Shown one piece after another: positions 1 to 46,069 of a stretch of DNA of 46,069 nucleotides. The translations under genes and the position numbers were made by a program. This DNA is from Spartobacteria bacterium (GTDB taxonomy: Bacteria > Verrucomicrobiota > Verrucomicrobiia > Chthoniobacterales > Terrimicrobiaceae): the NCBI GenBank assembly GCA_947499885.1, contig CANMQB010000002.1, forward strand, positions 1-46,069, given 5' to 3'. Under the pieces are notes generated by a model, which saw only the letters and a program-made list of their open reading frames with translations, did no database searches and had not been told where the DNA came from. Each line of letters opens with the position of its first letter. Positions within the stretch are counted from its first letter, which is position 1.

Positions 1-9
1 GACTGGAGT

Positions 10-351
10 TCAGTCCACAAGCGCTCCCAAGCTCGGGCGGATCGAGGTTTCAATCCGGCCATGGATTGCCCGTGCGCACATTTCCTCGATGTCGTCGCAG
101 TCCCACCAGCTCTTCATGTACGATTCTCCGAAGCCCAGCGTGCCGTCTTTGAGTATGCGATGGTAGAAGCGTTCGTCATGCACCTTGATATCGCAGGGGC
201 GATCTCCATTGATTTCGATATCCGCCCTTGCAAAGAGCTCGCTCACCACGCGCTCTGCGCGGCTGGTCTTTTTTTTGCGCGGATGGATGAAAGTGACCTC
301 TGATGCGATGGGGTCGGCCAACCTTTCAGTGGAATTTGCAGGCGCGCTCAT
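10..351 (-). CDS. Cyclopropane-fatty-acyl-phospholipid synthase-like N-terminal region (frame broken or truncated near window edge)
   Basis: Protein from MSAPANST... contains ADIEINGDRPCDIKVHDERFYHRILKDGTLGFGESYMKSWWDCDD, like the Cfa N-terminal domain (INGxxPxDIxVxxxxFxxRVLxxGSLGLGESYMxGWW). The frame stops at position 10-12. Confidence 0.65.
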   Translation of the reverse strand: MSAPANSTERLADPIASEVTFIHPRKKKTSRAERVVSELFARADIEINGDRPCDIKVHDERFYHRILKDGTLGFGESYMKSWWDCDDIEEMCARAIHGRIETSIRPSLGALVD

Positions 352-560
352 GAGCGGGGCTCTCCATAGAATTCCGAAAGGGCTTCCAGAAGCTCGCGGA
401 GTTTCTCTTCCGATTGCTCGCGGAGCCACTGTGCGAGCGATTCATCTTCCGATTGCACCGGCGGGAGCGGGCGGTCGGGAACAATATCGAACATCTCCAA
501 CTGAGAAGCTGCGGGGTGCGGATGAATTTGGTTTTGCATAGGCTCCAGACGTAGTTCCAA
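348..560 (-). CDS. Small hypothetical protein, translationally coupled to the Cfa-like gene
   Basis: 70-aa ORF whose stop overlaps the next start (ATGA). Helical, acidic C-terminal half. Start could be the internal Met (MQNQIH...). Confidence 0.4.
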   Translation of the reverse strand: MELRLEPMQNQIHPHPAASQLEMFDIVPDRPLPPVQSEDESLAQWLREQSEEKLRELLEALSEFYGEPRS

Positions 561-612
561 ACGAGCTCTCTACACCATCAGGTGATCACCCTATCGCGCT
601 CGGCGGCGCGGA

Positions 613-1395
613 ATGAAAATATCTGCATCCATGCCGAGGCAAGCGCCGCTGGCATTTTTAACCCAAAAATACAAACCACAAAAAATCACCACAGCCATGG
701 ACCCACTCATCGACCAAGTCTCCGACATCGCAGCCCTCAGCGATTCTTCCAGCCGACCGTTTCGCATCGTGATCATCTATGAAAACGTTGTTTCCGCTGC
801 CCGCGCTCTCCACGCTTGCGAGATTCTGCGGAGCGAAATTCCTCACGATTCAGCCCTCGAGATCAATGTCTGGAAAATGAGCACTCTCGGAGCCTCTGAA
901 AATCGTGCCCCCTCGGTCTCTGCCGCCGCGCGGGCGGATGTGGTGATTGTTTCTGCCTCTGGCAGTGAGGATCAGCCTGCACACATGCCGGTATGGGTGG
1001 ATGAGTGGCTGAGCCAAAGTGCCGCCTCTGGATCCGCCCTCTTCACTCTGCTCGGCGACCATGTCACACCGGGAGCGATCTCCTTCGCCTCCTGGCTCCG
1101 CCAAAAGGCTTCTCCGGTCGGCGTTGACTTCTTCTGTCACCCCCCTTTGGGTTCAGAAGAATGCGCTCCTCTGCGCGATATCCCACTCCTCATGCCAGCA
1201 CGAGCGCTTCCCACTGACGTTCGCATTCCGATTGAGGAATGGCGTCCTGGCGCAGCCTCTTCTTCGGATCGCTTTGAAAGTGCCTTCGATATTATTGAAA
1301 ATTTTGGCGCCCACCTGCGTGCCCGACTCTACGAGGCTCGCGTCCGCAGTGAGGCATCTCGACATCAGGAAAAGCCTGAACCTCTATATTGCTGA
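613..1395 (+). CDS. Hypothetical protein
   Basis: 260-aa ORF with coding-like composition; start may be the internal Met near 697 (MDPLIDQ...). No family recognised. Confidence 0.55.
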   Translation: MKISASMPRQAPLAFLTQKYKPQKITTAMDPLIDQVSDIAALSDSSSRPFRIVIIYENVVSAARALHACEILRSEIPHDSALEINVWKMSTLGASENRAPSVSAAARADVVIVSASGSEDQPAHMPVWVDEWLSQSAASGSALFTLLGDHVTPGAISFASWLRQKASPVGVDFFCHPPLGSEECAPLRDIPLLMPARALPTDVRIPIEEWRPGAASSSDRFESAFDIIENFGAHLRARLYEARVRSEASRHQEKPEPLYC

Positions 1396-1478
1396 TTTCC
1401 CGACAGAGTCTGCCCTTGACGCGCTTCTGGCTTATATTGTGAATGAAAGCTGCCATTCCAGCAAAGGCTTAATCTATT

Positions 1479-3017
1479 ATGCATCATCTTCTCAGCAGTC
1501 CTCAGGCGAATATTAAGTGTTCCATGTGCAATGAGATGCAATTCCGTATCCTTGCGGAGCAAATGCCGGATATTGTCTTACGCATGGATGCTCAGAATCG
1601 CTTTTTATACGTGAATTCTCGGATTAGTGATCTCACAGGTATCCCGGCGGAGGAGTTTTTTGGAAAGACGTGCGATGAGATAGGAATGCCGCCGCATTGC
1701 GCCGTTTTATGGGAGGAGGTTGTGGAAGATACCCTCACCAAGGGTCAATTGGTGGATCGGGAAGTGCAGCTCGAACTCGCGGGATCTCTCAAAAACCTTC
1801 ATATCCGCACCTCTCGAGATACCTCCTTCGGACATGGTGGCGCGGCCATCATTGCCACCGTGCGCGACATCACAGCGATGCGACAAAGTGAATACCAAGT
1901 TCGAGAACTTGCTCAGCGCCTTTCTTACCACATGAACAACACCCCGCTCGCCGTCATGGAGTGGGATCCCTCTGGCAAGTGTCTGACCTGGAATGGAGAA
2001 GCACAGCAAATGTTTGGATGGACGCGGTTGGAGATGCGTAAAAAATCTAAGAGTTGCCTGGAGCTGATCCATCCCGCTGACCGCAAAGGATTTCTTTTGC
2101 TCCTGAATCGCTTGCAGCAGGGATGGATTGTCAGCGACTTTGTAAAATTTCGCGCCCTCACGCGGAACGGCTCCTTGCTTTATTGCGAGTGCCATCTCTC
2201 GGCGCTTCTCGATTTGGATGGCAAAGCCAAGTCCATCCTCTGGGTGGCAAACAATGTCACGGCTCGCGAGCTGGCCGAGCAGGAGATGCAAATACTCAAT
2301 CTCGGGTTGGAGCAGAGAATCAAAGATCGTACCGTCGAGTTGGAGTCTTCAAACCAGAAATTGCAGCGGGAGATTCTTGCCCGCATGCTCTTGGAGCGAG
2401 AAATCATCAATATCAGTGAGCGTGAGCACCGCCGCGTCGGCCAAGACCTCCACGATGGCGTGTGCCAAGAGCTTTCCGGTGTTCGTTTCTCCCTTGAGGC
2501 CATATCCAAAAAGCGGAGGAAAGGCACCATGCTGCGCAACCAGTTGGATAATCTCAGTGGTGCCATCGAGAGGGCCGTACACCATGTGCGCCTCCTCTCC
2601 CGAGGTCTCGCCCCGCTGGATCTCGAGGACGGCAATCTGCCCATGGCCTTGGAGGAACTTGCTGCCAATACCAGCTCCCTTTTTCAAATCAACTGTACGG
2701 TAAAATGCGTAGGCAAATCCCAGCTGCTCGAAATCGAAAAAGCCATGAACCTCTTCCGCATCGCACAGGAAGCTATCCAAAATGCCATCAAGCACGGCAA
2801 AGCCAGCGAGATTTGTGTCAACTTGAATCTGAAGCAAGGCGTCCTCTCCATTACCGACAATGGAAATGGCATCTCAGAGCATGCCGCACCGCCATCGCGT
2901 GGCAATGGCATGGGCATGAAAATCATGCGCCACCGTGCCGATGTGCTCGAGGGCTCCATCGCCATCGAGCGCTCGAGCTCCGGCGGGGTCTGCGTAACCT
3001 GCAACTTTCCACAATGA
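1479..3017 (+). CDS. PAS-domain sensor histidine kinase (HisKA_3/NarX-type)
   Basis: Two PAS-like segments (FRILAEQMPDIVLRMDAQNRFLYVN; MEWDPSGKCLTWNGEAQQMFGW), HisKA_3 motif EREHRRVGQDLHDGVCQ and HATPase motifs (AIKHGKA, ITDNGNGI). Start may be at 1524. Confidence 0.93.
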   Translation: MHHLLSSPQANIKCSMCNEMQFRILAEQMPDIVLRMDAQNRFLYVNSRISDLTGIPAEEFFGKTCDEIGMPPHCAVLWEEVVEDTLTKGQLVDREVQLELAGSLKNLHIRTSRDTSFGHGGAAIIATVRDITAMRQSEYQVRELAQRLSYHMNNTPLAVMEWDPSGKCLTWNGEAQQMFGWTRLEMRKKSKSCLELIHPADRKGFLLLLNRLQQGWIVSDFVKFRALTRNGSLLYCECHLSALLDLDGKAKSILWVANNVTARELAEQEMQILNLGLEQRIKDRTVELESSNQKLQREILARMLLEREIINISEREHRRVGQDLHDGVCQELSGVRFSLEAISKKRRKGTMLRNQLDNLSGAIERAVHHVRLLSRGLAPLDLEDGNLPMALEELAANTSSLFQINCTVKCVGKSQLLEIEKAMNLFRIAQEAIQNAIKHGKASEICVNLNLKQGVLSITDNGNGISEHAAPPSRGNGMGMKIMRHRADVLEGSIAIERSSSGGVCVTCNFPQ

Positions 3018-3730
3018 AAAAAAACGAAACTCTTTCGAAGAGAAAGAAAACTCCGAAGCAACGAATTCTTCTCGTCGAAGACCATCCGATGACGCGGATG
3101 GGAGTGAAACTACTCATCAATGGTGACACGAAGTTGGAAGTCTGTGGCGAAGCGGGAAATGTTGGTGAGGCCCTCGACGCAGCAATCCGCCTGAGCCCAT
3201 CGCTCGTAATCACCGACGTCTCCCTCCCCGGGCGGAGCGGCTTCGAACTCGTGCAGGATCTGCAAGCCCGCTGCCCGGAAATCCCCGTGCTTGTCCTCTC
3301 GATGCATGCCGAGTCGATCTATGCAAGGCGCGCTCTCGAGATCGGTGCGCGGGGATACGTCATGAAAAGCGAGCGAGGCGAAAAGGTGCTCGAAGCCATC
3401 CACACAGTCTTGAGCGGCCGAATCTCCGTGAGCGAGGCCGTATCTGGGCAGTTGCTGGAATTTCTCTCCCATCGTTCCAAACAAAAACAATCCGGTCCCG
3501 ATGCTCTCAGCCCACGCGAGTTTGAGGTCTTCAAACTCATCGGTGAGGGCGTTTCCACCCAGGAGATCGCCAAGCGCCTGAACCTAAGCCCGAAGACGAT
3601 CGAGACCCACCGCGCTCATATCAAAGATAAACTCCAGGCAACCTCCGCCCCGCATCTCATCGCCATGGCAGCCGATTGGATCGCAAGACAAAGCATGGCG
3701 GAAAACAATATTCCTTCCAACGCGATCTGA
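3014..3730 (+). CDS. LuxR/NarL-family response regulator
   Basis: Receiver motifs (LLVEDHPMTRMG, VITDVSLPGRSG) and LuxR HTH (LSPREFEVFKLIGEGVSTQEIAKRLNLSPKTIETHRAHIKDKL). ATGA overlap with the kinase. Confidence 0.94.
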   Translation: MKKNETLSKRKKTPKQRILLVEDHPMTRMGVKLLINGDTKLEVCGEAGNVGEALDAAIRLSPSLVITDVSLPGRSGFELVQDLQARCPEIPVLVLSMHAESIYARRALEIGARGYVMKSERGEKVLEAIHTVLSGRISVSEAVSGQLLEFLSHRSKQKQSGPDALSPREFEVFKLIGEGVSTQEIAKRLNLSPKTIETHRAHIKDKLQATSAPHLIAMAADWIARQSMAENNIPSNAI

Positions 3731-3797
3731 AGGTCTTCTCAAACTCAAATTCCGGGTGAAAGCTCACCCGATCCTGAAAATGCGCCCTGCGCAGGTA

Positions 3798-3834
3798 GGC
3801 CGGAATCCCCGGCCGACACGGAGGTCGGCCCTCC
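3798..3834. repeat. Cluster of short overlapping inverted repeats
   Basis: GGCCGG/CCGGCC (3798-3803/3809-3814), GCCGAC/GTCGGC (3812-3817/3824-3829), GGAGG/CCTCC (3820-3824/3830-3834) in the noncoding stretch after the response regulator. Confidence 0.6.
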
Positions 3835-3953
3835 ACTTGTGGCAGCGGTCTCCGACCTAGCGAGTGCCAAGGCCGCGCGATAAGCGAGCCTCAGCCTATA
3901 TCAAACGAGGCGGCGTTCTTGGGAATCGGAGGAAGGATAGTCTCTCTGTTATG

Positions 3954-4039
3954 TGCCGGCGGCGGGACTCGAACCCGCACACTCCTTTCGGAATAAGGGA
4001 TTTTAAGTCCCTTGCGTCTGCCATTTCGCCACGCCGGCA
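3954..4039 (-). tRNA. tRNA-Leu (anticodon TAA)
   Basis: Minus strand TGCCGGC...GACTTAAAATCCC...GGTTCGAGTCCCGCCGCCGGCA: 7-bp acceptor stem, T-loop GGTTCGAGTCC, long variable arm, anticodon TAA. Confidence 0.93.
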
Positions 4040-4128
4040 AGGCTGTTTGAACAAGCCACCATCTTCGGACAGCAGACGATCTCCGCAAGCGTAAAAATGT
4101 GCTGACAACTTTGTTGAACCCGAAAACG

Positions 4129-4166
4129 GATTTTTGACAGGAAGACAGGATGGAGAGGATTTACAG
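4129..4166. repeat. Degenerate ACAGGA-type intergenic repeat
   Basis: TTTTTGACAGGAAGACAGGATGGAGAGGATTTACAGGAGAGG: repeated (G)ACAGGA units in noncoding sequence. Confidence 0.45.
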
Positions 4167-4233
4167 GAGAGGCTTTGGCTTTCGTTTGATATCGCACAAA
4201 TCATTTCAAACGCATCGAATCATAAACAGATCA

Positions 4234-4265
4234 GCCTCTGTGTCCTCTGTGCGCTCTGTGGTTAG
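4234..4265. repeat. Dispersed CCTCTGTG repeat, copy 1
   Basis: GCCTCTGTGTCCTCTGTGCGCTCTGTGGTTAG: about three 9-nt units (CCTCTGTGT-like), similar to copies at 38882 and 40731. Confidence 0.7.
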
Positions 4266-4353
4266 TTCTGCTGGATTCGGGTTGAATGAACAAGGGGGGA
4301 TGGGTTGATACGATGCTTGCGATTTCGGTAATCGAAATTACGATCCGCGCACG

Positions 4354-6468
4354 ATGAAATCGCTTAGGGAATCTTTTCAACAAATCGGAGATCACCGTGT
4401 GAGCTGCGGACATCTTCTGCCTTTTGGGGTGAGTCCAGTTCCCGGCGGTGTGAATTTTTCGATCTTCAGCGCAAACGCGACCGGTTGCACGCTGGCGCTC
4501 TTTCAGTCCGGTCAGGATAAGCCGATGGAGGAAATCCCTTTTCCCAAAAACTATCGCCTTGGTCACGTGTGGGCGATGGTTGTGCACAATTTGGATTACG
4601 AGAACCTCGAATACGGCTTTCGGATGGATGGTCCCTCGAGTGCTCGAGATGGGCATTATTTTGACGCCTCGAAGATTCTCCTCGATCCGCATGCTCGCGA
4701 GATCGTGGGCCGTGAGGAGTGGATGGCTCCGCCTCAAGCGTCTCACAAGCCGACCTTTCGTTCGCGTGTGCCTGCAGGCGTGGGTCAACTCGAACCGAAT
4801 GGAAGCACGAGGGTGCCGGTGAGCGAGCTCATCATTTACGAGATGCACTTGCGCGGCTTCACGCGGCACAAATCATCGAAGGTTAAAAATCCTGGCACGT
4901 TTGCCGGCCTCACGGAAAAAGTGAAGGACCTCGCCAATCTGGGTATCAATTGCGTGGAGCTGATGCCTGTCTTTGAATTCGACGAAACGGAAAACCTGCG
5001 GACCAATCCTACCAACGGCGAGACTCTCTGCAATTACTGGGGCTACAGCACGGTGGGGTTCTTTGCGCCGAAGGCCAGCTACGCAGCCTCTGCGGCCGAG
5101 AGCAGGCAGGTCTCCGAAATGAAGGAAATGGTGCGCGCGCTTCATGGCACCGGCATCGAAGTCATGCTGGATGTCGTCTTCAACCACACGGCCGAAGGCG
5201 GAGCGGACGGGCCGGTCTTTTCCTTCAGGGGGATTGACAACAAGACTTGGTACATTCTCGATGACAAGGGGGCATTTGCGAACTACTCGGGCTGTGGAAA
5301 CACGATGAACTGCAACTACCCCGCAGTGCGTGAATTTGTGATCAATTGCCTTCGCTACTGGGCCTCCGAGTATCACATTGATGGCTTTCGTTTTGACCTG
5401 GCTTCGATCCTCGGCCGCGACAGCCAAGGCAATCCGCTGGCGAACCCTCCGCTGCTGGAATTCCTCGCGCACGACCCCGTGCTGGCAGACTGCAAACTCG
5501 TTGCCGAAGCTTGGGACGCAGGGGGGCTCTATCAGGTCGGAAATTTTCCAAGCTACGGGCGTTGGATGGAATGGAATGGCAAGTATCGCGATTGTGCGCG
5601 TCGTTTTCTTAAAGGCGATCTCGGCCAAGTTGGCGAAATGGTGCAGCGTATTTTGGGATCCCCCGACCTCTACGCCGCGGCGGGCCGCAAACCCACGGCG
5701 AGCGTCAATTTCATAACATGCCACGATGGCTTCACCTTGCGGGACCTTTTTTCCTATAACGGCAAACACAATCTGGAAAATGGCGAAAGCAATCAGGACG
5801 GTTCCAATGACAACCAGAGTTGGAATTGCGGAACCGAGGGCGAAACCGACGACCCAGCCATCAATGCGCTGCGTCTGCGCCAATGCAAAAACGCGATGGC
5901 CCTTCTCATGGTGAGCCAAGGCGTGCCAATGATCTACATGGGCGATGAGAGCGGTCGCACACAGCGCGGCAACAACAACGCCTATTGTCATGATACCGAC
6001 TGGAACTGGCTGAATTGGAAGCCTGACGCTTTCGGCGAGGAAATGCTTCGCTTCACGAAATCGATCATTGCCTTTCGCAAAGCGAATCCATCCCTCCGCC
6101 AGACTGATTTTTTAAGCGAACTGGATCAAATCGGCAGTGGCTATCCGGATATCAGTTGGCATGGAGTCCTGCCTTGGCATCCGGATTGGTCGTCAAGCAG
6201 TCGGACACTCGCCTTCATGCTCTGCGGTCGGCATGGTCAGGCTCTTGGCGGGAAGCACCATTTCATTTACGTCGTCTGCAATATGTTCTATCAGCCGATC
6301 ACTTTCGGCCTTCCGATTCTTCCAAAGACCCTCCAATGGTATCGTTTTGCCGATACAAGCCTCCCAGCTCCAAATGATATCTGTGATCTGGGCAGCGAAG
6401 TCCTCCTGCCTTCGCAGAAAAGCTACGAGGCCAAGGAGTGGTCGATCGCGATTATTCTCGGCAAGTAG
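4354..6468 (+). CDS. glgX: Glycogen debranching enzyme (GlgX-type isoamylase, GH13)
   Basis: N-terminal CBM48-like segment (GVNFSIFSANATGCTLALF), GH13 motifs DVVFNHTAEG, GFRFDLASI, and VAEAWDAGGLYQVGNFP. Confidence 0.93.
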   Translation: MKSLRESFQQIGDHRVSCGHLLPFGVSPVPGGVNFSIFSANATGCTLALFQSGQDKPMEEIPFPKNYRLGHVWAMVVHNLDYENLEYGFRMDGPSSARDGHYFDASKILLDPHAREIVGREEWMAPPQASHKPTFRSRVPAGVGQLEPNGSTRVPVSELIIYEMHLRGFTRHKSSKVKNPGTFAGLTEKVKDLANLGINCVELMPVFEFDETENLRTNPTNGETLCNYWGYSTVGFFAPKASYAASAAESRQVSEMKEMVRALHGTGIEVMLDVVFNHTAEGGADGPVFSFRGIDNKTWYILDDKGAFANYSGCGNTMNCNYPAVREFVINCLRYWASEYHIDGFRFDLASILGRDSQGNPLANPPLLEFLAHDPVLADCKLVAEAWDAGGLYQVGNFPSYGRWMEWNGKYRDCARRFLKGDLGQVGEMVQRILGSPDLYAAAGRKPTASVNFITCHDGFTLRDLFSYNGKHNLENGESNQDGSNDNQSWNCGTEGETDDPAINALRLRQCKNAMALLMVSQGVPMIYMGDESGRTQRGNNNAYCHDTDWNWLNWKPDAFGEEMLRFTKSIIAFRKANPSLRQTDFLSELDQIGSGYPDISWHGVLPWHPDWSSSSRTLAFMLCGRHGQALGGKHHFIYVVCNMFYQPITFGLPILPKTLQWYRFADTSLPAPNDICDLGSEVLLPSQKSYEAKEWSIAIILGK

Positions 6469-6471
6469 CCA

Positions 6472-6894
6472 GTGAGCCCAAGCCTCCTCATAGCGACCCA
6501 CTTTTCGAGCACCTTGGCCATGACCGGTCTCATCTGGTTCGTCCAAATCGTGCATTATCCGATGATGGCCTCTTTCAGCCGCGAAAATTTTGCATCGCAT
6601 GAAAAGGAGCACTGCGATCGCACGGGCTGGGTCGTTGTGCCTCTCATGCTCGTTGAATTATCCACCTTTGCATTACTTTTTGCGGAGGGAACCCGATGCA
6701 ATATGTTTTTAATAAGCGGAATGCTGCTTGGGATAATATGGGCTTCGACTTTCCTCCTCCAAGTCCCGATCCACCGCACGCTTCTATCTGGATGGAATAG
6801 TCAGGCTCATCGCAGACTCGTCGCATCGAACTGGATTCGAACGATCGCATGGACCGGACGCTCCCTTCTACTCGGTTGGCTGTGGCTGGTCTGA
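6472..6894 (+). CDS. Multi-helix hypothetical membrane protein
   Basis: GTG-start 140-aa ORF just after glgX with several hydrophobic helices (LIWFVQIVHYPMM; LLGIIWASTFLLQVPIH). Confidence 0.65.
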   Translation: MSPSLLIATHFSSTLAMTGLIWFVQIVHYPMMASFSRENFASHEKEHCDRTGWVVVPLMLVELSTFALLFAEGTRCNMFLISGMLLGIIWASTFLLQVPIHRTLLSGWNSQAHRRLVASNWIRTIAWTGRSLLLGWLWLV

Positions 6895-6969
6895 AAGCTC
6901 TCGGGAATCTAGGCTGGCGCAATCAGTCTTGCCAAGTATGGCCAGACTTATATTCTGCCACGCTCCATT

Positions 6970-7308
6970 ATGACACTTGCCATTCTTTCTCTGTTCGCCC
7001 AGGCCGCTCCGGCGCAAACCCAACCAAACATGTTCATTTCCATGATGCCGTTGATTTTTATCTTCGTCATCTTCTACTTCCTCCTCATCCGTCCGCAGCA
7101 AAAGAAGGCCAAAGACCATGCCAAGCTTGTGGAGTCCATTAAAACAGGTGACCAAGTCGTGACCAATGCCGGCATTCACGGCGTGGTAGCGAATGTGAAG
7201 GAGAAGACTCTCATTATCAAAATCGCGGATAACGTGAAGGTGGAATTCGACCGTGCAGCTGTTGCAGCTGTCGAGAAAACTGCCGACAAAGAAGCCGCTG
7301 CTTCCTGA
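6970..7308 (+). CDS. yajC: Preprotein translocase subunit YajC
   Basis: Single TM followed by FYFLLIRPQQKKAKDHAKLVESIKTGDQVVTNAGIHGVV; immediately upstream of secDF. Confidence 0.95.
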   Translation: MTLAILSLFAQAAPAQTQPNMFISMMPLIFIFVIFYFLLIRPQQKKAKDHAKLVESIKTGDQVVTNAGIHGVVANVKEKTLIIKIADNVKVEFDRAAVAAVEKTADKEAAAS

Positions 7309-7353
7309 TTCTCTTAACATTGGGCCGATAGGCCTGCTTCCCTGCTCCATTCG

Positions 7354-9660
7354 ATGTCACCCGTCCTCACTTTCTGCTTTGGTCTTCTTCTTCTCGTGCT
7401 CTTTGGCTGGTATTTTGCCAGCGACCTTCCGTCCCGCAAACGCTGGCTGGGTCTGGTTCTTAGCGTCCTGCTTGCAGCCTTCTGCATCCAGCAAATCATC
7501 CCGCCGGATAAAAAAATCCGGTTGGGTTTGGACTTGCAGGGTGGCACGTCATTCCTGATCCGTCTCATTCCTCAAACGGAACGAGGCATCACCCCCGACT
7601 TACTTGACCAAGCGGTGGAAGTCATCCGCAAGCGCGTAGACCAATACGGCGTGAGCGAACCGGTCATCACTCCCCAAGGTAAGGATCGCATCCTGGTACA
7701 GATCGCAGGTCTGGACACGCAGCAAATCGAAGAGGCAAAATCTCAACTGCAGCGCGTGGCAAAGTTGGAGTTTGCCATTGTGGATGAAGGCGGCCCCGGT
7801 CGTGTCGATCGCATCCAGAAAGGCGAGGAGGTCATGGATCCCTCGTTCGTTCTCAAAACCTACCGCCCAGGCAAGGACAAGACCGAGTCGACACAAATTC
7901 TCGTGAAACGTCGCGCGGCCATGACGGGTGAATACGTGACCCGTGCATTTGCGTACTACGACCAGCAGGGCTACGGAGTGTCCCTCGAACTGAACTCCGA
8001 AGGAGCGAAGATTTTTGATGAAGTGGCCCGACAAAATAAAGGCCGCCAGATGGCGATCATCCTCGATGGAGAGGTCATCTCCGCCCCCGTCTTGCAGAGC
8101 GACCACTTCGGTGGTAGGGCTCAGATCACAGGCAAATTCGATGACAAGGAAGCCCGCGATCTCTCCAGCGCCTTGGAGAACCCTCTGCGAGTGCCCGTTC
8201 AGATCGAGGAAACGCGCAGCGTCTCGCCAACTTTGGGTGCTGATTCCATCCGCAGTGGTGTTATGGCTGGCGTCTCCGGCCTCATTTTGGTGATGTTTGC
8301 CACACTCATCTACTACCGCTTTGCTGGCCTCATTGCTGTCATTGGTCTTCTCTTGAACATCCTCTTGCTCCTAGGGGCCATGGCGATGTTCAACTTCACT
8401 CTCACATTGCCCGGTATCGCTGGTATTATTCTTACCATCGGCATGGCCGTGGATGCCAACGTGCTCATTTACGAGCGCCTCCGTGAGGAGATGGCTGCTG
8501 GAAAATCCCTCGCGACGGCCCTCACTGGAGCCTATGACAAGGCATTCAGCGCGATTTTTGACGCCAATGCCACGACCTTGATCACTGCGATCATCCTCTT
8601 CTGGCAGGCCACTGGTTCGGTGAAGGGATTCGCTGTTACGCTCACGCTTGGCATTATCGCCTCGATGTTCTCTGCGTTGCTCTTCACGCGCACGGGCTTT
8701 CGTTGGATGGTGGACAATTTTGGTCTTGCAAAAATCACGATGCTCGACCTTGTGCCAAAGCGCACTTTTGATTTTCTGGGCAAGCGTTGGCTCGCACTCG
8801 TGATCTCGCTCATTTTCATCGGTGGCTCTGTTGCCATCTTCGCCATTCGTGGAGAGAAAAACTTTGGCATTGATTTCCGTGGAGGCGACCTGCTCATCGT
8901 CGATTCTTCCAAGCCAGTAACCATCGCCGAGGCCCGCAATGCCCTGAATGACCCTGCAGTGGTGATCCAATTTGAACGCGAAGGCACCAAGCAAATGCTC
9001 ACCTTTCGCAGCACGCAGGGAACGTCTGACGCAATCTTGGCGAAGCTTCGCGCCGTTTTTCCGGATAGCGGCATCGTCGCGTTTGGCCAAGATACTGTCG
9101 GGCCCCAGATCGGCTTGGAGTTTGCCAAGAGCGCCCTCATCGCGCTTGGGCTCGGTATGCTCGGCATTCTTTTTTATGTGACCTTGCGCTTTGAATTTTC
9201 CTTCGCTCTAGGCGCTCTTGTTGCCCTTCTGCACGACGTGATTATCACTGTCGGCATCTTTTCACTCATCGGTGGAGAGCTCTCGCTTGTGATGGTCGGT
9301 GCTATCCTGACCATCGCGGGATATTCGATCAACGACACGATTGTTGTCTTTGACCGTATCCGCGAAGGCCTCAAGAATGGCGAGGGCGGTACGGTGCAAT
9401 CGCTGATGAACACCAGCATCAACGAGACATTGAGCCGCACGGTCCTCACAGGCGGCACCACGCTTCTCTCGGTCGGCGCCCTCTATTTCTTCGGAGGCGC
9501 CGTCTTGCGCGACTTCTCCTTTGCCATTTTGATCGGCATTATTGTCGGCACCTACTCGTCGATCTACATCGCAGCGCCAGTCGTTCTCTGGGCCTCGAAA
9601 TTGCGTGGTAAGAGCGTGCGCCGCGAGGTTCTGGAAACCGAGGCGCTCAAAAAAGCCTAG
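7354..9660 (+). CDS. secDF: Fused protein translocase SecD-SecF
   Basis: GLDLQGGTSFLI, GMAVDANVLIYERLREE (SecD) and FRGGDLLI, SINDTIVVFDRIRE (SecF) in one 768-aa ORF. Confidence 0.96.
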   Translation: MSPVLTFCFGLLLLVLFGWYFASDLPSRKRWLGLVLSVLLAAFCIQQIIPPDKKIRLGLDLQGGTSFLIRLIPQTERGITPDLLDQAVEVIRKRVDQYGVSEPVITPQGKDRILVQIAGLDTQQIEEAKSQLQRVAKLEFAIVDEGGPGRVDRIQKGEEVMDPSFVLKTYRPGKDKTESTQILVKRRAAMTGEYVTRAFAYYDQQGYGVSLELNSEGAKIFDEVARQNKGRQMAIILDGEVISAPVLQSDHFGGRAQITGKFDDKEARDLSSALENPLRVPVQIEETRSVSPTLGADSIRSGVMAGVSGLILVMFATLIYYRFAGLIAVIGLLLNILLLLGAMAMFNFTLTLPGIAGIILTIGMAVDANVLIYERLREEMAAGKSLATALTGAYDKAFSAIFDANATTLITAIILFWQATGSVKGFAVTLTLGIIASMFSALLFTRTGFRWMVDNFGLAKITMLDLVPKRTFDFLGKRWLALVISLIFIGGSVAIFAIRGEKNFGIDFRGGDLLIVDSSKPVTIAEARNALNDPAVVIQFEREGTKQMLTFRSTQGTSDAILAKLRAVFPDSGIVAFGQDTVGPQIGLEFAKSALIALGLGMLGILFYVTLRFEFSFALGALVALLHDVIITVGIFSLIGGELSLVMVGAILTIAGYSINDTIVVFDRIREGLKNGEGGTVQSLMNTSINETLSRTVLTGGTTLLSVGALYFFGGAVLRDFSFAILIGIIVGTYSSIYIAAPVVLWASKLRGKSVRREVLETEALKKA

Positions 9661-9766
9661 TCCGCGCTCAGTTCGCCCAGCTGCAAAGCGGTTAACTCTT
9701 TAAGCGCCACATGAGCAATCGCTATTGCCGAGTGGCCTCGAATTCTGATTTAAACATGCCTTCCCT

Positions 9767-12559
9767 ATGACCACGCCATTCAACACGCTCCGCCCCTTTG
9801 ACTCCGGCACTGACGCCCCAGCTTACCTTCATTCGCTCCCAGCACTCGAAGAAGCAGGTGTGGGCCCAATTTCCAAACTCCCAGTCAGCATCCGCATTGT
9901 GCTCGAATCCGTCCTCCGCAACTGCGACGGAAAAAAAGTCCAGGCGCGTGATGTCGAGACGCTCGCGAACTGGAATGCGAAAGCGCCCGCTCAGGAGGAA
10001 ATTCCGTTTGTCGTCGCCCGCATCGTGCTTCAAGACTTCACCGGCGTGCCGCTCCTCGTGGACCTCGCGGCCATGCGCACTGCCGTGAAAGGCCTCGGCG
10101 GGAATCCCGCCATCATCGAGCCCCTCGTGCCTGTTGATCTCGTCGTGGATCACTCGGTGCAAGTTGATTTCTACGGCTCCGCGCAAGCTCTCCAGCTGAA
10201 TCTTGACATGGAATTCAAGCGCAACCGCGAGCGCTACCAGTTCCTCAAATGGGGCCAGCAAGCATTCCAGACATTCGGTGTCGTGCCTCCCGGCATCGGT
10301 ATCGTTCACCAAGTGAATCTCGAGTATCTCGCGAAGGGCGTGCTCAGCGCCGGCGACCTCTATTACCCGGACACCCTCGTCGGCACGGATTCGCACACGA
10401 CCATGATTAACGGCCTCGGCGTCGTCGGCTGGGGTGTGGGCGGAATCGAAGCCGAGGCAGGAATGCTCGGCCAGCCCGTGTATTTCCTGACTCCCGAAGT
10501 CGTGGGCGTGAACCTCACCAACAAACTCCGCGAGGGCGTCACAGCGACCGATCTCGCCCTTCATGTCACACAGCTCCTCCGCGCGGCGAAGGTGGTTGGA
10601 AAATTTGTCGAGTTCTACGGCGAAGGCGCTGTCACACTCCCGCTCACCGACCGCGCAACCATTGCAAACATGGCTCCCGAATACGGCGCCACGATGGGTT
10701 TCTTCCCTGTCGATGCTGAATCCGTCAACTATCTCGCCGCTACCGGCCGCACGCCCGAACAATGCCGCGCTTTCGAGAATTACTTCAAGGCCCAAAACCT
10801 CTTCGGCATGCCGAAAAAAGGCGACATCGAATACAGTGTCGATATCGACCTCGACCTTTCGACCGTCCAGCCCGGAGTGGCGGGCCCCAAGCGCCCGCAG
10901 GACCGCATCAATGTCCCTGATCTCAAAGACACCTTTACCAGCCTGCTCACGAAATCCGTGGCCGAAGGCGGATACGGCAAGGCGGCGAACGACCTCTCCA
11001 AGACGGCTGCAGTCAAACGCAACGGCTCGCAAACGGCCGATGAGGCTGAAATGGTCAATGACCGCCCGACGCCGGATACTATCACCGCCGCCCACGCCCA
11101 AGGCGACCTCCACCTCCGCAACGGCTCGGTTCTCATTGCCGCCATCACAAGCTGCACAAACACCAGCAACCCGAGCGTGATGATCGGCGCAGGCCTCCTC
11201 GCGAAAAAAGCCGCCAGCCGCGGCCTCCGCGTCGATCCGGCCGTGAAGACCTCCCTCGCGCCCGGTTCCCGCGTGGTGAAAGATTACCTCGAGACCACCG
11301 GCCTCCAGCCTTACCTCGACCAGCTTGGCTTCCAGATCGTCGGCTACGGCTGCACGACCTGTATTGGCAACTCCGGCCCGCTCGCTCCCGAGATCGAATC
11401 CGCCATCGTTGAGAACGACCTCGTCACCGCCGCCGTCCTCTCGGGCAACCGCAACTTCGAAGCCCGCATTCACCAAAACATCCGCGCCAATTTCCTCATG
11501 TCGCCACCGCTCGTCGTCGCTTACGCGCTCGCGGGTCGTGTGGACATCGACCTCACCAAAGAACCCATCGCCAAAGACAGCGTCGGCGTTGATGTTTTCT
11601 TGAAAGACATCTGGCCCAGCCTCGAGGAAATCCGCAACGAAATGCAGGCAGCTCTCAAGCCTGAGATTTTCCAAAAACTCTATACCGGCTTCGCAGACCA
11701 GAATCCCAAGTGGAACGAAGTGCCATCCAGCGTCGGCCAGATCTACGATTGGGATGCCAAGAGCACCTACATCCAGGAACCGCCCTTCTTCGAGAACTTC
11801 GGCATGTCTGCCGGAACGATCTCCGACATCCAAGGCGCCCGCCCCATGGGCATCTTCGGCGACTCGGTCACGACCGACCACATCTCTCCTGCCGGCGCGA
11901 TCAAAGCCAGCTCACCCGCCGGAAAATACCTCGTCGAAAATGGCATCGAAGCGGTGGACTTCAACAGCTACGGCAGCCGCCGAGGCAATGACCGCGTCAT
12001 GACCCGCGGCACTTTCGCCAATGTCCGCATCAAAAACCTCATGATCCCCGCGAAAGCCGACGGCACACGCGTGGAAGGAGGACTCACGATCCACCAGCCC
12101 ACCGGCGAGCAAATGAGCATCTACGACGCCTGCATGGCATACCAGGCTGCCGGCACTCCGCTCATCGTCTTCGCCGGACAAGAATACGGCACCGGCTCCA
12201 GCCGCGACTGGGCCGCCAAAGGCACCCGCCTCCTCGGAGTCAAAGCCGTCGTCGCCCAAAGCTTCGAACGCATCCACCGCTCCAACCTCGTCGGCATGGG
12301 CGTCCTCCCGCTCCAATTCCCCGAAGGCATCAGCGCCCAAACGCTCAACCTCGACGGCACCGAAACCTACGACATCACCGGCCTCAGCGACAGCATCCAA
12401 CCCCGCCAAGATGTCACCCTCACCATCACCCGCAAAGACGGCACCAAAGTTGAGCAAACCGTCAAACTCCGCATCGATACGCCGATCGAAGTCGACTACT
12501 ATCGTCACGGTGGCATCCTGCCGTTTGTGCTGCGGCAGTTGATCGCGGAGGCGAAGTAA
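9767..12559 (+). CDS. acnA: Aconitate hydratase
   Basis: [69 protein letters not shown]. Confidence 0.97.
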
Positions 12560-12620
12560 TAAAGTTTGTTAATATTTGAGTGCACTCCTAAAATAAAAGT
12601 ATAACTCTTTGCAGAATGTC

Positions 12621-13019
12621 ATGAAAAAACGCAGCGCTAATGCTTTAATTGTTGACGCTAAGCCAGCAATTACGGCATACTTTTTTTACGTTTCAGACCC
12701 CCATCTGCTTGCTGCTGCTATACAGAAGATAGCACTTGATGCAGTCTCTAAGTATATGGGCGGATTGTGGGTAGGTGGAACCGCGCAGCTGTCAGAAACA
12801 TCGCTTGAATTCATTCCTAATAAAATGAATCTTGCGCTAAACACTGGGAGCCTGTTTATTAAAGTTCCATTATTAGATATAGTATCTGTTAATGTTAGTA
12901 AAGGAATACTTACAAACATTATCTGCATTAATACTGAAAGCGGAACTTTTAAAATTAGATGCTTCTCAGCCTCTGCTTTTGCAGAGGATATTAAAGCAGC
13001 TCGTAATTCTTTAGTTTAA
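12621..13019 (+). CDS. Small GRAM-like (PH-fold) domain protein, AT-rich
   Basis: GLWVGGTAQLSETSLEFIPNKMNLALNTGSLFIKVPLLDIVSVNV...TFKIRCFSASAFAEDIKAA resembles bacterial GRAM-domain proteins. Local base composition is clearly AT-richer than the flanks. Confidence 0.5.
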   Translation: MKKRSANALIVDAKPAITAYFFYVSDPHLLAAAIQKIALDAVSKYMGGLWVGGTAQLSETSLEFIPNKMNLALNTGSLFIKVPLLDIVSVNVSKGILTNIICINTESGTFKIRCFSASAFAEDIKAARNSLV

Positions 13020-13085
13020 CTTTTCATTTTAATACAAATAGCCCTAGTATATTAATTCACATTAAAATTGAATAATTCATCCTTA

Positions 13086-13285
13086 TTGAAAAACGGTTAC
13101 TAAAAAGCCCTATAGAAAATCTGCTTGAGTGTGAAAACCCATTGCTGAAATCAACTCCCGAAGAACTTTCAGCCATTGCGGTGATTTGCAAAAACAGAGA
13201 CGATGTAAAACCTAAATTACGACTTTCTCGAATTCACTACGCTGTTGTAAAAAAGTCCATTGAGTATCTCGTTGTGACAATTTAG
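13086..13285 (+). pseudogene. Degenerate copy of the small ORF/nucleotidyltransferase module at 13840-14089
   Basis: Frame reads KRLLKSPIENLLECENPLLKSTPEELSAIAVICKNRDDVKPKLRLSRIHYAVVKKSIEYLVVTI*, similar to PLESLRERDNPWLKSTPQERLAAMAVICQTHDDGKPESRLSRLHYAIGKK at 13840. No ATG start; frames merged by a one-nt difference. Confidence 0.7.
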
Positions 13286-13294
13286 CTTCATCCC

Positions 13295-13513
13295 ATGTTA
13301 GCCGAGTCCGAAATCCAAAGTATGAGCACAACCGAGCGCCTGCAGGCGATGGAGTTGCTTTGGCGCTCTTTTTCTGCATCGGAAGACAAACTCCCGTCTC
13401 CTGATTGGCATGGGGAAGTCCTCTCCGAACGCTTGGCAAAAGTGGAAGCTGGCGGAGGAAAATTCCTGACAATTCCTGAACTCAAGGCCCGGCTGGCGTC
13501 AAAACGATCATGA
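13295..13513 (+). CDS. Addiction-module-type antitoxin
   Basis: MSTTERLQAMELLWRSFSASEDKLPSPDWHGEVLSERLAKVEAGGGKFLTIPELKARLA resembles the addiction module component family. ATGA overlap with the toxin. Confidence 0.8.
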   Translation: MLAESEIQSMSTTERLQAMELLWRSFSASEDKLPSPDWHGEVLSERLAKVEAGGGKFLTIPELKARLASKRS

Positions 13514-13812
13514 GGAAGATTGTTGTCCTCGAAGAAGCGGTTGAGGACATCGAGCAAGGGCGCAAGTTTTACGACCTGCAAGAAAATGGAGTTGGAGATT
13601 ATTTTGAAGATACCATTGTTTCCGACATCGAGAGCTTGGGACTTTTCCACGGAATCCATTCCAAACATTTTGGATTCCATCGCCTGCTCTCGGAGAGATT
13701 TCCATTCGGAATCTACTACCGCGAAACGCCCACTGGCACCGAGGTTTTTGCGGTTCTGGATCTTCGCAAAAATCCGGTTTGGATTCACAAGGAATTGAAA
13801 AGCAGAAAGTGA
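13510..13812 (+). CDS. RelE/ParE-superfamily toxin
   Basis: EAVEDIEQGRKFYDLQENGVGDYFEDTIVSDIESLGLFHGIH...ERFPFGIYYRETPTGTEVFAVLDLRKNPVWI is typical of ParE/RelE plasmid stabilisation proteins. Confidence 0.82.
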   Translation: MRKIVVLEEAVEDIEQGRKFYDLQENGVGDYFEDTIVSDIESLGLFHGIHSKHFGFHRLLSERFPFGIYYRETPTGTEVFAVLDLRKNPVWIHKELKSRK

Positions 13813-13839
13813 ATTCGATTAGTCTGACTTTAAAAAACC

Positions 13840-14028
13840 ATGCCGATCGATAAAACATTCACCAAGCGCCCGTTGGAAAGCCTGCGAGAGCGTGACAACC
13901 CTTGGTTGAAATCCACTCCCCAAGAGCGCCTTGCTGCCATGGCGGTGATTTGCCAAACCCACGACGATGGAAAACCTGAATCCCGACTTTCTCGACTTCA
14001 TTACGCTATTGGAAAAAAAGTCCGTTGA
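13840..14028 (+). CDS. Small protein partner of a nucleotidyltransferase module
   Basis: 62-aa ORF MPIDKTFTKRPLESLRERDNPWLKSTPQERLAAMAVICQ...SRLHYAIGKKVR; a degenerate copy lies at 13086. Confidence 0.5.
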   Translation: MPIDKTFTKRPLESLRERDNPWLKSTPQERLAAMAVICQTHDDGKPESRLSRLHYAIGKKVR

Positions 14029-14089
14029 GTATCTCATCGTGGGAGGCTACGCAGTCACCTTTCATGGATTTCATTTTAATGCGCTGTGA
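13970..14089 (+). pseudogene. Truncated minimal nucleotidyltransferase (MNT/AbiEii-like N-terminus)
   Basis: Out-of-frame overlap with 13840-14028: MENLNPDFLDFITLLEKKSVEYLIVGGYAVTFHGFHFNAL*. The VGGYA(V)xxHG motif is the nucleotidyltransferase start; catalytic acidic residues and the remainder are absent. Confidence 0.72.
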
Positions 14090-14246
14090 TGTGGGGCGTG
14101 CGTGGAGAAGGTGGGAGATTGGAAAGAGGCGGCGTGATGGCGGTATTTTGAACACGGTGAACAAAGAGACCTTCTTTGCCAAGTTGCCTAAAAAGAATTT
14201 TGAATTATGTTGGTTAGAGTGGGTGCATTCAGCGCTCAATTTTTTT

Positions 14247-15473
14247 ATGGCAAATGCAATGGTTATAGGAATTGGCGGTGTGGGTTCGGTCATCGGCCAA
14301 AAGCTTCACGAATACGACTGTTTTGACAGGATCATCTTGGCGGATATGGATCCCATTTTTGCAAACCAGTTGGCGGCTAAAACACCCAAGAGCCGCTTTC
14401 TGGTGGTGAAAACAAATGCCATGCACACCGATGCGCTGGCGGCCCTCATGCGCGAACACGAAGTCACGGTGACTTGCAATGCTTGTGTGTGCCAGACGAA
14501 CTACTCCGTACTCGAGGCCTGCCTTCGTGCAGGATCCCACTACATCGACATGGCGGCGGATATCTACTCTGCTCCTGGCGTGAAAAAGCCGGGTAAGAAT
14601 TCCTTCGAAGCCGAAATCGAAAAGTTTAACCAGCCATTCCTCGATCGGGGACTTGCTGGAATCCTGTGTATGGGTATGGATCCCGGGGCGGTGAATGTCT
14701 ACGCCCGCTGGGCGATGGATCGCTTGGATACGGCTTCAAGTATCCGCGTATTGGATGCCGACAACGCGGAAGTGCGAGGCTACCGCTTTGCAGTGCTCTT
14801 TTCGCCGGAGACATTTTTTGAGGAACTCGGAGCGCCGCCTTACTATGTGAAGGATGGGCGTGTTGTGAGCGGAAAGCCGTTGGAGACTGAAATCGAATGG
14901 GTTCGTTTTCCGGAGCCGATTGGACTTCAAAAAACCTATGCTGTCGCGCACGAGGAGGGTGTGAGTTTAGGTATTCATCCCCCCTTTGTGGAGAAAGGTG
15001 TTCGCTACTCGGTTTTCAAATACAGCATTCCGGACAAAGTGGTGAATATTTCCAAGAGCCTTCAACTCCTGAATCTCGATACTTGGAAAAAAATACGAGT
15101 CGATGGCGTAGAGGTTTCTCCAGTACGCGTAGCCAGTGCCCACCTGCCCAAGCCGGCGCAGCTCGGGGCAACGGTGGAGGGCTACTCCTGTGTGGGCACC
15201 GAGGTTCGAGGAACGAAGGACCGCAAACGCGTGGAGTATTTTGTGTATTCGATGGATAGCCACCGCGACACTTACGAGAAATATGGTTACTCACTCACTC
15301 TTGTGCAGACCGGAATCCCCCCCGCCATCACGGCTCGCCTGCTTGCTACTGGAAAAATCACCGAGCGTGGTGTCATGATGCCCGAGGCCCTCGATCCCGA
15401 AGAACTCATGAACTGCTTTTCCCGCGAGGGTCTGCCAACTTTTGTCGAGAAACGGGAAGTCGAGCGCATTTAA
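14247..15473 (+). CDS. Saccharopine dehydrogenase family protein
   Basis: MVIGIGGVGSVIGQKLHEYDCFDRIILADMD (Rossmann fold), CNACVCQTNYSVLEACLRAGSHYIDMA, GMDPGAVNVYARWAMD. Confidence 0.85.
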   Translation: MANAMVIGIGGVGSVIGQKLHEYDCFDRIILADMDPIFANQLAAKTPKSRFLVVKTNAMHTDALAALMREHEVTVTCNACVCQTNYSVLEACLRAGSHYIDMAADIYSAPGVKKPGKNSFEAEIEKFNQPFLDRGLAGILCMGMDPGAVNVYARWAMDRLDTASSIRVLDADNAEVRGYRFAVLFSPETFFEELGAPPYYVKDGRVVSGKPLETEIEWVRFPEPIGLQKTYAVAHEEGVSLGIHPPFVEKGVRYSVFKYSIPDKVVNISKSLQLLNLDTWKKIRVDGVEVSPVRVASAHLPKPAQLGATVEGYSCVGTEVRGTKDRKRVEYFVYSMDSHRDTYEKYGYSLTLVQTGIPPAITARLLATGKITERGVMMPEALDPEELMNCFSREGLPTFVEKREVERI

Positions 15474-15479
15474 AATATC

Positions 15480-16901
15480 ATGAAACCTTTCTACTTGGAC
15501 GGTTGCTGGGTGGAGACTCAGGCCTACGAGGCAATTCACAACCCTTGGTCCGGCGAAATGCTCGCCAATGTGTGCATGGCTGGCTTGCCAGATGTCGAAT
15601 CTGCCGTCGCAAGTGCCCACGAGGCATTTCGGAAAACGCGAAAACTTTCGAGCTCAGTCCGTGCAGCAACTCTGCAAAAAATCGCCCAGATCATCTCCGA
15701 ACGGCGTCAGCAGTTCGTTGACGTCGTCGTTGCCGAGGCAGGAAAACCCGTGACCTTTGCCGAAGCCGAAGTGGACCGCGCCTGCCTGACCTTCGGTTTC
15801 GCCGCCGCGCTCGCCTTGGGCGACGGCGGGCATGGCGTCAATATGGATGCCAGCGCGCCCGGCTTCGGCCACTTCGGCTTGGTGCAACGCTTCCCGTTGG
15901 GCGTGATCCTTGGCATCACGCCCTTCAATTTCCCGCTCAATCTCGTTGCCCACAAAGTGGCTCCCTGCATCGCCACGGGAAATACGATGCTGCTGAAACC
16001 CGCATTAAAGACTCCTCTCTCCGCGCTTCTGCTCGCCGAGGTTCTCCACGAAGCTGGAGTGCCTGCGGGGCAAATCAACGTCCTGCCTTTCTCTCACGAC
16101 CTCATTCCTCCGCTGCTCTCCGATCCGAGAGTGAAAATGCTTAGCTTCACCGGCAGCGTTGATGTTGGCTGGAGACTTAAGGGCCGAGCCGCCAAATTAA
16201 AAACCACCCTCGAACTCGGCGGAAATGCCGCTGTCATCGTCGAACCCGACTCCGATTGGCATGCCGCCATCCCAAAAATCGCAGCGGCTGCTTACGGATT
16301 CGCCGGCCAGTCGTGCATCAGCGTGCAACGAATCCTCGTGCATCGTGAGATTTTTACTCAGTTCCGAGGTGCTCTTGTCTCCTTCATTCAGGAAAAAATC
16401 CAAACTGGGGACCCATCTGAGCGCTCGACCCTTGTCGGCCCGATGATCAATGTTGCCGCCCGCGATAAGGTCGTAGAGTGGGTCGAAGAGGCCACTGCAG
16501 CAGGAGCCTCACTCCTCACTCCCCTGAAAGCCTCAAGCCGCTCTGTCCTCGGCCCCGTACTGCTCGAAAATGTACCCTCCGATTCGCCTGTGCTCTGCGA
16601 AGAAGCCTTTGCCCCGCTCGCTGTGCTCCAGCATTACGGCACCTATGAAGAAGCCCTCGCGATGGTCAATGACTCCCGCTTCGGACTCCAAGCCGGCGTT
16701 TTCACAAGCAATCTTCAAAAAGCCATCTACGCCTTTGAGGAACTCGAAGTCGGAGGCGTCCTGATTAACCAAGTCCCAACCTTCCGCGTGGAAAACATGC
16801 CTTACGGTGGAGTCAAAGAGAGCGGCTCCGGCCGCGAAGGCCTTCGCTACGCGATGGAGGAAATGACCGAGCCCCGCTGCTTGGTGATCAATAAAAACTA
16901 G
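15480..16901 (+). CDS. NAD(P)-dependent aldehyde dehydrogenase
   Basis: GVILGITPFNFPLNLVAHKVAPCIATGNTMLLKPA, TLELGGNAAVIV, AAYGFAGQSCISVQRI (catalytic Cys), MPYGGVKESGSGREGLRYAMEEMTE. Confidence 0.93.
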   Translation: MKPFYLDGCWVETQAYEAIHNPWSGEMLANVCMAGLPDVESAVASAHEAFRKTRKLSSSVRAATLQKIAQIISERRQQFVDVVVAEAGKPVTFAEAEVDRACLTFGFAAALALGDGGHGVNMDASAPGFGHFGLVQRFPLGVILGITPFNFPLNLVAHKVAPCIATGNTMLLKPALKTPLSALLLAEVLHEAGVPAGQINVLPFSHDLIPPLLSDPRVKMLSFTGSVDVGWRLKGRAAKLKTTLELGGNAAVIVEPDSDWHAAIPKIAAAAYGFAGQSCISVQRILVHREIFTQFRGALVSFIQEKIQTGDPSERSTLVGPMINVAARDKVVEWVEEATAAGASLLTPLKASSRSVLGPVLLENVPSDSPVLCEEAFAPLAVLQHYGTYEEALAMVNDSRFGLQAGVFTSNLQKAIYAFEELEVGGVLINQVPTFRVENMPYGGVKESGSGREGLRYAMEEMTEPRCLVINKN

Positions 16902-16959
16902 CCCTCCGCAGCCTTGCCTGCATTGACCGAGTTCCTCGGTGCTGCTATTTTCTTAAATT

Positions 16960-17424
16960 ATGAAAGTGCACCTTCACCATATTCCGGAAGGGGACACGCT
17001 GCACATCGAAGGCGAGGAAACCCCCTCAACCTTGGAACTCGAACAGGGTGGCTTCACCCCAACCACGCCCTTGTGCTACTCGCTCGATGTCGGCCTGAGC
17101 GGTGGAGGGTTATTTGCCATAGGGAGCCTTTCCATTCGGGGAAAAATGCAATGCGTCAACTGTCTCGAAGATTTCGACTGGGATCTGATCGTTGATCCCT
17201 TTTCGATGCAAATTGATTTACCAAAAGCGGAGTTGATTGACTTGACCCCCGAGGTCAGAGAGGATATGCATCTTGCCCTGCCCGCGCACCCCAAGTGCGA
17301 CAGCGGCGGTGAAAAGCAATGCCCCGCGCGTCGCGATGACTCCCGAGTTGCCTCTGGGCAGCCGGTCGGAAAGTCCGTGCCGGCATGGGACGCGCTGGAC
17401 AAGCTAAAACCAAAACTAAAGTAA
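16960..17424 (+). CDS. YceD/DUF177 family protein
   Basis: Located directly before rpmF; central segment [16 protein letters not shown]...PFSMQ matches the YceD CxxC(L) region; C-terminal LPAHPKC. Confidence 0.8.
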
Positions 17425-17428
17425 AATT

Positions 17429-17611
17429 ATGGGAGTTCCCAAACGCAAAACCTCAAAAATGCGCCTTCGCACGCGCAAGGCAGCAAACCGCTGGCAAGCC
17501 CCTAAGCTCGCCAAATGCCCACAATGCGGCGCATCCGTTCCCGGCCATGTCGCCTGCCCGTCCTGCGGATATTATAACAAACGTCAGGTCCTAACAATCG
17601 GCGCTGAGTAG
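17429..17611 (+). CDS. rpmF: 50S ribosomal protein L32
   Basis: [22 protein letters not shown]...[26 protein letters not shown]. Confidence 0.96.
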
Positions 17612-17635
17612 TTCCGAGTCTCGGATTTTCTCCGG

Positions 17636-18670
17636 ATGAAAATTGCCCTCGACGCCATGGGAGGGGATTATGCCCCGCAAAATCCCATAGCGGGAGCCAT
17701 CCAAGCACTGCGCGATTTTCCCGATGTGGAGATTATTTTCGTCGGTGATGAGTCCAAAGTTCGAGCCGAACTCGCGAAGCACTCCACCGCCGATATCCAG
17801 TCCCGCTACTCCTGCCTCCATGCCTCGCAAGTCGTGGACATGACCGATAGCGGGCTCGATAGCGTTCGGAGAAAAAAAGATTCATCCGTGAGTCGCGCGG
17901 TTGATCTCGTTAAATCGGGCGACGCCGACGCGGTGGTTTCCGCTGGGCATACGGGTGCGCTTGTGGCGGCTTCGACTATTAAGCTTCGTACCTTGCCGGG
18001 CATCGAGCGTGCTGCTCTCGGCGTTCTCATTCCAGCCGATAGCGGGGTTTTTCTCTTGATTGATGGCGGAGCGAATATCGACCCAAGTCCTCGGCACATC
18101 GTGGGATTTGCTGTGATGGGGGCCGTCTATTACAAGGCTATCGTTGGGACACACGAGGCGCGTGTCGGATTGCTCAATATCGGTACCGAACCGGGCAAGG
18201 GCACCGATTTTTGTCGTGAGTGCCATCAGTTGCTCAGCGAGGCGCCTGTGAACTTTGCAGGAAATGTCGAAGGACATGGCATTTTCAAAAAGCCCGTGGA
18301 AGTCGTCGTCTGCGATGGATTCACTGGGAATATTTTCCTGAAAACCGTTGAGGGGCTCGCCAAATCAATGGTCTCCTGGATCAAGAAGGAAATCCAAAAA
18401 AACCCGCTTCGGATGCTTGGTGCTCTCCTCTCTCAAGGGGCATTTAAGGCCGTGAAAAAAAGGACAAGCACCGATGAATATGGCGGCACGCCCTTGCTTG
18501 GAGTCAATGGCATTTGCATTAAGGCACATGGCAACTCCTCCCCTCTCGCTCTGCGCAATGCCATTCGCGCTGCTCGCATGGCAGTCGAACTTCAAATTAA
18601 CAACCGCATCGTCGAGGCGATGAAACCACTTCATGAAAAACTCCCTTCGCGACACCCAGCCTCGGTCTAA
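17636..18670 (+). CDS. plsX: Phosphate acyltransferase PlsX
   Basis: MKIALDAMGGDYAPQNPIAGA, SAGHTGALVAAS, VVCDGFTGNIFLKTVEG, GGTPLLGVNGICIKAHGNS. Confidence 0.96.
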   Translation: MKIALDAMGGDYAPQNPIAGAIQALRDFPDVEIIFVGDESKVRAELAKHSTADIQSRYSCLHASQVVDMTDSGLDSVRRKKDSSVSRAVDLVKSGDADAVVSAGHTGALVAASTIKLRTLPGIERAALGVLIPADSGVFLLIDGGANIDPSPRHIVGFAVMGAVYYKAIVGTHEARVGLLNIGTEPGKGTDFCRECHQLLSEAPVNFAGNVEGHGIFKKPVEVVVCDGFTGNIFLKTVEGLAKSMVSWIKKEIQKNPLRMLGALLSQGAFKAVKKRTSTDEYGGTPLLGVNGICIKAHGNSSPLALRNAIRAARMAVELQINNRIVEAMKPLHEKLPSRHPASV

Positions 18671-19649
18671 CCGCAGCGCCTCTATCATTGGTACCGGCAG
18701 CTACGTGCCAGAGCGTGTCATGACCAATTCGGACCTCGAAGCCATGGTGGAGACAAACCACCAGTGGATCGTAGAACGGACCGGAATCTACGAGCGCCGC
18801 ATCGCGGCGGAAAACGAATTCACCAGCCACATGGCTGCAAAAGCCGCCCAAGCAGCCATGGAAAATGCCGGTGTGACCCCAGAGGAAATCGACATGATCC
18901 TCGTTGCCACAATCACTCCGGACATGTTTTTTCCATCAACCGCTTGTCAGGTCCAGCGACACATCGGGGCGAAAAATGCGACGTGCATGGATGTGAATGC
19001 CGCCTGCTCCGGCTTTCTTTATTGTGTGGAAATCGCCAACCAATTTATCTCAAACCACGCTTGCGAAACTGTGCTTGTCATCGGCGCCGATAAGCTCAGC
19101 AGCATCGTCAATTGGGAGGATCGCAACACCTGCGTGCTCTTCGGGGATGGGGCTGGAGCCGCCATCCTTCGACACCGTCCCGGCTCAAAAGGTGTCGTCA
19201 CAACGTACATGGGCAGTGATGGGAACTATGGAGATATCCTCCACATGCCTGGCGGCGGTTGCGCCAAGCCGATCACCCGCGAAAATGTGGATGACAAACT
19301 CAATACCCTCCAAATGAATGGACGCGAAACATTCAAGCAGGCTGTGACTTCCATGATGCGTGCCGCAAATATCGTCCTCGACCGCTGTGGCCTCACTGCG
19401 CAGGACATCCAATGCGTGATCCCGCATCAAGCAAACATCCGGATTATTGAGGCCATGGCGGACCGCATGGACCTCACGATGGACCGCTTTCACATCAATC
19501 TCGATAAATACGGTAACACCTCTGCTGCGGCAGTTGCCATCGCTCTGGATGAAGCGGCGCGCATCGGTCGATTCCAGAAGGGTGACCCGATTCTCCTCGT
19601 CGTTTTCGGCGGCGGCCTCACCTATGCCAGCTCTGTCATCGAGTGGTAG
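18633..19649 (+). CDS. fabH: 3-oxoacyl-[ACP] synthase III
   Basis: GTGSYVPERVMTNSDL, DVNAACSGFLY (catalytic Cys), VIPHQANIRIIEAMA, NLDKYGNTSAAAVAIALDEA. Confidence 0.96.
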   Translation: MKNSLRDTQPRSNRSASIIGTGSYVPERVMTNSDLEAMVETNHQWIVERTGIYERRIAAENEFTSHMAAKAAQAAMENAGVTPEEIDMILVATITPDMFFPSTACQVQRHIGAKNATCMDVNAACSGFLYCVEIANQFISNHACETVLVIGADKLSSIVNWEDRNTCVLFGDGAGAAILRHRPGSKGVVTTYMGSDGNYGDILHMPGGGCAKPITRENVDDKLNTLQMNGRETFKQAVTSMMRAANIVLDRCGLTAQDIQCVIPHQANIRIIEAMADRMDLTMDRFHINLDKYGNTSAAAVAIALDEAARIGRFQKGDPILLVVFGGGLTYASSVIEW

Positions 19650-20737
19650 CCGGTGATTCCACCCGCGAGGCACTCGACTTTCTTGAGGCTTTTGCCCTCG
19701 AGAAAAAAATCGACTCCGCCACGCATGCCCAACGTGCTCAGGCTGTGCGTGAGGAACTCGCCTCCAGAGGAAGCTGGACGCCGACATTTGATGAACTCGA
19801 GCATGGTGCCCGCATGGCTTGGAGAAACAATGCGCGCTGCATCGGTCGTCTGTTCTGGCCCTCGCTCAAAGTCCGTGACCTGCGGCATATTTCCGAGCCC
19901 GCCGAGGTATATCGAGCCCTTCTCGAGCACCTCAATACGGCGACAAACGCGGGAAAAATTCAGCCGTTCCTTACGGTTTTTGCTCCAGCGACGAGCGAGG
20001 GTTCCGCCGTGAGAATCTGGAATCACCAGCTCCTCAGCTACGCCGGCTATGAGCAGCCCGATGGTACTATCCTCGGTGATCCCAAAAATGTGCCATTCAC
20101 TCGCCAGGCTCTTGCCCTAGGCTGGAGAGGTGAGGGGACCCGTTTTGATCTCCTCCCTCTCATCATTCAAAAACGCGGTTGCGAGCCTGTCCTTTTTCCA
20201 CCCCCACACACTCAAGCCTTGGAAGTTTTTCTGAAGCACCCGAGCCTGCCTTGGTTCCCTGATTTAGGCTTGAAATGGTACGCCGTTCCCATTCTTTCGG
20301 ATATGCGCCTGCGTCTCGGAGGACTCGATTTTCCGGCCGCACCATTCAATGGATGGTATATGGGAACCGAAATCGGCTCGCGGGATTTGGGTGACGAAGC
20401 CCGCTACGATATGCTTCCGGCCATCGCGGAAAAAATGGGCATTGATTGTGGGATGGATTCTCTCTGGAAAGACCGGGCGCTCGTCGAACTCAATGCGGCG
20501 GTCATTTTTTCCTTTGAGGAGGCCGGTGTGCGTATTGTGGATCACCACCGCGCGTCCTCCGAATTTATGGAATTTGCCGCGCGCGAAATGAAGGCCGGTC
20601 GTGCCGTTTCTGCCGAGTGGAGTTGGATCGTTCCGCCGATGTCTGGGTCCGCCACACCAGTTTTCCATAAACTCTGGGAGAACACTTTGCAGCTCCCTGA
20701 CTACCTACCCCAACCCCACGCCTGGGATTGTTTTTGA
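19643..20737 (+). CDS. nos: Nitric oxide synthase oxygenase (bacterial NOS)
   Basis: GARMAWRNNARCIGRLFW (heme-thiolate Cys motif), PFNGWYMGTEIGSRDLGDEARYDMLPAIAEKMGID (substrate Glu region), SLWKDRALVELNAAVIFSF, VDHHRASSEFMEF, EWSWIVPPMSGSATPVFH. GTG start overlapping fabH; no reductase domain. Confidence 0.95.
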   Translation: MVAGDSTREALDFLEAFALEKKIDSATHAQRAQAVREELASRGSWTPTFDELEHGARMAWRNNARCIGRLFWPSLKVRDLRHISEPAEVYRALLEHLNTATNAGKIQPFLTVFAPATSEGSAVRIWNHQLLSYAGYEQPDGTILGDPKNVPFTRQALALGWRGEGTRFDLLPLIIQKRGCEPVLFPPPHTQALEVFLKHPSLPWFPDLGLKWYAVPILSDMRLRLGGLDFPAAPFNGWYMGTEIGSRDLGDEARYDMLPAIAEKMGIDCGMDSLWKDRALVELNAAVIFSFEEAGVRIVDHHRASSEFMEFAAREMKAGRAVSAEWSWIVPPMSGSATPVFHKLWENTLQLPDYLPQPHAWDCF

Positions 20738-20798
20738 TTCCACTTTCCATGAGCTTTCTCGGTTTGGTTAAGACCCTCGCCGTGCTAGTGTAGCTTCC

Positions 20799-22061
20799 AT
20801 GCGCCTACTCTTTTTTTCTGCCTTCCTTGCTCTCAGCCTCATGGCGCAAGCCCGCGAGGACTCGACAGCGGCCACGCCCTCAAAGAATGAAGAATCACCC
20901 TACGAACAACTCCAGCTCCTAGCTCGCGCCATACAGCTGATTCGCCAAGATTATGTCGATGAGACTAAAATTGATTACAAAGAACTCACCTACAGCGCCC
21001 TTCGTGGCATGCTCGACCATCTTGACCCCCACAGCCAGTTCATGGAGCCCAAGAGCTTCAAAAGCATGCAGGAGGACACCCGTAGCGAATTCGGCGGTCT
21101 CGGCGTGGTTGTCACTCAGAAATCCGGCATCCTCACCGTCATCAACCCCATGGAAGACACCCCAGGCTTCAAAGCCGGAATCCTGCCAGGGGACCAAATT
21201 TTAAAAATCAACGGCGAAAACACTGATAACTTGGCACTCAACGATGCCGTCGAAAAACTCCGAGGTAACCCTGGCGAAAAGGTGAGTCTCACGCTCAGAC
21301 GCCCATCCACCGGCGAGGTGAAGGATTATGAAATCGCCCGTGAGGTCATCAAGGTGGCAAGTATCAAGGATGCCTGCATTCTTCCCCGGCGCGACCCCGC
21401 CCAGGCACGTATCGGCTATGCACGCATCACTCAGTTTAACGAGCCCACCGCCGCGGAATTAGGCGCCGCACTTGATAAATTGGAGGCTCAGGGGATGGAT
21501 GCTTTGATCCTCGACTTGAGGCACAATCCCGGGGGGCTTCTCGGAAGTGCGGTGGATGTTTGCGGCCACTTTGTCCCCCCGAACACGCTCGTTGTTTCCA
21601 CGGAAGGCCGTGCTGCTTCGCGGGAATACAGAACCTCTGTAAAAGCTGCTCCTCATCGCAAGTATCCCCTCGTTGTGTTGACCAATTATGCGAGCGCTAG
21701 CGGTTCTGAAATTGTTGCGGGCGCACTTAAGGATCTGGACCGTGCACTCATTGTCGGCGAAACCACTTTCGGCAAGGGCTCCGTTCAGAGCATCGTCTCG
21801 TTACCAGATGGCTCTGCTGCACGTCTCACCACCGCAAAGTATTTTACCCCAGGTCGCAAGCTCATCCATGAGCATGGGGTAAGTCCCCACATCCGAGCCA
21901 CTCTCACTCACGAGGAGGAAGCTGACCTCCTCCGCTCACGTCGCAAACGTGAGGACCCCGCCACTTCGGAAACTGCAATCTGGGATCCTCAGCTCGAGCG
22001 GGCGGTGGATGCCCTGCTCGGATCGCTGCAGCACGTCAAAAATCAAAATACAAAAAAGTAA
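20799..22061 (+). CDS. ctpA: C-terminal processing peptidase (S41 family, PDZ domain)
   Basis: FGGLGVVVTQKSGILTVINPMEDTPGFKAGILPGDQILKING (PDZ), LDLRHNPGGLL, VVLTNYASASGSEIVAGALKD, TFGKGSVQ. Confidence 0.94.
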   Translation: MRLLFFSAFLALSLMAQAREDSTAATPSKNEESPYEQLQLLARAIQLIRQDYVDETKIDYKELTYSALRGMLDHLDPHSQFMEPKSFKSMQEDTRSEFGGLGVVVTQKSGILTVINPMEDTPGFKAGILPGDQILKINGENTDNLALNDAVEKLRGNPGEKVSLTLRRPSTGEVKDYEIAREVIKVASIKDACILPRRDPAQARIGYARITQFNEPTAAELGAALDKLEAQGMDALILDLRHNPGGLLGSAVDVCGHFVPPNTLVVSTEGRAASREYRTSVKAAPHRKYPLVVLTNYASASGSEIVAGALKDLDRALIVGETTFGKGSVQSIVSLPDGSAARLTTAKYFTPGRKLIHEHGVSPHIRATLTHEEEADLLRSRRKREDPATSETAIWDPQLERAVDALLGSLQHVKNQNTKK

Positions 22062-23083
22062 TGCCCACACTTCTTGCCATTGAGACTTCGTGTGATGAGA
22101 CGGCGGCTGCTGTTTTGAAAGACTTCGATGGGATTTTGGCTCACGAAATTTTCAGTCAAGCGGAAATTCACTCTGAATTTGGGGGTGTCGTTCCAGAAGT
22201 GGCATCTCGGAATCATCTCGTTTCGGCTCCCGTGATCATTGACCGGGCACTTGAGAACGCGGGTCTAAAAATCCGCGACCTCGATGCGATCGCGGCGACA
22301 ACCGGCCCCGGGTTGGCTTCGGCTCTCCTCGTTGGGGCAGCCGCTGCAAAGGGACTCTGTATCGGGGCAGGGAAACCTTTTCTCGCGATCAACCACATCG
22401 AAGGGCATCTCCTCTCGCCATTTTTCGGCTGCGAAGAAATCCCTCCGCACACGGCGATGGTCGTGAGTGGGGGGCACACGCTGCTGTGGGATGTGGAGGG
22501 CTTTGGGCAATATCGGCTGCTTGGCCGCACCCTTGATGACGCTGCCGGTGAGGCGTTTGATAAAGTCGCTAAGCTTCTCGGCCTTGGCTACCCGGGTGGA
22601 ATCGAGATTGATCGCTTGGCCAAGTCAGGCAACTCCACACGCTTTGATTTTCCTCGTGGTATGATTGATTCAGGGGATCTCGACTTCAGCTTTAGTGGTC
22701 TTAAAACTGCCGTCCGGATTTTTCTTGAAAAAAATCGCCCTCCCGAAATGGCCGACCTGCCTGACCTCTGCGCTTCTTTTCAAGCAGCCGTCACGGATGT
22801 TCTCCTCGCCAAACTTTTCAAAGCAGCCAAGCAGAACAACCGACGGGTTATGAGCCTGAGTGGGGGCGTCAGTGCCAACTCCTCGCTTCGCACGCGGGCC
22901 ATCCAGCGCGCCGCCGAGTTGGGTTTGGAAATCCACTTTCCGCCCGCTGGCCTGCTTACTGATAATGCTCTGATGATAGCCTTTTCCGCCGCTCACCACC
23001 TAGCCGCCGGTCACCTCAGCTCTATTGATGTCGAAATCACCCCAAATTTTCGCGCGGCGGCCCTCTGCTCAGCTTCTTCGTAA
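22061..23083 (+). CDS. tsaD: tRNA N6-adenosine threonylcarbamoyltransferase
   Basis: LAIETSCDETAAAVL, GGVVPEVASRNHL, AINHIEGHLLSPFF, VSGGHTLLW, SLSGGVSANSSLR. Confidence 0.96.
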   Translation: MPTLLAIETSCDETAAAVLKDFDGILAHEIFSQAEIHSEFGGVVPEVASRNHLVSAPVIIDRALENAGLKIRDLDAIAATTGPGLASALLVGAAAAKGLCIGAGKPFLAINHIEGHLLSPFFGCEEIPPHTAMVVSGGHTLLWDVEGFGQYRLLGRTLDDAAGEAFDKVAKLLGLGYPGGIEIDRLAKSGNSTRFDFPRGMIDSGDLDFSFSGLKTAVRIFLEKNRPPEMADLPDLCASFQAAVTDVLLAKLFKAAKQNNRRVMSLSGGVSANSSLRTRAIQRAAELGLEIHFPPAGLLTDNALMIAFSAAHHLAAGHLSSIDVEITPNFRAAALCSASS

Positions 23084-23206
23084 AAAACGCAACGACTGGA
23101 TTGTCTGGAGCGTAAAAATTGTCGAAACAATCCTGATCCATGAAATTTTCATTTTCAGACGGCAACTTTTAACTTTTAGTGATCCTGTAGATTTGAAACC
23201 TCATTT

Positions 23207-24982
23207 TTGAAAATGTCAGCCACTACCATCGACGCACCCGTTCAAGAGTCCGCTCCCCACGCTCATCCCGAGCATCCAACCAGCTTTTTCCATAAATATC
23301 TCTGGACCTATGATCACAAGATGATCGGTCTGCAGTATCTCTGGACCGCCCTTGCTTTCCTCTTTCTCGGTGGCGCTCTTGCTCTGGGAGTTCGCTGGCA
23401 GCTCGGCTTTCCCGGTGCGGAAATCCCTCTCATCGGGAGGCTCCTTCCAGCAACCGTTGCCGTTGACGGCTCTATCATTCCCGGTGGTTACAACATGCTC
23501 GTAACGATGCATGCGACCATAATGGTCTTCTTTGTCGTGATGCCTCTTCTGATCGGAGCCTTCGGCAATTATCTGATCCCACTTCAAATTGGCGCGGGTG
23601 ACATGGCGTTCCCGCTTTTGAACGAGCTCAGTTATTGGCTCTATGTCCTGTCTGGAGTTATTCTCCTTGGGGCCTTCTTCGCGCCAGGTGGGGCGCCGGG
23701 AACTGGCTGGACGGCCTACGCGCCGCTCAGTTCTGTGGCTGCCTACAATGGAACACCCATCGGTCAAAGTCTTTGGGGAGCAGCTATATTCATAAACGGT
23801 CTCTCCTCCATCGCTGGCGCTACGAACTATATCACGACCGTCGTAAACATGCGCGCTCCTGGCATGACCATGTTCCGCATGCCATTGCCAGTTTGGTCGC
23901 TTTTCATCACGGCAATTCTGCTTCTCTTGGCGGTGCCTGTCCTCTCCGCCGCTGCCGCCATGCTCTTCGCAGATCTCAACATGGGAACCAGCTTTTTCTC
24001 GCCCCAAGGTGGAGGTCAACCTCTTCTCTGGCAGCATCTCTTTTGGTTCTTTGGTCACCCTGAAGTTTACATCATGATCTTGCCGGCTATGGGCCTGACT
24101 TCGGAAATTCTAGCTGTCTTCTCCCGTAAGCCGATTTTTGGTTATAAGGCGATGGTTTACGCGATGATTGCTATCGGGTTTCTTGGCTTCGTCGTGTGGG
24201 GGCACCACATGTTTGTGAGCGGCATGAATCTGACTCTCAGCGCGGCCTTCTCGGTTTCCACAATGGTCATCGCCGTGCCATCGGCTATCAAAACCTTCAA
24301 TTGGATGGGTACGATCTGGCGGGGTTCGATAGAATTTACCACGGCCATGTGCTTTGCCTTGGCGTTCGTATCAATGTTCGTCATTGGAGGCCTCAGTGGT
24401 ATCTTCATGGCTTCCACGCCTGTCGATCTGTTCGTTCACCACACTTATTTCATCGTGGCGCATTTCCATTACGTCCTTTTTGGAGGGAGTATCTTTGCGG
24501 TCTTTGGTGCTATTTACTTCTATTTCCCGAAAATGTTTGGTCGCATGCTCAACGAGGCGCTCGGCAAATGGCATTTCTTCCTGACGCTCATTTTCTTTAA
24601 CCTCACATTCTTTCCCATGCACAATCTGGGTCTCGGTGGGATGATGCGCCGCATTGCGGATCCAACTGTCTATGAGCACCTGCGGCAGCTTCAGCCGCTC
24701 AACCAGCTCTGCACAATTGGTGCGATCGGACTCGGCTTCACCACATTCCTCTTCTTGTGGAATGTCGTTATGAGCCTGCGCAATGGGAAAAAAGCTCCGA
24801 ACAACCCTTGGAACGCTAACACTCTCGAGTGGACCGTCCCATCGCCTCCTGGGCATGGCAATTTTGACAAAACGCCTGTCGTTTACCACGGACCCTACGA
24901 ATACAGCGTCCCTGGTCTTGACAAGGATTACCTGCCCCAGACCGAGCGTGCGCCCGAAGGCGCTCGCCTTGAGTCTCACTAA
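23207..24982 (+). CDS. Cytochrome c oxidase subunit I (A1-type heme-copper oxidase)
   Basis: WTYDHKMIGLQYLWTALAFL, MHATIMVFFVVMPLLIGAFGNYLIP, FWFFGHPEVYIMILPAMG, VWGHHMFVSGM, HHTYFIVAHFHYVLFGGS. Confidence 0.96.
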   Translation: MKMSATTIDAPVQESAPHAHPEHPTSFFHKYLWTYDHKMIGLQYLWTALAFLFLGGALALGVRWQLGFPGAEIPLIGRLLPATVAVDGSIIPGGYNMLVTMHATIMVFFVVMPLLIGAFGNYLIPLQIGAGDMAFPLLNELSYWLYVLSGVILLGAFFAPGGAPGTGWTAYAPLSSVAAYNGTPIGQSLWGAAIFINGLSSIAGATNYITTVVNMRAPGMTMFRMPLPVWSLFITAILLLLAVPVLSAAAAMLFADLNMGTSFFSPQGGGQPLLWQHLFWFFGHPEVYIMILPAMGLTSEILAVFSRKPIFGYKAMVYAMIAIGFLGFVVWGHHMFVSGMNLTLSAAFSVSTMVIAVPSAIKTFNWMGTIWRGSIEFTTAMCFALAFVSMFVIGGLSGIFMASTPVDLFVHHTYFIVAHFHYVLFGGSIFAVFGAIYFYFPKMFGRMLNEALGKWHFFLTLIFFNLTFFPMHNLGLGGMMRRIADPTVYEHLRQLQPLNQLCTIGAIGLGFTTFLFLWNVVMSLRNGKKAPNNPWNANTLEWTVPSPPGHGNFDKTPVVYHGPYEYSVPGLDKDYLPQTERAPEGARLESH

Positions 24983-24993
24983 TTTGCGAGTTC

Positions 24994-26040
24994 ATGGATG
25001 GAGCAAACACATCCCTCAGTCTGCGTCGGCTTGCCATTCACGCTTGGGCTTGCATCACGCTGGCCACAACATTTCTTCTTCTTTGTAGCGGTGGGATCGT
25101 GACCTCCAAAGGTGTCGGCATGTCTGTGCCTGACTGGCCGACCACCTATGGCTACAATATGTTCCTCTTTCCCCTCTCGGGCTGGGTCGGTGGGGTTTTT
25201 TACGAACACAGCCACAGGCTCATTGCGTCGGGAGTCGGGCTCATGACAATGATCCTCGCCGTAGGGCTTCTGGTTGTGGAGCCGCGTCGCTGGGTCAGAA
25301 ATCTTGGCATCATTGCTTTCATCGTCGTCTGTATTCAGGGTTTGTTGGGGGGGCTCCGCGTTTCGCTTTTCAAAGATGAAATCGGAATCTTCCATGCCAC
25401 GCTGGCGCAATCATTTTTCTGCTTGCTGGGGATTCTAACACTGGCGACAAGCCCGAGTTTCTTACGCCGAGCGTGGGATGTTTTCTTGCCCGATCCCGTC
25501 TTAAAAAATCTTGTTGTCGCAGCCACCGGTCTCATCTTTTTACAACTCGGCCTCGGCGCGACGATGCGGCATGAGCATGCAGGCTTGGCGATTCCTGACT
25601 TCCCTCTGGCCTATGGAAAAATCCTGCCTGACACCTCGGCGGCCTCAATCGCCTCGATCAATTTGGCTCGTGTTGCCGATAATAAAATGCCCACCACCGC
25701 AGCATACGTCTGGATTCAGATGGCTCACCGAGGCGTGGCCGTTGCCATCCTGCTTGCTGTTGTCGCTGCGGCATGGCGCGCCTTCACTAATCCCATCGCT
25801 CGCTCGGCGCGTTTGTGGGCAGGCGTGTGGCTCCTGATGATTTTCGCTCAGGTGCTCTTGGGTGCTTGGACAATCTGGTCCGATAAAGCCGCCGATGTTG
25901 CAACCGCCCACATGGCGCTCGGAGCCTTATCTGTCATCGTGGGGGTTGTTTTCTCTTTTCGTCTCTGGCGCGGAGCGGACGCCGGTCGCTTTGTTATTCC
26001 CGACCAACCCCCAGTTTTGAACTTTGCCCGTATCGCATGA
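24994..26040 (+). CDS. ctaA: Heme A synthase (CtaA/Cox15 family)
   Basis: SGGIVTSKGVGMSVPDWPTTYG, YEHSHRLIASGVG, LQLGLGATMRHEHAGLAIPDFPLAYG, WIQMAHRGVA. Confidence 0.93.
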   Translation: MDGANTSLSLRRLAIHAWACITLATTFLLLCSGGIVTSKGVGMSVPDWPTTYGYNMFLFPLSGWVGGVFYEHSHRLIASGVGLMTMILAVGLLVVEPRRWVRNLGIIAFIVVCIQGLLGGLRVSLFKDEIGIFHATLAQSFFCLLGILTLATSPSFLRRAWDVFLPDPVLKNLVVAATGLIFLQLGLGATMRHEHAGLAIPDFPLAYGKILPDTSAASIASINLARVADNKMPTTAAYVWIQMAHRGVAVAILLAVVAAAWRAFTNPIARSARLWAGVWLLMIFAQVLLGAWTIWSDKAADVATAHMALGALSVIVGVVFSFRLWRGADAGRFVIPDQPPVLNFARIA

Positions 26041-26927
26041 AGAGTGCCGCTGTCCTTACGCGGGAACGAAAAAACGCCTTGCTCGATGATGTCCTTGAAC
26101 TGGTAAAGGCCCGTCTTTCTTTTTTGGTTCTCATCACCACGCTCGTTGGATTCCTGCTCGGTTGGCAAGGGCCCTTTGACTGGGTTTTGCTTCTCGCCAC
26201 GCTGCTTGGCACGGCCCTCTCCGCAGCGGGAGCCGCCGCTCTTAATCAATGGTGGGAACGCGATATTGACAGCCGCATGAAGCGCACGCGGGACCGTCCG
26301 CTACCCGCTCGCCGCATGCAACCGCAAGACGCTCTCCTCTTTGGCTTGTTTTTTTCTCTGAGCGGTATTGCCATCCTCGCCCTTTTTGCCAATCCTCGCG
26401 CCGCCTTTCTCGCTTTCGCCACCATTGCGATCTACATCCTGGTTTACACACCTATGAAGCGCATCAGCTCGCTGAACACGCTTGTAGGCGCCATACCAGG
26501 AGCCCTGCCGCCGCTGATTGGTTGGGTTGCCGCCCGAGGCCAATATGATACCGAAGGGTGCCTCCTCTTCGCCACTCTCTGGTTTTGGCAGATGCCACAT
26601 TTCCTAGCCATTGCTTGGATGTATAAAGACGACTATGCCGATGGAGGTTTTGTGATGCTCACCGCCAACGACCCCCAGGGCACTGTCACCTCACGCCAAG
26701 CTCTTCTGTATTCCCTCTTTCTTATTCCCGTGACTCTCATGCCATCAATTCTGGGATTCAATTCTCCCATTTACTTTTTTGGCGCTCTTGCTCTCGGCAT
26801 GGCTTTTACGGCTTTTGCGCTGCGATTCATGATGCAGCGTAGTCGCGTAGCTGCGCGGAATCTTTTCTTTTCCTCCATCATCTACCTGCCGCTTCTTCTC
26901 GGCCTTCTTGTCGCCACGCATAGATGA
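26037..26927 (+). CDS. ctaB: Protoheme IX farnesyltransferase
   Basis: LVKARLSFLVLITTLVGFLLG, AALNQWWERDIDSRMKRTRDRPLPARRM, GAIPGALPPLIGWVAARG. Confidence 0.95.
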   Translation: MKSAAVLTRERKNALLDDVLELVKARLSFLVLITTLVGFLLGWQGPFDWVLLLATLLGTALSAAGAAALNQWWERDIDSRMKRTRDRPLPARRMQPQDALLFGLFFSLSGIAILALFANPRAAFLAFATIAIYILVYTPMKRISSLNTLVGAIPGALPPLIGWVAARGQYDTEGCLLFATLWFWQMPHFLAIAWMYKDDYADGGFVMLTANDPQGTVTSRQALLYSLFLIPVTLMPSILGFNSPIYFFGALALGMAFTAFALRFMMQRSRVAARNLFFSSIIYLPLLLGLLVATHR

Positions 26928-27043
26928 AAAAAGGTCTCTCCCGAAATGCGATTGTTATGATTTTTCTCTGGCTTTTTGCTATTTCCCTCTCCGCACTCGT
27001 TCTGATACTCATGAATCTTCGCGGTCCTTTAATCAACCCGTGA
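26924..27043 (+). CDS. 39-aa single-pass membrane protein (unlisted small ORF)
   Basis: Read directly: MKKGLSRNAIVMIFLWLFAISLSALVLILMNLRGPLINP*. ATGA overlap with ctaB; positively charged N-terminus then one TM helix. Below the supplied ORF track's apparent size cut-off. Confidence 0.6.
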   Translation: MKKGLSRNAIVMIFLWLFAISLSALVLILMNLRGPLINP

Positions 27044-27072
27044 CTCTTTTCTAAATAAAACCAACCATATCC

Positions 27073-27696
27073 ATGTCCACAGCAGTCCTCACCCACGATT
27101 CCCAGGAGCACCACGGCGCACCTCCAGCCACAGCCAAATTTGGCATGATCATGTTTCTGATTTCCGAAGGCATGCTCTTCGCTGGGCTTCTGGGTGCTTA
27201 TTTTGTCCTCCGCTGGTCGGAGAATGGTTTCCCATGGCAGGCAGGCCATGCTTGGCCGCCGAGTCCTGATATCGCCCACCTCCCGCTTTTGCTCACCTCG
27301 ATCAATACCGTCTTCCTCATTGCGAGCAGTTGCACATTTCACATGGGTGAGGTTGCGGTTCTGAAAGGAAAATCCGGCCTCGGTTGGCTTTTCGTGACGA
27401 TTGCCCTTGGCTCCCTGTTCGTCGGCCTCCAATGCTATGAATGGTGGCACCTTCATCACGAAGGACTCTGGTTCAACACAGGCGGCGTTTATGGCTCCAG
27501 CTTTTTTGTCATCACTGGTTTCCACGGCCTCCATGTGGCGATCGGCGTTCTGCTTATCCTCTGGTGCTTTCTCCGCCAACTTTTTACCCGCTGCTTCACT
27601 CCGACCCACCATATCGCGCTCAACAACGTCGCTCTCTATTGGCACTTCGTGGACGTCGTCTGGCTCTTTGTTCTGGCGCTGCTCTACTATGTCTGA
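27073..27696 (+). CDS. Cytochrome c oxidase subunit III
   Basis: KFGMIMFLISEGMLFAGLLGAYFVLR, FFVITGFHGLHVAIGV, ALYWHFVDVVWLFVLALLYYV. Confidence 0.94.
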   Translation: MSTAVLTHDSQEHHGAPPATAKFGMIMFLISEGMLFAGLLGAYFVLRWSENGFPWQAGHAWPPSPDIAHLPLLLTSINTVFLIASSCTFHMGEVAVLKGKSGLGWLFVTIALGSLFVGLQCYEWWHLHHEGLWFNTGGVYGSSFFVITGFHGLHVAIGVLLILWCFLRQLFTRCFTPTHHIALNNVALYWHFVDVVWLFVLALLYYV

Positions 27697-28342
27697 GATC
27701 CCCGCGCGGCCTGGAATACCGCGCATCGGGTGGATCGTGGCATTTCTCGTGGCAGCGGCCCTCATCGGTCTCGCCTATGTGAACCTCAAATCCACCCGCC
27801 CGCCGGCACTCCCATCAAACCTTGAGAAAATTTCCAAGGTTCCTGGATTCGAACTCACTGACCAAACCGGTAACCCCGTCACGCTCGACGATCTGAAGGG
27901 AAAAATTTGGGCTGCAAATTTTATCTTCACCCGCTGCAAAGGCCCGTGCCCGATCACCGTGCTCCGGATGCAAGAACTCAACACAAAGCTCAAGAAGGCG
28001 CGAGGTAATGTGCAGCTCGTCACTTTCACCGTCGATCCAGAATACGACACTCCCGAGGTTCTCAAGGCCTTTGGCGAGCAACAAGGCGCTGACCCTGCCT
28101 CTTGGAAATTCCTCACCGGAATGCCCGACGCCATTCAAAAAATCGTCGTCACAGGCCTCCTCCAACCCATTGCCAAGGAACCTGATGGTACCCCAGCCCA
28201 CTCAACGCGTGTCGTGCTTGTGGATGCCGATGGCTGGCTGCGTGGATACCAAGACGGTCTAGATCCCGAAGCCGTCCAAAAGCTCATGGTGGACATCGGC
28301 GAACTCCTGCGCGAAGGTTCCTCAGCGTCTAAAAAAAACTGA
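27689..28342 (+). CDS. SCO1/SenC family copper chaperone
   Basis: N-terminal TM, PGFELTDQTGNPVTLDDLKGKIWAANFIFTRCKGPCPITVLRM (CxxxC). Overlaps the subunit III stop. Confidence 0.92.
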   Translation: MSEIPARPGIPRIGWIVAFLVAAALIGLAYVNLKSTRPPALPSNLEKISKVPGFELTDQTGNPVTLDDLKGKIWAANFIFTRCKGPCPITVLRMQELNTKLKKARGNVQLVTFTVDPEYDTPEVLKAFGEQQGADPASWKFLTGMPDAIQKIVVTGLLQPIAKEPDGTPAHSTRVVLVDADGWLRGYQDGLDPEAVQKLMVDIGELLREGSSASKKN

Positions 28343-28346
28343 TCCC

Positions 28347-28619
28347 ATGGTTAAAAACTCCGCCATTCATACAATGAAACACCTCATCGCCTTGTGCGTT
28401 TGCTTTTTTTTGACCCGTCTGCCCGAAGCCGCTGCATGCGTGGGTTGCCGGCAACCCGGCACCGGGGGACCCGACGAACCCCAAACCGTCACCGCCGGTA
28501 TCGCCCTCTCCTGGGGAGTCGTTGGGATGCTCGCAATCGTTGGTCTGATCGTTGCGGGTCTCACATACTACATCGCGGATACCTGTCGCAAACTCGACCG
28601 CAGCAATAAGGTGCCATGA
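28347..28619 (+). CDS. Small membrane protein with N-terminal signal and CxxC
   Basis: 90-aa ORF: signal-like HLIALCVCFFLTRLPEAAA, CVGCRQPGTGG, then a TM helix. Overlaps the next gene (ATGA). Confidence 0.6.
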   Translation: MVKNSAIHTMKHLIALCVCFFLTRLPEAAACVGCRQPGTGGPDEPQTVTAGIALSWGVVGMLAIVGLIVAGLTYYIADTCRKLDRSNKVP

Positions 28620-29050
28620 GCGTTTCTGACCTGCCGGCTCTCAACGCCGGACTCAACGCCATTTCCACCCTCCTCCTCGCTGCCGGTTTCATCTTCATCA
28701 AGACCGAGCGCAAAATTGCCCACCGCAGCTGCATGCTCGGCGCTTTCTCTGTCTCCTGCGTCTTTCTCATCACCTACGTACTCCACAAGATCTTAGTCCA
28801 AGGCGTCCACACCCCCTTCGGCGGCGAAGGCCTCTGGCGTACCTTCTATTACAGCATGCTCATCTCTCACATCATTCTGGCCATCGTCATCGTCCCTCTC
28901 ATCTTGGTGACCATGACGCATGCCATCAAAGGCCGCTTTGAAAAACACCGCGCCTGGGCACGGTGGACATTTCCGCTTTGGTTCTACGTCTCCGTTACTG
29001 GCGTGCTCGTTTACTTCATGCTCTACCAGTGGTTTTCTAAAACCGCCTGA
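28616..29050 (+). CDS. DUF420 family membrane protein
   Basis: DLPALNAGLNAISTLLLAAGFIFIKTERKIAHRSCMLGAF...YYSMLISHIILAIVIVPLILVT: DUF420 pattern, often found with oxidase assembly genes. Confidence 0.87.
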   Translation: MSVSDLPALNAGLNAISTLLLAAGFIFIKTERKIAHRSCMLGAFSVSCVFLITYVLHKILVQGVHTPFGGEGLWRTFYYSMLISHIILAIVIVPLILVTMTHAIKGRFEKHRAWARWTFPLWFYVSVTGVLVYFMLYQWFSKTA

Positions 29051-29135
29051 CACCATCCGCTCGCATGTTCATTCTAGAAATTTTGTCAAAAACACACCCT
29101 CTTTGAGCACTCAATCCACCACCGCCCGCCGCCCT

Positions 29136-29528
29136 ATGGGGCTTGAACATCCTGCCGTCCTTGATGCTTTTGCGCACGATAAGCGCCGTGATGCTCTTAT
29201 CCTCGCCATGTACGAGAACCGCCCATGGACAGGTGACGAAGCCCACATCCTCCAGCTTCAAGAAAAACTCAACGCCTACGCCTCATTCATCCTCGACGGC
29301 GAGATGGCCGAGTCGTTTCCCCAATTTGTTGGCAAGCCGATCGAAATCCAGCTCCGCACCCGCCACCAACCCGACCCGCTCACGCTCGGATTCCTAAGCC
29401 AAGCTAAAGACCAGCTCTCCCTTCAGCAAATTACTATCGAAACCATCTGCATTGATTCGATCGAAGAATTCGAGCCTGCCCCAAGTTCCCATTCCTGCGG
29501 TTGTGGAAGTGGCGGTTGCGGATCGTAA
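29136..29528 (+). CDS. DUF6572-like protein with Cys/Gly-rich tail
   Basis: PAVLDAFAHDKRRDALILAMYENRPWTGDEAHILQLQEKLNAYASFILDGEMAESFPQFVGKPIEIQLRTRHQPDPLTLGFL; C-terminus SSHSCGCGSGGCGS. Confidence 0.65.
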   Translation: MGLEHPAVLDAFAHDKRRDALILAMYENRPWTGDEAHILQLQEKLNAYASFILDGEMAESFPQFVGKPIEIQLRTRHQPDPLTLGFLSQAKDQLSLQQITIETICIDSIEEFEPAPSSHSCGCGSGGCGS

Positions 29529-29553
29529 CCCCGCCCCGCTGACTTTAAAAAAA

Positions 29554-30501
29554 TCAGCTCTCCTTCTTTGAATTGAGGATTTCACGAACACGGGATACCC
29601 ACTGCGGGAAGTCTTGATGTGCTGGGTGCTTGCGGATGAGTTGAAGGATTTCTGTGCACCCTTGATTGCTTTGACCGAGGATCAGCATGTCGTTGGCACG
29701 TGAGAAAACCACTTTTGGCAGGGTGCCAGAATTGTAGGAGTCTGCTTCATGATCCAGGCGTCCGCGCGTGATGCGTTCCGCCTGAAATTTCATTTGCATA
29801 TCCCAAGTTTGAACGAGCAGCGGATTTTTTAGCGCCCTGAAGAATGGGCGGACATTTTTCTCCAGAATTCCATTAAAGTCCCCCGGTTTCATCTCCCAGT
29901 CCTTGTCCTTGGGCAGCCAATTTGAGAGGTCCATAGACTTGGTAAAAATGCTCTCCGCAAGCGAGCGTTCAAGAAGCGACTTGAGCTCCGGCGGTAGATT
30001 TCCTGGCTTTGCTTGATCAAGGAGAACGCTTTCGAGTTCCACGGCATAGGCAAGCGATGGATTTGCAAAATCTTCGCCCTTCTCGGCGCCGCCGCGCTCC
30101 AAACTCAGCACCAAATAACGTAAGTGCAATCGCAGAGCGCTGTCCATTTCTTTGGACCCAAGTAAATTTGCATTCTTTTTTTTCCAGTCATCGAATGCTT
30201 GTGCCTCACCCTTGAGCCCTTGGAATTGTATTTTCTCGACAGCATCCTCGTAGAGTCGGTTTGCACTCGAGGAGTTATGCAAAGCCCCCTGCAGAATCGT
30301 AATGGCCTTCATCCTGCTGGAGCGAAGGATTTCTTTCTGTTTGGTCTCTAATTGATCGAGTTCCTGGAGAATTTGAGCCGCCTTGTTCGCGTCAAAATCC
30401 GAGCTTTGTGCAAAGGCAGTAAATACTGTCAGAAAAAATAATGCGACGAATGAGGGGGAGAGGAACCACATGCCGAAAAACCTATATAAATCGTCTAGCA
30501 T
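29554..30501 (-). CDS. Secreted or membrane-anchored hypothetical protein
   Basis: Signal-like MWFLSPSFVALFFLTVFTAFAQ, then a largely helical region. Start uncertain (30591, 30501 or 30471). Confidence 0.6.
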   Translation of the reverse strand: MLDDLYRFFGMWFLSPSFVALFFLTVFTAFAQSSDFDANKAAQILQELDQLETKQKEILRSSRMKAITILQGALHNSSSANRLYEDAVEKIQFQGLKGEAQAFDDWKKKNANLLGSKEMDSALRLHLRYLVLSLERGGAEKGEDFANPSLAYAVELESVLLDQAKPGNLPPELKSLLERSLAESIFTKSMDLSNWLPKDKDWEMKPGDFNGILEKNVRPFFRALKNPLLVQTWDMQMKFQAERITRGRLDHEADSYNSGTLPKVVFSRANDMLILGQSNQGCTEILQLIRKHPAHQDFPQWVSRVREILNSKKES

Positions 30502-30667
30502 CGAAAGCAGAAAATGTCTTGGTGGCAACTTCGAATGAATCAAAAACGAGCTGAGATAAGGTGCCTCGATATTTGCACAGCAAGGTTTCATGCAGGTCTA
30601 CAAGCTCCTTGCGATTCCACTGTTGATCTCATTCGACATAATCAAGACCCTGGAATACGATGTTCCG

Positions 30668-30868
30668 ATGAGTTCACTCTTCGAAATTGAAGAAGCAGCA
30701 GATGTTCTTCCGATTGAGGAAAAGAAAGAACTTGTAGCGTTTCTCCTTGCCCGCCTTCGCGTTGCTGGAGAAGAGCTTCCGCCCGTGCGTGATATTCCAA
30801 AGTCAACCATCGACAAGTGGATTGCTGATGACGAAGAGGGATACAAAAAGTTTCTCGCAGGAGCGTGA
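30668..30868 (+). CDS. Antitoxin-like small protein upstream of a PIN toxin remnant
   Basis: MSSLFEIEEAADVLPIEEKKELVAFLLARLRVAGEELPPVRDIPKSTIDKWIADDEEGYKKFLAGA; stop overlaps the PIN start (GTGA). Confidence 0.65.
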   Translation: MSSLFEIEEAADVLPIEEKKELVAFLLARLRVAGEELPPVRDIPKSTIDKWIADDEEGYKKFLAGA

Positions 30869-31200
30869 GAATCTTTCTGGATACAAATGTCCTTCTTGCC
30901 GCTTGTCGTCCCAAATCTGGAGCATCAAGAGCCATTCTTGATATAGCCGCAAAATAAGGCTGGAAGCTCATCGTCAGTCCATGGGTTTGCAATGAGATTG
31001 AGAAAAATCTTTCCAAGTTTCCTTTTGAATCCACGGCGACATGGGTTGGTCTGCGTTCCAGAATCTCGCTTGTCGATGATGTTGTCTCCATTGATTGAGA
31101 AGATTTCATCAAGATTCTTGGATTGTCCTGTTACGGTCTTCCCATCTTGCTTTCGGCAGAGTTTTTGATCCGGGAGCGGAATCAAGGCCGCTTGAACTGA
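30865..31200 (+). pseudogene. PIN-domain (VapC-like) toxin pseudogene
   Basis: One frame reads VRIFLDTNVLLAACRPKSGASRAILDIAAK*GWKLIVSPWVCNEIEKNLSKF...VVSID*EDFIKILG...PILLSAEFLIRERNQGRLN*. Stops at 30955-30957 and 31096-31098; middle of the PIN domain appears deleted. Confidence 0.75.
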
Positions 31201-31318
31201 TTCGATTCTTCATCAGGAGCCTTGCGAAATTCAAGGTCTTGGCGATCTCATAAAGTTCCGTTACGCGCGGAGCTTTTCTGGAAGAGGATTCGGGAGGTTT
31301 TGAAAATAAAGTAAAACT

Positions 31319-31398
31319 GCTCGGGGGGGGACTCGAACCCCCATGCCTTGCGGCATGCGCCCCTCAAACGCACGTGTCTGCCATTTCACCACCCGAGC
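31319..31398 (-). tRNA. tRNA-Leu (anticodon GAG)
   Basis: Minus strand GCTCGGGTGGTGAAATGGCAGACACGTGCGTTTGAGGGGCGCATGCCGCAAGGCATGGGGGTTCGAGTCCCCCCCGAGC; acceptor stem GCTCGGG/CCCGAGC, anticodon loop TTGAGGG. Confidence 0.93.
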
Positions 31399-31499
31399 AA
31401 AGGACTTACGATATTAGAGAATGCTGAGTCGAATGCAAGAACGAATTTTAAGGGGGAATGGGCTTGATGGCTCTGGCTCGGTGAAACTACATTCTGCGA

Positions 31500-32441
31500 A
31501 TGAAAATTTTGGTGACCGGTGGGGCCGGGTTTATTGGCTCGCATGTGTGCCAGCAGCTCTTGCGAGAGGGTCATGCGGTGACAGTGATCGATGATTTCAA
31601 TGACTTCTATGATCCTGCCATCAAACGCTCCAACGTCGCCTCGCTGGGCGGCGAGATTACGGTCGCTGAGGGCGACATCCGGAACCGTGGGTTCGTGCAA
31701 AGCGCGATGGGCCACGAGTGTTTTGACACGGTCATCCACTTTGCTGCGCGTGCCGGAGTACGCCCTTCGTTGAGAGATCCCCAGCTTTATATTGATACAA
31801 ATATCACGGGCACGCACAACCTACTGGAGGCGGCGAGGGAGCTGGGGGTGGAAAGGTTTGTGTTCGCATCCAGCTCCTCGGTTTACGGGCTCGCCAAAAA
31901 GGTTCCCTTCACGGAGGACTTGGCTCTCCCCCAGACTCTGAGCCCATACGCGGCGACGAAGCTCGCGGGGGAGCAACTTTGCGGAAATTATGCTCATCTC
32001 TACAAAATGCGCGTTGTGTGCCTTCGGTTTTTCACGGTTTACGGGCCAGGTCAGCGTCCCGATCTGGCGATTTATAAATTCACCGATGCAATCCACAGGG
32101 GAAAACCCATCCAGCAATTCGGGGATGGATCTACCCGCCGCGACTACACCTACATCGACGACATTGTGCAGGGCGTGATGGGGGCATTGCGCTACGAGGG
32201 GTCTCTTTTTGACATTTTTAATCTTGGAGAAAACCAGACGACCACCCTTTCTGAACTCATTACCGAAATCGAGAGGGCTCTTGGCAAGAAGGCCCAGATC
32301 GAACGCATGCCGGAGCAACAAGGAGATATGCCACTCACTGCGGCGGACATCACAAAAGCTCGAGAGTTTCTGGGCTATAATCCCCAGACACAAATCCGCG
32401 ATGGCATTCCAAAATTTGTGGACTGGTATTTTAAAAAATGA
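31500..32441 (+). CDS. NAD-dependent epimerase/dehydratase (UDP-glucuronate 4-epimerase-like)
   Basis: MKILVTGGAGFIGSHVCQQLL, HFAARAGVRPSLRDPQLYIDTNITGT, SSSVYG, SPYAATKLAGEQL, TVYGPGQRPDLAIYKF. Confidence 0.92.
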   Translation: MKILVTGGAGFIGSHVCQQLLREGHAVTVIDDFNDFYDPAIKRSNVASLGGEITVAEGDIRNRGFVQSAMGHECFDTVIHFAARAGVRPSLRDPQLYIDTNITGTHNLLEAARELGVERFVFASSSSVYGLAKKVPFTEDLALPQTLSPYAATKLAGEQLCGNYAHLYKMRVVCLRFFTVYGPGQRPDLAIYKFTDAIHRGKPIQQFGDGSTRRDYTYIDDIVQGVMGALRYEGSLFDIFNLGENQTTTLSELITEIERALGKKAQIERMPEQQGDMPLTAADITKAREFLGYNPQTQIRDGIPKFVDWYFKK

Positions 32442-33541
32442 AAGACGCTGTCGAAATCGCCTCGGCTCTCATCCGCATTCCTAGCGTGAATCCAGACGGT
32501 GGAGACCCTGGCACTGACCAGACTGGTGAGGCCGCCTGTGCTTCATGGGTGGCGGACTTTTTGAGAGGCTCTGGGGCTGAGGTTTCCCTCCGCGAGGTTC
32601 TGCCAGGCCGACCCAATGTCGTCGGGTATTTCCCCAACCGCCGCGCCAACGGACGCCGGATTCTTTTCGCGCCGCATTTGGATACTGTGAGTGTCGCCGG
32701 CATGACGATAGATCCATTCTGTGGTGATGTGCGGGATGGAAATCTCCTTGGACGAGGAGCCTCAGACACAAAGGGCACCGCCGCCGCGATGCTCTGGGCT
32801 TTGCGCGAGGCGAGGGAGACTCTCGCCGAATCCTCTTTCGAAATCTGGTTTGCCGGGCTCGTGGGCGAAGAAGCCGGCCAGTTCGGCGCGAAGGCTCTCG
32901 CGTCGGAAGAAAAATTTGATTTCGTAATGGCTGGTGAGCCGACCTCTCTGAATGTGGTTCATACTCACAAGGGTTGCTCTTGGCTGCAAATGCGCACCCA
33001 TGGCCGAGCTGTCCATGCCTCCCAGCCCGAGGCGGGAGAAAATGCCATCTACCACATGATGCAAGCAATCGATCTCCTGTGCACAGAGGCGATTCCGAAG
33101 CTGGCAGAAAGTTCCCACCCGCTCCTTGGGACCTCGACGCTCAGCGTGGGAACGATCCGCGGCGGGTCGAAGGTGAATATCGTTCCTGATTTTTGCGAGG
33201 CAGCGGTGGACATCCGCACCATCCCGGGAGTGGACCCTGATTTTATCATCAATCTTTTGAGGCAGCATGATCCTCAGATCGAAATCGACCTTCAACGATC
33301 GGAGCCGCTTTACACTGACCCCTCGCATCCGTTGATCGAGCGCCTCCAGTCTTTTGGGGCCGCCTTGGTTGGAGCGCCGTGGTTTTGTGATGCGGCTGTT
33401 TTTGCCTCGCAGGGGTGCCCTGCGGTGGCTATCGGTCCCGGTTCGATCGCTCAGGCGCACACCGCAGATGAATTCATCCGAGTGGCCGATCTGGAATTGG
33501 GCGCCGATTTTTTCCTGCGTTTCCTACGATCGCTGACATAA
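32438..33541 (+). CDS. M20 family peptidase (ArgE/DapE-like deacylase)
   Basis: IRIPSVNPDG, FAPHLDTVSVAGMTIDPFCGDVRDGNLLGRGASDTKGTAAAML, GLVGEEAGQFGAKAL, GPGSIAQAHTADEFI. Confidence 0.92.
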   Translation: MKDAVEIASALIRIPSVNPDGGDPGTDQTGEAACASWVADFLRGSGAEVSLREVLPGRPNVVGYFPNRRANGRRILFAPHLDTVSVAGMTIDPFCGDVRDGNLLGRGASDTKGTAAAMLWALREARETLAESSFEIWFAGLVGEEAGQFGAKALASEEKFDFVMAGEPTSLNVVHTHKGCSWLQMRTHGRAVHASQPEAGENAIYHMMQAIDLLCTEAIPKLAESSHPLLGTSTLSVGTIRGGSKVNIVPDFCEAAVDIRTIPGVDPDFIINLLRQHDPQIEIDLQRSEPLYTDPSHPLIERLQSFGAALVGAPWFCDAAVFASQGCPAVAIGPGSIAQAHTADEFIRVADLELGADFFLRFLRSLT

Positions 33542-33559
33542 GATGCTGCATCAGCGTTC

Positions 33560-36130
33560 TTGATCTCCGCTCAGCGACATGGAAGATTCCCCGTCATAAG
33601 CAAAGAATATTACAGTTGGGAAAAACAGGCAGCGGTGGATCAAAGACCACTCTACGCCCGTAAAATCGTCTGGGTGCCGCTTGCAATTTTTGCCGGAGGT
33701 GTTTTGACGGCGTGGATCACTTTTGGCGTACTCACACAAAAATACGAGGCGCGGGCCGAAGAATTCGACCTCAAACAGGTGAGTCAGATGGAGTCGGCTT
33801 CCGTCCTCTTCGACCGCAAGGGCCGCGAATTCGGAAAGCTCTTCATTCAAAACCGGCAACCTGTCCCCTACGACCGCTTGCCGCCTTCGCTTGTGAAGGC
33901 CGTGATTGCCGCCGAGGACAACCGCTTCTATGACCACGATGGCGTTGACTACATGGGTATCTTCCGCGCTGCTCTTACGAACTACCGCAAGGGCCGGATT
34001 GCTCAAGGTGCTAGTACGGTCACCCAACAACTCGCCCGCAATTCCTTCGAGCTGCGCGAGCGCACCTACGAGCGCAAGTTGGTGGAACTTTATCTCTCGT
34101 GGCGCATCGAAAAAAACTTCAGCAAAAAAGAAATCATGGGGCACTATTTGAACCGCGTCTATTTCGGTAGCGGTTTCTACGGTGCAGAGGCCGCCTCCCA
34201 AGGGTACTTCGGTAAAAATGCGATCGATATGTCCCTCGGTCAGTGCGCCACACTCGCCGGTCTCCTCAAGAGCCCTCAAGCGCTCTCTCCCTTTAACAAT
34301 CCCAAAGACTCCACCGAATCCCGCAACTTTGTTCTCGGCCGCATGCGCGAATTGGGATTCATCACCCGCAAACAATACGACGAGGAATGTGCCTCGCCGC
34401 TTGGAACAGTGCAGCGCACAAATCCCTTTAAAGTCAGCTATGCCATTGAGCTGATCCGCCAGCAGGTCATCAAGGCGCTGGGCTTCGAGCGCGCTATGAA
34501 CGGCGGGTACCGTATCGACACGACATTGGATGCCGACCTTCAAAAAGCTGCAGACCGAGCCACGCGCGAGGTTTTGTTAAAAGTCGAGCAACAACCGGGC
34601 TACAACCACCCGACCTTCGAGCAATATCGCGCGGCTACCAAGAAAATCGAAGACGCGATCAATCGTGGCAACATGTCCGTCAAAATGCCTGAGCCGAAAT
34701 ACCTCCAAGGGGCGGCTCTCGTTGTGGAAAACACAGCAGGCGGAATTCTCGCCCTCACTGGGGGACGCGATTTCCGACATAGCGAATACAACCGCGCCCT
34801 CCAAGGAACTCGTCCTGTTGGCACAGCATTCACTCCACTTGTTTTTGCATCGGCCTACGACTCTGGAATTTTTCCCGGTGAGATTGTTCAGGATGCATGC
34901 ATAGACAATCGCTACGTGATGGTCGGTGGCGAGGCGGGTCTCCTCGGCGAGTGGGGCGTCGAGATTGAAGAAAACGAATATGAGGGTCCCATGACGACTC
35001 GCGATGCGCTTGTCAAAGGCAAGAACGCAGCGGCCGTACGGCTTGGAATGCAGGTCGGCTTAGATGCTGTCAAAAAAACCGCCGCAGCCGCCGGCGTGAC
35101 TTCTCCACTCCGAGATTACTCGAACACCTTTCTTGGAAGCAGCGAACTCAGCCTCGATGAGCTTGTACTCGCCTACACCATTTTTCCCAATGTTGGCCAG
35201 CGACCAGCGGATCTCTACATCATCCAGACGATCCGCGAATCTAATGGGGAGACGATTTTTAAAGCTCCCCGCAAACGCTATCGCGCCATTTCACCAGCGG
35301 CTGCCTATGAAACACATTCGGTGTTAAGCGACTTCATGCAGCGTGGCGTTGGCTCCCTCGGCCAAAAAAAATTCGGCCTCGGTCCATTCCCGGTCGCGGG
35401 AAAGTCAGGCACGGCCTATGGATTCACCGATACATATTTTATTGGCTATACTAACGCTGTCACCTGCGGGGTGTGGGTTGGCTTTGACAAGCCTACCAAA
35501 ATCTACCGGGGCGCCTTTGGTAAGGATCTTGCCCTCCCCATCTGGAGCCAAATCATGAACGCATCTGTTCAAAGCTATCCGCCCCGCGAAGTCGAGCGTC
35601 CATCGGGTCTTCAAGAGGTCGAAATCTGCCGTTCCTCCGGGCTCCTCGCCACGCCACGTTGCTCGGCCAAGCCCGCCGATCCCGCTACGGGCGGACGCGC
35701 AGGCGATGGCAACACTTATAAGGAATTGGCCACTGAAAAACAGCTGCCGACGATTCCCTGCGATATACATGGCGGGGGAGTACGCACCTACGCGAAGGAA
35801 TTCGACGACGTTGACTGGCCGCGCGCGGCTACCGCGATCGATCTTACCAAAATCCGACCCGTCGCCGTAACCTCGCCGCCGCTTGTCGGGTTCAACGACA
35901 TTTACCGATCCGTCCGTCCTGGCGCCGAATCCGAAAACGATAATGACATCCCTGTTGCCAAGGCTGTGCCCGTGAACATGCTCCCCGCCTCCGCCGCTGC
36001 CAGTGCCCCTCCTGCTGCGATATCGGGAGAAGTGGAAATCCGCAGAGCCGAGCCCGTCAAATCTCAGACCGCTCCCATAGAACAACCCGCCATCGAGGCT
36101 CCGCCGCCTGCGGCGATTGATTTCTTTTAA
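33560..36130 (+). CDS. Penicillin-binding protein 1A (transglycosylase/transpeptidase)
   Basis: AVIAAEDNRFYDHDGVDYMGIFRAALTNYRKGRIAQGASTVTQQLARN (GT51); transpeptidase segments GTRPVGTAFTPLVFASAYDSG and VAGKSGTAYGFTDTYFIGYT. Start uncertain. Confidence 0.93.
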   Translation: MISAQRHGRFPVISKEYYSWEKQAAVDQRPLYARKIVWVPLAIFAGGVLTAWITFGVLTQKYEARAEEFDLKQVSQMESASVLFDRKGREFGKLFIQNRQPVPYDRLPPSLVKAVIAAEDNRFYDHDGVDYMGIFRAALTNYRKGRIAQGASTVTQQLARNSFELRERTYERKLVELYLSWRIEKNFSKKEIMGHYLNRVYFGSGFYGAEAASQGYFGKNAIDMSLGQCATLAGLLKSPQALSPFNNPKDSTESRNFVLGRMRELGFITRKQYDEECASPLGTVQRTNPFKVSYAIELIRQQVIKALGFERAMNGGYRIDTTLDADLQKAADRATREVLLKVEQQPGYNHPTFEQYRAATKKIEDAINRGNMSVKMPEPKYLQGAALVVENTAGGILALTGGRDFRHSEYNRALQGTRPVGTAFTPLVFASAYDSGIFPGEIVQDACIDNRYVMVGGEAGLLGEWGVEIEENEYEGPMTTRDALVKGKNAAAVRLGMQVGLDAVKKTAAAAGVTSPLRDYSNTFLGSSELSLDELVLAYTIFPNVGQRPADLYIIQTIRESNGETIFKAPRKRYRAISPAAAYETHSVLSDFMQRGVGSLGQKKFGLGPFPVAGKSGTAYGFTDTYFIGYTNAVTCGVWVGFDKPTKIYRGAFGKDLALPIWSQIMNASVQSYPPREVERPSGLQEVEICRSSGLLATPRCSAKPADPATGGRAGDGNTYKELATEKQLPTIPCDIHGGGVRTYAKEFDDVDWPRAATAIDLTKIRPVAVTSPPLVGFNDIYRSVRPGAESENDNDIPVAKAVPVNMLPASAAASAPPAAISGEVEIRRAEPVKSQTAPIEQPAIEAPPPAAIDFF

Positions 36131-36132
36131 AA

Positions 36133-37209
36133 GTGCCAGCGATGGTTGAACTCCGACACGTGACGAAGCGCTTTGGAACTCACGAAGCCTTGTTGGATGC
36201 GAGTTTTGAAATCAAGGTCGGCGAGTTCATGACATTCCTCGGCCCCTCGGGTTGTGGCAAGACGACCTGCCTGCGACTCATCAGCGGATTCGACACGCCG
36301 ACTTCCGGACAAATCTTCATCGACGGCAAGGACGTGACGATGGATCCACCCTACCGACGTGACGTGAATCAGGTTTTCCAAAATTACGCCCTCTTCCCCC
36401 ACCTGAGCATTTACGAGAATATCGCCTTCGGGCTGCGAATGAAACGTGTGGCTCCCGCAGACATCACTCGTCGGGTCGAACGCGTTGTACAAATGACCTC
36501 GCTCACCGATTATGTGGACCGCAAGCCAGCCCAGATGTCCGGTGGCCAGCGCCAACGCGTCGCCTTGGCCCGAGCGATCGTCTGTGAACCGAAGGTCCTC
36601 CTCCTCGACGAACCTCTCAGCGCACTCGATGCCAAGCTCCGCACCCAAATGCGGTTGGAACTCAAGCAGCTCCAAAAAAAACTTGGAATCACCTTCATTT
36701 ATGTTACCCACGACCAAGAGGAGGCTCTCACCATGAGCGACCGCGTGGCAGTCATCAACGCAGGCCGGATCGAGCAAATCGGCACCGTGAACGAAATTTA
36801 CTATAAACCCGCCACCCGCTTTGTGGCCTCGTTCATCGGCGATACAAACATTGTTGAAGCGGAAATCCTGCAGTCCGATTCGGGAAAACTCCTCTGCCGA
36901 GTCGAGGGCGGATTAGAACTAAAAATCAACCAACCCGACATTAAGCCAAGTTCTAGGATTCTTCTCTCTCTGCGTCCCGAAAAAATCCGCCTCCACCGCA
37001 CCGATTCCGGTGGCCTAAACTGCTTCCCTTGTCGAATCGCGATGGAAACCTTCAAAGGTGCCATGGACGAATTCACCCTCGTCACCACTAGCGGACTCGA
37101 ACTCGGAGCGATCCTCGCCAATGACGGTACCCCCGGTGGAGATTTCCATGAAGGCGATCAGGTCTTCGCCAGTATTCAACCAGAAGATATCCACATCGTC
37201 GCAGAGTGA
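36133..37209 (+). CDS. PotA-type ABC transporter ATP-binding protein
   Basis: Walker A FLGPSGCGKTTCLRLISGF, Q-loop VFQNYALFPHLSIYENIAFGL, signature MSGGQRQRVALARAI, Walker B VLLLDEPLSALD, C-terminal TOBE-like region. Confidence 0.95.
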   Translation: MPAMVELRHVTKRFGTHEALLDASFEIKVGEFMTFLGPSGCGKTTCLRLISGFDTPTSGQIFIDGKDVTMDPPYRRDVNQVFQNYALFPHLSIYENIAFGLRMKRVAPADITRRVERVVQMTSLTDYVDRKPAQMSGGQRQRVALARAIVCEPKVLLLDEPLSALDAKLRTQMRLELKQLQKKLGITFIYVTHDQEEALTMSDRVAVINAGRIEQIGTVNEIYYKPATRFVASFIGDTNIVEAEILQSDSGKLLCRVEGGLELKINQPDIKPSSRILLSLRPEKIRLHRTDSGGLNCFPCRIAMETFKGAMDEFTLVTTSGLELGAILANDGTPGGDFHEGDQVFASIQPEDIHIVAE

Positions 37210-37320
37210 CCTTTTTTACGCACAGCCGCCGATAGATCAAATCGCGACACCTCCCTGCGCGTTTCTGTTCAAAAAAATATTTTAAAAAAGTTTTGACCCA
37301 ACTTTTCAATGAGATACAGC

Positions 37321-37337
37321 TTGGCACAGATAGTGCT
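37321..37337 (+). promoter_or_regulatory. Candidate sigma-54 (-24/-12) promoter
   Basis: TTGGCACAGATAGTGCT against YTGGCACGRNNNTTGCW: differs at two positions and keeps GG at -24 and GC at -12. Confidence 0.45.
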
Positions 37338-37433
37338 TGAGTGGATTTAACCTCTGCATCAAGCAGGTTATCTCGGGATCATCCGCAAGGTGGCTCCCGC
37401 GAGAAGAAACAAACAACAAACAACCAAACAAAA

Positions 37434-38294
37434 ATGAAATTAAACAAATCGATTGTTGCTCTTACGAGCCTTGTGGCCTTTGCTGCCACTCCGCTCTTCG
37501 CTGGAACCGGTAAAACCTTCAAAGAGACCGTGGTGGTCGAAGAGGAAGAAACCCCTTGGTACAACGCTGCTCTCAGCACTGGTTGGGACAGCCTCTACAT
37601 GTTCCGTGGATACAACACCATCCGTCCAGACGGGAATGCCTATGGGTCTGGTATCTATTGGACAGATGTCAGCTTCACTTGGAACATCACAGATAATGAC
37701 TTCCTGACAGTCGGGAGCTGGGTTGGTTTTGGCACGCAAAACACCTCTTATAAAGAGTTTGACGCGCGCGCTACCTACACCCACACATTCGGCGACCTCG
37801 CAGCGAGCCTTGGATATACTTTCTATGATGTTTGGGGTTCAGGAAACACTGTATATGCAAATGAGCTCAATGCTGCACTCGCATACACAATTGACCTTGG
37901 TGGATTCACCATCACTCCGTCAGCGACCTACTTCTTCAATTTGGGTCCTGATTTGGAAGACAGTGCTTCTAACACAGGTCTTGTGGCCACAGCTTCAAGC
38001 TTCTTGGTCTTCCGACTTGATGCCAATATCCCGCTTTACAAAGACGTGATTTCTCTGGCTCCATATAGTGCCTTCGGCTTGAACTTTGGTTACAACACCC
38101 GCCCAAGCGGAGATTCCTTGGCCCAGTTCGATGGAGCTAACAACTTGGAATTCGGTCTTGCGTTACCGATCAAGATCAATGACGTAATCACAGTGTCTGG
38201 TTACGGTGCTTACAGCTTGGCTTTCTATGACCTCGGAGGTCAAACTGACGAAAACACCTTCTGGGGTGGTGCAAAAGTCACCTTCGCATTTTAA
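37434..38294 (+). CDS. Outer membrane beta-barrel-like protein
   Basis: Signal peptide MKLNKSIVALTSLVAFAATPLFAG, alternating aromatic/hydrophobic strands, C-terminal ...GGAKVTFAF ending in Phe. Confidence 0.8.
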   Translation: MKLNKSIVALTSLVAFAATPLFAGTGKTFKETVVVEEEETPWYNAALSTGWDSLYMFRGYNTIRPDGNAYGSGIYWTDVSFTWNITDNDFLTVGSWVGFGTQNTSYKEFDARATYTHTFGDLAASLGYTFYDVWGSGNTVYANELNAALAYTIDLGGFTITPSATYFFNLGPDLEDSASNTGLVATASSFLVFRLDANIPLYKDVISLAPYSAFGLNFGYNTRPSGDSLAQFDGANNLEFGLALPIKINDVITVSGYGAYSLAFYDLGGQTDENTFWGGAKVTFAF

Positions 38295-38316
38295 GATCGC
38301 TTAGCACAATCTCGAC

Positions 38317-38354
38317 AAAAACCCCTTCTGGTCATACCGGAAGGGGTTTTTTAT
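38317..38354. terminator. Intrinsic terminator, probably bidirectional
   Basis: AAAAACCCCTTCTGGTCATACCGGAAGGGGTTTTTT: long perfect/near-perfect hairpin with A and T tracts, between convergent genes. Confidence 0.88.
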
Positions 38355-38863
38355 TGCGCGCTCGGGAGCAATTTGGCATTGGCCGTTTCCGCGCGCACTT
38401 TGGCAACTTCCTCGGCGGAGATTTTTCGGCTCTGCGGACTCCATGTTGTGAGGAGGTAATTTAAAACCTCCGCGATCTGGTCATCGTTCAAATCAGCGCG
38501 CCATGAGGGCATGATGCCATTATAGATTTTCCCATCGCGCTCCAGAGGTCCGCGTTTGCCAAGCAGCATCAGACGAATCAATTCCTCCGAAGGCCCAGCG
38601 AGGCGCGGCGACTCCTGAAAAGGAGGGCAATTTCTTGGAATTCCCCCGCCATCCATTTGGTGGCATGCCGTGCAGCGAGTCAGGTAAATATCCCGACCGG
38701 TAAGCGGTGTCGTGTCAACGGTGGAATCCGGAGACGGTCCGCACGCTGAAAGACTTAGCGCACATAGTATTCCCGCGTTAATCCGGGTCGAGCACCTCCC
38801 TCCAAACACGAAATATTTAGTCACAGAGAAAACAAAGAGAGAATGTGTCATGAAAATTTTCAT
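38351..38863 (-). CDS. Cytochrome c-family lipoprotein
   Basis: Lipobox-like LCALSLSACG, CTACHQ heme motif, IPRNCPPFQESPRLAG..., GIMPSWRADLNDDQIAEVLNYLLTTW. Start uncertain because the upstream part is repeat-derived. Confidence 0.85.
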   Translation of the reverse strand: MKIFMTHSLFVFSVTKYFVFGGRCSTRINAGILCALSLSACGPSPDSTVDTTPLTGRDIYLTRCTACHQMDGGGIPRNCPPFQESPRLAGPSEELIRLMLLGKRGPLERDGKIYNGIMPSWRADLNDDQIAEVLNYLLTTWSPQSRKISAEEVAKVRAETANAKLLPSAQ

Positions 38864-38909
38864 AAAGATCACCAGATTATTTCCTCTGTGTCCTCTGTGT
38901 CCTCTGTGG
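38864..38909. repeat. Dispersed CCTCTGTG repeat, copy 2
   Basis: On the minus strand: CCACAGAGGACACAGAGGACACAGAGGAAATAATCTGGTGATCTTT, with 9-nt periodicity, between the SCO stop codon and the cytochrome c ORF. Confidence 0.78.
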
Positions 38910-39575
38910 TCAATCTTTCTCCGGCGGCAAACCCAACACGCGGCGTATATCCCCCGCCAACGCCTCTGTATTCGCCAGTTGGTCCATTTTATAAACCAAG
39001 CGCAAATTCCCCTTGGGATCAATGAGGTAGGTGCTTGTCGAATGGTCGATGAGGTAGTCTTCCTTGCCCTGAGGTCCCTTGGAATCCTTGCGGTAAAAGG
39101 CGCCATAGGCCCTCGCTGTATTGCCTATCAGTTCTGGAGAGCCAGTGAGACCAGTGAATTTCTCGTCGAACATCGGCAGGTATTTTTTGAGGTCGGAAAT
39201 ATCATCCCGCTCGTCCACACTTACAAACACGACACGCACGCGATCCCTTGTGCCTTCGGGCAAGGTGCGCCGTGCCGCGGCAAGGTTTGCCAGCGAGGTC
39301 GGGCAGATATTAGGGCAGCAGGTGAAGCCAAAATTCAGCAGCACCACATGGCCGCGCTGGTCCGCGAGACGAAATGGATTCCCACTCTGGTCGGTGAGTT
39401 CGAACGGATAGGCGGCCCTTGATGGCTCGAGACTTTTTCCAAACCAATCGGCATCATTCGAGTTCGAGGATTCCATTCCTGCAATCACCAGAATCGCGCA
39501 CCCGACTAGGACCGCTAGCGCCAGCGTAAGTCGCATCCCTGAGCGGCGGGGGGGGTGAGCAGGAAGCTCAGACAT
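38910..39575 (-). CDS. SCO1/SenC family copper chaperone (second in the window)
   Basis: N-terminal TM, YPFELTDQSGNPFRLADQRGHVVLLNFGFTCCPNICPTSLANLA (CxxxC), LIDHSTSTYLIDPKGNLRLVY. Confidence 0.93.
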   Translation of the reverse strand: MSELPAHPPRRSGMRLTLALAVLVGCAILVIAGMESSNSNDADWFGKSLEPSRAAYPFELTDQSGNPFRLADQRGHVVLLNFGFTCCPNICPTSLANLAAARRTLPEGTRDRVRVVFVSVDERDDISDLKKYLPMFDEKFTGLTGSPELIGNTARAYGAFYRKDSKGPQGKEDYLIDHSTSTYLIDPKGNLRLVYKMDQLANTEALAGDIRRVLGLPPEKD

Positions 39576-40224
39576 TTTTCAGTAACCGGATTTCCTCGGC
39601 GGCATCCTGCGCACGGAAAACTGATGTTCCGGCCACGAGCAAGTTGGCCCCGCTTCGAACCGCATCAGCAGCCGTTTTAACATTTATGCCGCCATCAACC
39701 TCGATGTGGAAATCAAACGCCCCGGCCTCACGCCAAGCTGACGCCTCGACGACCTTGTCCAGCATCGAGGTCAGGAACGGTTGCCCTCCAAAACCGGGGT
39801 TCACGGTCATAATTAAAAGAATGTCAAACTGCCCGAGGAACGGCTTCACCATTTCAACAGGCGTCGGTGGACTGATGGCAAGTCCGGCCAGAAGCCCCGC
39901 ATTGCGCACAGTCGCTAGGGTTTTCGAGACATCATGGTCGGCCTCGACATGTGAGGTGATCGAGCTTGCCATCGGAAGAAAGCGCGAAAGATAGTGGTCG
40001 GGACGCTTGATCATCAGGTGCACATCGAGCGGAAGGCGCGTGTGGCGCGAGGCCGCTTCCACGAAGGCCGGACCGAATGAAATGTTATCCACAAAATGGC
40101 CATCCATCACATCGCAGTGAATCCAATCCGCGCCGGCTTGGGTGACTCGTTCCACCTCCGCACCGAGGCGGCTGAAGTCACAAGCTAAAAGAGACGGGGC
40201 AACGATGGTTTTGCGTGGAGGCAT
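39568..40224 (-). CDS. rpe: Ribulose-phosphate 3-epimerase
   Basis: VAPSLLACDFSRLGAEVERVTQAGADWIHCDVMDGHFVDNISFGP, MTVNPGFGGQPF, IEVDGGINVKTA. Confidence 0.95.
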   Translation of the reverse strand: MPPRKTIVAPSLLACDFSRLGAEVERVTQAGADWIHCDVMDGHFVDNISFGPAFVEAASRHTRLPLDVHLMIKRPDHYLSRFLPMASSITSHVEADHDVSKTLATVRNAGLLAGLAISPPTPVEMVKPFLGQFDILLIMTVNPGFGGQPFLTSMLDKVVEASAWREAGAFDFHIEVDGGINVKTAADAVRSGANLLVAGTSVFRAQDAAEEIRLLKNV

Positions 40225-40246
40225 GGAAATGACATACCTTGCTGGT

Positions 40247-40768
40247 ATGGAATTTGCCAGTGACGAATACTTCATGCGCGAGGCCTTAAGACAAGCCCGC
40301 CGCGCGTACGCTGCCGATGAGGTGCCGTGCGGTGCAATCATTGTGCGCGAGGGCGAAATCATTGCCCGGGCGTGGAACCAGGTGGAGATGCTCAACGATG
40401 CTACCGCCCATGCCGAAATGCTCGCCATCACTCAAGCTGAGGCGGCGTTGGAGGACTGGCGCCTCACCGACTGCGATCTCTACGTCACCAAGGAACCTTG
40501 CCCCATGTGCGCCGGAGCCGTCGTTCACACAAGACTTCGCCGCGTTATTTTTGGCTGTCCAGACCCTCGGGGCGGGGGGGCTGGGGGATTGGTGAACATT
40601 CTCCAAATGCCGCAGCTCAACCACCGTTGCCTCATAACCTCGGGTATTCTTGCTGAGGAATGCGCCGCTCTTCTGCGCGATTTCTTCCGAGCTAAACGCG
40701 GGAGCGGCTCAGGATTCCTGAAGTTGACCACAGAGGACACTGAGGGCTCAAAGGAGGCGGGGATATGA
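40247..40768 (+). CDS. tadA: tRNA-specific adenosine deaminase / nucleoside deaminase
   Basis: EYFMREALRQARRAYAADEVPCGAIIV, ATAHAEMLAI, TKEPCPMCAGAVVHTRLRRVIFGCPDP. Confidence 0.92.
   Translation: MEFASDEYFMREALRQARRAYAADEVPCGAIIVREGEIIARAWNQVEMLNDATAHAEMLAITQAEAALEDWRLTDCDLYVTKEPCPMCAGAVVHTRLRRVIFGCPDPRGGGAGGLVNILQMPQLNHRCLITSGILAEECAALLRDFFRAKRGSGSGFLKLTTEDTEGSKEAGI
40728..40755. repeat. Dispersed CCTCTGTG repeat, copy 3 (opposite orientation, inside tadA 3' end)
   Basis: GACCACAGAGGACACTGAGGGCTCAAAG resembles copy 2; encodes the TTEDTEGSK tail. Confidence 0.62.
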
Positions 40769-41433
40769 AGAGTCTCTCGACGATTCCTTTCAAAACGTTT
40801 CCTGCTTTGGATGCGCTTCCCAGAATCCGGGCTGTTTTTTTGCAACGCGTGCCAGGGTTAGACGTCAAAACCGACCGCGAAACCGCTTTGCAGCGTCTGG
40901 TTGGAATCCAGCGGGAGGCCTTGGATGCGCTTGGGTTTGCGGAGATGCGGCTAGCAAAGGCGAGCCAGATCCATAGCGCGAAGGTTAAGCGCATATCCAG
41001 CTCTGATACATTTCCAGTGCCGGACTGCGATGCCCTTGTCACTACGGAACCCAATCTCTGCCTTGGCGTCTATGTGGCGGACTGCGCAGCCGTCTTTGTC
41101 GCCGACCGCCATGGCCGAGGAATCGCGCTCGCGCACTCTGGACGGAAAGGAACCGAACTGGGTATCGTTCCCAAAACAATTGCTGCACTCTGCGAGGCTA
41201 CTGGAGCGGATGCACAAGATCTCATCGTGCAAGTCTCACCCTGCATCCGGCCACCGAATTACGAAGTCGATTTTGCTGCAGAAATCCTCTCACAGGCTGC
41301 CGAAGCGGGAGTTCGCGAAATATACGACTGCGGCACTTGTACCGCGTCGAATCTGCAAAAGTATTACTCTTATCGAAAAGAGCATGGCCAAACGGGGCGC
41401 TTGTTGGCAGCGCTGGCGCTGAAGGAATTTTAA
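40765..41433 (+). CDS. pgeF: Polyphenol oxidase/laccase-domain protein (YfiH/PgeF family)
   Basis: ASQIHSAKV, DCDALVTTEPNLCLGVYVADCAAVFVAD, ALAHSGRKGTELGIVPKTI, YSYRKEHGQTGRLLAALAL. Confidence 0.9.
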   Translation: MKSLSTIPFKTFPALDALPRIRAVFLQRVPGLDVKTDRETALQRLVGIQREALDALGFAEMRLAKASQIHSAKVKRISSSDTFPVPDCDALVTTEPNLCLGVYVADCAAVFVADRHGRGIALAHSGRKGTELGIVPKTIAALCEATGADAQDLIVQVSPCIRPPNYEVDFAAEILSQAAEAGVREIYDCGTCTASNLQKYYSYRKEHGQTGRLLAALALKEF

Positions 41434-41721
41434 ACATCCGTTCCCGGCTTTATTCAAGGCACGCGGTCTGAAAGGAAACAAGCGTTGCCGTTTCAAGCCT
41501 CTCCCAAAGACCATCGAGGGAGTTTCTGCCCTTCAAGACCTCAGGCGGTTCAAACACCGAGCCCGGTCCAGGTGCTTTGATCCTGCCGACCGATCCTTTG
41601 GATGTCGTTATTCCGATTGTTTGGGCATCGTCCATGACGGGCTTGACGAAAGATACCTCCCGCACCGCGAAGGAAATCACAGCCACCGCCTCTTCTTGAC
41701 CTGGCGCCTCAAAGTTGGTTG

Positions 41722-43320
41722 ATGGAGCGGATGTCCTTAACCACAAAGATCCTTCCTCCCAGCGGTCCGATCGAAAGCCTGAGTGAGGGAGATCGTGCAA
41801 TACTAAGCAGCGTCGGATCTTTTGCATCCGCCAAAGCGGGCGAAAAACTCATCCACCAAGGAAAGCCACACGGTCGACTTATTTTTACCCTCAGCGGACT
41901 CCTGCATGCAAAGCGCGAGGACGATGGACACACGGAAATTCTCGGAAGCGTCAGCGCCGGCCAGTGGCTTGGTGAGATCAATCTTTTCGATCCCTCCACA
42001 GCGGTCTGTTCGGTAGAGGCTGTTGAACCCTCGGAATATTGGCTCATCACCCGCGATGCCTTTGAGCAGTTCATCAATAAAAACCATGCGGCTGGGAGTG
42101 TCCTGCTCATTGGACTCGCCACGACGCTGAGCAAACGAATCAGAGAACTGACAGAAAAACGCGCAGTCCCTGCGAAATCCAAGAGTAAGCCGTTCCTCTG
42201 GACAGGCCTTGCGTTTATGACTGTTCTTGCGATTGCGGCGACATGGAATTGGATCGGTGGAACGAACAGGATAAGCAGGCTTGGAGTTCAAAAGCAGCAG
42301 AGGATCGCTGAAGTCGAGCAGGCGTGGGAAGCGTCCAAGGTGAAGACGAAGGAACTCGAAATCGAGGTGACTCGACTTGAAGAAGAACTTGAATGGTCAA
42401 AGGCCGAAGCGGAAAAGAAAAATGCAGCGCCATTAGCAACGCCCGCGCCTAAAGAGAACATCCCTGCTGCAACGACTCCTGACCCGCAGCCGGTGGCGGA
42501 GAATTCGGCTCTTTCAGCCAAGACGGATCAAGAGAAAAGCCAGCCTTCTCAGCAGCCGCAAAGCGAAAGCCCCGACCCCAAACCCAAGTCGCCACTTGTT
42601 GCCTATCCACCAGAAATCACCCTTACCAAAGACACCATGGTTCCTCTGACTGTGGGTGGAAAAGTGTCGGGCAGTGCAAGAATCTCAGCCAGCAAGACAT
42701 TCAAAGTCGTCGGAGCCGATGACGCCACGGTGCTTGTAACCATGGGGGCCTCGACTGTTCGAATTCCCAAGGAGAATACTAATTTCGAAGAAGCTTTGGA
42801 TGCCGCCATCGCCCTTGCTGAGGAAAAAGCCAAAGCCGTGAAGTCCGCCGTGCCTCTGGCCCCTCTGGCTCGTAAGCCGTCTCCTACGCCCGTTGCAGCG
42901 ACTGCTCCAGAGCCGGGAAGCCGCCAAGGTGGTGTGCATGCAGCCAGCACAGATTCGCCGGCTATCCAAATCGAAAAAATGGTCAATCTCGTAGCCCCCC
43001 TTAAGGCCCTCGATGCTCTGCATGACTTCCGCAAGTCAGGCAAGGAAAGTGCGCGATCGGCATTTATGAGAACCGAGGCCCGCAAGTGGGAACAGGCGGC
43101 TGAAACAGCTAAGAACTGCTTGCGCACCCAGGAACCAGATGAGTCCGCCAAGAGGCTGCTGAAAAATATTGTGCTTACGGCAGAGATGTTCGCGACCGAG
43201 CGATTCGATGGCATCGAAGGCAAGCTCCATGAAATTGATGCAGGATGGCTCGCCATCAAAACAGATCTGGAAATCTACGGTCCTGAAGGTCATCCCAAGC
43301 AGGCTGCACCTCAGGAGTGA
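41722..43320 (+). CDS. Cyclic nucleotide-binding domain protein with TM helix, coiled coil and low-complexity linker
   Basis: cNMP-like SFASAKAGEKLIHQGKPHGRLIFTLSGLLHAKREDDGHTEILGSVSAGQWLGEINLFDPSTAVCSVEAVEPSEYWLITRDAF, TM PFLWTGLAFMTVLAIAATWNWI, coiled coil ELEIEVTRLEEELEWSKAEAEK, Pro/Ala-rich linker, C-terminal helical region. Confidence 0.8.
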   Translation: MERMSLTTKILPPSGPIESLSEGDRAILSSVGSFASAKAGEKLIHQGKPHGRLIFTLSGLLHAKREDDGHTEILGSVSAGQWLGEINLFDPSTAVCSVEAVEPSEYWLITRDAFEQFINKNHAAGSVLLIGLATTLSKRIRELTEKRAVPAKSKSKPFLWTGLAFMTVLAIAATWNWIGGTNRISRLGVQKQQRIAEVEQAWEASKVKTKELEIEVTRLEEELEWSKAEAEKKNAAPLATPAPKENIPAATTPDPQPVAENSALSAKTDQEKSQPSQQPQSESPDPKPKSPLVAYPPEITLTKDTMVPLTVGGKVSGSARISASKTFKVVGADDATVLVTMGASTVRIPKENTNFEEALDAAIALAEEKAKAVKSAVPLAPLARKPSPTPVAATAPEPGSRQGGVHAASTDSPAIQIEKMVNLVAPLKALDALHDFRKSGKESARSAFMRTEARKWEQAAETAKNCLRTQEPDESAKRLLKNIVLTAEMFATERFDGIEGKLHEIDAGWLAIKTDLEIYGPEGHPKQAAPQE

Positions 43321-43362
43321 TGATTATTTGGAATCTCCTCAAAAATGCGCCCAGCGTGGAAG

Positions 43363-43978
43363 TCAGCTTTTCAGGGGGCTCAGAGAGATGCGATTTTGAA
43401 GGACGGAAATTTTTTCCCGTTCGATGCGGTCGAGTATTTTTTGGTAAACGGCGCTCATAATGGGGGTGGGCAGGAGCGATTTGAAGTCGGCCCGCGGAGG
43501 AATCGCTGCCGCAAAGCGTGCCCGCGCTTGCGCAGCCTCGTGGCGCTTGAGGGCTTTGAATCCAGCGCCCTCTTGCAAATTGAGGACTTCCTCTTCGTTC
43601 ACGCCGAAGCGGGCAAGATCCTCCTGCGGCAGATAAATCCTGCCCCGGCTGGCATCCTCTCCGATATCGCGCAGGATATTCGTGAGTTGTAGCGCATGGC
43701 CCAGATGCACGGCATATGTTTCGCTGTGGGGATCGTGGCAACCGAAAAAATTTATAGAAACCAAAGCCACCGCACAGGCCACCCGCCAGCAGTAGAGCTC
43801 TAAGTCGGCAAGTGTTGAAAAGCGTCGCGGTTCAATATCCGAGGCGCATCCTTTGACGATCTCGGCAAAAAGTGAACGCTCGATACAATGACGAACGATA
43901 AGGCGTTCCAGATCCGGAGGAAGTTCGTTCTCCAGAGCGGTAAGCCATGCCTCAAGTTGCTTGTGTTTTCCGCAACGG
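43363..43978 (-). pseudogene. N-terminally truncated squalene/phytoene synthase (HpnC/D-like)
   Basis: Frame reads ...KQLEAWLTALENELPPDLERLIVRHCIERSLFAEIVKGCASDIEPRRFSTLADLELYCWRVACAVALVSINFFGC...HLGHALQLTNILRDIGEDASRGRIYLPQEDLARFG. The N-terminal third with the first Asp-rich motif is missing; no ATG/GTG/TTG before RVACAV. Confidence 0.78.
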
Positions 43979-44279
43979 TGAAGGACGGCAGCAAATGTGG
44001 ATGGGTGAAAAGATATCCAAACGATGTGTCCCGAGGTTTTGTCGAAACAGGCTCAGACAATTCCGATACCTCTTGATCGAATAAAACAAGACTCCCTCTG
44101 TCTGGTCTTTCGATCAGGCCCAGAATACTCAGCAGCAGCTCCTTTGCTGCGGTATCTGAACCACAGAATCCCGTGAGGTCTCCACTCTCAAAAGAGGCCG
44201 AAACCCCCTCGATTAGTCCTTGCCTGAAAGTATTCGCAGTGGAGCGGCAGGTGATATTCTCGCAGCGGAGGAGGCTCAT
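43979..44279 (-). pseudogene. Truncated and degenerate ABC ATPase N-terminal fragment
   Basis: LIEGVSASFESGDLTGFCGSDTAAKELLLSILGLIERPDRGSLVLFDQEVSEL...FGYLFTHPHLLPSFTVAEN resembles an ABC ATPase up to the Q-loop region. Walker A lacks GK[ST]; signature and Walker B absent. Confidence 0.65.
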
Positions 44280-44499
44280 GGAACTCCCTGCTCACTGACA
44301 CTGGAAAGGTTGCGGCAGCAATACGGAAAAGCACTCTGCCTGGCCATTATGGTTTTCTACAAAAGAAAGGTATCAGTCCCGCATTTTGGTTTATATTTGA
44401 AATCTCGGATGCCCGGGTTGCTGAAAAAACGCCTTCAAGTGCTGGTGATGGTCGAGGGGGGCGGCGGACTCCTGATGGCTGGGTTATCGCAGCCGGGCC

Positions 44500-45387
44500 T
44501 TACTTATTTTCCCAGCGTTCGAGGGATTCCTCGTGGAGGTGGCGGCGTTTGAAGTATCGAGAGAAGATGCCGTAGCGCGGGCTGAAGAGGTAGGCTAGCA
44601 GGAAGAACAAGCCGAGGATCAGAACGATGGCGGGACCGGAGGGGATATTGGCCCAGAAGGAAACAAGCAGTCCGGTAACGGCGCCGAATGTTCCAAGACT
44701 TGCCCCGCCCCAGAGCATAACGTCGAACGAATCGCTGAGGAGGTAGATCGTCGCTGCTGGAAGGATGAGGAGGCCGAGGGAGAGCAGGACGCCGACTGCC
44801 TGCAGGGAGGAAACCATCGCCAAGACGATAAGTAAGATCAGCATTCCGAGCAGCATTCCAACTGGCACTCCTTGGGTTTTTGCCACCGAGGCTTCGAAGA
44901 TGGTGAGTAGGAGCGGACGCTGGAATGAGACCAGCAAGGTCATCGCCACGCAGGTGATCGCGTAGCTTGTCCAGAGATCGCTGTCGCCGACGCCGAGGAT
45001 GTTTCCAAATAGGAAATGATCGAGACTCACTTTGACTCCAGCATACTTGATAAGGGCGATGCCGATGGCGAACGCGACAATGTAAAGTGCCGCGATGGCG
45101 GTCTCCTCCTTGAGCCGAGAGCTTCTGGAAATGAGATGGCCTCCAAGGGCCACAAAGATCGCTGCGAGCAGACCTCCCAAGAGAAGTCCGAGCGGTGAGA
45201 GGCCGATGAAAATCGCTGCCAGAGCAAGGCCGGGAAGAAGTGAGTGCGAGAGGGCGTCAGCCATCAGTGCGAGACGGCGGATGACAACGAACGCTCCGAG
45301 AAACCCATTTGTGAATCCCACTAGCACACACACCAGCAGGGCGCGGCGCATGAAGTCATATTCAAAAGGCTCGAGAATCCAATTCAT
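44500..45387 (-). CDS. Zn/Mn/Fe-type metal ABC transporter permease
   Basis: ALLVCVLVGFTNGFLGAFVVIRRLALMADALSHSLLPGLALAAIF, ASVAKTQGVPVGMLLGMLILLIVLAMVSSLQAVGVLLSLGLLILPAATIYLL. Confidence 0.93.
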   Translation of the reverse strand: MNWILEPFEYDFMRRALLVCVLVGFTNGFLGAFVVIRRLALMADALSHSLLPGLALAAIFIGLSPLGLLLGGLLAAIFVALGGHLISRSSRLKEETAIAALYIVAFAIGIALIKYAGVKVSLDHFLFGNILGVGDSDLWTSYAITCVAMTLLVSFQRPLLLTIFEASVAKTQGVPVGMLLGMLILLIVLAMVSSLQAVGVLLSLGLLILPAATIYLLSDSFDVMLWGGASLGTFGAVTGLLVSFWANIPSGPAIVLILGLFFLLAYLFSPRYGIFSRYFKRRHLHEESLERWENK

Positions 45388-46069
45388 GCGTGATGGTGCT
45401 GGTGAGCATGCCCGCTAAACACATGCATAGCGTAGGCACGGTCGATGTTGTCTTTTGTAAACGCCTCGGTTGTGGAACCGCATGCTACGAGTTCACCGTT
45501 CAAGAGGAGGATATGGTCAAAAAGTGCTTCCACACTTTTGAGATCGTGATGCGAGGCCATAATGAGTTTGCCTGCCTCGCGCAGACGGCGCATGGCCTGG
45601 GCAAAGGCATCTACGGCGTTTCGATCAAGCCCCGTGAAGGGTTCATCAAGCAGGTAGATATCGGCTTTCTGTGCCCACGCCCTTGCGAGGAATGTGCGTT
45701 GCTGTTGCCCGCCGGAGAGGGCTGAAATCTGCCTGTCGGCTAGGTCCTCCAAGTCGCAAATGTGAAGTGCCTCTTCGACTGCCTCCTGATCAAGCACGCT
45801 AAAGCGTCGCCATTTTCCAAGGGAGGGATAGCGTCCCATTTCAACCAAGCCGCGCACAGTAATCGGAAAGTCCCAGTCCACAGCCTCGCGCTGGGGCACA
45901 TAGGCTATCTCGTGGCCGGATGATCCACTGAGCTGATGACCACGGAATTCAATGCGCCCGGTTTCAAGAGGCAAAAGCCCCGCTATGGCTTTGAGGAGTG
46001 TTGTCTTCCCGGCGCCGTTGGGTCCCAGCAGCGCCACGCAGGAGCCGCACGAGAGTGTGGCATTGAGAT
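45384..46069 (-). CDS. Metal ABC transporter ATP-binding protein (5' end beyond window)
   Basis: ALLGPNGAGKTTLLKAIAGLLPLETGRIEFRG, ALSGGQQQRTFLARAWAQKADIYLLDEPFTGLD; frame stays open to the window edge; His-rich C-terminus (GHAHQHHHA). Confidence 0.93.
   Translation of the reverse strand, partial: LNATLSCGSCVALLGPNGAGKTTLLKAIAGLLPLETGRIEFRGHQLSGSSGHEIAYVPQREAVDWDFPITVRGLVEMGRYPSLGKWRRFSVLDQEAVEEALHICDLEDLADRQISALSGGQQQRTFLARAWAQKADIYLLDEPFTGLDRNAVDAFAQAMRRLREAGKLIMASHHDLKSVEALFDHILLLNGELVACGSTTEAFTKDNIDRAYAMHVFSGHAHQHHHA

Follow-up and report, generated by a model that had tools for sequence, protein, structure and literature searches.

The locus described here raises the question of whether a nitric oxide synthase (NOS) gene in an uncultured bacterium of the Verrucomicrobiota specifies a functional enzyme and, if so, how it would be supplied with electrons and what purpose its product might serve. 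The gene lies within a 46,069 nt stretch of DNA (the window; contig CANMQB010000002.1, positions 1 to 46,069) from a Spartobacteria metagenome-assembled genome (MAG) that is 86.7% complete. The original prediction, made from the sequence of the window, was of a complete oxygenase-only NOS in a probable member of the PVC group, and the assignment of the host was correct, Spartobacteria being a class of the Verrucomicrobiota, within that group.

Identity of the NOS gene

The gene and the codons of its key residues are as follows.

19643 to 20737, forward strand: NOS (oxygenase-only), 364 aa (PF02898, 487 bits; PDB homologues; dN/dS)
19838 to 19840, forward strand: codon of Cys66, proximal heme thiolate, motif WRNNARC (invariant in 32/32 verrucomicrobial and 74/74 other sequences)
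20294 to 20296, forward strand: codon of Leu218, NO-release gate position (ungapped alignment of PILSDM with PIISDM of 2flq; residue table)
20369 to 20371, forward strand: codon of Glu243, substrate arginine-binding Glu, FNGWYMGTEI (invariant in 32/32 and 74/74)
20624 to 20626, forward strand: codon of Trp328, pterin-stacking Trp, EWSWIVPP dimer region (invariant in 32/32 and 74/74)

The open reading frame was found at exactly the predicted coordinates, with a GTG start at 19643 and a stop codon ending at 20737, and it contains all of the motifs that had been quoted in its support. The NO_synthase profile (PF02898), a search proposed along with the prediction, matched residues 8-361 to model positions 7-361 of 362 with a score of 487.6 bits (E ~2e-146 (2.7e-146); cut-off 22.7 bits), which excludes chance as the source of the match, and this was the single NO_synthase match in the genome. 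None of the NCBIfam models matched the protein, but its identity is not in doubt. When compared to the PDB by phmmer, the top match was Geobacillus NOS (2flq, 2.8e-116), followed by B. subtilis NOS and then by mammalian NOS oxygenase domains. There is one Pfam domain only, with no fused reductase, so the protein has the oxygenase-only (type I bNOS) layout and not that of the reductase-fused NOS. Values of dN/dS were 0.08-0.11 against the orthologue in genome G400, and 0.05-0.07 against that in G399, a pair close to synonymous saturation; at 0.05-0.11, they indicate that the gene is under purifying selection.

The alignment proposed as a second check, covering 106 NOS sequences (32 verrucomicrobial and 74 other), showed that the heme Cys, the substrate Glu and the pterin Trp are all retained. 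None of the outcomes named beforehand as counting against the prediction, namely a missing heme Cys or substrate Glu or the failure of the family profile to match, was therefore observed. Trp60, six residues ahead of Cys66 (W-x5-C), is also invariant across the 106. The roles of these residues are taken from solved NOS homologues, while the residues themselves were read in the sequence. With a full-length profile match, a single domain and intact key residues, the prediction of a complete oxygenase-only NOS holds: judged by its sequence, the gene is a genuine one and otherwise ordinary. Both the family and its occurrence among Verrucomicrobiota were known before; what this analysis adds is a Leu at the NO-release gate, a flavodoxin gap, a linkage to fabH and, elsewhere in the phylum, NOS fused to reductases.

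The protein resembles the NOS of B. subtilis (BsNOS, 1m7v) and Geobacillus (gsNOS, 2flq) in domain content, length, heme Cys, substrate Glu, pterin Trp and the lack of a fused reductase. It differs from BsNOS in having Gly335-Ser336 in place of Pro332-Ala333, a state that is mammal-like. The oxygenase domain of animal NOS (human eNOS, 3eah) shares the catalytic residues and the SGS-TPVFH stretch after the pterin Trp, whereas the N-terminal zinc/hook segment, calmodulin site and reductase of eNOS are missing from the window protein. Reductase-fused bacterial NOS (Sorangium-type, and syNOS of Synechococcus PCC 7335) possess a homologous oxygenase domain, but reductase, globin and C2 domains are all absent from the window protein.

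The most satisfactory explanation, and very probably the right one, is a functional, homodimeric, oxygenase-only bacterial NOS that works by the mechanism proposed here as a whole. L-arginine would be converted via N-hydroxyarginine to citrulline and NO, with Cys66 ligating the heme, Glu243 binding the guanidinium group of the substrate, and Trp328 stacking against a pterin or folate in its reduced form. The weakest step is the biological role, which may be the provision of low-level NO for stress protection or for the tuning of respiration, as has been proposed for other bacterial NOS.

Gene neighbourhood and linkage to fabH

The NOS gene is the last in a string of genes on one strand, yceD-rpmF-plsX-fabH-NOS, the others being:

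16960 to 17424, forward strand: yceD (DUF177) (PF02620, 34.4 bits, just above cut-off; synteny in the genus)
17429 to 17611, forward strand: rpmF, ribosomal protein L32 (PF01783, E 4.6e-20)
17636 to 18670, forward strand: plsX, phosphate acyltransferase (TIGR00182, 340 bits; synteny)
18633 to 19649, forward strand: fabH, beta-ketoacyl-ACP synthase III (TIGR00747, 404.5 bits; synteny)

The GTG start of NOS overlaps the end of fabH by 7 nt, and in each of the 13 NOS-bearing genomes of the host genus NOS is immediately preceded by fabH in the same orientation, with a spacing that ranges from an overlap to about 100 nt ahead of the first NOS residue in the alignment. In sister genera, yceD, plsX and fabH are present without NOS. 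Downstream, NOS is followed by ctp and tsaD in the window and its two closest relatives alone, while most other genomes of the genus have a conserved convergent gene at this place. As the downstream genes vary between subclades, the stable unit is fabH-NOS. The spacing of the genes suggests an operon in which fabH and NOS are co-transcribed and, since NOS is last in the string, it is probably co-expressed with the genes for membrane-lipid initiation. A functional tie to fatty-acid initiation is speculation. The fixed site behind fabH provides a first, weak pointer to the purpose of NO in these uncultured bacteria.

Two other arrangements were considered and rejected. An apparent FabH-NOS fusion in genome G402 (a 689-aa open frame) arises from the NOS frame being merely open through fabH, which is read in a different frame, and a dedicated reductase beside NOS was discarded because the conserved neighbourhood contains none and the downstream genes differ between subclades.

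Elsewhere in the window, a protein of the saccharopine-dehydrogenase fold (14232-16901), resembling carboxynorspermidine synthase at a score well below the cut-off, adjoins an aldehyde dehydrogenase, and the two are possibly a polyamine-type pair. A few genes downstream of NOS, at 23207-26927, are genes for cytochrome c oxidase subunit I, a CtaA-like protein and a UbiA-family (CtaB-like) protein, an association that was observed for the window and its two closest relatives alone.

The NO-release gate

Bacterial NOS have been described as carrying Ile at the gate position where animal enzymes have Val, which slows the release of NO (PMC6104048, PMC9500659). The window protein departs from this description, with Leu218 (PILSDM) at the site occupied by Ile in gsNOS (PIISDM) and BsNOS, and by Val in human eNOS. 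The Ile gate is a descriptive generalisation and not a defining trait of bacterial NOS.

Leu was found at the gate in 19/19 members of one verrucomicrobial clade (SH-aLRT 100), which includes the host genus as well as Opitutales, Puniceicoccaceae, Verrucomicrobiales and Akkermansiaceae MAGs, and additionally in two scattered verrucomicrobial sequences outside it. The tree was built with the gate column included, and that column alone is unable to create a branch with an SH-aLRT of 100. The remaining verrucomicrobial NOS fall in other clades and mostly have an Ile or Val gate. None of the 74 bacterial NOS from outside the phylum had Leu, all carrying Ile or Val, but these were the best-scoring matches of one search and mostly Bacillota, so the rarity of Leu beyond Verrucomicrobiota is not proven. 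Val was present in 11 of 73 outside-phylum sequences, mostly from Bacillota, as well as in a Sericytochromatia fusion. Val gates in several Bacillota NOS (L026, L028, L029, L039, L055, L071, L080, L081, L085, L098 and others) and in some from Verrucomicrobiota run contrary to the published statement that all bacterial enzymes have Ile.

Leu218 would be expected to favour slow release of NO, as does Ile relative to Val, and the clade is a natural setting in which to test the Val/Ile rule. An alternative, which appears improbable, is that this is a NOS-fold protein that mainly does not release NO, with the bulky Leu218 trapping it so that most of it is turned into nitrate, in the manner of an NO dioxygenase, or is used in the directed nitration or nitrosylation of a partner, for example the neighbouring lipid enzyme. 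The uniformity of the Leu gate within the clade and its absence from the bacterial NOS sampled outside the phylum would suit such a protein, as would the greater NADPH-dependent NO dioxygenase activity of V346I iNOS (summarised in PMC6104048), yet every NOS catalytic residue has been retained, and Ile-gated bacterial NOS still produce NO. Similarly, the fixed linkage to fabH might indicate a lipid enzyme as partner but may reflect merely a convenient promoter, and neither a biosynthetic cluster nor a target for nitration can be seen beside the gene. An NO-producing enzyme, with slow release, is the preferred reading.

Electron donor

The in vivo electron donors of bacterial NOS are a long-open question, and these enzymes have been described as functioning without a dedicated redox partner. 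BsNOS is served by flavodoxins, but the host genus shows no member of the Flavodoxin_1 family: none was detected in its 16 genomes, some of which are 99-100% complete, while the same search was positive in 5 of 10 sister-genus genomes and 10 of 14 controls. Searches of the host's own genome for Flavodoxin_5 and for plant-type Fer2 ferredoxins were also negative. For flavodoxins, the searches covered Flavodoxin_1 across the genus and Flavodoxin_5 in the own genome; for ferredoxin reductases (FNR), they covered the FAD_binding_1 and NAD_binding_1 type. The original prediction had noted the lack of a reductase or flavodoxin nearby, and this extends further, as the whole genome gives no Flavodoxin_1 match and its one NAD_binding_1 match is on a contig other than that of NOS. 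Since Flavodoxin_1 was not detected in the 16 genomes, the B. subtilis flavodoxin route seems to be unavailable both to this bacterium and to its genus; a flavodoxin donor is, in any case, no defining trait of bacterial NOS.

After the Flavodoxin_1, Fer2 and Fer4 searches, the possibility of there being no one-electron carrier at all was considered, but was abandoned when the Fer4_13 profile revealed a small ferredoxin of 76 aa with a single [4Fe-4S] motif (CxxCxxC...CP), encoded on the minus strand of L231 in an ORF within 893-1291. Matches to Fer4_13 occur in 13/16 genomes of the genus. The host genome also encodes one reductase (L141, 739-1929) with FAD_binding_1 and NAD_binding_1 domains and without a flavodoxin domain, corresponding to the FNR half of CysJ/CYPOR-type proteins, and FAD_binding_1 was present in 15/16 genomes of the genus. 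Only one NAD_binding_1 protein exists in the host genome, so an Hmp-type flavohaemoglobin is unlikely there. In a genus without a detectable Flavodoxin_1 protein, a ferredoxin route is proposed, and the most likely donor route would run from NADPH to the FAD-type reductase (FNR), then to the single-cluster [4Fe-4S] ferredoxin, and so to the NOS heme. Neither component is linked to the NOS gene and, because sister genera without NOS carry both, they are not dedicated to it. For the same reason, a dedicated FNR was rejected as a candidate, the FAD_binding_1 module being found family-wide, including in genera without NOS. With NOS maintained by selection in a genus that shows no Flavodoxin_1 protein, the candidate donors are cut to one ferredoxin and a few reductases.

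A broader proposal can be put forward tentatively, and is on balance doubtful: that the verrucomicrobial clade combines a third natural gate state (Leu) with a ferredoxin donor in a flavodoxin-less lineage and with synthesis tied to fatty-acid initiation via fabH. If true, it would represent a distinct functional variant of NOS, in which NO is released slowly, or oxidised internally, in step with membrane synthesis.

Distribution and origin

NOS was detected in 13 of the 16 genomes of the host genus and in none of 10 genomes from four sister genera. The three negative genomes within the genus, with a completeness of 64-82%, gave no match to fabH either, so that the locus is probably just missing from these assemblies. 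NOS was matched in about 5% of the genomes sampled from the phylum (18 of 388), and in 30/235 genomes of a sample centred on family f10. Verrucomicrobiota is not a first for NOS, since a 2017 study of reservoir and freshwater Verrucomicrobia MAGs reported the gene in Opitutae-Tous-C4FEB and other MAGs, with no adjoining toxin genes (PMC5673642). Opitutae-Tous-C4FEB belongs to another class of the same phylum, and the text of that study contains no sequence analysis of its NOS (PMC5673642).

That the gene was horizontally acquired, or is a MAG contaminant, without lasting function is highly improbable, for while its distribution in the phylum is patchy, four sister genera lack it, and the tree contains several separate verrucomicrobial NOS clades, NOS occurs at a fixed place and among native contig neighbours in 13/13 locus-bearing genomes of the genus and is under purifying selection, so that synteny and dN/dS largely refute this explanation. 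The gene may well have been acquired before the genus diversified, which would not imply non-function.

Two irregular NOS copies were noticed. One member of the genus carries a second, truncated NOS remnant (L123, G401:C4, 4857-5465) that keeps only profile positions 189-272, without the heme Cys part, and probably represents the decayed copy of a NOS of another lineage. In family f10, one NOS (L014, G358:C66:481-1482) has an internal in-frame TAG, and may be a pseudogene or an assembly error.

Reductase-fused NOS elsewhere in the phylum

A 2022 review recognised only two types of bacterial NOS, oxygenase-only and globin-reductase (PMC9500659). Reductase-fused NOS were observed in Verrucomicrobiota, in genomes of family f10 (L130, L203, L205, L206 and L222), and they fall in a different clade from the window NOS. 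In the long frames of L130, L203 and L206 the order of domains is cNMP-binding, BFD-like [2Fe-2S], FAD_binding_6 and then the NOS oxygenase, an arrangement similar to that of the self-sufficient NOS of Sorangium. In the tree, a complete Sericytochromatia MAG protein of 1093 aa with the same domain order (L073) clusters with L203 and L206 (SH-aLRT 99).
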